NCBI GenBank assembly: GCA_902801165.1
Contig: CADCHI010000026.1
Coordinates: 1 to 37,562 of the forward strand
DNA: 37,562 nucleotides
Origin: an uncultured Eubacteriales bacterium
GTDB lineage: Bacteria > Bacillota > Clostridia > Christensenellales > Aristaeellaceae
Reading direction: 5' to 3'
Below, in pieces: positions 1 through 37,562 of the stretch. The notes below the pieces were generated by a model. That model had not been told where the DNA came from and made no database searches. It saw only the letters and a list, made by a program, of their open reading frames with translations. A program made the translations under genes and the position numbers. Position 1 is the first letter of the stretch, and every line of letters starts with the position of its first letter.

Positions 1-179
1 ATGGATTCGTCCTCCTTCGACTTCGTCTCTGTGTTTTCTGTGTTTCTCTCTTTGATGGCTCAAGTATAGCACCGCCACTATCACACATCCGTCACAGATT
101 TGGGCCTTATAGAGGATTTCCATAAATTATTTGGATTAATGGGTTCTTTCAGTAGGAAACATCGATAAATGAACTGCCA

Positions 180-237
180 AAAGCCTTCCCCCTTGGGGGA
201 TCAAGCGCCCGGAAAATTGTCCGGTGGACAATTTTCA
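180..237. repeat. Palindromic repeat block with an 11-bp triloop hairpin
   Basis: The block begins with a CCTTCCCCC TTG GGGGA half-palindrome. It continues into a perfect hairpin at 212-236, with GAAAATTGTCC pairing with GGACAATTTTC around the triloop GGT. It lies outside any supported gene. The layout (stem, three-base loop, stem) matches hairpins seen elsewhere in the window, both between and inside genes. Confidence 0.6.
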
Positions 238-700
238 GCGCAGATCGGGTCGGCAGACCCCTGGAATGGTGGACTTCGGCGAAATTGTTTGCAATTTTGT
301 TGAAAGACGGATGAGGTCGTATACCGCACAAGGTTGCTGCTCCACTTACACCGTCTGTTCTATTTGCTGCATCCCATATCGGGACGGATTTTTTGCGGCA
401 GGTTCCGATGGGAAACAGCGATAGAGGAAACATCATATGCATATCATCTTCTGTTTCCATAGCTCGCTGTTTGAATACTTGTTCCATCTGGCTGCAATAT
501 TCTTTGCTTGGTCAAACAGCATTCCCGTCTCCAATACTCCTGACTCGCTGATCCCCACATAAGCGGCGGCATGTTTCTCAGAACGATTAAAACGAGGTCC
601 TCGACCGCAGCGTGGGCGAGGTCCGAAGTTTTTGTTCAGAAAACATGCCGCCAAGAAAATCCGTCTCTCGGTTCTCCTTGACATAGCTTGAAAGAATCCG

Positions 701-815
701 ACCTCATCCGTCAGCCCTACGGGCTGCCACCTTCCCCAAGGGGGAAGGCTTTGGTGAAGCCGTCCACCGAACTGTTTTTCGGGCATCCGGTTTCCCAAGG
801 GGGAAGGCTTTTGGA
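701..815. repeat. Palindromic repeat block (three hairpins in a row)
   Basis: Three hairpins follow each other: AGCCC TAC GGGCT at 713-725, CCTTCCCC AAG GGGGAAGG at 730-748, and an imperfect second copy of the latter near 791-807. From memory, similar CCTTCCCC-AAGGGGAAGG elements are common between genes in gut Clostridia. Here the block separates the repeat-rich left end from the rhodanese gene, and it may act as its terminator because that gene stops at 826. Confidence 0.6.
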
Positions 816-825
816 AGCATGTCGC

Positions 826-1125
826 CTATCCCCTTTCCACCTCGCCCCTGTAGCCGGCGATTCCGCCGATGCTCTTGACCCGGCTGTAGCCGCGCCGCTT
901 GAGGATGCCCGCCGCGCGGGCAGCGCGGCTGCCCCGCAGGCAGTAGAGGAACAGCGGCCGTTCCACGGGCAGGTCCGCCCCCTCAAGGGTGGACAGGGGT
1001 GCGTTCACCGCGCCGGGGATGTGACCGGCGGCATACTCCCCCGCCTCGCGCACGTCCACCAGCAGGGCGTTTTCCATCCGGCGGCATTCCTCCACACCCT
1101 TGTTGATGTTCTGAAACAGCAGCAT
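826..1125 (-). CDS. Rhodanese-like domain protein
   Basis: A single-domain rhodanese of 99 residues, a usual size for stand-alone domains. The N-terminal part carries the CH2A-like stretch DVREAGEYAAGHIPGAVNAP (residues 24-43). The active-site loop is YCLRGSRA with the catalytic Cys at residue 62, where a persulfide would form. Such proteins carry or transfer sulfane sulfur in the cytoplasm; the substrate cannot be read from the sequence. The start at 1125 is chosen because GAGGGGG lies 7 bases upstream. A longer frame runs back into the upstream repeat and is unlikely to be translated. The gene stands alone between repeat blocks, so its neighbours say nothing about its job. Confidence 0.85.
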   Translation of the reverse strand: MLLFQNINKGVEECRRMENALLVDVREAGEYAAGHIPGAVNAPLSTLEGADLPVERPLFLYCLRGSRAARAAGILKRRGYSRVKSIGGIAGYRGEVERG

Positions 1126-1150
1126 ATGTTCTCCCCCTCGCCCGAGTCTG

Positions 1151-1305
1151 TAGAGTCCGTTTCTAAATTCGGCGAAATGCATTTTCGTCGTCCTGAACTG
1201 CATTTCAGCGTTGATTTTCCTTGATTTATGGTCAGAATGCCACTTCCGCATTCTCAACCAATCCCGCGATAAACCGCGGCAGCTACATTTTGCCTGCTGC
1301 CTGAT
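1151..1305. repeat. Dispersed repeat element, copy 1 of a tandem pair
   Basis: About 155 bases starting TAGAGTCCGTTTCTAAATTC and ending after a CCGCG ATAAA CCGCGG hairpin. It is highly similar to the block that follows at 1306. Parts of the first half (a GT-TCTAAA start, then CATTTC-GCGTTG-TTT-CCTTGA) also align with the inverted-repeat element at 34688-34855, so these are probably members of one non-coding element family. It separates the rhodanese gene from the phosphodiesterase operon. Confidence 0.7.
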
Positions 1306-1475
1306 TAGAGTCTGTTTCTAAATTCGGCGAAATGCATTTTCGGCGTCCTGAGCTGCATTTCAGCGTTGATTTCCCTTGACTTAGCCCCACTAAGCCTGCG
1401 GTCAGAATGCCGCTTCCGCATTCTCAACCAATCCCGCGATAAAGCGCGGCAGTCGCGTTTTGACTGTTGCCTGTT
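1306..1475. repeat. Dispersed repeat element, copy 2 of a tandem pair
   Basis: Second copy of the preceding element, starting TAGAGTCTGTTTCTAAATTC. It differs by point changes and by a short extra hairpin (CTTAG CCCCA CTAAG, near 1380-1394) that copy 1 lacks. The gain or loss of a small hairpin module inside an otherwise conserved repeat parallels the modular hairpins found inside genes in this window. Confidence 0.7.
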
Positions 1476-1508
1476 GCCTAATGCCTGTTGACTATTTGCC
1501 TGTTGCCT
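1458..1508. repeat. Short imperfect tandem TGCCTGTTGCC-type repeat
   Basis: A run of near-identical octamers (TGTTGCCT, TGTTGCCTAATGCC, TGTTGACTATTTGCC, TGTTGCCTC) directly follows the second repeat element and abuts the stop of the phosphodiesterase gene. It is analogous to the GGGAAAAGGGAATA tails at 32681 and 37409 in being a degenerate short-period sequence at the edge of a dispersed element. Confidence 0.5.
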
Positions 1509-2158
1509 CATTCCATCTTCCCCATGATCCCCTCGGCGGTCACGCCGGGATGGGTGACGTACAGCCGGGCGATCTGCTCCACCAGCGCCGGGTCCCAGCC
1601 GTGGCGGGCGGCGATCTCCCCGGGGCCCCGTCCCTTCTGGGTCTCCCGCATCACGGTCTCGATTTGGGCCCTGAGATCGACCGGCTTCGGCAGAGCTACA
1701 TTCCTGCCCGGATGCGGGATGTCCACGCGCCGCACGGAGATCGCCCTGCCTTCAACCTCCAGCACCGCCAGCGTGATGGCCTGGTTGAAGCGCCTCGGCC
1801 CGCAGCTGCCGGGGTTCAAAAACAGCGTCCCGCCCTGGCGCGATTCCTCGTATTTGTGGGAGTGGCCGTAGACCACCAGGTCATAGCCGGTCAGGTCCGC
1901 AGGCAGATCCTTCTTCTTGTGGGCCATGTACACCCGAAGCCCGGCCAGGGTGAAGTCCAGGAACAGGGGGAGGCTTTCCGCCCACTCCTTGTCGTTGTTG
2001 CCGCGCACGACGTAGACCGGGGCGATCTCCGCGAGCGCGTCCAGGATCTCCTGCCGGTTGATGTCCCCGCCGTGCAGTATGGCCCCGCAGCCCTCCAGCG
2101 CCGACAGCGCCTCTGGCCGCAGCAGCCCGTGGGTGTCCGATAATACGCCGATCTTCAT
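1508..2158 (-). CDS. YfcE/MJ0936-type metallophosphoesterase
   Basis: A calcineurin-like phosphodiesterase of 216 residues. Metal-binding motifs are all present: SDTHG (D8, H10), GGD (D32), GNND (53-56) and GHSH (98-101). The family (YfcE, MJ0936, YsnB) hydrolyses phosphodiesters with two bound metal ions; the physiological substrate is usually unknown. The protein is longer than the usual 160-180 residues. The extra C-terminal part (about 155-216) looks helical and contains a short repeat of Gly/Ala-rich helices (ARHGWDPALVEQIARLYVTH) that could be a small DNA- or protein-binding add-on. It is the last gene of a four-gene operon, 19 bases after the Smr-domain gene. Confidence 0.85.
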   Translation of the reverse strand: MKIGVLSDTHGLLRPEALSALEGCGAILHGGDINRQEILDALAEIAPVYVVRGNNDKEWAESLPLFLDFTLAGLRVYMAHKKKDLPADLTGYDLVVYGHSHKYEESRQGGTLFLNPGSCGPRRFNQAITLAVLEVEGRAISVRRVDIPHPGRNVALPKPVDLRAQIETVMRETQKGRGPGEIAARHGWDPALVEQIARLYVTHPGVTAEGIMGKME

Positions 2159-2177
2159 GGGCGCCTCCTCGCGTCGG

Positions 2178-2426
2178 TCAATACAGCTCCTTCAGCACCA
2201 GCACCGTGATGCCGGGGTTGTCGCCCGGCTGGATGCGCAGCACCTTTTCGTGCCAGCGGTATTCGTCCTGGATCATGCTCCGCAGGCTGGTGCCCCGGTG
2301 GTAACCGTGAATCAGCTGCAATTGATAGGTCATCGACCCCGCGGAGGCCAGCGCCCGGTCGATCACCCGGATGGCCTCCTCCTGCCGCAGCCCGTGCAGG
2401 TCCACCTTCACAAACGGCTCGTTCAT
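2178..2426 (-). CDS. Small Smr-domain protein
   Basis: An 82-residue protein consisting of little more than an Smr (small MutS-related) domain. It has the N-terminal DLHGLRQEEA motif and the central IHGYHRGTSLR loop, a variant of the usual HGKGTGxLR signature. Stand-alone Smr domains are nucleases or RNA/DNA-binding modules in other bacteria; for this short form no activity can be assigned. The start at 2426 is preferred because GAGGGTG lies about 6 bases before that ATG. A GTG three codons upstream would overlap the ribosome site. It sits in the 3863-1508 operon. Confidence 0.75.
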   Translation of the reverse strand: MNEPFVKVDLHGLRQEEAIRVIDRALASAGSMTYQLQLIHGYHRGTSLRSMIQDEYRWHEKVLRIQPGDNPGITVLVLKELY

Positions 2427-2459
2427 GTGTCTCACCCTCTATCCTGTGTGGCAGTATTT

Positions 2460-3353
2460 TCAGAACAGGTCCAGCGAGCTGTCCAGGTAGATCTCCTCCC
2501 GGACCTCCAGCTGATGCTCCGGCTTCGTCATGTAATAGAGCAAAAATTCCAGCACCACCGCGCTGCCCAGGCTCCGCCCCTCGATTTTGAAGTGGGAAAA
2601 GCCCTTCGGCAGCCAGCGCTCCCGGATGGCCTCAATGCCGATGAACCCGGGGTTCTTCATGGCGTCGGAGAAGCGATAGCCCCTGCGGGCCGTCGGGGAC
2701 GCGCAGACGTGGTCCGGGCAGTCCTCGCCCAGGTTCTTCCGGCTGACGTTTTCGTAGCACGCCCTCCGCTCGGTACAGTCGAACCGGCAGCACTCGTTGC
2801 ACAGCAGCTCCACCTTGCGCTTCATGCCCTCCGGCAGCGCGTTCAGCCGGTCAAATTCCCGGTTCAGCCGGAAATCCGGCACCACATAGTCGAATTCGGG
2901 GCGGGCCAGCTCGGCCTCCAGCCGGTCGAACGCCGTCAGCACCTTCGTCGTCGAGGAGACGAAGTACAGCCCCGGGTACCGATCGCGGAGATACTCAAGC
3001 AGCAGGTCCGAATGGAGGATCACGCCGCTGGGTGCCGGGCCGTTGTGCTCAAACAGCGTGCACAGGGCGTTGCACTTCCGGTCGGACAGGTGCTCCGGCC
3101 TCAGCAGCGAATTGCTGAACGTGAGCCGCGCCGAGACGCCGTACTCCCGCGTCAGCGCCGCCACGTCCACCGGTCGCGCCTCGCCGAACCCCACCCGGCC
3201 GCCGCCCCAGAGGCAGTCGGCGGGAGCGCCGTAGATCGACCCGATTTCGCACCAGTCGTAGAACCACTCCCGGCGCTCCCGGTACAGCGGCAGGAAGGCG
3301 CGGTACAATTCATAGAATTCAAACAGCCCCGGGAGATGATAGTATGCCTTCAT
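2460..3353 (-). CDS. Divergent U32-like protein with a cysteine cluster
   Basis: A 297-residue soluble protein that I cannot assign to a characterised enzyme. Two things suggest a distant U32-type (UbiU/UbiV, TrhP, RlhA) barrel. The first is the motif FKIEGRSLGSAV near residues 255-266, where U32 proteins carry LKIEGRMKS. The second is a cluster of cysteines before it (CNECCRFDCTERRAC, then CPDHVC), about residues 185-217, of the kind that holds an iron-sulfur cluster in U32 proteins. If so it may be a prephenate- or O2-independent hydroxylase-like or radical-chemistry protein acting on RNA or a small molecule. That is inference. It lies in an operon with an acetyltransferase upstream (30 bases) and the Smr protein downstream (33 bases). 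Confidence 0.45.
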   Translation of the reverse strand: MKAYYHLPGLFEFYELYRAFLPLYRERREWFYDWCEIGSIYGAPADCLWGGGRVGFGEARPVDVAALTREYGVSARLTFSNSLLRPEHLSDRKCNALCTLFEHNGPAPSGVILHSDLLLEYLRDRYPGLYFVSSTTKVLTAFDRLEAELARPEFDYVVPDFRLNREFDRLNALPEGMKRKVELLCNECCRFDCTERRACYENVSRKNLGEDCPDHVCASPTARRGYRFSDAMKNPGFIGIEAIRERWLPKGFSHFKIEGRSLGSAVVLEFLLYYMTKPEHQLEVREEIYLDSSLDLF

Positions 3354-3383
3354 ATCCTTGATTTCCCGTCCTCCAACCGCGGG

Positions 3384-3863
3384 CTACAGCTCGTGGTAAT
3401 AGGGGCAGATGTTCTCATAATGGCCGTCCTTCATGCGGAATCCGCCGTGAATGGTGCCGAGCTGGACGAAGCCCAGCCGCTCATACAGGCGCCGCGCGCG
3501 GAGGTTGCTCTCCACGACGGCGTTGAACTGCAACACCCGAAAGCCCAGCTCCCGGCCCTTTTCCAGGCAATCGAGCACCAGCTTCTCGCCGATGTGCCGG
3601 CCCCGCGCCTCGGAGGATACGGCGTAGCTGGCGTTGCAGATGTGCCCGCACCTTCCGACATTGTTGGGATGGAGGATATACAGCCCCAGGACCTTCCCCG
3701 CCTCCTCAGCAACTCCCGTATAGCTCTGGGCGGCAAAGAACGCCGCGCCGGTCTCCCCGTCCAGGAAATCCTCCTGGGGAAAGGCGACGCCCTCCTCCAC
3801 GACCTCGTTCCAAATCCCAATCAGGGCCGCCAGGTCCCGTTCGTTGTATTCTCTGATCACCAT
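3384..3863 (-). CDS. GNAT-family N-acetyltransferase
   Basis: A 159-residue GNAT enzyme. It shows the N-terminal IREYNERDLAALIGIWNEVV, the acetyl-CoA loop ARGRHIGEKLVLDCLEKG and the C-terminal ESNLRARRLYERLGFVQLG motif. It would transfer an acetyl group from acetyl-CoA to an unidentified amine. The start is placed at 3863, with GGAGG 11 bases upstream; the open frame continues 21 codons further but runs through the promoter. It is the first gene of the 3863-1508 operon, with a short leader of about 22 bases after the predicted transcription start. Confidence 0.85.
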   Translation of the reverse strand: MVIREYNERDLAALIGIWNEVVEEGVAFPQEDFLDGETGAAFFAAQSYTGVAEEAGKVLGLYILHPNNVGRCGHICNASYAVSSEARGRHIGEKLVLDCLEKGRELGFRVLQFNAVVESNLRARRLYERLGFVQLGTIHGGFRMKDGHYENICPYYHEL

Positions 3864-3891
3864 GTTCAGGTTTTCCTCCCATCCGATTTGT

Positions 3892-3920
3892 ATTATACCA
3901 CAGGCGGTGACGCCTGTCAG
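3892..3920 (-). promoter_or_regulatory. Promoter of the acetyltransferase operon
   Basis: On the minus strand: -35 CTGACA (3915-3920), a 17-base spacer, and an extended -10 TGGTATAAT (TATAAT at 3892-3897). Transcription would start near 3885, giving a short leader to the start codon at 3863. Confidence 0.75.
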
Positions 3921-4010
3921 TCCCATCCTTCAATTTCAGGCGTCCCTTTCCACAAGCCCGCTGACCTGGGATATTCCCGGAATGCCGTAGCTTTCCCCGG
4001 GCAAATCGGC

Positions 4011-4016
4011 TATAAT
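4011..4016 (+). promoter_or_regulatory. Possible -10 element before the radical SAM gene
   Basis: A perfect TATAAT 55 bases before the start codon at 4071. No good -35 box lies 16-18 bases upstream, so the promoter may be weak or need an activator. Confidence 0.45.
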
Positions 4017-4070
4017 AGGTGCAGGGCCGCCGTCCGGCGGGCAAATACGGGCAGGGGGAAGTGAACGGGC

Positions 4071-4949
4071 ATGCATTTTGTCGACGCAAAGGGAATACTG
4101 ACCGGCAGCAGGGGACACTACGGCATGAACATCTACCGCGGCTGCACCCACGGCTGCATCTACTGCGACAGCCGAAGTACGTGCTACCAGTTCACCCACC
4201 CCTTTGAGGATGTCGAGGTGAAGCGGAACGCGCCGGCGCTGCTGGACAGGGCCCTGAGATCGAAGCGCCGGAAGGGCATGGTCGGGACGGGCGCGATGTC
4301 GGACCCATACATGCACTGCGAGGAGGAACTGGGCCTGACGCGAAGCTGCCTGGAGGTCATCTTGAAAAACGGCTTCGGCGCGGCGATCCAGACCAAATCC
4401 GACCGAATCCTCCGGGACATCGACCTGCTGGACGCAATCAACCGGTCCGCCAAGTGCGTCGTGCAGATGACCCTGACGACCTACGACGACGACCTGTGCC
4501 GGATCCTGGAGCCAAACGTGTGCAACACGAAGCGCCGGATCGAGGTCCTGGAGCGGATGCGGGACAGGGGAATCCCCACCGTCGTGTGGCTGACGCCCAT
4601 ACTGCCCTTCATCAACGACACGGAGGAAAATGTCGCGGCGATCCTGAGGGAATGCGTCCGGGTCGGCGTGAAGGGAGTCATCGACTTCGGCATGGGCCTG
4701 ACCCTTCGGGAGGGCGACCGGGAATACTATTACGCGGCCCTCGACCGGCACTTCCCGGGAATGAAGGCGCGGTACGCCAGGCGATACGGGAACGCCTACG
4801 CGCTGCCGAGCCCGAACGCGAAGGCGCTGCAGGACACCCTGCACAGGATCTGCTCGGACAACGGAATCCTGTCGAGCCCGGAGGACTGCTTCCGGTTCAT
4901 GCGGGAGCTGCCGGAAAGGCACGCGCAAATGAGCATGTTTGACCTGTAA
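4071..4949 (+). CDS. SPL-family radical SAM protein
   Basis: A 292-residue radical SAM protein. The cluster motif CTHGCIYC (C25, C29, C32; CX3CX2C) would hold the 4Fe-4S cluster that cleaves S-adenosylmethionine. It is followed by the SPL-like MVGTGAMSDPYMHCE region. The CX3CX2C motif and the region around it resemble the Rv2578c/spore photoproduct lyase-like group often annotated as SPL family radical SAM. True spore photoproduct lyases are longer and have an extra conserved Cys, so DNA repair of spore photoproduct is not established here. The gene is monocistronic, with an AGGGGG ribosome site, and is followed at 4998 by a terminator hairpin. Confidence 0.8.
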   Translation: MHFVDAKGILTGSRGHYGMNIYRGCTHGCIYCDSRSTCYQFTHPFEDVEVKRNAPALLDRALRSKRRKGMVGTGAMSDPYMHCEEELGLTRSCLEVILKNGFGAAIQTKSDRILRDIDLLDAINRSAKCVVQMTLTTYDDDLCRILEPNVCNTKRRIEVLERMRDRGIPTVVWLTPILPFINDTEENVAAILRECVRVGVKGVIDFGMGLTLREGDREYYYAALDRHFPGMKARYARRYGNAYALPSPNAKALQDTLHRICSDNGILSSPEDCFRFMRELPERHAQMSMFDL

Positions 4950-4997
4950 TGCCAGAGTAGATCTTCAAAAACAGGCCTCGGGAAAACCCGCAAACGC

Positions 4998-5037
4998 AAG
5001 AATCCCTGCCGGCGAAAACGCGCGGGCAGGGATTCTT
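4998..5037 (+). terminator. Terminator-like hairpin after the radical SAM gene
   Basis: A long hairpin: AAGAATCCCTGCC pairs with GGCAGGGATTCTT around a loop with a GCGAAAACGCGC core. There is no long T run, so it may be a weak or bidirectional terminator. A close copy in the same orientation lies at 5237-5275, on the other side of an inserted element. Confidence 0.55.
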
Positions 5038-5068
5038 CAGGATGTTGACAAAGTCAACAGACTGACAG

Positions 5069-5232
5069 GCCGTTGAAAAGCTCGCAAGACAAGGAAGGAC
5101 AGCCTGCAAATGAGGGCGCTTACACAGACGTAAGTAACCGAATTTGCAGGCTGTTCTGACGCAGTAAACAGAAATTTCCTCCGCGCTTGCGCTCTTTCTC
5201 GAAATTTCTGCGTTTGCGGGCTTTTTCAGCGG
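5069..5232. mobile_element. MITE-like element with terminal inverted repeats
   Basis: About 164 bases bounded by inverted ends: GCCGTTGAAAAGCTCGCAA on the left (5069 on), and the complement of TTGCGGGCTTTTTCAGCGG on the right. Inside are two strong hairpins: ACAGCCTGCAAAT pairing with ATTTGCAGGCTGT (5099-5154), and AGAAATTT pairing with AAATTTCT (5170-5209). It has no coding capacity. It sits exactly between two similar terminator hairpins, so it probably inserted there or was involved in duplicating one. Confidence 0.6.
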
Positions 5233-5236
5233 TCCG

Positions 5237-5275
5237 AAGAATCCCTGCCGGTGAAAACGCGCCAGCAGGGTTTCT
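5237..5275 (-). terminator. Terminator-like hairpin after the DUF1801 gene
   Basis: Read on the minus strand, AAGAAACCCTGC pairs with GCAGGGATTCTT, starting 9 bases after the stop of the gene at 5284-5685. The loop keeps the CGTTTTCACCGG core of the sister hairpin at 4998-5037. It would end the long operon that starts near 10108. Confidence 0.55.
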
Positions 5276-5283
5276 TTGGCTCT

Positions 5284-5685
5284 TCACGTGTACGCTTCAT
5301 AACACCACTTTGCGATCTTCCCGATCAGTTCCACCGGCAGCTCCCGGTCCCAGGGAATGCGAATGGTGCCCTTGCTGACGTCGTAATCCCTCAATTCCTC
5401 GGCGAACACCGCCGTGGCCTCGCCGCCGGGATACAGCCCAAGGTGCTTCTTCGCCGCGGCGAAGTGGATCAGGTTCCTGCCCCGCCAAAAGGTGGGCATT
5501 GACCAGGACATTCGCTCCTCCGCCTCCGGGATGGCGGCATGGAGAGCCGCCCGAACCTCCCGCAGCCTCGGCTGGACCGCCTCGTCCTGGGCGCTGATGT
5601 ATTCGTCCACCGTGGTCGGCTTGCCGCAGTAGTGCTGCTGCTCCTGCCGGGCGAACTCCCGGCCGCACTTGGGGCACTTCCACAT
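5284..5685 (-). CDS. DUF1801 (YdhG-like) protein with N-terminal zinc ribbon
   Basis: A 133-residue protein. Residues 1-21 form a small zinc ribbon (CPKCGREF ... HYCGK). The rest is a DUF1801 domain with the family hallmarks TVDEYISAQDEAVQPRLREV, EERMSWSMPTFWRGRNLIHFA and GTIRIPWDRELPVELI. DUF1801 proteins resemble frataxin/YjbR-type folds and have no settled function; some are implicated in iron handling. A strong GGAGGGA ribosome site lies 8 bases before the ATG. It is the last gene of the long minus-strand operon and follows a broken cupin remnant. Confidence 0.8.
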   Translation of the reverse strand: MWKCPKCGREFARQEQQHYCGKPTTVDEYISAQDEAVQPRLREVRAALHAAIPEAEERMSWSMPTFWRGRNLIHFAAAKKHLGLYPGGEATAVFAEELRDYDVSKGTIRIPWDRELPVELIGKIAKWCYEAYT

Positions 5686-5699
5686 GACTCAGTCCCTCC

Positions 5700-5837
5700 T
5701 CACCTGGCGACGACGACGGTCAGCATCACCAGGTCCTCGTCGCCGGTGTTGACGATGCTGTGCGACGAGTCCTTGGGGCAGATGTGCATGACGCCGGGGC
5801 ACAGCGGCTCCTCGACGCCGTCACTGCCCGCATCCTC
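5700..5837 (-). pseudogene. C-terminal remnant of a cupin gene
   Basis: Directly after the glutaredoxin stop codon, and in the same frame, 45 codons read as the end of a cupin domain: CPGVMHICPKDSSHSIVNTG, then DEDLVMLTVVV and a stop. The HSIVNTGDEDL stretch is the second conserved cupin motif. No start codon or ribosome site lies at a sensible place, and the first half of the barrel is missing. I read it as a truncated gene left by a deletion. Read-through of the glutaredoxin UGA is possible in principle but has no support beyond the shared frame. Confidence 0.6.
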
Positions 5838-6149
5838 TCAGCAGCCCTTCCTGCCGCTCCTGTGGTCCTCCACCGAGCAGGCGTTCGGCGTGCCATATTC
5901 AATGAGGCCTGCGTCCGCCGGGTCGATGGACACCCTGCCGTCCTCAAGCACAAAGGCGGGGATCCCCACATCCCCGATGGCCTTGCAGCGGTCAAAGACG
6001 GGATTCGTGTCCCGAAGCCGCGTGAAGGCGCTCATGTTGCGAATGTTCTCGCCGATGTTGATGTACTCAAACTCGTCCTCTCTCCCCGCAATCTGCGCGT
6101 GAACATAGTCGCAGTAGGGACACGTGGGCATGCCATAGATCCTGATCAT
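5838..6149 (-). CDS. Glutaredoxin-like protein
   Basis: A 103-residue thioredoxin-fold protein with the active-site CPYC at residues 10-13 (IYGMPTCPYCDYV). The cis-proline region is GIPAFVLEDG. It resembles the short clostridial glutaredoxin-related proteins that end in a Gly-Cys, as this one does (RKGC). It would reduce disulfides or glutathione-like mixed disulfides in the cytoplasm; the partner is unknown. GGAAGGGAG ahead of the ATG lies inside the preceding small reading frame, which stops 3 bases before this start, so translation may be coupled. Confidence 0.8.
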   Translation of the reverse strand: MIRIYGMPTCPYCDYVHAQIAGREDEFEYINIGENIRNMSAFTRLRDTNPVFDRCKAIGDVGIPAFVLEDGRVSIDPADAGLIEYGTPNACSVEDHRSGRKGC

Positions 6150-6152
6150 TCG

Positions 6153-6260
6153 TCACAACTCCCTTCCATTGTCCAACAAATAAATACAGCCTCCGCCAGC
6201 CGCTTTGCGCCTGGCCGCATACGGGCCCCTGCCCGCGGCCGCAAGACAGCACGGCTTCAT
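6153..6260 (-). CDS. Possible 35-residue small protein
   Basis: A short open frame that fits tightly between the hydrolase stop (18 bases upstream) and the glutaredoxin start (3 bases downstream). GGGAGGGG lies about 5 bases before its ATG. The product is basic and has three cysteines (MKPCCLAAAGRG at the N-terminus, GGGCIYLLDNG near the end). I do not recognise it. Position, ribosome site and the cysteine content suggest a real small protein, perhaps a partner of the glutaredoxin. It could also be just a leader that couples translation. Confidence 0.4.
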   Translation of the reverse strand: MKPCCLAAAGRGPYAARRKAAGGGCIYLLDNGREL

Positions 6261-6278
6261 CGCAGCCCCTCCCGGTCC

Positions 6279-7034
6279 TCAATCCGTCGCCGGGGAATCC
6301 AACAACAGGTCCTCCAGGATCAGCTCCACCGTCCTGCACTGCTGTTCCCCGGCGGAAATGGCCGCCGTTCCGTCGCCGCGCTGCTCACCGTAGTCGCCGA
6401 ACTGCGCGTGATTGCCGCCCTGGATCACGTGCTCCCGATGGTCCTTCGGCAGGCAGCGCTCCCCCTCTTCCATCCGCTTCATATTGAGCACGCCGTCTTC
6501 GGAGCCGTAGATCGTGACCGCCAGGAGGCGGTCGTCGAGGGGCTTTGTCGCATACGCGGCCAGCAGGACGACGCCCGCCAGCTGTGAAGCGTGCCCCGCG
6601 GCATAGCTCGCGGCCATCGCCCCGCCGAGGGAATGCCCGCCGATGTACCAGCGGCTGTACCCGTGCGCCGCCATCACCCCGTCCGCCCTGTTCAGGCCGA
6701 AAAAGGCCAGTCGGAACGGCATCCTGACCAGGCACACGTCCACGCCGCCCTCCGCAATCGCGTGAAGCAGCGGCGCATACGCCGTCTCCTCCACCTTGGC
6801 GCCCGGATAGAAGATCAGCGCGTCCGTCTCGGAAGGGCCGTCAAACAGCCAGCCGTAGTCGGTCTGGACCACCGCCACCGTCTCATCGGACTCCAGCATG
6901 GCCTGCGCGACGGTCCCCGCGCGGTAGTATATCCCCGCGTAGACCAGAAACGCCGCGGCCAATATCACAATCCCCAGCGCGGGAATGAGCCACATCCGCT
7001 TTTTCGTCCCGCGCCGGCCTCTCTGCGCTCTCAT
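6279..7034 (-). CDS. Membrane-anchored alpha/beta hydrolase
   Basis: A 251-residue hydrolase with one N-terminal membrane segment (about residues 15-34, preceded by a basic stretch), so the catalytic domain likely faces outside. The nucleophile elbow is GGHSLGG (Ser135). Asp180 (YGSEDG) and His209 (GGNHAQFGDYG) complete a plausible triad. The sequence resembles the group that includes chlorophyllase/dienelactone hydrolase-like proteins with a GNHAQFG end motif. The substrate is unknown, possibly a cell-envelope ester or a xenobiotic. It lies 63 bases after the next hydrolase gene in the same operon. Confidence 0.75.
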   Translation of the reverse strand: MRAQRGRRGTKKRMWLIPALGIVILAAAFLVYAGIYYRAGTVAQAMLESDETVAVVQTDYGWLFDGPSETDALIFYPGAKVEETAYAPLLHAIAEGGVDVCLVRMPFRLAFFGLNRADGVMAAHGYSRWYIGGHSLGGAMAASYAAGHASQLAGVVLLAAYATKPLDDRLLAVTIYGSEDGVLNMKRMEEGERCLPKDHREHVIQGGNHAQFGDYGEQRGDGTAAISAGEQQCRTVELILEDLLLDSPATD

Positions 7035-7097
7035 GTCCTTCAGCTTCGCCTCCAGCAGATCCGGGCAAAGCCCGAATCCGAAATGAATGATGAGAAA

Positions 7098-7928
7098 TCA
7101 CGGATGCCCGTCGCCTGCCACTCCCTGCGCCATGGCTTCCTCGAAGCGCCGTTCAAAGGCGCGGATGGCCCGCCGGCTCAGTTCGTCCTCCGGCCGGAGC
7201 ATGTCGAAGGCGTGCATGTCCGTGGGATAAATGTCCACCGCGGCGGGCACCCCGGCGCGCCGCAGGTCCTCCACATATCGCAGCGTCTCCGAATAGAAGG
7301 GCTCGCCCTCGCTCACGAAGGTGTAGCAGGGCGGCAGGCTGCTGTAGTCCGTCTGCCGGGAGGGCGAGGCGCAGGGGGAGACCTCCGCCTTCTTCGCGTC
7401 CCCACGCAGGTACAGCCGCCAGCCCAGGTGGTTGCGCCGCGTGTTCCACACCCGGCCGTGGTTGTCCCGGGAGCTGTCGGTGTCCAGGTTGCTGAGCATC
7501 GGGTACAGCGGGAACTGATGCGATACCAAGATGCCCCGGTCCCGGGCCATCATGCACACCGCGGCGCACAGCCCGCCGCCCGCGCTCTCGCCGCCGGCCA
7601 TGATCCGGTCGAAGCCGAGCCCCGCCCGGTGTGCATCCATGTATTGAAGCACCGCATAGCAGTCCTCCACCGCCGCGGGATACGGCTTCACCCACGCCAG
7701 CCGGTAGCCCGGCGAGAAGACCGTGACGCCGTACTTGCGCACAAGGTCCGCCGCGCGGCTCATGTAGACCATCTCCTTCATGCCGAGGATATAACCCCCG
7801 CCATGGATCCACAGGAGCCCGATGCCCGACGGTTCCCGGTTCGCCGGGCGCAGGATCAGCGTCGGCACGCCGCCGAGGCGGGCCTTCTCCACCCGCAGCT
7901 CTCCGTCCGGCTTCAGCTTGAATCTCAT
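7098..7928 (-). CDS. HSL-family (esterase/lipase-like) alpha/beta hydrolase
   Basis: A 276-residue hydrolase of the hormone-sensitive lipase group. The oxyanion-hole motif is IHGGGY (42-46), the nucleophile is Ser115 in GGESAGGG, and the late His is His239 (PTDMHAFDM). The acid is probably Glu209 in the SEGEPFYSET stretch, a position usually held by Asp. There is no signal peptide, so it is cytoplasmic. It would hydrolyse a short-chain ester. GGGGAGAGG before the ATG supports the start. It is in the middle of the long minus-strand operon. Confidence 0.8.
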   Translation of the reverse strand: MRFKLKPDGELRVEKARLGGVPTLILRPANREPSGIGLLWIHGGGYILGMKEMVYMSRAADLVRKYGVTVFSPGYRLAWVKPYPAAVEDCYAVLQYMDAHRAGLGFDRIMAGGESAGGGLCAAVCMMARDRGILVSHQFPLYPMLSNLDTDSSRDNHGRVWNTRRNHLGWRLYLRGDAKKAEVSPCASPSRQTDYSSLPPCYTFVSEGEPFYSETLRYVEDLRRAGVPAAVDIYPTDMHAFDMLRPEDELSRRAIRAFERRFEEAMAQGVAGDGHP

Positions 7929-7955
7929 CGTCCGCCTCTCCCCTGCCGCGCCGGC

Positions 7956-8273
7956 TCACAGCTGATCGTACTTGTCCGCGATGCCCCGGGCCTTCTCCAC
8001 GGGATACTTCGCCTCGTTCTTCGCCATCTTGCTGTTCACGATCTCGTCCACGTCCAGGCCCAGCTTGTCCAGCAGGTTCTGGCAGTAGACGATCACGTCC
8101 GCCAGCTCCTCCCGGACGTGCTCGAGGTCGGCTTCGTCGCTCCACTGGTAGCACTCCAGCAGCTCGTTGGCCTCGATGGAGATGCTCTTGGCCAGGTTCG
8201 CGGGCGTGTGGAACTGATCCCAGTCCCGATCCTCGGTGAATTTGCGGATACGGTCAATCGTCGCCTGTCTCAT
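7956..8273 (-). CDS. MazG-like nucleotide pyrophosphohydrolase
   Basis: A 105-residue all-alpha NTP pyrophosphatase. Family motifs are DWDQFHTPANLAKSISIEAN, then ELLECYQWSDE, and EELADVIVYCQNLLDKLGLD, which hold the magnesium-binding acidic residues. Such short MazG-like proteins (dCTPase/RS21-C6 type) clean the nucleotide pool by hydrolysing non-canonical or excess dNTPs to monophosphates. The start at 8273 has GGAGG six bases upstream. The frame extends further but lacks a second ribosome site. Confidence 0.85.
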   Translation of the reverse strand: MRQATIDRIRKFTEDRDWDQFHTPANLAKSISIEANELLECYQWSDEADLEHVREELADVIVYCQNLLDKLGLDVDEIVNSKMAKNEAKYPVEKARGIADKYDQL

Positions 8274-8323
8274 GGCGCGCCTCCCTGTGTCTTCATCATC
8301 GGTTTCAAGAGGCAGACCGCGCC

Positions 8324-9088
8324 TCATGGGTCGAGTGGCTTTTTCGCGAGATACAGGACATGGGTGTCCTCAAACACGATCTTGCCGCCGCTTTCGGCGA
8401 CGACACGCCTGAGCCCCTCGAAGAACGGGGTCCTGTAGGGCTCGGGAATCACGATGTGGTCGCAATGGGTGCCGCAGAAGGCAGCGTACTCCTCCGGGTT
8501 CATCTCGCGCCTGCCCCGGAATTCGCGCTTTTCAAACCCCACATAGCCATAGTCCGGCGCGCGGTCATACCTGAAGCCGCCGTGGGTATAGGGGATTTCC
8601 GGCCTGTAGTAACGGTCGTACAGCGCCTGAATCCTGGCGTAGAGCGCCTCGTTGGGCGTTTTGTAATCCGACCTGGTCAGCATCATGGCCAGTACCCCGC
8701 CGGGCTTCAGCAGCCCAAAGGTCTTTGAAAAGCCCACGTCCTCCGGGATCCACTGAATGGTCGCCGCGGAATAGATCATATCGAAGCTCTGTCTCCCGAA
8801 GTCGTGGGTGATGAAATCGTCATTGACGATGTGAAAGTTGGGGAACCCCCCGTACTTTTCAACCATCTTCGCGCAGAGGTGCTCCCCGAGCTCTATGGCG
8901 CTGTAATCGCACCCCGTCTGAAGGATCGGGTCCGTCGCCTGGCCCGTGCCCGGGCCGATTTCCAGCACGCGCTTTTCCCGGTCGATGTCGGCGTAATCGA
9001 TCAAAAAGTCAAACAGCTCCCGGCAGTATCTCGGCCTGAATCTATCAAACTGCTCGGGAATGGTGTCAAAGACTTTTCTGAACTCCAT
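8324..9088 (-). CDS. Class I SAM-dependent methyltransferase
   Basis: A 254-residue methyltransferase of the Rossmann type. Motif I is VLEIGPGTGQ (about residues 42-51), followed by the acidic end of strand 2 (SAIELGEHL), the DMIYSAATIQWI stretch and the LLKPGGVLAMM post-motif. The methyl acceptor is not evident. The best general match in memory is the UbiE/tellurite-resistance/trans-aconitate group. GGAGG lies 7 bases before the ATG. It is 19 bases downstream of the small Cys-rich protein gene. Confidence 0.8.
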   Translation of the reverse strand: MEFRKVFDTIPEQFDRFRPRYCRELFDFLIDYADIDREKRVLEIGPGTGQATDPILQTGCDYSAIELGEHLCAKMVEKYGGFPNFHIVNDDFITHDFGRQSFDMIYSAATIQWIPEDVGFSKTFGLLKPGGVLAMMLTRSDYKTPNEALYARIQALYDRYYRPEIPYTHGGFRYDRAPDYGYVGFEKREFRGRREMNPEEYAAFCGTHCDHIVIPEPYRTPFFEGLRRVVAESGGKIVFEDTHVLYLAKKPLDP

Positions 9089-9107
9089 ATCGTTCCTCCA
9101 GCGCCTC

Positions 9108-9326
9108 CTATCCCCGCACGAACGGCGCGTTGTACTCCGCGTTGATCTCCCGGATTTCCTTCAAGCCGTCGATGTACGGCTGGTAGATGCTCTCGATGCG
9201 CCCGCCGCCGAGGTTATCACAGCCGGAGCAAAACTCGCAGTCGATGCCGCAGGCGCCCCACAGCGCCTGGTGGACGATCCGAATGCGCTCCTCCCGGGTG
9301 GTGTCCTTGATCAATATGGATTTCAT
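9108..9326 (-). CDS. Small conserved Cys-rich protein
   Basis: A 72-residue protein with a compact cysteine motif, CGIDCEFCSGCD, at about residues 26-37. Its ends are well conserved in the clostridial proteins I recall (IKDTTREERIRIVHQAL at the start, YQPYIDGLKEIREIN near the end). No function is known to me. The four cysteines could bind zinc or a small iron-sulfur cluster. The ATG follows the TMEM175 stop by 2 bases, and the GGAGGAG ribosome site overlaps the end of that gene, so the two are translationally linked. Confidence 0.65.
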   Translation of the reverse strand: MKSILIKDTTREERIRIVHQALWGACGIDCEFCSGCDNLGGGRIESIYQPYIDGLKEIREINAEYNAPFVRG

Positions 9327-9328
9327 GG

Positions 9329-9928
9329 CTACTCCTCCCGCATCCGCTGGGCCTCTTCAAACACCCGCTTCATCCGCAGGTCCGGGATGATCCACGGCAC
9401 CATCGCCACCACCAGCAGCGGGCAGGAGGCGTAGTGCGCGCCGGGGATAAAGGTCAGGACCAGGGCCAGCGCCTCCACGCCGATGGTCCACTGCTCCTTG
9501 CGGCTCTCGCTGACGGCGGTCTTCAATATCTCGCAGCCGCTGGAGCGGATGATCGCCTTTTCCAGCAGTATGTAGCTGAGCGCGCAGGCCAGGTTCATCG
9601 CCACATACACCCGCACCGGCAGCATGGCGAACTTCGACTTGCCCACCCAGCCCGTGGTAACCGGCTGGAAGGACAGCAGGAACAGGTACAAGAGGTTCGC
9701 CCACAGGATCTTGCCGTCCACGCCTCCCGCCACCTGCAGCAGGTGGTGGTGATTGGCCCAGTTGGTGCCCACCATGATGAAGCTGATCAAATAGCAGATC
9801 GCCAGCGGCACGACGCCCATGAGGGCGGCCATGTCATTTCCCTCCGGCAGGTCGATGATGAGTATGGTGATCGTGATGATGATGGCGATAACGCCGTCGC
9901 TGAATGCCTCGAGCCGTCCCTTGGTCAT
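9329..9928 (-). CDS. TMEM175-family (DUF1211) potassium channel
   Basis: A 199-residue membrane protein. The hallmark RLEAFSDGVIAIIITI (FSD motif in the first membrane helix) identifies the bacterial TMEM175 family, which forms tetrameric K+-permeable channels. Further helices follow, including LPLAICYLISFIMVGTNWANHHHL and LLYLFLLSFQPVTTG, about six in all. The start at 9928 is chosen for the FSD-proximal Met with AAAGGA upstream. A longer frame reads through the small ORF upstream in another phase and is not credible. It is 16 bases after that small ORF. Confidence 0.8.
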   Translation of the reverse strand: MTKGRLEAFSDGVIAIIITITILIIDLPEGNDMAALMGVVPLAICYLISFIMVGTNWANHHHLLQVAGGVDGKILWANLLYLFLLSFQPVTTGWVGKSKFAMLPVRVYVAMNLACALSYILLEKAIIRSSGCEILKTAVSESRKEQWTIGVEALALVLTFIPGAHYASCPLLVVAMVPWIIPDLRMKRVFEEAQRMREE

Positions 9929-9944
9929 GTGTGTCCTGTCCTTT

Positions 9945-10073
9945 CTATCTGCCTGTCTCGCCGGCTTCGACCCGCCGCCGGAAGCTCTCCTCGAACCGCC
10001 GGTCGTCCTCCGCGCGCTTTGCCGGGCGGGCTCTCGCGCCGGTGTGGAAGGCGATGGAGTCTTTCGTCTCCAT
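9945..10073 (-). CDS. 42-residue basic small ORF leading the operon
   Basis: An ATG with GGAGGAG 8 bases upstream starts a 42-residue frame (METKDSIAFHTGARARPAKR, then an Arg/Glu-rich helix RRFEESFRRRVEAGETGR). It ends 16 bases before the TMEM175 start. It follows the only good promoter of the operon. The product is highly charged, with no cysteine and no membrane segment. I do not recognise it. It may be a real small protein or a translated leader. The ribosome site and spacing are as good as those of the neighbouring genes. Confidence 0.5.
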   Translation of the reverse strand: METKDSIAFHTGARARPAKRAEDDRRFEESFRRRVEAGETGR

Positions 10074-10107
10074 GGCGCACTCTCCTCCGCCTTCACCGTT
10101 TTTCTCT

Positions 10108-10119
10108 ATTATAGCATAA
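10108..10119 (-). promoter_or_regulatory. Extended -10 promoter of the TMEM175-to-DUF1801 operon
   Basis: On the minus strand TATGCTATAAT: a perfect TATAAT (10108-10113) with an upstream TGC extension. No convincing -35 box is seen. The start would be near 10101, about 28 bases before the small ORF at 10073. Confidence 0.6.
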
Positions 10120-10274
10120 TGTTGCCCGAAATAGATAGGAGGAATTCAGGCGCGGCCCGTCGAATATTCCCCATGCGCCTTGGCCGGAGGGACGCGCTTT
10201 CGCACCGAGCGGCCCGTCGTGAAAGAAGCGGTGATCTTTTTTCCTTCTGTGTGACACTTCTATGATAATCGGCC

Positions 10275-10283
10275 TGCTATACT
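10275..10283 (+). promoter_or_regulatory. Extended -10 promoter before the leader-peptide gene
   Basis: TGCTATACT at 10275-10283, an extended -10 element 64 bases before the ATG at 10347. A recognisable -35 box at the usual distance is missing; GTGACA lies four bases too far away. The leader between contains a GCGG/CCGC-rich stretch (10308-10330) that can form a small hairpin. Confidence 0.5.
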
Positions 10284-10346
10284 GGTCCCATCAAAAGCAA
10301 ACAAACACCGCGGCCCAAGCGCCGCGCGAAAAAGGAGGCAACCATC

Positions 10347-10487
10347 ATGATCACCGCCATCCATGAGCAGAAGGGCAATTCCCGCACGGAGCTGAACTCC
10401 GAGCAGCTGGAGCAGGTCGCCGGCGGCTTCAGCTGGGAGGATATCCTGGGCTTTTTCCTCACCGGCGCGCAAGGCGTCCGGGACTGA
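10347..10487 (+). CDS. Double-glycine leader peptide (bacteriocin- or pheromone-like precursor)
   Basis: A 46-residue peptide with AGGAGG eight bases before its ATG. The N-terminal half ends in ELNSEQLEQVAGG (residues 15-27), a textbook double-glycine leader: hydrophobic residues at -4 (Val), -7 (Leu) and -12 (Leu), and acidic or polar ones between. Peptides with such leaders are cut after GG and exported by peptidase-containing ABC transporters. The mature part would be 19 residues, starting FSWEDILGFF, with no cysteine, so no lanthionine or disulfide. No transporter or modifying enzyme is in this window, so its export machinery must lie elsewhere. A secreted acidic protein is encoded 121 bases downstream. 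Confidence 0.7.
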   Translation: MITAIHEQKGNSRTELNSEQLEQVAGGFSWEDILGFFLTGAQGVRD

Positions 10488-10608
10488 GCCGCCTGGCCGG
10501 TCCTCCAGAACCCGCCGCCTCAAACGGCATTCCACTTTCCCCATCGCAACCCATTCAAAACCCCGCCTGCGCGGGAAAAACGACTTAAAAAGAAAGAAGG
10601 TATTTACT

Positions 10609-11124
10609 ATGAAGAAAATGATCGTTATGCTGCTGGTCGCCATCCTGGCCCTGAGCGCCACCGCCTTTGCCACCACCTACACCTATGAGGACGACATCCG
10701 CTTCGAGTACGACGAAACCGCCTTTGACATCACCATGGAAGACCACACCGACGACGAGGACCTGATCATCCTGATCGCCAAGGACGAAGCCTGGGGCGAG
10801 ACCTTCATCCGCATCCACCTGGCCGACCTGCGCGACGGCGAGACCTTCCCCACCATGGACGACTTCACCGCCATGCCGGATGCCCGCGACCTCACCCAGG
10901 GCGAATGGAACGGCTTCAACGACGTGTTCATGTACAGCGTGGACAACGAGGCGAACGGCTTCACGGAGCACTATTTCATCGCGCCTGTCATGGACGACGA
11001 CGGCGAAGTCGACGCCATCCTGACCGTGAACATCGGCGTGAGCCCCATCGAGGACGAGGACCTCGCCATGACCCGCGATGACCTGATCAGCGCCGTGCTG
11101 GACACCCTGCAGGTGGACGACTGA
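10609..11124 (+). CDS. Secreted acidic protein of unknown function
   Basis: A 171-residue protein with a clear N-terminal signal peptide (KKMIVMLLVAILALSATAFA, cut likely after the Ala at about residue 21). The mature part is strongly acidic (many Asp/Glu, runs such as EDDIRFEYDE and MDDDGEVD) and reads as an alternating beta sheet followed by a C-terminal helix. This pattern resembles PsbP/DUF1795-like small extracellular domains, but I do not recognise a specific family. AAGAAGG lies 8 bases before the ATG. It follows the leader peptide gene in the same direction, and a strong terminator follows at 11169. Confidence 0.75.
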   Translation: MKKMIVMLLVAILALSATAFATTYTYEDDIRFEYDETAFDITMEDHTDDEDLIILIAKDEAWGETFIRIHLADLRDGETFPTMDDFTAMPDARDLTQGEWNGFNDVFMYSVDNEANGFTEHYFIAPVMDDDGEVDAILTVNIGVSPIEDEDLAMTRDDLISAVLDTLQVDD

Positions 11125-11168
11125 CCGCCGCCAGACAATGGTTGAACCCAAAAGCGCTCACACAAATT

Positions 11169-11227
11169 GCGGCACCCCTTCACGCCCCGGCGCCATGCCG
11201 GGCCCTGAAGGGGTGCCGCTTCATTTT
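11169..11227 (+). terminator. Strong intrinsic terminator
   Basis: GCGGCACCCCTT pairs perfectly with AAGGGGTGCCGC (11169-11180 with 11208-11219). An inner CCGGC/GCCGG stem is present, and TTCATTTT follows. It ends the leader peptide / secreted protein transcript and may also serve the converging histidine kinase gene, which stops at 11287. Confidence 0.85.
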
Positions 11228-11286
11228 GACTCTTCACGGTTGGTTGCCGCCCTTCGGGCACCTGATTTCGGTCTGCGCGCATGCCG

Positions 11287-12534
11287 TCACGCGCCGCCCT
11301 TCGTCCGTCCGTTCAGCGGCAGCGCCGCCACGAACCGCAGGCGGTTGTCCTTTGTCTGCTTCGCCCGGATGTCGCCGCCGTGCTTCCGGGCAATGGCCTG
11401 CGCCACGGACAGGCCGATGCCATAGCCGCCGCTCTCCTTGCTGCGGGAGGCGTCGGCGCGATAGAAGCGGTCGAACAGGTGCCGCAGCGTCTCCGCGTCC
11501 ATCGGCGCGGACAGCCCGTTTTCCACCGTCAGCACGGCGCGCCGGCCCTCCTGGCGCAGCGTCAGGCGAATGGCGTCGCCCTGCGGCGCGTATTTCACCG
11601 CGTTGTCGCACAGCACGGACACCAGCCGTTTCACCGCGCCGGCGTCGCCGCGCATCTGCACCCCGGCTTCCACGTCCGTCTCCAGGGCCTTGCCGTTGAA
11701 CTCCGCCATGCCCTCGAAGGGCTCCACCGTCTCCAGCACCGCCCCGGAAAGGTCGAAGGCCGCCCACTGCAGCCGCGCGTCCTCCTCATCCAGCCGGGAG
11801 AGGTAGATCAGCTCGCCCACCAGCCCCCGCAGGTTGGCCACCTGCTTCTGGGTGCCCTTGACCCACTCGTTCTCCCCCGTCTCCAGGGAAAGCACGTCCA
11901 TGTTGGCGGAAATCACCGTCAGCGGGGTCTTCAGCTCGTGGCCCGCGTCGGTGATGAACCGCTTCTGCCGCTCGGCGTTCTCGATCATCGGCTGGATGGC
12001 CCGGTTGCTGAACAGCGCCACCAGCAGCCACGCCAGCAGGATCGCGCCGACGCAGGCGAGGCCCGAGATCAGCGCCAGATGCCGCACGGCATCCAGACGG
12101 GTTTCGCAGTTCAGGAACACGGCCACGCGCGCGCCGTTCGCCTGATCGGTCACGGTAAAGAGGTAGTTCCCAGAAAAGCCGCCAGAGCGCCCGCCGGCCA
12201 GCGCCCTCTGGGCGATGGCCGCGAGCTCCTCCGCGCTCGAGCCCGTGGCCCGCGAAACGTCCGCCAAGGCGCAGGAACCGTCCGCCCCGATGATCGCCGT
12301 GAAGTACCGCGATTCGTCCAGGCGGTTTTGAAGGCCCCGGGAGCGCTTGCCCTTCCCGCCGAAGCCCCGGCCAAAGCCGGCGCTGTTCTCCGCCAGGGTG
12401 GCCAGCGTCTCACCGAGCTCGCCGCGCACGTTGATCCAGTTCGCGCCGTTGATGACCACCGTCACCAGCACCATCGACAGCGCCAGCACCGCCAGCGCGA
12501 TGCGGATGAACCGCCGCCTGATCCTGCGAATCAT
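11287..12534 (-). CDS. Sensor histidine kinase
   Basis: A 415-residue membrane kinase. Membrane segments lie at about 10-30 and 153-175, enclosing a 120-residue extracellular sensor region. The dimerisation/phosphoacceptor helix holds His199 in DAGHELKTPLT. The ATP-binding domain follows, with N box LCDNAVKYAP, F box FDRFYRAD, and G boxes GGYGIGLSVA near the C-terminus. It would autophosphorylate and pass phosphate to the response regulator encoded just upstream, with which it overlaps by four bases (ATGA). The stimulus is unknown. Confidence 0.9.
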   Translation of the reverse strand: MIRRIRRRFIRIALAVLALSMVLVTVVINGANWINVRGELGETLATLAENSAGFGRGFGGKGKRSRGLQNRLDESRYFTAIIGADGSCALADVSRATGSSAEELAAIAQRALAGGRSGGFSGNYLFTVTDQANGARVAVFLNCETRLDAVRHLALISGLACVGAILLAWLLVALFSNRAIQPMIENAERQKRFITDAGHELKTPLTVISANMDVLSLETGENEWVKGTQKQVANLRGLVGELIYLSRLDEEDARLQWAAFDLSGAVLETVEPFEGMAEFNGKALETDVEAGVQMRGDAGAVKRLVSVLCDNAVKYAPQGDAIRLTLRQEGRRAVLTVENGLSAPMDAETLRHLFDRFYRADASRSKESGGYGIGLSVAQAIARKHGGDIRAKQTKDNRLRFVAALPLNGRTKGGA

Positions 12535-13223
12535 GCCCTTGCGCCTCCCGATCCGCCCGCGTCCAGCGAATAGCCCACGCCCCGCGTCGCCCTGATCTCC
12601 ACCGTCGAGCCCAGCTCATTGAGCCGCTTGCGCAGCTGGTAGATGTGCACCCACACCACGCTGCTCTCGGATTCGCTGTCCCAGCCCCATATGCGCTCCA
12701 TGATCTGGTCCACGCTGTGAATGGCTCCCGGGCGCTCCATCAGCAGCTCCATCAGCTGGAACGCCTTGTTGGTCAGCTTGACGGACCGCCCGCCGCAGCG
12801 CAGCTCCATCTCCGCCCGGTCCAGCTCGATGTCCCCGCAGCGCAGGAGGTCCGGCGCAAACGCCGTCCTTCGCCGGAGCATGGCGCGCAGCCGCGCCAGC
12901 AGCTCGCTGGTGGCAAAGGGCTTGGGCAGGTAGTCGTCTGCCCCGGCGTCCAGGCCCGTCACCCGATCCTCCACGGCGTCCCGGGCCGTCAGCATCAGGC
13001 AGGGCATGCCCACGCCCCGCTCTCGAAGCTGCCTCAACACCTGCACGCCGTCCATGCCCGGCATCATCCAGTCCAGTATCGCGCCGTCGTAATCGCCGCT
13101 CGCCGCGTAATCCAGCGCGTCCCGCCCGTTATTCACCACGTCGACGGTATAGCCCGCGTGCTTCAACAGCGCCTCCACCGCGCGGCAGAGGTCCCGGTCG
13201 TCCTCGGCAAAGAGTATCTTCAT
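12531..13223 (-). CDS. OmpR/PhoB-family response regulator
   Basis: A 230-residue regulator. The receiver domain has the acidic pair FAEDDRD (residues 6-11), the phosphorylation site Asp51 (AILDWMMPGMDG) and the conserved Lys in YLPKPF. The C-terminal winged-helix DNA-binding domain ends with VHIYQLRKRLNELG ... IRATRGVGYSL, the OmpR/PhoB signature. The start at 13223 is the ATG with GGGGGA seven bases upstream, since the receiver begins there (MKILFAEDD). It overlaps the kinase gene by four bases and is probably preceded by promoters at 13312 and/or 13395. Confidence 0.92.
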   Translation of the reverse strand: MKILFAEDDRDLCRAVEALLKHAGYTVDVVNNGRDALDYAASGDYDGAILDWMMPGMDGVQVLRQLRERGVGMPCLMLTARDAVEDRVTGLDAGADDYLPKPFATSELLARLRAMLRRRTAFAPDLLRCGDIELDRAEMELRCGGRSVKLTNKAFQLMELLMERPGAIHSVDQIMERIWGWDSESESSVVWVHIYQLRKRLNELGSTVEIRATRGVGYSLDAGGSGGARA

Positions 13224-13308
13224 AGCGCATCCCCCGCTGTGGTCCGTCCATGATTGTCGGCGTCCATCCCCGCAGGCGACGCCAGCCCGGCGTCGCCCCG
13301 GTTCCCCC

Positions 13309-13403
13309 ATCATTATACCATGATTGTCGCCGTGCCGCGCAACTCGCTCCGCTCCCTTGCTCGGCGACCCGGAAAACCTGCGGTTTTCCTAATCATTATA
13401 CCA
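13309..13403. repeat. 12-bp direct repeats flanking a 71-bp hairpin segment
   Basis: ATCATTATACCA occurs at 13309-13320 and again at 13392-13403. The 71 bases between hold a perfect triloop hairpin, GGAAAACC TGC GGTTTTCC (13371-13389), and a GC-rich arm sharing GCTCGGCG with the element inside gltB. Read on the minus strand each direct repeat supplies a TGGTATAAT extended -10 element, so the segment may have duplicated a promoter of the response regulator gene on insertion. Confidence 0.5.
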
Positions 13404-13501
13404 AACGGCGCGCCAAAGCGCCACCCTGACGGGTGACGCCGCGGCGATGGTTTTTCATCCTACTGCGCTCGGGCCGAGGGGGATTGGCCCGGGAACAGCC
13501 G

Positions 13502-14068
13502 TCAGATTCCCTCGAAATCCGAGGACTCGGGCATGACCTGCCAGGCGTCGTCGAAGGTCGCGCTGTTGGTCTGGGTGTTGCCCTGGTCGCCGCCGGGCTG
13601 CTGATTGAAGCCGTTCATGCCGCGCATGCCGCCCTTGCCGCCGTGGCCACCCCTGCCGCCGTTCATCCGACCGCCCCTGCCGAAGCCGCCGTTGTCCTGG
13701 AACTGATAGCCGCAGTTCGGGCAGACGCCGTTGCGCAGGGACTCCTGCTCGTTGTAGTAGTTCAGGATCAGGTCCGCCTGCTCCTGGGTCAGCTTGCCGC
13801 TCTCCACATAGCTCTGCAGCTCGGCCTCGAGGCTCTCCACCCGGCTGGACTGGCGCGCGGCGTTATAGGCGTTCAGCGCGTCCTGCAGCGCGGTGGAATC
13901 GCTCGCGGCGGCGGAGTCCTCCGCGGGAGCTTCCGCCTCCGGGGCTTCCTCGACGGCCGGCGGCAGGGCCGCCTCGGGTTCGGCGCTCTCGGCCAGGGCG
14001 ACGACGCCCATCACGATGGCCAGCATCAGTGCCAGCATGACCAGCATTCCGGAATAAAAGTGCTTCAT
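13502..14068 (-). CDS. Secreted helical protein with CPNCGY motif and Gly-rich tail
   Basis: A 188-residue exported protein. Residues 1-27 are a signal peptide (LVMLALMLAIVMGVVALA). An Ala/Glu/Pro-rich linker follows, then a helical hairpin ending KLTQEQADLILNYYNEQESL, of the DUF2680 type. After it come a CPNCGYQF half zinc ribbon and a Gly/Arg-rich segment (GGFGRGGRMNGGRGGHGG). The function is unknown. It lies upstream of the two-component genes in the same direction, separated by 278 bases. A direct repeat typical of PhoB-type regulators lies before it, so it is a likely target of the system. AAAGGAG lies 10 bases before the ATG. Confidence 0.65.
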   Translation of the reverse strand: MKHFYSGMLVMLALMLAIVMGVVALAESAEPEAALPPAVEEAPEAEAPAEDSAAASDSTALQDALNAYNAARQSSRVESLEAELQSYVESGKLTQEQADLILNYYNEQESLRNGVCPNCGYQFQDNGGFGRGGRMNGGRGGHGGKGGMRGMNGFNQQPGGDQGNTQTNSATFDDAWQVMPESSDFEGI

Positions 14069-14091
14069 GGTTCACATCTCCTTTTGATGAT

Positions 14092-14148
14092 ATTGTCCTC
14101 TCTTGGACAATCGCATTATCCCATGTGAACCTAAAGCGAGACTAAAGC
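14092..14148 (-). promoter_or_regulatory. Promoter with direct-repeat regulator box before the secreted protein
   Basis: On the minus strand: GCTTTAG at 14148-14142 and again at 14137-14131, an 11-base period typical of OmpR/PhoB binding sites. It is followed by a GATAAT -10 element (14115-14120) with no -35 match, as expected for an activated promoter. The transcript would open with a hairpin, ATTGTCC pairing with GGACAAT (14092-14111). Confidence 0.5.
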
Positions 14149-14212
14149 AAATGAAAACGGTTTGTGAATGAATGCCCCGAATCGGAAACACGCCCTTATC
14201 CCATAAAACCGG

Positions 14213-14240
14213 CGAAACCATGGCGGCCGCCATGGTTTCG
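14213..14240. repeat. Perfect 28-bp palindrome
   Basis: A perfectly self-complementary stretch centred between 14226 and 14227, containing CCATGG twice and GCGGCCGC in the middle. It lies about 84 bases after the stop of the DUF218 gene and may serve as its terminator, though no T run follows. The rest of the 14149-14323 gap holds nothing else I can name. Confidence 0.6.
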
Positions 14241-14323
14241 TGGATGCTTTCAGTTATGACAAGGTGGGAGAAACGGAATGCAAGGCGTTGGCATAAAGCC
14301 CCGATTCGCCCCTTCGCCTGCCG

Positions 14324-15160
14324 TCAGTCGCCCTCGTGCAGCGGCGGCAGCTCGTGGATGTCATAGGTGTCATAGTAGATTTCAAAGGCCGTCTCCACAT
14401 CCCCGGACAATTCGATCAGCGCGCCGGCCTGGAACATCGCGGACAGCGTGCCGCTGGGGGCCTGCCACGCCGCGTTGCTGACCACCTCGATTCCGCTTTC
14501 CCGCAGGATCGCCTCCGCGCCGAACAGCAGGACTCCCGTCGCGATGTGGTAGTCGCTGGAGATGATCGCCAGCTGCCGGACCTGCGGGTGCGACTCCGCC
14601 AGGATGTCGAAGGTATAGATGGCGTTCTGGGCCGTCATCAGGGAATGGTCCTCGACGATCAGCCGGGTGGGCTCCACGCCCTGCGCCTCCAGCCATTCGG
14701 CCATTCGCCCCGCCTCGGTGGCCGTCGGGTCGTCAGCCGCCGTCCCGCCGCCCGTGCAGGCGATGACCGCATGCGGGTACTTTTCGGAGGCCGCCAGCAG
14801 CACCTTCAGCCGTTCGACCAGCTCCTCCCGCATCGTTCCATCCGGATTCAGCTGAAAGCCCAGCGCGACCAGGCACAGCGAATCGTCGTCGGGCAGGTGA
14901 TCGGGAAGCGCATCGTTGACCGTGACCGGCGCTTCCCAGAGGTCCATGATGCGGGCCCACTTATCGCCCAGCACTGGGTCGAGCGCGGCCAGGGCCGACA
15001 GCGCCTGCGCGTCCCTGACCCCGTTTGCCGCGTAGGATACCACGGCCCGCTCGATCTGGGACTGCGCGGAATCGGCCTGCCCTTCTTCCGCAACCGCGGG
15101 AAGCAGCGCCGCGGCGGCCAGGCACAACAGGACCAACCATACCATCCGTTTGAGTTTCAT
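14324..15160 (-). CDS. Secreted DUF218 (YdcF/SanA-like) protein
   Basis: A 278-residue exported protein. It has an N-terminal signal peptide (MVWLVLLCLAAAALLPAVA) and a C-terminal DUF218 domain. Signature pieces are LVALGFQLNPDGTMREELVERL, CTGGGTAADDPTATEAGRMAEWL, the EDHSLMTAQNA motif and ISSDYHIATG. DUF218 proteins (SanA, YdcF) are linked to envelope biogenesis or vancomycin permeability in enterobacteria; the activity is not settled. The start at 15160 is preferred, with AGGAGG upstream. It follows the GH4 gene by 45 bases but looks functionally separate. Confidence 0.75.
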   Translation of the reverse strand: MKLKRMVWLVLLCLAAAALLPAVAEEGQADSAQSQIERAVVSYAANGVRDAQALSALAALDPVLGDKWARIMDLWEAPVTVNDALPDHLPDDDSLCLVALGFQLNPDGTMREELVERLKVLLAASEKYPHAVIACTGGGTAADDPTATEAGRMAEWLEAQGVEPTRLIVEDHSLMTAQNAIYTFDILAESHPQVRQLAIISSDYHIATGVLLFGAEAILRESGIEVVSNAAWQAPSGTLSAMFQAGALIELSGDVETAFEIYYDTYDIHELPPLHEGD

Positions 15161-15205
15161 TTCCGAACATCCTCCTTTTATGTGCAATGACTGACTTTAC
15201 TCAGA

Positions 15206-16684
15206 CTACTCCCGCTTGTGGCGCTCCTCCCGTTCCCGGCGCTCGGCGGAGACCTCCTCGGCGGTCTTGACCCGCTGGCGCACCGCGCCGCGATAGCCCT
15301 CGTTGGTGGGAATGAGGCCGCCCTCGGCGAAGCGCGCCTTCGCCCGGGCGATGGCCTCGGCATACTGGGGCAGCCACGCCTCCTGGGCGATCAGCAGCTC
15401 GTCCACCATCTGCCACACCTCCGGCGGGTTGCACACCGCGCCGGTGAGCGGGTCCATCAGCACCGCCTGCTTGAGCAGCTCCGCGTCGCCGGCGACGGCC
15501 GCCTCCACGGCCAGCCGCTGCACCCACGCGGACTGGCTGCACACCGCCGCGCAGCCCAGGGGCAGCTCGCCCACCCTGGGCACGGAAATGCCGTTGCCGT
15601 CCACATAGCAAGGCACCTCCACCACGCACTCATCCGGCAGGTTGGAGATCGCCCCGTGGTTCATCACGTTGAAGTGGCCGCGATAGGTCCGGCCCGTCTC
15701 CAGCGCTTCGATGATGTAGCTGCCGTGCTCGCTGCTGCGCTCGGACCCGTCGTACCGCTTGGGCGGCTCGGCCATCAGCCTGGGATACTCCGTCTCGAAC
15801 CAGTTGCGGTTCTCCCAGGTCTCCCTCAGGTAGCCGCCGGTCTCGCCGTTGATCCAGCTGGAGAGGTCGATCCACCTTTCAATTTCACCGGGCCGCTTGC
15901 GGTACCAGGCCACGTATTCCGACAGGTGTCCGTTGGACTCGGTGGAGTAATACCCGAAGCGCTTCAATACGTCGATGCGCACCTTCTCGGTGCGGCTGTA
16001 CTCCGGGTGCTTCTCGAAGCCCTCCAGCAGCCTGCCGATCATCTCCTGGCCGCTGTGCTTCACGGACAGGTACCAGGTCTGGTGGTTCAGGCCCGCGCAG
16101 ATCACGTCCAGCTCCTTCCGGTCCTTCACACCCAGCACGTCCGCGATCTGCATCTCGCCGTGGATCTCCCCGTGGCATAGGCCCAGCGTGCGCACGCCGC
16201 CGTACTTTATGCAGGCCCAGGTGAGCATGGCCATGGGGTTGGAATAGTTCAGCAGCAGCGCGTTGGGCTCGGCCACCTCTCGGATGTCCCTGCAGAAGTC
16301 CAGCACGGCGGCGATGCCCCGCTGGCCGTACATAATGCCGCCGACGCACAGCGTGTCACCCACGCACTGGTCCACGCCGTACTTCAGCGGGATGTCGATG
16401 TCCGTCTCAAAGGCCTCCAGCCCGCCGATGCGCACGCAGTTCACGATGTAGCGGGCGCCCTTCAGCGCCTCCCGGCGGTCCGTGGTGGCGAAGATCTTCG
16501 TCGGGATGCCGTTGGCCTCCAGGTCCCGCTGGCAAAGCCGGGTCACTCGATCCAGGTTGTCGGGGTTGATGTCCGTGAAGGCCACCTCGATGTTCCGCAG
16601 TTCCTTGACGGACATGATGTCGGTAAACAGGGTGCGCGCGAACGTCAGGCTGCCCGCGCCGATGATCGTCAGCTTGAATGCCAT
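15206..16684 (-). CDS. GH4 family alpha-glycosidase (alpha-galactosidase / alpha-galacturonidase type)
   Basis: A 492-residue NAD+- and Mn2+-dependent glycosidase of family GH4. The Rossmann start is IIGAGSLTFARTL. The substrate and metal-binding Cys170 lies in GLCHGE and His201 in GLNHQTWYL, the pair that holds Mn in this family. GH4 enzymes use a redox-assisted elimination rather than hydrolysis by two acids. The sequence is closest by eye to MelA/LplD-type members (alpha-galactosidase or alpha-galacturonidase); substrate specificity cannot be settled. There is no signal peptide, so it acts on imported oligosaccharides. It is 19 bases downstream of the GH127 gene, suggesting joint use on pectin side chains. 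Confidence 0.82.
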   Translation of the reverse strand: MAFKLTIIGAGSLTFARTLFTDIMSVKELRNIEVAFTDINPDNLDRVTRLCQRDLEANGIPTKIFATTDRREALKGARYIVNCVRIGGLEAFETDIDIPLKYGVDQCVGDTLCVGGIMYGQRGIAAVLDFCRDIREVAEPNALLLNYSNPMAMLTWACIKYGGVRTLGLCHGEIHGEMQIADVLGVKDRKELDVICAGLNHQTWYLSVKHSGQEMIGRLLEGFEKHPEYSRTEKVRIDVLKRFGYYSTESNGHLSEYVAWYRKRPGEIERWIDLSSWINGETGGYLRETWENRNWFETEYPRLMAEPPKRYDGSERSSEHGSYIIEALETGRTYRGHFNVMNHGAISNLPDECVVEVPCYVDGNGISVPRVGELPLGCAAVCSQSAWVQRLAVEAAVAGDAELLKQAVLMDPLTGAVCNPPEVWQMVDELLIAQEAWLPQYAEAIARAKARFAEGGLIPTNEGYRGAVRQRVKTAEEVSAERREREERHKRE

Positions 16685-16703
16685 GCACTAACCTCCCATT
16701 CGA

Positions 16704-18626
16704 TCAGTTCCGTATCCAGACCCGCATCTCCCCCACGCCCCGGTTGGCCCAGGCGTAGTAGGGAATCCAGCGCAGCTTGACGGGCTCGGCCTCCGGCGCG
16801 TCCCGGAAATCGTACAGCGCGCCGTCCCAGCTGCCGTCCTTCTCCCGCAGGCCGTCGGTGGTCAGCGTCACCACGCCGCCCAGGGTCTCCGGCTCCCAGC
16901 GGATCTCCGCCTCGGCGGCGGTATTCGCGCGCACGCTGTGCAGCGCGCCGCCGTTGTCCGCCTCCTCCAGGCAGTACACGATGGGCCCCCGCTGCAGCGC
17001 CACCTTTCCGGCGTCCTCCCGCACCTTCGGGTTGGCCCGGACCCACCGGGCGGGCATGGCCAGGGCCAGCTCGATGCCGTCGCCGGGGCGCCACTCGCGG
17101 TCAAGGACGGCATAGCCGTCCCTCACCGTGGCCTCCGCGGCCTCGCCGTTCACCGCCAGCGTCCACTCCCGGCACCAGCCCGGGATGCGCAGCGCGACGC
17201 GCTTGCGGCAAGGCGCATCCCCGGCGACGGTGAGCTTCACGTCGCCCTCCCAGGGGTAGTTGGTCTCCACCTTCAACACAAGGCCGTCTGCCCGAATCTC
17301 GCCGCCCGCATACAGGTTCACATACACGGCGTCCCCGGTCTCCGTCGCCACGTACTCCTCCAGCGAAGTCAGCATGCGGATCAGGTTCGGCGGGCAGCAG
17401 GCGCAGCCGAACCACTTCTGCCGCTCCGGCCTCACGTGGCGCTTGTAGGCGTCCTGCTCGCAGGCCTCCGGCACCACCTCCAGCGGGTTCACGTAGAAGA
17501 ACCGCTTGCCGTCCAGTTGCATGCCGCTGATGACGCCGTTGTACAGGGCCCGCTCCATCACGTCGGCGTACTCCCCCTTCGGCTCCAGCAGCAGCATCCG
17601 CTTGGCAAAGAACACCAGGCCGATGGAGGCGCAGGTCTCGCCGTAGACGGTGTCGTTGGGCAGGTCGTAGTCGAATGTGAAGGCCTCGCCGTGTTCGCTG
17701 GAGCCCACCGCGCCGGTGATGTACATGCGGCGTTGGGTGGCGCTCTCCCACAGGTCTCGGCAGGCGCGGGCCAGCTCCGCGTCATCGGTCTCCCGGGCCA
17801 CATCGGCCATGCCGCTGTAGAGGTACATGGCCCGCACGGCGTGCCCCTCGGCATTTCTCTGGGCCCGAACGGGCTGCTGGGCCTGGTAGTAGCGATAGCG
17901 CAGGGGGCTGTTCTTCCAGTAGAAGCCGTTGCCGTTGCGCTCTCCCTCCACCTCGAAGAACAGCGGGCTCTGGCCGCGCTCGTCCACGAAATACTTCGCC
18001 AGCCGCAGGTGCCTTTCGTCGCCGGTGACGGCGTACAGCCGCATCAGCGCCATCTCGATCACCGGGTGGCCGGGATAGCCCCGCAGCTTGCCCTCCTCCG
18101 GGCCGATGACGCTGTCGATGTGGTCCACGAAGCGGAGGGCCACATCCAGCAGCCTGCGCTTGCCGGTGACCTGGTAATAGGCCACGGCGGCCTCGATCAT
18201 GTGGCCCGCCACGTACAGCTCGTGGTGGTCCTTCAGGTTCGTCCAGCGCCTATCCAGGCCGTTGATGATGTAATAGGTGTCCAGGTAGCCGTCGGGCTGC
18301 TGGGCCGCGGCCACCTCCTCGATGGCGCCGTCGGCAATGGCCTCCAGCCGCGGGTCGGGATGCCAGCGCAGGCTGAACGCCACGCCCTCCAGCCACTTGT
18401 ACACGTCGCTGTCCTGGAACACGAAGCCCCCGAATTCACCCTGCTCCTTTCCCGCGGCGATGCGGAAATTGCGCATGCAGCGGCTGGGCTCGGCGTCCGC
18501 CTCCAATTGGTCGTTCAGCGCCCTCCACTGGTAGGGAATGCCCTCCCGCACCACGGTCTCCCGGAAGCGGTTCCAGAAGCGATCGTCCAGGGCGACATCC
18601 GTCAGGGGCTTTGCGTATCGACTCAT
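16704..18626 (-). CDS. GH127 beta-L-arabinofuranosidase
   Basis: A 640-residue glycosidase of family GH127, the HypBA1 type that releases L-arabinofuranose from plant hydroxyproline-arabinans. The zinc/catalytic residues can be placed by motif: Glu314 (SSEHGEAF), Glu330 and Cys332 (YGETCASIG), and Cys410-Cys411 in FGCACCPPN. These align with Glu322, Glu338, Cys340 and Cys417-418 of HypBA1, where a Cys is the nucleophile. An (alpha/alpha)6 barrel comes first, then beta-sandwich sequence to the end. There is no signal peptide, so it is cytoplasmic. The start at 18626 has GAGGAGG upstream. An inverted repeat near the promoter may be an operator. Confidence 0.9.
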   Translation of the reverse strand: MSRYAKPLTDVALDDRFWNRFRETVVREGIPYQWRALNDQLEADAEPSRCMRNFRIAAGKEQGEFGGFVFQDSDVYKWLEGVAFSLRWHPDPRLEAIADGAIEEVAAAQQPDGYLDTYYIINGLDRRWTNLKDHHELYVAGHMIEAAVAYYQVTGKRRLLDVALRFVDHIDSVIGPEEGKLRGYPGHPVIEMALMRLYAVTGDERHLRLAKYFVDERGQSPLFFEVEGERNGNGFYWKNSPLRYRYYQAQQPVRAQRNAEGHAVRAMYLYSGMADVARETDDAELARACRDLWESATQRRMYITGAVGSSEHGEAFTFDYDLPNDTVYGETCASIGLVFFAKRMLLLEPKGEYADVMERALYNGVISGMQLDGKRFFYVNPLEVVPEACEQDAYKRHVRPERQKWFGCACCPPNLIRMLTSLEEYVATETGDAVYVNLYAGGEIRADGLVLKVETNYPWEGDVKLTVAGDAPCRKRVALRIPGWCREWTLAVNGEAAEATVRDGYAVLDREWRPGDGIELALAMPARWVRANPKVREDAGKVALQRGPIVYCLEEADNGGALHSVRANTAAEAEIRWEPETLGGVVTLTTDGLREKDGSWDGALYDFRDAPEAEPVKLRWIPYYAWANRGVGEMRVWIRN

Positions 18627-18654
18627 GGCGAAACCTCCTCTGTCACAGTTGGAT

Positions 18655-18687
18655 ATCACGATTGTGATTCTTTCTTCCTGTATTTTA
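18655..18687 (-). promoter_or_regulatory. Possible promoter and operator of the GH127-GH4 operon
   Basis: ATCAC GATT GTGAT (18655-18668), an inverted repeat with 5-base arms, lies between the ribosome site and a TAAAAT -10 element (18682-18687, minus strand). A repressor bound here would block transcription near its start. The -35 region is poor. The assignment as an operator is inference. Confidence 0.35.
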
Positions 18688-18758
18688 CAACAACGCGCGT
18701 CTCTCCGCAACGATGCCCGGCCATATCAGAAAACTTTATCCCCTGCAATCGCGGCGGC

Positions 18759-18802
18759 AAAGAAACGGCCGCTTTCCTTTTTTTCCTTTGGAAAGCGGCC
18801 GT
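18759..18802 (-). terminator. Intrinsic terminator of the cardiolipin synthase gene
   Basis: Read on the minus strand, ACGGCCGCTTTCC pairs perfectly with GGAAAGCGGCCGT over 13 bases (18765-18777 with 18790-18802), followed by TTTCTTT. It lies about 36 bases after the stop at 18838. Confidence 0.8.
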
Positions 18803-18837
18803 GATTTGTCCTCTGGGATTCAGAAGCCCCCGCGCGC

Positions 18838-20400
18838 CTACATCAGCGGCGCGATGAACTGCATCAGCTGCCCCATGATCTTGTAGGACAGCTTCTCGCC
18901 CTTGATGCTCTCGGGCGTGACCCGGCGGCACTTTGTGAGCGTCGCCTGGAAGTCCCGCTCAATGTCGGCAATGCAGGCCGTCTGATACATGTAGGTGGCG
19001 CACTCGAAGTGGTGGTAGAGGCTGCGGTAATCCAGGTTGATGGTGCCCACCACGGCCTTTTTGTCGTCGCTGACGAACACCTTCGCGTGGACGAAGCCGG
19101 GCGTATACTCGTAGATCTTCACGCCCGCCTCCACCAGCCGCTTGTAGTGGGCCTTGGCCAGCGCGTAGGCGAGGCTCTTGTCGGGGATGCCCGGCAGGAT
19201 CAGCTTCACGTCCACGCCGCGCCGTGCGGCGTACTTGATCGCGGTCTCCAGCTCGCCGTCCAGGATCAGGTAGGGCGTCATGATGTGCACGTAGTCCGTC
19301 GCCCGGTTCAGGATGTCCATGTACACCGTCTCGCCCACCTTGTCGTCGTCCAGCGGGCAATCCCCGTAGGGGATCACGAAGCCGGAGGGCTGTTCCGGCA
19401 CATACCTGGTGTCCTTCAGCCAGGGCTCAAACTCCGGCTCCTTCTCGGTGATGTTCCACATCTGCAGGAACATCAGCGTGAAGCTCTTCACCGCGTCGCC
19501 CCTGAGCATCACCGCGGTGTCCTTCCAGTGGCCGAAGCGCTCGACGCGGTTGATGTACTCATCCGCCAGGTTGACGCCGCCGTTGAAGGCCACCTTGCCG
19601 TCGATCACCAGGATCTTGCGGTGGTCGCGGTAGTTGTAGTGGGAGGAGATTACGGGCCGGATCGGCGCGAAGGCCTTGGCCTTGATGCCCTTCTCCTCCA
19701 GCAGCTTGCAGTAGTTCGCGGGCAGCGTGGAGATCTCCAGCATGCCGTCGTACATCACCCGCACGTCGACGCCCACCTTCGCCTTCTCCACCAGGATCTC
19801 CAGGATGCTGCCCCACATGAAGCCCTCCTCGATGATGAAGTATTCCATGAAGATGAACTTCTCCGCCTTTTTCAGCTCCTCCAGCATCGCGGCAAACTTG
19901 TCCTCGCCCATCGGGAAAAACCTGACCTCGGTCCTGTCGTACACGGGAAAGCAGTTGCTCTGGTTCAGGTAGGTGACCAGGTCGTCCGTGCCGGAGGGAT
20001 CGCCGGCCAGCCTTTCCAGCACGCCCTCGGGCTGTGGGATGGCGCTCCTGGTCGCGTCGATCAGCTCCGCTTCCCGGCGCTGGATGGCGCGGTGGCCCAG
20101 GTTCATCTGCGTGAAGGCCAGCAGGGCCGCGCCGGACACCGGAAGGATGGCGATGATGAACATCCACGTCAGCCTGGCGGTGGAATCCATGCCGCTGTTG
20201 AACAGGTAGATCACCGTGCCGACGGTGAGCACCACCAGCGCCGCCTCGAAGATCGGCAGCAGGCCCTTGAGCCACCCATAGAAGCCGACCACCAGCAGCA
20301 GCTGCACGACCAGCAGCAGCACGATCACAAAGAACCGGCTGAACAGCAGGTGGATCAGACCCTTTTTCCTCGGCTTTGCCAGCCTGTAGATGTCGCTCAT
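18838..20400 (-). CDS. Cardiolipin synthase (phospholipase D family)
   Basis: A 520-residue membrane enzyme that joins phosphatidylglycerol molecules into cardiolipin. Two or three N-terminal membrane helices come first (LLFSRFFVIVLLLVVQLLLV, then LLPIFEAALVVLTVGTVIYL and LTWMFIIAILPVSGAALLAF). Two phospholipase D HKD motifs follow: HRKILVIDGKVAFNGGVN and HAKVFVSDDKKAVVGTINLD, each HxKx4D. The length and layout fit bacterial Cls. The start is placed at the Met of MSDIYRLAK with AAGGAAGG upstream; an ATG two codons earlier overlaps the ribosome site. It is a single-gene unit with its own terminator. Confidence 0.88.
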   Translation of the reverse strand: MSDIYRLAKPRKKGLIHLLFSRFFVIVLLLVVQLLLVVGFYGWLKGLLPIFEAALVVLTVGTVIYLFNSGMDSTARLTWMFIIAILPVSGAALLAFTQMNLGHRAIQRREAELIDATRSAIPQPEGVLERLAGDPSGTDDLVTYLNQSNCFPVYDRTEVRFFPMGEDKFAAMLEELKKAEKFIFMEYFIIEEGFMWGSILEILVEKAKVGVDVRVMYDGMLEISTLPANYCKLLEEKGIKAKAFAPIRPVISSHYNYRDHRKILVIDGKVAFNGGVNLADEYINRVERFGHWKDTAVMLRGDAVKSFTLMFLQMWNITEKEPEFEPWLKDTRYVPEQPSGFVIPYGDCPLDDDKVGETVYMDILNRATDYVHIMTPYLILDGELETAIKYAARRGVDVKLILPGIPDKSLAYALAKAHYKRLVEAGVKIYEYTPGFVHAKVFVSDDKKAVVGTINLDYRSLYHHFECATYMYQTACIADIERDFQATLTKCRRVTPESIKGEKLSYKIMGQLMQFIAPLM

Positions 20401-20820
20401 TTCCATCCTTCCTTCCGTGTTCATTCACCCATTGCGGCGCGGCTTGCCTGCCCTTCTTCTCGCGGAAAAGGCGCTGCGCAAAGAACAGGCCGACGACGAT
20501 CCCGACAAACCCGATGGCGCGGAACACGGCGGTTTCCGCCGCCACGCCCGCAGGCCTCGTCAAATCATACAAAGCCGAACGGCATTGTTTTGATGGGTTT
20601 ATTCTATCACATCACTTTCCCGTCCGCAAGGGAAACACATTCAGTTCAAAGCCGATTGCGGAAGATGGGCAGAAGTGCCGCAGGATCAGCATGCTGTCTT
20701 CAAATCAGAGCCAAACGCGCTATGATTGTCGGCGCGTTCCTGAACGCTTCGCTAAGCCTGCGGCAACAGAACCCGCCGACCCGGAAAATCGTTCCGTTTC
20801 CCAAATCATGTACAATATGG

Positions 20821-20860
20821 AAAAAATCTGTGAGTTCCCCCGCAGGAGCACTCACAGATT
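20821..20860 (-). terminator. Intrinsic terminator of the amt gene
   Basis: Minus strand: AATCTGTGAG pairs with CTCACAGATT over 10 bases (20851-20860 with 20825-20834), followed directly by a run of six T. It lies about 78 bases past the amt stop. The remaining gap to the cardiolipin synthase start (20401-20820) holds no gene I can support. Confidence 0.85.
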
Positions 20861-20938
20861 TCGCTCGGTTTCAATTCCATTTCGATACGATCACCGGGAT
20901 CGATCCCTGTCGGTTTGACACGCTTTTGCAAGGATCAT

Positions 20939-22636
20939 TCATTCGGACTGCAGCGCGTCGTAGCCCTCCTCGCCCGTGCGGACGCGCACGACGTTCTCAA
21001 CATCCGTCACGAAGATCTTGCCGTCGCCAATGTGGCCGGTATGCAGGGTGCGCTTCGCGGTTTCGACGACCATGCGGACCGGGACCTTGCTGACGACGAT
21101 GTCCACCTGCGCCTTGGGCAGCAGCGTGACCTCCACGGGCGTGCCGCGGTAGTATTCCGGCTTGCCCTTCTGCGTGCCGTAGCCCATGACGTTGGTGACG
21201 GTCATGCCGGTGATGCCGATCTTGTTCATGGCCCTTTTCAAGGCCTCCAGGCTGGCCGGGCGGCAGATGATGCGCACATTGGTGTAGACCGGCGCGTCGG
21301 GGGCCTTTTCCTTCGTCGCCCGCGCGGGCGCTTCGTAGTCCCCGGCGGGAATCGCCACGGGCTCGGCGTCCTCCACCGCGCTGTCCGTCATGATGGTGAA
21401 GCCGGAATAGGCGGTGTGCAGGCCGTGCTCCGAGCGATCCAGGCCCATGACCTCGTCCTCCGCGCTGGCCCGCAGGCCGATGGTGGCTTTGATGATCGAG
21501 AATACGATGGTGATGACCACCGCTGTCCAGGCGATCACCGAGCCGACGCCCAGCAGCTGCACGCCCAGGAACCTGAACCCGCCGCCGTAGAACGCGCCCT
21601 TCATCGTGGAAATGCCGGTGGCGAACAGGCCAGTCAGGATCGTGCCCAGCGCGCCGCACACGCCGTGGACGGAGATCGCGCCGACGGGATCGTCGATCTT
21701 CACGACCTTGTCGAAGAACTCCACCGACAGCACCACCGCGATGCCGCAGCACAGGCCGATGATCGCCGCGCCGAAGGGATCAACAGCGTCGCAGCCCGCC
21801 GTGATGCCCACCAGCCCCGCCAGGGAGGCGTTGAAGGTCATGGACACGTCCGGCTTGCCGTAGCGCAGCCAGGTGAAGATCATGGTCGTCAGCGTGGCCA
21901 CGGCGGCGGCCAGGTTGGTGTTGAAGAACACCAGGCCGGCGGAGACGATCAGTTCGTCGCTGTCCATGCCCACGGTGCTCGCGCCGTTGAAGCCGAACCA
22001 GCAGAACCAGAGGATGAACACGCCCAGCGCCGCGATGGACAGGTTGTGCCCAAGGATCGCCCGGGGCTTTCCGTCCGCGCCGTACTTGCCGATGCGGGGC
22101 CCCAGCATCTTCGCGCCGATCAAGGCGCACACGCCGCCCACCATGTGCACGCAGGTGGAACCGGCGAAGTCGTGGAAGCCCAGGTCGCTGAGCCAGCCGC
22201 CCCCCCAGATCCAGTGCCCGGACACGGGATAGATGAACAGGGAAATCGCCGCCGAGTAGACGCAATAGGCGGAGAACTTCGTGCGCTCGGCCATCGCGCC
22301 GGAGACGATGGTGGCGCTGGTGGCGCAGAACACCGTCTGGAAGATGGCGTAGGCCCACAGCGGCACGCCCGCGGGCAGGATGTGGCTGTAGTCACCCAGG
22401 ATGAAAGGATCGATCCGGCCGAAGGCCGCCGTGCCCGCGCCGAACATGATGCCGAAGCCCACCAGCCAGTACAGCGGCGTGCCGATGCAGAAGTCCATCA
22501 GGTTCTTCATCAGGATGTTGCCCGTGTTCTTGGCCCGGGTGAAGCCCGCCTCGCACATGGCGAAGCCCGCCTGCATGAAGAACACCAGCGCCGCGCCCAG
22601 CAGCACCCAGATCGTGTTTACCGCGGAAAATGTCAT
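20939..22636 (-). CDS. Ammonium transporter fused to a PII signalling domain
   Basis: A 565-residue fusion. Residues 1 to about 400 are an Amt/MEP transporter with eleven expected helices. The two pore histidines lie in STCVHMVGG and ISVHGVCGALG, and the signature DFAGSTCVHM is present. After a linker rich in Ala, Pro and acidic residues, about residues 450-565 form a GlnB/PII domain: VRIICRPASLEALKRAM at its start, and the T-loop GTQKGKPEYYRGTPVEV with the Tyr of the YRG motif that is uridylylated in proteobacteria. It imports ammonium. The fused PII presumably gates the pore according to 2-oxoglutarate/ATP/ADP. The start at 22636 (MTFSAVNTIW) has GGAGGT 7 bases upstream. It follows asnB. 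Confidence 0.92.
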   Translation of the reverse strand: MTFSAVNTIWVLLGAALVFFMQAGFAMCEAGFTRAKNTGNILMKNLMDFCIGTPLYWLVGFGIMFGAGTAAFGRIDPFILGDYSHILPAGVPLWAYAIFQTVFCATSATIVSGAMAERTKFSAYCVYSAAISLFIYPVSGHWIWGGGWLSDLGFHDFAGSTCVHMVGGVCALIGAKMLGPRIGKYGADGKPRAILGHNLSIAALGVFILWFCWFGFNGASTVGMDSDELIVSAGLVFFNTNLAAAVATLTTMIFTWLRYGKPDVSMTFNASLAGLVGITAGCDAVDPFGAAIIGLCCGIAVVLSVEFFDKVVKIDDPVGAISVHGVCGALGTILTGLFATGISTMKGAFYGGGFRFLGVQLLGVGSVIAWTAVVITIVFSIIKATIGLRASAEDEVMGLDRSEHGLHTAYSGFTIMTDSAVEDAEPVAIPAGDYEAPARATKEKAPDAPVYTNVRIICRPASLEALKRAMNKIGITGMTVTNVMGYGTQKGKPEYYRGTPVEVTLLPKAQVDIVVSKVPVRMVVETAKRTLHTGHIGDGKIFVTDVENVVRVRTGEEGYDALQSE

Positions 22637-22657
22637 ATTACATACCTCCAATCTATT

Positions 22658-22712
22658 CCAAAAACAAAGCGCAGGGGTGCCTGCGGGATCGCTCCCGCGC
22701 GCACCCTTGCGC
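22658..22712 (-). terminator. Hairpin terminator/attenuator between asnB and amt
   Basis: On the minus strand GCGCAAGGGTGC pairs with GCACCCCTGCGC, with an inner GCGGGA/TCCCGC stem capped by GCGA, followed by TTTGTTTTT. The T run ends nine bases before the amt ribosome site, leaving no room for a promoter. Transcription of amt must either read through this site or start upstream of it. It looks like an attenuator. Confidence 0.7.
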
Positions 22713-22734
22713 CTTGGTGGAAACTATTAAAATG

Positions 22735-24402
22735 TCAGACCCCGCTGGCCCCGTAGTTGGACAGCACCCGCGCGGACGGGTCGTCCACGTCGCAGCCGGG
22801 CCAGGTCCGGTTGGGCATCCAGAAGTCAACGATCATACGCGCCTGGCCGGGATAGTATCGCTCGAAGAGCTCCCGGTACAGCAGGCTCTCCTTCGTGAAC
22901 GGGCGGCAGTAGTCGTATCGCGCCGCCTTTTCGATGAACTCGGCGTCGGTATAGGTGCGCTCGGCCAGGGCCTTGAGGTCGCTGACCATCGAATGCCCCA
23001 CCGCGTCGGAGAACGCCGCCTTCTGCCGCCAGAGGATCTCGTCGGGCAGGATATGGTCGTCGGCAAACGCCTTTCGTATGAGGTACTTGCCCATGTGCGG
23101 GTGGCAATCCCGGAGGGATTGACAGTTTCCGGCAACGCCGGAAACCGTCGCCGGCAACATCGAAGATTTTGCCGCGACGCCCTGCCTGTTCATCTTCAAT
23201 TCAGGATCGATGGACATGGCGTAGCGCACGAACTTCAAGTCCCCGAAGGGCACCCGCGCCTCCAGGCTGTTCACGCTGATGCAGCGGTCCGCGCGGAGCA
23301 CGTCGTACATGTGCAGCTCGCGGACGCGCTTCTCCGCCTCCTCCTGGAAGGCCGCGGCGCTGGGGGCGAAGTCGGTGTACTTATAGCCGAACAATTCATC
23401 CGAGATTTCGCCTGTCAGCAGCACCCGGATGTCGGTGTGCTCGTGGATGTACTTGCACACCAGGTACATGCCGATGGACGCGCGGATGGTGGTGATGTCC
23501 CAGGTGCCCAGCAGCTCCACCACGGTGGGCAGCGCCTCCAGCACGTCCTTCTCGCTGATGATGACCTCGGTGTGGTCCGAGCCGATGAAGTCGGCGACCA
23601 TGCGGGCATATTTCAGGTCGATGGCGTCCACGTCCATGCCGATGGCGAAGGTGCGGATGGGCTTGTCGAGTATTTTTTGCGCGATGGCGCACACCAGCGA
23701 GGAGTCCAGCCCGCCGGAGAGCAGGAAGCCCACCGGCGCGTCGGCGTCCAGGCGCTTCTCCACGCCGTCAATCAGCAGGCGGCGCAGCTTTTGACAGATA
23801 TGATCCTCGTCCTTCATGGTGAACTGGTCCACATGGGCCGGATCGGCATAGCGGACAAACTCGCCGTCCACCCAGTAGTGTCCCGGCGGGAAGGGCAGGA
23901 TTGCATCGCACAGGCCCATCAGGTTCTTGGGCTCGCTGGCAAAGGCCGTGCCACCGTCGGGCAGCCTGCCGTAGTATAACGGGCGGATGCCGATGGGGTC
24001 CCGGGCGGCGATCAGCCGGTCAGCCTCGCCATCATAGAGGATCAGCGCGAACTCCGCGTCCAGCGTCTTGAACATCTCCACGCCGTATTCCTTGTACAGC
24101 GGCAGCAGGATCTCGCAGTCCGACGCGCTTTGGATGGGAAAGCCCTCGTCGATCAGCCGCTGGCGCAGCGGCCGGAAGCCGTACAGCTCGCCGTTGCAGA
24201 CCACATAGGATTCACCCATCTGAAACGGCTGCATGCCCTCTTTCGTCAGGCCCATGATGGCCAGACGATGAAAGCCCAGCCAGCCCCGGGGAATCTCCAC
24301 GAAGCGGCTCATGTCCGGGCCGCGGGAGACGGTGCGGTTGAAGCACGCGAGCAGCCTGTCCTTGGGGATCGTCTTGCCCTCAATGCCGAATATGGAGCAC
24401 AT
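22735..24402 (-). CDS. asnB: Asparagine synthetase (glutamine-hydrolysing)
   Basis: A 555-residue enzyme making asparagine from aspartate, ATP and glutamine. The start is fixed at 24402 because the class II amidotransferase needs Cys as residue 2 (MCSIFGIEG). The N-terminal domain has the RGPDMS and NGELYG motifs. The synthetase domain has the ATP-binding FLLSGGLDSSLVCA and the EARVPFGD motif. Compared with the E. coli type, about 32 extra residues (405-436, starting NRQGVAAK) sit between ELKM and GKYLIRKAF, encoded by palindromic DNA (separate entry). The enzyme should tolerate this because the site is a loop. It is transcribed divergently from glnA, from a strong promoter. Confidence 0.92.
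   Translation of the reverse strand: MCSIFGIEGKTIPKDRLLACFNRTVSRGPDMSRFVEIPRGWLGFHRLAIMGLTKEGMQPFQMGESYVVCNGELYGFRPLRQRLIDEGFPIQSASDCEILLPLYKEYGVEMFKTLDAEFALILYDGEADRLIAARDPIGIRPLYYGRLPDGGTAFASEPKNLMGLCDAILPFPPGHYWVDGEFVRYADPAHVDQFTMKDEDHICQKLRRLLIDGVEKRLDADAPVGFLLSGGLDSSLVCAIAQKILDKPIRTFAIGMDVDAIDLKYARMVADFIGSDHTEVIISEKDVLEALPTVVELLGTWDITTIRASIGMYLVCKYIHEHTDIRVLLTGEISDELFGYKYTDFAPSAAAFQEEAEKRVRELHMYDVLRADRCISVNSLEARVPFGDLKFVRYAMSIDPELKMNRQGVAAKSSMLPATVSGVAGNCQSLRDCHPHMGKYLIRKAFADDHILPDEILWRQKAAFSDAVGHSMVSDLKALAERTYTDAEFIEKAARYDYCRPFTKESLLYRELFERYYPGQARMIVDFWMPNRTWPGCDVDDPSARVLSNYGASGV
23095..23190. repeat. Palindromic element inserted in frame in asnB
   Basis: 96 bases (32 codons) absent from usual asnB genes. 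On the plus strand they hold CAATCCC GGA GGGATTG (23105-23121), then GTTTCCGGC AAC GCCGGAAAC (23125-23145), then a longer CGTCGC...GCGACG stem (23146-23179). Stems are perfect and loops are three bases in the first two. The length is a multiple of three and no stop is made in the gene frame. The layout matches the first element in gltB, read on the other strand relative to the gene. Confidence 0.65.
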
Positions 24403-24435
24403 ATCACGCACCGCCTTCTCTGAAAATTTGAGCGT

Positions 24436-24465
24436 ATTCTATCACGCGCCTCCGGCCTTTGTCAA
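24436..24465 (-). promoter_or_regulatory. asnB promoter
   Basis: Minus strand: -35 TTGACA (24460-24465), an 18-base spacer, and an extended -10 TGATAGAAT (TAGAAT at 24436-24441). The start would be near 24429, with the asnB ATG at 24402. Confidence 0.8.
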
Positions 24466-24486
24466 TACGGAAATGCAATTAAGAAT

Positions 24487-24514
24487 TTGTAAACTTGCAG
24501 AATTACATTATAAT
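24487..24514 (+). promoter_or_regulatory. Possible upstream glnA promoter
   Basis: TTGTAA (24487-24492), a 16-base spacer, and a perfect TATAAT (24509-24514). It would give a longer glnA leader that includes the second promoter and the attenuator hairpin. Confidence 0.45.
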
Positions 24515-24569
24515 GCCCGCAGATTTGCACGCATTCCGCATTTCTAATTCTTTTAACATTCAAAACCTC

Positions 24570-24599
24570 TTGACAGTTAGCCCATGGATATGCTATGCT
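24570..24599 (+). promoter_or_regulatory. Main glnA promoter
   Basis: A perfect -35 TTGACA (24570-24575), an 18-base spacer, and an extended -10 TGCTATGCT (TATGCT at 24594-24599). The start would be near 24606, only a few bases before the terminator hairpin at 24613. Confidence 0.75.
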
Positions 24600-24612
24600 T
24601 TGTGTGTGACAA

Positions 24613-24655
24613 GGCAAGGGCGTCGTGTTATACGACCCCCTTGCCCTTTTTATTT
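24613..24655 (+). terminator. Attenuator terminator in the glnA leader
   Basis: GGCAAGGG pairs with CCCTTGCC, with an inner GTCG/CGAC stem (24613-24645), followed by CTTTTTATTT. It stands between the strong promoter and glnA, about 85 bases before the start codon, so most transcripts would stop unless antitermination occurs. An ANTAR-domain antiterminator gene lies just downstream of glnA. A second hairpin follows at 24661-24681 (TCGCCGTG with CACGGCGA). Confidence 0.8.
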
Positions 24656-24739
24656 GGTTATCGCCGTGCCCGCCACGGCGACCCGGCCAACAGTCCTGTC
24701 GAGCCCGCTGCCTGACCAAATCCATTCGGAGGTGTAATC

Positions 24740-26071
24740 ATGAGCAAATATACCAAGGAAGATATCATCAAGCTCGTCAAGGAAGGCGACGTGGAGTTCA
24801 TCCGCATGCAGTTTACCGACATCTTCGGCCAGCTGAAGAACGTGGCCATCACCGCCAGCCAGATCGAGAAGGCCGTGAACAACGAGATCATGATCGACGG
24901 CAGCTCCATCGAGGGCTTCGTGCGCATCAACGAATCCGACCAGTACCTGCGGCCCGACCTGGACACCTTCGCCATCCTCCCCTGGCGGCCCCAGCACGGC
25001 AAGGTGGCGCGGCTGATCTGCGACGTGTACAACCCGGACGGCACCCCCTTCATGGGCGACCCCCGCGGCACGCTGAAGCGCATCCTGAAGAAGGCCGCCG
25101 ACATGGGCTACAGCTTCAACGTGGGCCCGGAGATGGAGTTCTTCCTGTTCCAGACCGACGAGCAGGGCCGGCCGACCACCACGACTGCCGACGAGGCGGG
25201 CTACTTCGACCTGGGTCCCCTGGACCACGGCGAGAGCACCCGGCGGGAGATCTGCATGGCGCTGGAGCAGATGGGCTTTGAGATCGAGGCCAGCCACCAC
25301 GAAGTGGCCGCGGGTCAGCACGAGATCGACTTCAAGTATGCCGATGCCCTGACCGCCGCCGACAACATCATGACCTTCAAGCTGGCGGTGAAGACCCTGG
25401 CCCAGAAGAACGGCCTGCACGCCACGTTCATGCCCAAGCCGGTGTTCGGCATCAACGGCAGCGGCATGCACACCAACATGAGCTTGTTCAAGGACGGCAA
25501 GAACGTGTTCGCCGACCCGTCCGATTCCAGGGGTTTGAGCAAAGAGGCTTATTCCTTCATCGCCGGCATCCTCAGGCACGTGCGGGGCATGGCGGCCATC
25601 ACCAACCCGCTGGTGAACAGCTACAAGCGGCTGGTGCCGGGCTACGAGGCCCCCTGCTACCTGGCCTGGAGCGCCAGCAACCGCTCGGCCCTGATCCGCA
25701 TTCCCGCGTCCCGGGGCATGGGCACCCGCGTGGAACTGCGCTGCCCGGACCCGTCCTGCAACCCCTACCTGAACATGGCGGTGTGCCTGGCGGCGGGCCT
25801 GGACGGCATCGAAAAGGGCCTGACCCCGCCGGACGAGATCACCGAGAACATCTTCGCCATGGACGCCGCCACCCGCGCGGCCAAGGGCATCGAGAGCCTA
25901 CCGGGGACGCTGCACGAGGCCGTGAAGTGCCTGAAGGCCGACGAGGTCATTTGCGAGGCACTGGGCGAGCACGTGCTCTCCCAGTACGTCGAGGGCAAGG
26001 AGAAGGAGTGGGACGCCTACCGGACGCACGTGAGCTCGTGGGAAATTGACAGATACCTGGTCATGTACTGA
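24740..26071 (+). CDS. glnA: Glutamine synthetase, type I (alpha subtype)
   Basis: A 443-residue GS-I enzyme that forms glutamine from glutamate, ammonia and ATP; it assembles as a dodecamer. Recognisable stretches are [33 protein letters not shown], the ATP-binding [17 protein letters not shown] and [20 protein letters not shown]. The length of about 440 and the lack of the adenylylation-Tyr loop place it in the GS-I alpha group, regulated by feedback and transcription rather than adenylylation. GGAGGTG lies before the ATG. Its leader carries a terminator, and the next gene encodes an ANTAR antiterminator. It is the first gene of the run glnA, ANTAR, gltB, gltD, perhaps pyrG. Confidence 0.95.
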
Positions 26072-26081
26072 ACATGATTGT

Positions 26082-26165
26082 GGAATAAGGGGACGGTTCC
26101 TAAGGGGACGGTTCCTTGTTCCACTCCCGATCAAAAATGGAATAAGGAACCGTCCCTATATTCCA
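26082..26165. repeat. Direct and inverted repeat between glnA and the ANTAR gene
   Basis: AAGGGGACGGTTCC occurs at 26087-26100 and again at 26102-26115. Its complement is at 26139-26157 (GGAATAAGGAACCGTCCCT). The second copy forms the better stem (about 19 pairs with one mismatch), but both copies compete for the same partner, so two alternative hairpins can form. GGAACCGTCCC-type repeats recur between genes in clostridia, as I recall. It may be a dispersed repeat, a partial terminator after glnA or a regulatory structure. Confidence 0.6.
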
Positions 26166-26181
26166 AACAGGAGGTGGCAGT

Positions 26182-26703
26182 ATGCCGAGGATCGTGATCG
26201 CAGGCACATCGGAAGTCAGCCGCGCACAGCTCTCCCGGCTGCTGGCTTCCTCCGGATATGCGGTGTTCCGTCTCTGCGCCTCGGAGGGCGAGCTGCGGCG
26301 GACGCTGAATGAATGCGAGGACGGCATCGCGCTCATGGCCGGCATCCAGCCGGACGACATCGCCGCTGATTTCGGGGAACGCTTCCAGTTTCTCCTGATC
26401 GGCAGGCCGGAGGCGCTCTCCGCCTGCGAATCGCCCCGGGTATTCAAGCTGGCCTATCCCTGTCCCGGCAGCACGGTGATCGGGGCGGTGGAGATGCTTT
26501 CCCAGCTGCACGCCATGCGCCTGCCCCACAGAAGCGGCGGGGACAAGGCGCTGGTGGAAGACGCCAAGCGCCTGCTGATGGACAGGTACCAAATCGACGA
26601 GCCGGAGGCCCATCGGCGCATGCAGCGCTACGCCATGGCACACAACGTGAAGATGACGGACTATGCCGCGCAGTTGTTACAAGGGGGTTCCAACGATGGT
26701 TGA
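26182..26703 (+). CDS. ANTAR-domain transcription antiterminator
   Basis: A 173-residue protein. Residues 1-120 resemble a receiver domain (RIVIAGTSEVSRAQLSRLLASSGY) but lack the phosphoacceptor Asp: the expected site reads IALMAGIQPDD. It is thus a pseudo-receiver. The C-terminal part is an ANTAR domain of three helices (DKALVEDAKRLLMDRY, DEPEAHRRMQRYAMAH, KMTDYAAQLLQ), which binds paired hairpins in leader RNA and prevents termination. Clostridial glnA genes are often followed by such a gene (nitR), and it is thought to control nitrogen genes. The likely targets here are the terminators before glnA and before amt. AGGAGG lies upstream. Its end overlaps the gltB start by eight bases. Confidence 0.85.
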   Translation: MPRIVIAGTSEVSRAQLSRLLASSGYAVFRLCASEGELRRTLNECEDGIALMAGIQPDDIAADFGERFQFLLIGRPEALSACESPRVFKLAYPCPGSTVIGAVEMLSQLHAMRLPHRSGGDKALVEDAKRLLMDRYQIDEPEAHRRMQRYAMAHNVKMTDYAAQLLQGGSNDG

Positions 26704-29700
26704 CCAGCAATACCCACTCTACCACCCCGAACTGGAGCATGAATCCTGCGGCGTCGGCGCGATCGTCGATCTCAGCGGCCGCGCCACCCACCGCACCGTG
26801 GACCAGGCGCTCACCATCGTGGAACGCCTGGCCCATCGCGCAGGTTCAGACGCCCTGGGCACCACCGGCGACGGCGTGGGCATCATGACCCAGCTGCCCC
26901 ACGAATTCTTCACCGCATGGGCGCGGGAGGAAGGCATATCCCTCGGCAAGCCCGGCGACTACGGCGTCGGGATGTTCTTTTTGCCGGAGGATGAAGTGGG
27001 TGTTTCCAATACCTGCCGCATATTCGACCAGCTGGCGGTATCGGAGGGCATCCCCGTGCTGGGCTGGCGGGATGTCCCCTGCCACCCAGCCCAGCTTGGC
27101 GCGGGCGCACGCAGGACCATGCCCCGCATCCGGCAGTGCTTTTTGAAGCGGCCCACAGGCATCGCTTCGGGATCGGACTTTGACAGAAGGCTGTACGTCC
27201 TGCGCCGGGTGTTTGAAAAGCAGGACACGGACACCTACATCTGTTCGCTGTCCTCCCGCACCATCGTGTACAAGGGCATGATGCTGGTGAGCCAGCTTCG
27301 GTCCTTCTACGATGATCTCCAGGACGTGCGCTATGTGTCGCAGATGGCCATGGTGCACTCCCGCTTCTCCACGAACACCTTCCCCAGCTGGTCCAAGGCC
27401 CACCCCCAGCGGATGCTCCTGCACAACGGCGAGATCAACACCATCCGCGGCAACCACGACCGCATGAAGGCCCGGGAGGAGACCATGCGCTCGGCCATCA
27501 TGGGGGAATCCATGCGTCGCGTGCTGCCCGTGGTGGACCCCGACGGCAGCGATTCCCAAATGCTGGACAACACGCTGGAATTCCTGGCCATGAACGGCTT
27601 TCCGCTGCCGCTGGCGGGCATGGTATTGTTGCCCGAGCCCTGGCAGGGCGAGAAGGACGAGAAGCCCTGGCACGACCTGTACCGCTGCTACGCCACGATG
27701 ATGGAGCCCTGGGACGGCCCTGCCGCCATCCTCTATTCCGACGGCGACAGCGTGTGCGCGTCGCTGGACCGGAACGGACTGCGCCCGCTGCGCTGCGCCT
27801 TGACCGACGACCGGCGGCTGATCCTGTCCTCGGAGGCCGGGGTACTATATGAAGAAAACGCCCATATCCGCCGCCGTTGGAAGCTCAAGGGCGGGGACGT
27901 GCTAATGGCGGACCTGCGCACCGGCGAACTGCTGGAATCGGAAGCGCTGAAGACGTCTTACGCCAAACAGCATCCGTATGGGGAATGGGTGAAACAGATT
28001 GTCAGACTGGACGACCTGCCTGAGGCCCCTGTGAATGACAAGATTGATGATGTCCAAATCCTCTGCAAGGCCTTCGGCTACGCTTACGAGGACGTTCAGG
28101 ACATCATCCTTCCCATGGCTCAAACCGGGCAGGAGCCCATCGTGTCCATGGGCGCGGACGAGCCATTGGCCGCGCTGTCGAAGGCCCATCCGCCGCTGTA
28201 CGATTATTTCAAGCAGCGCTTCGCCCAGGTGACCAACCCGCCCATCGACGCGCTGCGGGAGGCCTGCAAGACGGACTGCTCCATCTATATCGGCGACGAT
28301 GGCAACCTGCTGTCCCACGATGCCGACAACTGCACCGTGCTGGAGCTGCCCTCGCCGGTGCTGACGGAGGCGGAATTGCAGCGCATCCGCAACATTGACC
28401 ATCCCTCCTTCACCGTGCGGGCAGTCTCCCTGCTCTATCCGGTCAATACGCGCCTTCGCCAGGCCATGCGGGACTTCTTCGCGGCCTGCGACGCGGCCTG
28501 CGCGGACGGCGCGAACATCCTCATACTGTCCGACCGGGGCGTGGACGCCGGACACCTGGCCATCCCCTCGCTGCTGGCGGTCTCCGCGCTGGAGCAGCAC
28601 CTGATCCACATCAAGAAGCGCACGAAGGTCTCCGTCATCCTGGAGAGCGGCGAGCCCCGGGACACCCACCAGCTGGCCATGCTGATCGCCTACGGCGCGC
28701 GGGCGGTGAACCCGTACCTGGCCCACGCGGTCATCCGGGAGCATTTGGACGGCGAGGCCATCCAGAAATACAATAAGGCCCTGACCGCGGGCGTCTTGAA
28801 GATCGCCTCCAAGATGGGCGTTTCCACGCTGCAGGCCTATCAGAGCGCCCAGCTCTTCGAGGCCGTGGGGCTGGACGGGCAATTCGTCGATCAGTATTTC
28901 ACCAATACGCCCTGCTCTCTGGGCGGCAGGGGGCTGCACGACGTGGAATCCGACAGCCGGTATCACCACGACCAGGCGTTCCGGAATCCCCTTCATGCGG
29001 GCCTGGCCAGCGTCGGACGCCACAAGCTGCGCACCGGCGAAGGGGCTGAGGAACACCTGTACAGCCCGAGGGTCATCCACCTGCTCCAGCAGGCGGTCTG
29101 GACAAACGACAGGGCAAAGTTCGACGAGTACGCCAAGCTGGTGGAGCAAGACGGCCCGCGCACCATCCGCGCGTCGCTGGATTTCAACTACGGGGTGTGC
29201 AACCCCGTGCCGCTGGACGAGGTGGAGCCTGTCGAGAGGATCGTCAGGCGCTTCAAGACCGGCGCGATGTCCTATGGCTCCATCTCCCAAGAGGCCCACG
29301 AGTGCATGGCGAAGGCGATGAACCACCTGGGCGGCAAGTCCAACAGCGGCGAAGGCGGCGAGCTGCCGGAGCGCTTCGGCACGGAACTCAACTCCGCCAT
29401 CAAGCAGGTGGCCTCCGGGCGCTTCGGCGTGACCCGGGAGTATCTGCTGTCCGCGAGGGAGATTCAGATCAAGATGGCCCAAGGCGCGAAGCCCGGCGAG
29501 GGCGGACACCTGCCCGGGGCAAAGGTGACGGAAAGCGTGGCGAAGACCCGCTGCTCCACCCCCGGCATATCATTGATCTCTCCCCCGCCGCATCACGACA
29601 TCTATTCGATTGAAGACCTCGCCGAATTGATATACGATCTGCAGGTGGCTTGCCATAATCCCGGATTATGCCAAGCCAGTTCAGCGCAAGGCGCTGAACC

Positions 29701-31291
29701 GCGAAACCCAGGGTTTCGCGCCTCATGCGCGAACGAAGGCGCGAAGATCACTGTGAAGCTGGTGTCCTCCACCGGCGTGGGCACCATCGCCAGCGGCGTG
29801 GCCAAGGCCGGGGCGGGCGGCATCCTGATCTCCGGCGGCGAGGGCGGCACCGGCGCGGCCCCCATGTCCAGCGTCCATCACGCGGGGCTTCCCTGGGAGA
29901 TCGGCCTGGCCGAGACCCACCAGGTGCTTTGTCGGAACCGCCTGCGCCAGACCGTGACGCTGGAGACCGACGGCAAGCTGATGTCCGGCCACGACGTGGC
30001 CGTGGCGCTGCTGCTGGGGGCGGAGGAATTCGGCTTCGCCACCGCGCCGCTGATCACCATGGGCTGCCGCATGATGCGCGTGTGCCACCTGGGCACCTGT
30101 CCCTTTGGCGTGGCGACCCAGGACCCCGAGCTGCGCAAGCGGTTCGTCGGCAAGCCGGAATACGTGGAGCGCTTCATGATCTTCGTGGCGCAGCAGTTGC
30201 GGGAGATCATGGCATGGCTCGGCGCTCGGACGGTGAACGAGCTGGTAGGCCGAAGCGACCTTTTGAAGATGAAGGACGACGCCGAAATGGACCTCTCTGC
30301 CCTGATCGGCTTTAGCCGGAATACCCACTTCCAGCCGGAATCGAAATACGATTTCAAGCTGCATGAGCGCATGGACGCGCGGCTGGTACAGGACTACGCC
30401 CCGCGTCCTCGCTGGCGCGGGCCGCGGGAATCCTGCCCTTCGGGCAGCGCCGAGCGAACGGGCGCGTCTTGGGCTCCGCCCGGCGCTTGCGCCTTCAGTC
30501 CGGCTTTGCTGGACGCTATTCACGTTCAACTGACCACCACCGACCGGGCCTTCGGCGCGCTGCTCAGGGGCGAGCGCCACATCCAGGCCCAGGGCTGCGG
30601 CGGCCAGAGCTTCGGCGCGTTCCTTCCGAGGGGCCAGAGCATCGCGCTCTACGGCGTGGCCAACGACTACCTGGGCAAGGGCCTCTCCGGCGGCACACTG
30701 GCCATCTGTCCCCCCGCAGACGCGGTGTGGAACCCAGGGGACACCTTGATCGGCAACGTCGCCCTCTACGGCGCGACCAGCGGCCATGCCTTCATCGCGG
30801 GCATGGCGGGCGAGCGCTTCGCCGTGCGCAATTCCGGCGCGTGGGCCGTCGTAGAGGGCGTGGGCGACCACGGCTGCGAGTACATGACCGGCGGCCGCGT
30901 GGTGGTGCTGGGGCCGGTGGGCGCCAACTTCGGCGCGGGCATGTCCGGCGGCATCGCCTGGGTGCTGGACGAGGAAGGGATGCTGGAACGGCGCGTCAAC
31001 GGCGGCCTGGTGCGGGTACATGAAGTCACCCGCGAGCAGGCCGGGGAGCTGCGTCAACTGCTGGAGATGCACCTGGAGGCCACGGGCTCCGTCAAAGCCG
31101 AGGCAATCCTCGCGGACTTCGAGGCGTGGCTGCCAAGGTTCAAAGCCGTCATATCGGACGAATACCTGAACTATCTGAGCGACCGGCGCAGCCGGACTGA
31201 GGGTGCAAGCGCAGTCGAAGACAAGACGCGCCCAAAACCCGCAGCCTGTTCCAGCGAGGACGCGGGGCGTTTGAAAGGGAGGCGTGATTGA
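26696..31291 (+). CDS. gltB: Glutamate synthase, large subunit
   Basis: A 1531-residue enzyme that moves the glutamine amide to 2-oxoglutarate. The start at 26696 gives a 17-residue propeptide before the nucleophile Cys18 (HESCGVGAI), and GGGGG lies upstream. In order come the class II amidotransferase domain, the central domain, the FMN-binding synthase domain (GEGGELPERFG, GVGTIASGVAKAGA) and the 3Fe-4S motif C1124x5C1130x4C1135 (CRMMRVCHLGTC), then the beta-helix domain with its GGxxxGG turns. Three stretches are foreign to the family: about 986-1013, 1234-1270 and the C-terminal 1497-1531, all encoded by palindromic DNA (separate entries). It works with GltD, whose ATG overlaps its stop by one base. 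Confidence 0.93.
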   Translation: MVDQQYPLYHPELEHESCGVGAIVDLSGRATHRTVDQALTIVERLAHRAGSDALGTTGDGVGIMTQLPHEFFTAWAREEGISLGKPGDYGVGMFFLPEDEVGVSNTCRIFDQLAVSEGIPVLGWRDVPCHPAQLGAGARRTMPRIRQCFLKRPTGIASGSDFDRRLYVLRRVFEKQDTDTYICSLSSRTIVYKGMMLVSQLRSFYDDLQDVRYVSQMAMVHSRFSTNTFPSWSKAHPQRMLLHNGEINTIRGNHDRMKAREETMRSAIMGESMRRVLPVVDPDGSDSQMLDNTLEFLAMNGFPLPLAGMVLLPEPWQGEKDEKPWHDLYRCYATMMEPWDGPAAILYSDGDSVCASLDRNGLRPLRCALTDDRRLILSSEAGVLYEENAHIRRRWKLKGGDVLMADLRTGELLESEALKTSYAKQHPYGEWVKQIVRLDDLPEAPVNDKIDDVQILCKAFGYAYEDVQDIILPMAQTGQEPIVSMGADEPLAALSKAHPPLYDYFKQRFAQVTNPPIDALREACKTDCSIYIGDDGNLLSHDADNCTVLELPSPVLTEAELQRIRNIDHPSFTVRAVSLLYPVNTRLRQAMRDFFAACDAACADGANILILSDRGVDAGHLAIPSLLAVSALEQHLIHIKKRTKVSVILESGEPRDTHQLAMLIAYGARAVNPYLAHAVIREHLDGEAIQKYNKALTAGVLKIASKMGVSTLQAYQSAQLFEAVGLDGQFVDQYFTNTPCSLGGRGLHDVESDSRYHHDQAFRNPLHAGLASVGRHKLRTGEGAEEHLYSPRVIHLLQQAVWTNDRAKFDEYAKLVEQDGPRTIRASLDFNYGVCNPVPLDEVEPVERIVRRFKTGAMSYGSISQEAHECMAKAMNHLGGKSNSGEGGELPERFGTELNSAIKQVASGRFGVTREYLLSAREIQIKMAQGAKPGEGGHLPGAKVTESVAKTRCSTPGISLISPPPHHDIYSIEDLAELIYDLQVACHNPGLCQASSAQGAEPRNPGFRASCANEGAKITVKLVSSTGVGTIASGVAKAGAGGILISGGEGGTGAAPMSSVHHAGLPWEIGLAETHQVLCRNRLRQTVTLETDGKLMSGHDVAVALLLGAEEFGFATAPLITMGCRMMRVCHLGTCPFGVATQDPELRKRFVGKPEYVERFMIFVAQQLREIMAWLGARTVNELVGRSDLLKMKDDAEMDLSALIGFSRNTHFQPESKYDFKLHERMDARLVQDYAPRPRWRGPRESCPSGSAERTGASWAPPGACAFSPALLDAIHVQLTTTDRAFGALLRGERHIQAQGCGGQSFGAFLPRGQSIALYGVANDYLGKGLSGGTLAICPPADAVWNPGDTLIGNVALYGATSGHAFIAGMAGERFAVRNSGAWAVVEGVGDHGCEYMTGGRVVVLGPVGANFGAGMSGGIAWVLDEEGMLERRVNGGLVRVHEVTREQAGELRQLLEMHLEATGSVKAEAILADFEAWLPRFKAVISDEYLNYLSDRRSRTEGASAVEDKTRPKPAACSSEDAGRLKGRRD
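29645..29735. repeat. First palindromic element in frame in gltB
   Basis: Three perfect triloop hairpins in a row: CATAATC CCG GATTATG (29654-29670), GTTCAGCGC AAG GCGCTGAAC (29679-29699) and CGCGAAACC CAG GGTTTCGCG (29700-29720). They encode about 28 residues (CHNPGLCQASSAQGAEPRNP and onward) between LIYDLQVA and GAKITVKLVS, where other GltB proteins run straight through. The frame is kept. Structure and spacing match the element in asnB, on the opposite strand relative to the gene. Confidence 0.7.
30396..30516 (-). repeat. Second palindromic element in frame in gltB
   Basis: About 120 bases encoding a Pro/Arg/Gly/Ser-rich stretch (APRPRWRGPRESCPSGSAER and onward) between DARLVQDY and ALLDAIHVQLTT. 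It includes the hairpins CTGCCC TTC GGGCAG (30433-30447) and GTCCGGC TTT GCTGGAC (30498-30514). Read on the minus strand it aligns with the element in pyrG: both have a GGACTGA...GCAAGCGCC segment, a GCCCGAAGGGCA...GAT.CCCGCGG segment and a CGCGGGGCG end. It also aligns with the gltB tail. Strand is given relative to those copies. Confidence 0.75.
31188..31270 (+). repeat. Third palindromic element, forming the GltB C-terminus
   Basis: The last 35 or so codons of gltB (RRSRTEGASAVEDKTRPKPA and onward) are encoded by a copy of the same family. GCCGGACTGAGGGTGCAAGC matches the reverse strand of the second element, and the end CCAGCGAGGACGCGGGGCG is identical to it. The middle is diverged. The family orientation is opposite to the second gltB element, and the element supplies the stop codon region of the gene. 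Confidence 0.7.
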
Positions 31292-32658
31292 TGGGTAAGC
31301 CTACGGGATTCATGGAGGTCGCCCGCGCGGAGAATCCCTACCGCGACGAGGCGGCGCGCCTTCGCGACTTCGAGGATCTGCACATTCCCCAGCCCATCGA
31401 CGCGCGGCAGGCGCAGGCCTCCCGCTGCATGAACTGCGGCGTGCCCTTCTGCCAGTCGGACTTCGGCTGTCCGCTGCACAACCTGATCCCGGAGTGGAAC
31501 GACCTGCTGTACCGGGGCAGGGAGCGCGAGGCGCTGGAGCGGCTGCTCATGACCGCGCCGTTTCCGGAGTTCACGGGCCGGGTGTGCCCGGCGCTGTGCG
31601 AAAAGGCGTGCAATCTGGAAAATGAAGCATTGACCAACCGGGACAACGAGCTGTACCTGATCGAAACGGGGTTTGAAAAGGGCTGGGTCCAGCCGAGAAT
31701 CCCCCACAGGCGCACGGGCAGGCGCGTGGCCGTGGTCGGCAGCGGTCCCGCCGGACTGGCGGCAGCCGACCTGCTGAACCGGCTGGGCCACGCGGTCACG
31801 GTGATCGAGCGCGCAGACCGCGCCGGGGGCCTTTTGATGTACGGCATCCCCAACATGAAGCTGCCGAAAGCCGTAGTGGAGCGGCGAATCCGGCTGATGG
31901 AGGCCGAGGGCGTGCGGTTTCTGCTGAACGCGGAGGCGGATGCGTCGATCATGGACGAGTACGACGCCGTGGCGCTCTGTGGCGGCGCGAAGAAGCCGCG
32001 GGCGCTGAACGTGGAGGGCGTCTTCGCCGTGGATTATCTGACGGCGGCGACAAAAGCCGTATTGTCCGGGAATGAACCCGCCATTGACGCCAACGGCAGG
32101 CATGTGGTGGTCGTGGGCGGCGGCGACACCGGCAACGACTGCGTAGGCACCGCGCTCCGGCAGGGCTGCGCATCCGTCCTCCAGCTGGAAATGATGCCCG
32201 CGCCGCCGGTTGAGCGCAGCGCCAACAATCCCTGGCCGGAGTGGCCGCGCACGCTGCGCACCGACTATGGGCAAATGGAGGCCATCCACTGGCAGGGCGG
32301 CGACCCGCGCATATACGAGACGACCGTCAAGCGCCTCCTTCCCGGGGCAATCGAAATTGTGAAGCTGAAGGGCTTCGACCCCATCCCCGGCACGGAGCGG
32401 GTCCTGCCCTGCGACCTGCTGCTGATCGCGGCGGGCTTCGTGGGCTGTGAGACGGCCACCGCCGAGCGGTTCGACGTCAAACTCAGTCCCAGGGGCTGTA
32501 TGATGCCCGAGAACGGCAGCCATCACCTGCGGGGCAACCTCTTTTCCGCGGGCGACATGCGCACCGGCCAGTCCCTGGTGGTGCGCGCGCTGGCGGACGG
32601 CCGGGCGGCGGCGGTGGAGATCGATTGGTACCTGAGGGAAATGAATGGCAGATTGTGA
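31291..32658 (+). CDS. gltD: Glutamate synthase, small subunit
   Basis: A 455-residue FAD- and NAD(P)H-binding subunit that passes electrons to GltB. The N-terminal iron-sulfur region is CMNCGVPFCQSDFGCP followed by CPALCEKACN. The FAD motif is VVGSGPAGLAAADLLNRLG, and the NADPH motif is VVGGGDTGNDCVG. The C-terminal GDMRTGQSLVVRALADGR closes the FAD site. It is somewhat short (usually about 480-490): the loop after ETTVKRLL before the LPCDLLLIAAGF strand is trimmed. The ATG overlaps the gltB stop (TGATG), with AAAGGGAGG upstream. Confidence 0.93.
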   Translation: MGKPTGFMEVARAENPYRDEAARLRDFEDLHIPQPIDARQAQASRCMNCGVPFCQSDFGCPLHNLIPEWNDLLYRGREREALERLLMTAPFPEFTGRVCPALCEKACNLENEALTNRDNELYLIETGFEKGWVQPRIPHRRTGRRVAVVGSGPAGLAAADLLNRLGHAVTVIERADRAGGLLMYGIPNMKLPKAVVERRIRLMEAEGVRFLLNAEADASIMDEYDAVALCGGAKKPRALNVEGVFAVDYLTAATKAVLSGNEPAIDANGRHVVVVGGGDTGNDCVGTALRQGCASVLQLEMMPAPPVERSANNPWPEWPRTLRTDYGQMEAIHWQGGDPRIYETTVKRLLPGAIEIVKLKGFDPIPGTERVLPCDLLLIAAGFVGCETATAERFDVKLSPRGCMMPENGSHHLRGNLFSAGDMRTGQSLVVRALADGRAAAVEIDWYLREMNGRL

Positions 32659-32680
32659 TGGTAAAATGTTGTTTGAAGAA

Positions 32681-32893
32681 GAGGGAAAAGGGAATAGGGA
32701 AAAGGGAATAGGAAATGCGGTTGCCACGCATATCCGTAATCCTCTCGGCTCCCCTTTCACGCACTGGTGCTACTGCCCGGAGGGCAAGCGACCGCTGCCC
32801 AGGGGAGCCATGGCTGCCGCGTTGAGTTGCAATGCTTCTTTTCTGCGCGGTAGCCACTGTTCCTTATCCCTTTTCCCTTATCCCTTTTCCCTC
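32681..32893. repeat. Element with 33-bp polypurine/polypyrimidine inverted ends
   Basis: About 213 bases in the gltD-pyrG gap. The left end is GAGGGAAAAGGGAATAGGGA (32681-32713), matched inversely by 32861-32893 with 29 of 33 identities. Inside, GGCTCCCC (32747-32754) pairs with GGGGAGCC (32802-32809), and a TGCCC GGA GGGCA hairpin lies between. It has no coding capacity. A second, truncated copy of its left half lies at 37409 at the window edge. If pyrG shares the gltD transcript, this element lies in its leader. Confidence 0.75.
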
Positions 32894-32941
32894 TACAAAT
32901 TCCAATTTACCAACCATCGAACCAACATAGGAGAATAAACT

Positions 32942-34642
32942 ATGACCAAATACATCTTTGTCACCGGCGGCGTGGTGTCGGGCCTGGGCAAGGGCATCAC
33001 GGCGGCGTCGCTGGGGCGGCTGTTGAAGGCGCGGGGCTTGAAGGTGGCCGCCCAGAAGCTGGACCCCTACATCAACGTGGACCCCGGCACCATGAGCCCC
33101 TACCAGCACGGGGAGGTTTACGTCACCGAGGACGGCGCGGAGACCGACCTGGACCTGGGCCACTACGAGCGCTTCATCGACGAGGACCTGAACCAGTTCT
33201 CCAACCTGACCACGGGAAAGGTCTATTCCAACGTCATCCAGCGGGAGCGCCGGGGCGGGTATCTGGGCAGCACGGTGCAGACCATCCCCCACATCACCGA
33301 TGAGATCAAGGCCTTCATCCATCAGGTGGGAAAGAGGACGGATGCCGACGTGGTCATCACCGAGATCGGCGGCACCATCGGCGACATCGAATCCCAGCCC
33401 TTCATCGAGGCCATCCGCCAGGTCGGGCTGGAGGTGGGCCGGGAGAACGCGCTGTACATCCACGTCACGCTGGTGCCCTACCTGAAGGCCTCCGGCGAAC
33501 ACAAGTCGAAGCCCACCCAGCACTCCGTGAAGGAGCTCCAGGGCATGGGCATCATCCCCAACATCATCGTGCTGCGGGCGGACGAGCCCATCACGGATGA
33601 GAGCATCTTTGCCAAGATCGCCCACTTCTGCAACGTCAAGCCCGACTGCGTCATCGAAAACCGCACGCTGCCGAACCTGTACGAGGCCCCCCTGATGCTG
33701 GAAGCGGCGAACCTGTCCGGCATCGTCTGCCGGGAGCTTCACATCGACGCGCCGGAGCCGGACCTGACGGAATGGCGGGCGCTGGTGGAGCGCATCCACC
33801 ATCAGTCCAGGACCGTGAGGATCGGCCTGGTCGGCAAATACGTGCAGCTGCACGACGCCTATCTGTCCGTTGCGGAGGCTCTGCGCCACGCGGGCTACGC
33901 GCTGGACACGAAGGTTGAGATTGAATGGATCGATTCTGAGACGCTGACAGGGGATAATTATGTGGAAATCCTGTCCGGTGCGTCGAGCGCAGCGGGACTG
34001 AGCCCGCAAGCGCCGCCCGAAGGGCAAGATCCCCGCGGGTCGCAAGCGCGTGCGCGCGGGGCGATAGACGGCATCATCGTCCCCGGCGGCTTTGGGAGCC
34101 GGGGCATCGAGGGCATGATCTTGGCGGCACAGTATGCCCGCGAACATCACGTGCCCTACTTCGGCATCTGCCTGGGCATGCAGATCGCCGTGATCGAATA
34201 CGCGCGGCACGTCGCGGGTCTCGAAAGGGCCAATTCCCACGAATTTGACGAAGCCAGCCCTCACCAGGTCATTCACTACATGCCCGATCAGAATGACGAC
34301 ATCGACAAGGGCGGCACGCTTCGGCTGGGCAGATACCCCTGTATGCTGCAGCCCGGGACGGCCATCGCGGCCTGCTACGGCGCCAGCGAAATCAGCGAGC
34401 GCCACCGCCACCGCTATGAGTTCAACAACGCCTACCGCGACGCGCTGCAGGCCGCCGGCCTCACCCTCTCCGGCCTCTCCCCCGATGGGCGGCTGGTGGA
34501 GACCATCGAGGTCCCCGGCGAGCGCTTCTTCATCGGCGTGCAGTTCCACCCGGAGTTCAAGAGCCGTCCCAACAAACCGCACCCGCTGTTTATGGGGTTT
34601 GTAAATGCAGCCTTGAATCCTGTCAATCACAGGGATGGCTGA
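32942..34642 (+). CDS. pyrG: CTP synthase
   Basis: A 566-residue enzyme that aminates UTP to CTP with ATP and glutamine. The synthetase domain starts [20 protein letters not shown] with the P-loop. [20 protein letters not shown] and [11 protein letters not shown] follow. The class I amidotransferase domain has the PGGFGSRG oxyanion strand, the nucleophile Cys at about 410 ([11 protein letters not shown]) and [11 protein letters not shown] with the catalytic His and Glu. About 30 residues at 345-374 ([20 protein letters not shown] and onward) are extra, placed just before the first strand of the amidotransferase domain and encoded by the gltB-type element. AGGAG lies eight bases before the ATG. 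Confidence 0.95.
33975..34065 (+). repeat. Palindromic element inserted in frame in pyrG
   Basis: About 90 bases not present in usual CTP synthase genes. It holds GCGGG/CCCGC and GCCC GAA GGGC stems and a CCCCGCG...CGCGGGG outer pair. It aligns with the reverse strand of the second gltB element over two blocks (GGGACTGA...GCAAGCGCC and GCCCGAAGGGCA-GAT-CCCGCGG), with a 35-base internal segment missing here. The frame is kept and no stop arises. Confidence 0.75.
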
Positions 34643-34687
34643 AATCCCTGGCTGCGGCTCTGTAACAATTGATTTGGCGTACTGTCA

Positions 34688-34855
34688 ATCAGGGCGTGTC
34701 TCTAAAATCGCCGCGTCGCATTTTGGATATCTTTGCCGTCATTTCCGCGTTGCTTTTCCTTGAATTACCGCCGGTAAATCTGCGGAAAAGCGCCTTGAAA
34801 TGCAGCCAAATCCATTCGAAATTGTAACACTTCGGCTATAGAAACACGCCCTGAT
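34688..34855. mobile_element. MITE-like element with 17-bp inverted ends
   Basis: 168 bases bounded by ATCAGGGCGTGTCTCTA on the left and the inverse of ATCAGGGCGTGTTTCTATA on the right. There is no open frame of note. Its interior aligns in part with the tandem elements at 1151 and 1306. It lies in the gap between pyrG (stop 34642) and the polyferredoxin gene (stop 34967). The remaining bases 34856-34966 show nothing I can name. Confidence 0.7.
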
Positions 34856-34966
34856 ATCACCAAGGACAGAGATCGTTTATGCGTTTGCCCTTACTTCTTC
34901 AAATTGGTTTTGGATTATCCGTAAGTGCCTCGTCCCTCTTTCCATTCTGCGCCGTTGAGGTTCCTG

Positions 34967-36562
34967 TTATTGGTCCGCCTCGTCGTACAGCGCCGCGAGC
35001 ACCTCTGGCGTGACGGAGCCAATCTGGTTGTACACGACCTCGCCCTTACGGTTCAGCACGATGGTCTGCGGCAGCGTGCCTGTGCCGCCGACGATGGTGT
35101 TCACCGCGTCGTCGGTGTCCGTGGCGAAGGGCATGGCGTAGCCCTTGTCCGCGACGAAGGCCACCGGGTCCGCCGTCACCAGCTTCGAATGCACGGCGAT
35201 CATGGCGATGTCGCCCTCGTGGTCCGCGTACAGCTCGCTGAAATAGGGCAGCTCGTGGATGCACGGCGTGCAGTGGGTCGCCCACAGGTTGATGAACACG
35301 ATCTTGCCCCGCGTGTCCGCCAGGTGGAATTCAGTGCCATCGTAGCACTCAAGGGTGAAGTCCTCCAGCTGCTCGCCGACCTCGTGGCCGATGGGCGCGT
35401 CGCTTTCATAGCTGACCGCCGCGGGAGCCTCCGTCTCCACCGGCGCCTCCGTCTCAGCCGGCGCCTCCGTGGCGGCGGGAGCCTCGCTCGCAGCCGGCTC
35501 ATCGACCTCGGCGGGCTCGCTGGCTGCCGCCGCGGCCGGTTCCGGCTTGGCCCCCTTGCGCACCGCGGGATCCAGGAAATTGAACCACACGAGGGCGAAG
35601 CACAGCACGGCCAATGCCGCGCCCCAGAGGATCCGTCCGGTCTTCCGGCGCTTGGCAGGCGCGGCTGGGGTATCGCCCGCGCAGCCCATCTCAGGTGCCT
35701 TGAGGGTGATTCGGCCCGCCTTGATGGAGATCGCCCCCTGTTTGCAGACCTCCATGCACTTGCCGCAGTGGATACACTCGTGGTCGCTCACATGGCGCAC
35801 GTCCATGCCGCAGTGCCGCACGCAGGCGCCGCAGTGGTTGCAGCGGTTCTCATCCACCTTCACGCCGATGACGTTGAAGCGGTTGAACAGGCCGTAGATC
35901 GCTCCCAGCGGACAGATGAAGCGGCAGAAGCTGCGATAGCAGAACACGCACGCCAGGCCGATCACCAGCATGATGACGAACTTGCGGGTGAACAGTATGC
36001 CCAGCATGCTGTAATATGAAGTGTTCGCGGGGTTGGCCAGATGGCCCATCGCGCCTTCAAAGGTACCTGCGGGACAGATGTACTTGCAGAAGCCCGGCAG
36101 GGGGATCTGATAGCGCAGGCCATACCACAGGGGGATGGCGATCACGAATACGGCCAGTATCACGTATTTGAGCCACGACAGCGCCCGGGTGACGCGGCTC
36201 TTCTTCAGCTTCGGCGTGGGGATCTTGTGCAGCAGCTCCTGGATCAGCCCCAGCGGGCACAGCCAGCCGCAGATCGTGCGTCCCAGGATCACGCCGAAGA
36301 GCATGATGATGCCCAGCACGTACCAGCCCGCCCGATGCCCGGTGGAGGCCAGCGCGTTCTGAATGGAGCCCAGCGGGCAAGAGCCCACCGCGCCGGGGCA
36401 GGAATAGCAGTTGAACCCGGGAACACAGGCGTACTTTGCGTTGCCGGTGTAGATTTTCCCATCGATGAAGCCCTTGATGTAGGCATTGTGCAGCAGGGCT
36501 GAATACAGTTGGACAAGCCGCCGGGTCGTCGGCCTGTGCGTCTGCCACCAGCTGGTTTTCAC
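34967..36562 (-). CDS. Membrane polyferredoxin (NapH-like) fused to a TlpA-like thioredoxin
   Basis: A protein of about 531 residues joining two modules. The first half is a NapH/YccM-type membrane iron-sulfur protein: several helices, CxxxCP pairs (ICGWLCPLGLIQE, FCRFICPLGAIYG) and two 4Fe-4S ferredoxin motifs (CNHCGACVRHC, CIHCGKCMEVC). A further helix and a long Pro/Ala/Glu/Thr-rich linker (TEAPAETEAPVETEAP) follow. The last 140 residues are a TlpA/ResA-type thioredoxin with the site WATHCTPC. Electrons from the cytoplasm could thus cross the membrane to reduce disulfides outside. The start is uncertain: GTG at 36562, one base after the upstream stop, is used, and TTG or GTG codons just upstream are alternatives. 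Confidence 0.8.
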   Translation of the reverse strand: MKTSWWQTHRPTTRRLVQLYSALLHNAYIKGFIDGKIYTGNAKYACVPGFNCYSCPGAVGSCPLGSIQNALASTGHRAGWYVLGIIMLFGVILGRTICGWLCPLGLIQELLHKIPTPKLKKSRVTRALSWLKYVILAVFVIAIPLWYGLRYQIPLPGFCKYICPAGTFEGAMGHLANPANTSYYSMLGILFTRKFVIMLVIGLACVFCYRSFCRFICPLGAIYGLFNRFNVIGVKVDENRCNHCGACVRHCGMDVRHVSDHECIHCGKCMEVCKQGAISIKAGRITLKAPEMGCAGDTPAAPAKRRKTGRILWGAALAVLCFALVWFNFLDPAVRKGAKPEPAAAAASEPAEVDEPAASEAPAATEAPAETEAPVETEAPAAVSYESDAPIGHEVGEQLEDFTLECYDGTEFHLADTRGKIVFINLWATHCTPCIHELPYFSELYADHEGDIAMIAVHSKLVTADPVAFVADKGYAMPFATDTDDAVNTIVGGTGTLPQTIVLNRKGEVVYNQIGSVTPEVLAALYDEADQ

Positions 36563-36563
36563 A

Positions 36564-37328
36564 TTATCCAAGGCCAACACACTCCGTACATATCGTAATC
36601 GCTTTGTAGAGCACGTCCCGGGCGCTCCCGTTGAAAACGCCGGCGATGATGAGGGCGACGGCCGCGACGATGAGGATCGCCTGCGGCAGGATCGTCTTCT
36701 TCGGCGCATCGGCGCTCTTGGGCGCAGCCGCGATGCCCGCCGCCTTTTCCGCCTTCAGCTGCGCCTGGGCGGCCTCGGTCTCCCGAAGGACGCTCTTCTC
36801 GGAGAGCACAGCGGTCACCGCCAGCGCGCCCAGTCCCACGGCGGTCCAGGGCAGGAACACCCTCAGCAGGGCAAAGAACATGCCCTCCAGGTCGGCCTCC
36901 GGAAAGTGCGCCGGATTCACAAGGTAGATCAGTATGGGAACCATGCACAGCGCGAACAGGCCCCAGCCGATCCACAGCAGCCTCCTTTGCGCGCGCCGCT
37001 CCGCCAGCATGGCCTCGGAGGGCTGCGCGACGCGGGCGGCCAGCAGGTCCCGGTTGAGCGCCGCGTCCTTCACGGGCTTATCCGCGTTTTCATCCTTCAC
37101 GCCCAGCGCGAGCCCCGCGACCAGCAGGCCGAGGCCCGCGAACAGCAGCGGCGCGATGGGCGCGAATTTCCCGGCGACCTCTTCCGGCGTGTAGACGTTC
37201 TCCATGGGGTGCTCCGGCTTGCGGGCCGAGCCCTCCCGATAGATCGAAATCACCGACAGGGACAGCAAAACCACCAGCGCGACGCAGACCACGGTCTGCA
37301 GCGCGAGATAAAGCTTGCTTCTCGTCAT
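36564..37328 (-). CDS. Membrane protein ending in a CD1871A-type CXXC domain
   Basis: A 254-residue membrane protein with an N-terminal helix (LYLALQTVVCVALVVLLSLSV) and further helices (PIAPLLFAGLGLLVAGLALG, LLWIGWGLFALCMVPILIYL, FLPWTAVGLGALAVTAVL). Its last 40 residues form a helix followed by RDVLYKAITICTECVGLG. That tail matches the small clostridial CXXC proteins (CD1871A type) that sit next to polyferredoxin genes. Here the tail is fused to a larger membrane domain I do not recognise. GGGGGG lies six bases before the ATG. It is directly upstream of the polyferredoxin-thioredoxin gene, with which it probably forms a membrane dithiol/electron-transfer unit. Confidence 0.65.
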   Translation of the reverse strand: MTRSKLYLALQTVVCVALVVLLSLSVISIYREGSARKPEHPMENVYTPEEVAGKFAPIAPLLFAGLGLLVAGLALGVKDENADKPVKDAALNRDLLAARVAQPSEAMLAERRAQRRLLWIGWGLFALCMVPILIYLVNPAHFPEADLEGMFFALLRVFLPWTAVGLGALAVTAVLSEKSVLRETEAAQAQLKAEKAAGIAAAPKSADAPKKTILPQAILIVAAVALIIAGVFNGSARDVLYKAITICTECVGLG

Positions 37329-37408
37329 TCAAATCCCCCCAGTTTCACTTGCACCAAGATCAATCGGAATGGGTTGCTGTGAAGGTAACTTGGAATTTGT
37401 CTGAGTCA

Positions 37409-37562
37409 GGGAAAAGGGTATAGGGAAAAGGGAAAAGGAAAAGCAGTTGCCACGCAGAAGCGTAGCCTTCTTGGCTCCCCTCCCAGGGGAGCTGGCTAAA
37501 AGCCAGACCGCCAACGGCTCGAATCGAAGATTCGACGCACGGCACCGCAGGAGCAGACTGAG
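37409..37562. repeat. Second copy of the polypurine-ended element, cut by the window edge
   Basis: Starts GGGAAAAGGGTATAGGGAAA and continues with GTTGCCACGCA, then TTGGCTCCCC...GGGGAGCTGGC. These match the left half of the element at 32681-32893 in order. The right half is beyond the window or diverged: the last 60 bases contain other short palindromes (GCTGGCTAAAAGCCAG, TCGAATCGAAGATTCGA). It lies upstream of the membrane CXXC gene. Confidence 0.65.

Follow-up and report, generated by a model that had tools for sequence, protein, structure and literature searches.

The window analysed here, a stretch of 37,562 nt, is contig C26 of a 3.55 Mb clostridial draft genome (G000) and carries a gltB-gltD-pyrG cluster, identified from open reading frames and Pfam matches, on the plus strand. 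The gltB gene (26663..31291) encodes the large subunit of glutamate synthase (1542 amino acids; GATase_2, Glu_syn_central, Glu_synthase and GXGXG) and contains three inserts. The gltD gene (31291..32658), which encodes the small subunit, is free of inserts in the window, and pyrG (32942..34642), which encodes a CTP synthase of 566 amino acids, contains one. The nearest named relative found for GltB is from an uncultured Clostridia bacterium (L037), with 76% identity in the best segment and 84% over the region aligned with homologues. One GltB insert (29651..29731, plus strand), which the initial annotation had not mentioned, lies in the glutamate synthase domain and is a hairpin array of 81 nt, or 27 amino acids (VACHNPGLCQASSAQGAEPRNPGFRAS), of a family that we call F2. 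The other inserts are made by copies of a different family, F1. Copy A (30397-30517, minus strand) carries an extra TGCCCGAAGGGCA hairpin and, read antisense together with a few flanking bases, forms an in-frame linker insert of 42 amino acids just before the GXGXG domain (30401..30526 on the plus strand). Copy B (31178-31270, plus strand) is read in the sense direction as the C-terminal tail of GltB. Copy C (33979-34063, plus strand) gives the PyrG insert of 84 nt, or 28 amino acids (33980..34063), immediately N-terminal of a 10-residue stretch of the glutaminase domain.

The initial annotation had described copies A, B and C as one palindromic element family that keeps the frame inside or at the end of conserved genes. 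Their kinship is borne out: blastn within the window paired A with B at an E-value of 4e-6 and A with C at 1.5e-5, while the match of B with C was weaker (0.008), and one covariance model matched B at 81.9 bits, A at 50.2 bits (with only its first part aligned) and C at 28.0 bits. All three indeed lie in open frames of GltB and PyrG. Of the boundaries first given, two are corrected: B starts 10 nt earlier, and C spans 33979-34063 and not 33975-34065. The shared GCCCGAAGGGCA is present in both A and C as claimed, but at non-homologous positions. Copy C has it as its inner stem, flanked by AAGCGC and CAAGA; in copy A, the inner stem is GGGCGGAGCCC and GCCCGAAGGGCA forms an additional hairpin further along. 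F1 as a whole is an array of short hairpins and not a single palindrome.

F1 is about 85-125 nt long and has sharp ends (AGCG...GGGGCG) and flanks without a consensus. Its order is stem 1, CTGA, stem 2 enclosing AAGCGCAG, an inner stem and CAAGAC, and then GAA, stem 3 and closing pairs. The fold therefore has three main arms, one of them with an inner stem, and CTGA, AAGCGCAG and CAAGAC are conserved and unpaired. Only 2 outer pairs close the consensus, which lacks a long stem-loop closed by terminal inverted repeats, and terminal inverted repeats of the MITE kind were not found at the ends. At the sites compared, no target site duplication was evident by eye, and a few extra bases flank the element at A and B. 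The covariance model was built from 18 rows of copies from this genus, one of which was entered twice. In an alignment of 113 distinct rows, which was fitted to the model and so leans towards its structure, 95.9% of the cells were paired compared to 81.2 ± 0.4% after shuffling, and 273 two-sided changes were counted compared to 70.8 ± 6.3 after shuffling. As a control, sliding the partners by 1-3 columns reduced pairing to 34-56%.

A sequence search of 28 genomes of the genus with the copy from G043 gave matches in 24 of them. The covariance model gave 146 matches in 26 of the 28 (0-12 per genome; 149 candidates scored per genome), a number that includes the copies from which the model was built. 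The initial annotation had called for a search for further copies in the same genome, and seven are now known there, six found by the model at an E-value of 0.01 and the PyrG copy at 28 bits. Of 150 genomes sampled from the family, 21 had F1 matches, 14 of them from 9 other genera, and F1 was also found, with stricter filters and a stricter E limit, in 3 of 297 sampled genomes of the order, all from the same family. One genome from another genus of the family (G072) contains twenty weaker F1-type matches over many contigs, perhaps a subfamily that multiplied.

The genomic context was determined for 119 model matches in 97 hand-chosen loci, not for all 146 matches of the genus; after 3 duplicates were dropped, 116 copies remained. 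These do not include the PyrG copies from the window and from G009, and they include one copy that partly overlaps a called gene (L247) scored as outside. Genes were called with a home-made caller, trained on the window's own genome and applied to its relatives, whose calls take up 85% of a 400 kb sample from that genome. Placement in genes, the only placement initially described, holds for 23 of the 116 copies, at 12 gene sites, while 93 lie outside called genes. In the window's own genome, four of the seven copies are in genes (GltB twice, PyrG and an ABC ATPase). The in-gene copies sit in proteins with Pfam matches. Besides PyrG, the GltB tail (sense) and the GltB linker (antisense), the sites are the tails of a branched-chain ABC transporter ATPase (also in the window's own genome, G000:C8), of a transketolase N-terminal subunit and of a branched-chain permease; a YgiQ-like radical SAM protein with DUF3362; a GH38 mannosidase; a GH3 enzyme; an FMN-binding/FtsX protein; an endolysin, in which F1 separates the ELLD match from the SH3 match; and an SPP1-type portal protein, in which it lies upstream of the part covered by the match. 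As had been claimed, both orientations are read: 18 in-gene copies are sense and 5 are antisense (the YgiQ-like protein three times, GH38 and the GltB linker). A decay of the structure within genes was not supported: in-gene copies were 94.2% paired and other copies 96.3% (Mann-Whitney p 0.30, not significant), which speaks against the mobile element reading given below. An exact-pattern scan of IMG/VR found four contigs with F1, all of which were also matched by the model (L308 242-335, L309 9785-9879, L310 3418-3622 and L311 1713-1806); L309 and L310 hold more than one copy each. In two of the IMG/VR contigs, F1 lies in frame in the same gene, near the N-terminus of a Phage_portal_3 protein, of which the 18 codons before F1 are, at a guess, the start. 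A blastn search of named phages and plasmids with one F1 copy (L216) gave no match at an E-value of 1e-3.

We consider it likely that F1 is a small non-autonomous structured mobile element, a clostridial counterpart of the Rickettsia palindromic elements (RPE), that is tolerated in proteins as linkers, tails and loops. That it is mobile is suggested by its dispersed and nested copies and by empty sites in related genomes. The unit would be a folded nucleic acid with three main arms, which would insert without an evident target duplication, mostly into intergenic DNA and at times into the apex of other hairpin repeats. Being GC-rich and short, it would leave most frames open, and insertions with a net length that is a multiple of three would persist where conserved proteins have linkers, loops or ends, and there they would be translated as flexible, often near-neutral peptides. 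F2 and a third family of the same genus, F3, would do likewise.

F1 could instead be a functional structured RNA or a regulatory element whose in-gene copies are occasional by-products, and its very strong covariation with conserved unpaired bases, its low copy number and its tandem arrays fit such a role. However, the 93 extragenic copies show no clear orientation bias towards neighbouring genes (34 ++, 23 --, 12 -+, 7 +- and 17 at contig ends), and an Rfam search gave no match at E-values up to 5 (60,872 bases from 9 sources). In addition, copies are nested in other repeats. For 16 of 111 copies, the flanks pair into a stem of at least 7 bp with F1 at its apex, whereas 200 rounds of reshuffled flanks gave 3.1 such copies on average and never more than 7; 14 of these 16 share the stem CCTTCCC(C)/(G)GGGAAGG, and one of the 14 is in a gene. 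We regard a functional RNA as an unlikely explanation, though one of some substance.

The GltB, GltD and PyrG genes were compared in 21 loci from 20 genomes. Besides the window, these are 20 loci retrieved from other genomes, G007 contributing two; in G005, G011 and G042, some of the genes are fragmented or truncated. The PyrG site is filled in 6 genomes of the genus (G000, G009, G015, G020, G021 and G024) and empty in 16 others of the genus as well as in G041 and G043. The F1 copy in the GltB tail is present in G000, G007 (one of two loci), G015 and G043 and in none of the other loci shown. The stop codon adjoins the end of F1 in the last three, while in the window this stop has been lost and the tail continues for six codons. 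Among the loci compared, the F2 site of GltB is filled in G000, G009 and G020, and the linker site of copy A is filled in G000 and empty elsewhere, except that G042 (L184) has a different insert of 57 amino acids. Two 21-nt stretches of the latter resemble the copy A region (86%, E-value 0.002), and the covariance model gives no match to it at an E-value of 1; it may be a decayed F1 copy. The initial annotation had also stated that protein families lack these segments, and in an alignment of 22 GltB homologues (53-84% identity) the residues of all three GltB inserts are absent from every sequence, distant orthologues included: at the linker the homologues have nothing or short unrelated stretches of their own, and at the C-terminus nothing or unrelated tails of their own. 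As judged from these alignments, with empty sites in congeners, 22 homologues without the residues and the same PyrG site in six genomes, the elements of the window are real insertions.

The three close copies could also have arisen by local duplication or gene conversion within the operon rather than by mobility. Three of the seven copies in the window's own genome do lie within 3.7 kb, and F1 also forms clusters in G017:C37, while G019:C7 and G024:C225 hold tandem arrays. Against this, the sites of A, B and C differ in their distribution over the genus, the copies are strongly divergent, and other copies are found in unrelated genes and in viral contigs, which makes local duplication an improbable account. 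The distribution of the carriers speaks against the mobile element that we favour. On a tree of the locus, 7 of whose 26 inner branches are starred, it is patchy, with 5, 4, 3 and 3 changes for PyrG F1, GltB-tail F1, GltB F2 and GltD F3, respectively, so recombination, loss or repeated insertion is needed. In the G007 draft, gltB-gltD-pyrG occurs at two divergent loci (L172 and L173). One of them has two inserts and the other has none, which reflects either mixed strains or a second copy.

The reading frames bear on the fate of the inserts. In the PyrG insert, stretches of 9, 21 and 51 nt have been deleted; each of these lengths is a multiple of three, and there are no stops. With six sequences, its pN/pS was 0.43 compared to 0.22 for the flanks, and with five sequences 0.47 compared to 0.20; for the other inserts, with three sequences each, the values are 0.73 (F2), 0.90 (F3 in GltD) and 0.25 (GltB tail). 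By these values, each from 3 to 6 related sequences, the inserts appear to range from near neutral to constrained. Frame conservation suggests that the inserts are probably translated and add peptide stretches to the enzymes. In an AlphaFold model of GltB residues 844-1542 (mean pLDDT 72.8), the three longest stretches with pLDDT below 50 (997-1021, 1247-1283 and 1513-1542) coincide with the three inserts, although low confidence would also follow from the absence of aligned homologues for these segments. The initial annotation had described the element as open in several frames. The frames are open, but no more than base composition gives: in 83 full-length extragenic copies, 4.25 of 6 frames were open compared to 4.64 in shuffles, so selection for open frames is unsupported. 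The lengths of these 83 copies are evenly spread modulo 3 (29, 27 and 27), so F1 is not built as a coding unit.

If the inserts were removed or skipped at the level of RNA or translation, by IStron-like self-splicing or by bypassing, the enzymes would be unchanged. Translational bypassing is known from the mitochondrial byps. In favour of skipping, F1 is strongly structured, and its fold is about as intact in genes as elsewhere. However, the in-gene insertions are in frame and free of stops, which skipping would not need (only open genes were visible to the search, so out-of-frame cases would be missed), the length changes in PyrG are all multiples of three, copy C of the window is decayed, and the Rfam search gave no intron family. 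We find skipping very doubtful. An assembly or binning artefact, for which the draft state of the assemblies and the position of some copies near contig ends might speak and which the initial annotation had named as a possible refutation, can practically be dismissed because separate assemblies of several species have the same sites with normal divergence.

The mobile element reading, as we favour it, extends beyond F1, and the initial view of a single family does not hold, since F2 and F3 also insert in frame. F2 has matches in 8 of the 28 genomes of the genus and lies in frame in TrpA of G001 as well as in GltB. F3 consists of three hairpins in 84 nt and has matches in at least 16 of the 28 genomes, with at least 25 to 33 matches, many of them partial, in each of three genomes. 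It is in frame in GltD of G001, G007 (one of two loci) and G008, and also in GltB (G001), PurB (G024), PheS (G005) and Lon, just before the AAA match (G008). The in-gene copies of F3 use two frames. When 11 F2 and 20 F3 loci were inspected, all but these in-frame cases were outside called genes. Near residue 456 of GltB, another in-frame hairpin repeat (ACCTCCCTC...GAGGGAGG) of varying length occurs at one linker in five genomes (L168, L169, L171, L178 and L185).

A wider proposal, which we put forward tentatively as a possibility, is that several unrelated folded mobile families keep seeding core enzymes (GltB, GltD, PyrG, PheS, PurB, Lon and TrpA) and phage portal genes with new peptides, and that F1 would move in the form of a folded strand, frequently to the apices of hairpins, with the help of a putative machinery, in an RPE-type process outside the lineages where it was described. 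The search for a mobiliser of F1 covered the Y1/RAYT transposase (PF01797) and gave no candidate, which speaks against the mobile element reading. PF01797 is present in 16 of the 28 genomes, and its numbers show no relation to those of F1 in these draft, incomplete genomes, in which relics could outlive the enzyme: it is absent in G021 (11 F1 matches), G022 and G024 (8 each), while G041 (no F1) has 2 and G042 (one F1) has 9. REP/BIME elements, which are associated with RAYT transposases, are short hairpin repeats found mainly between genes. F1 differs from them in being longer and multi-armed, with frequent in-frame copies and with numbers that do not follow Y1 transposases.

The closest parallel is with RPE. 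According to the excerpted text of three sources (PMC10969869, PMC2229807, PMC2635572), RPE, described by Ogata et al. in 2000 and 2002, are foldable repeats of ~100-150 bp in several families, which occur between genes and in frame in conserved genes, where the added peptide is tolerated. As given in the excerpts of two of these, an RPE-bearing guanylate kinase is translated and active, and in-frame fusions to genes are described for RPE as well as for other small mobile repeats (PMC10969869, PMC2229807). F1 is likewise small, foldable, present between genes and in frame in conserved genes, and absent from orthologues. The RPE-like behaviour that had been suggested at the outset fits F1: copies of this one family occur within genes as well as between them, they keep the frame at 12 gene sites, and they are read in either orientation and in several frames. 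In contrast to RPE, the host of F1 belongs to the Clostridia and not to Rickettsia, most of the examined copies are extragenic, and some are nested in the loops of another hairpin repeat. The fold of F1 is also multi-armed and covarying, and it lacks a terminal inverted repeat comparable to that of 12 bp which the excerpt of PMC2229807 gives for RPE. Because the host and the terminal repeats differ, F1 is not classed as a member of RPE, with which it was compared by description.

According to the excerpt of PMC2229807, Rickettsia is the best-known source of proteins that contain palindromes in frame, and there are examples from enterobacteria and Neisseria. In the same excerpt, Correia/NEMIS, ERIC and YPAL elements are, like F1, small structured repeats with open frames fused in frame to genes, but Correia and ERIC have terminal inverted repeats and target duplications and YPAL has a target duplication, neither of which is evident in F1 (PMC2229807). 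A 2024 review, in the part available, considers protein evolution by a similar MITE-mediated mechanism conceivable in other prokaryotes (PMC10969869). Our literature search, which for the most part did not extend to subscription papers, returned no report of in-frame palindromic elements in Clostridia. By analogy, F1 would work like RPE and similar repeats, outside the lineages described before.

The genus offers at least three families of in-frame elements, and close species differ in whether the sites in a given conserved gene are filled or empty. Whether the peptides are neutral, costly or useful thereby becomes testable. If several families do seed enzymes in this way, their effect on the enzymes could be compared, as the sites vary between close species. 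The covarying fold and the nesting in hairpin loops give a handle on the mode of mobility.

The window contains further repeats. An intergenic inverted repeat of the AGGGAAAAGGGAATAGGG type lies at 32680-32894, and a second copy is found near the window end (37408-37481). Two near-tandem repeats of 78 and 74 nt (1151-1383 and 1230-1473) are 94% and 89% alike, with a weaker copy at 34690-34767. Two 40-nt palindromes (AAGAATCCCTGCC...; 4998-5037 and 5237-5276), which are 90% alike, lie between two genes. An inverted pair (174-229 and 762-817) with CCTTCCCCC/GGGGGAAGG resembles the hairpin that hosts nested F1 copies elsewhere.
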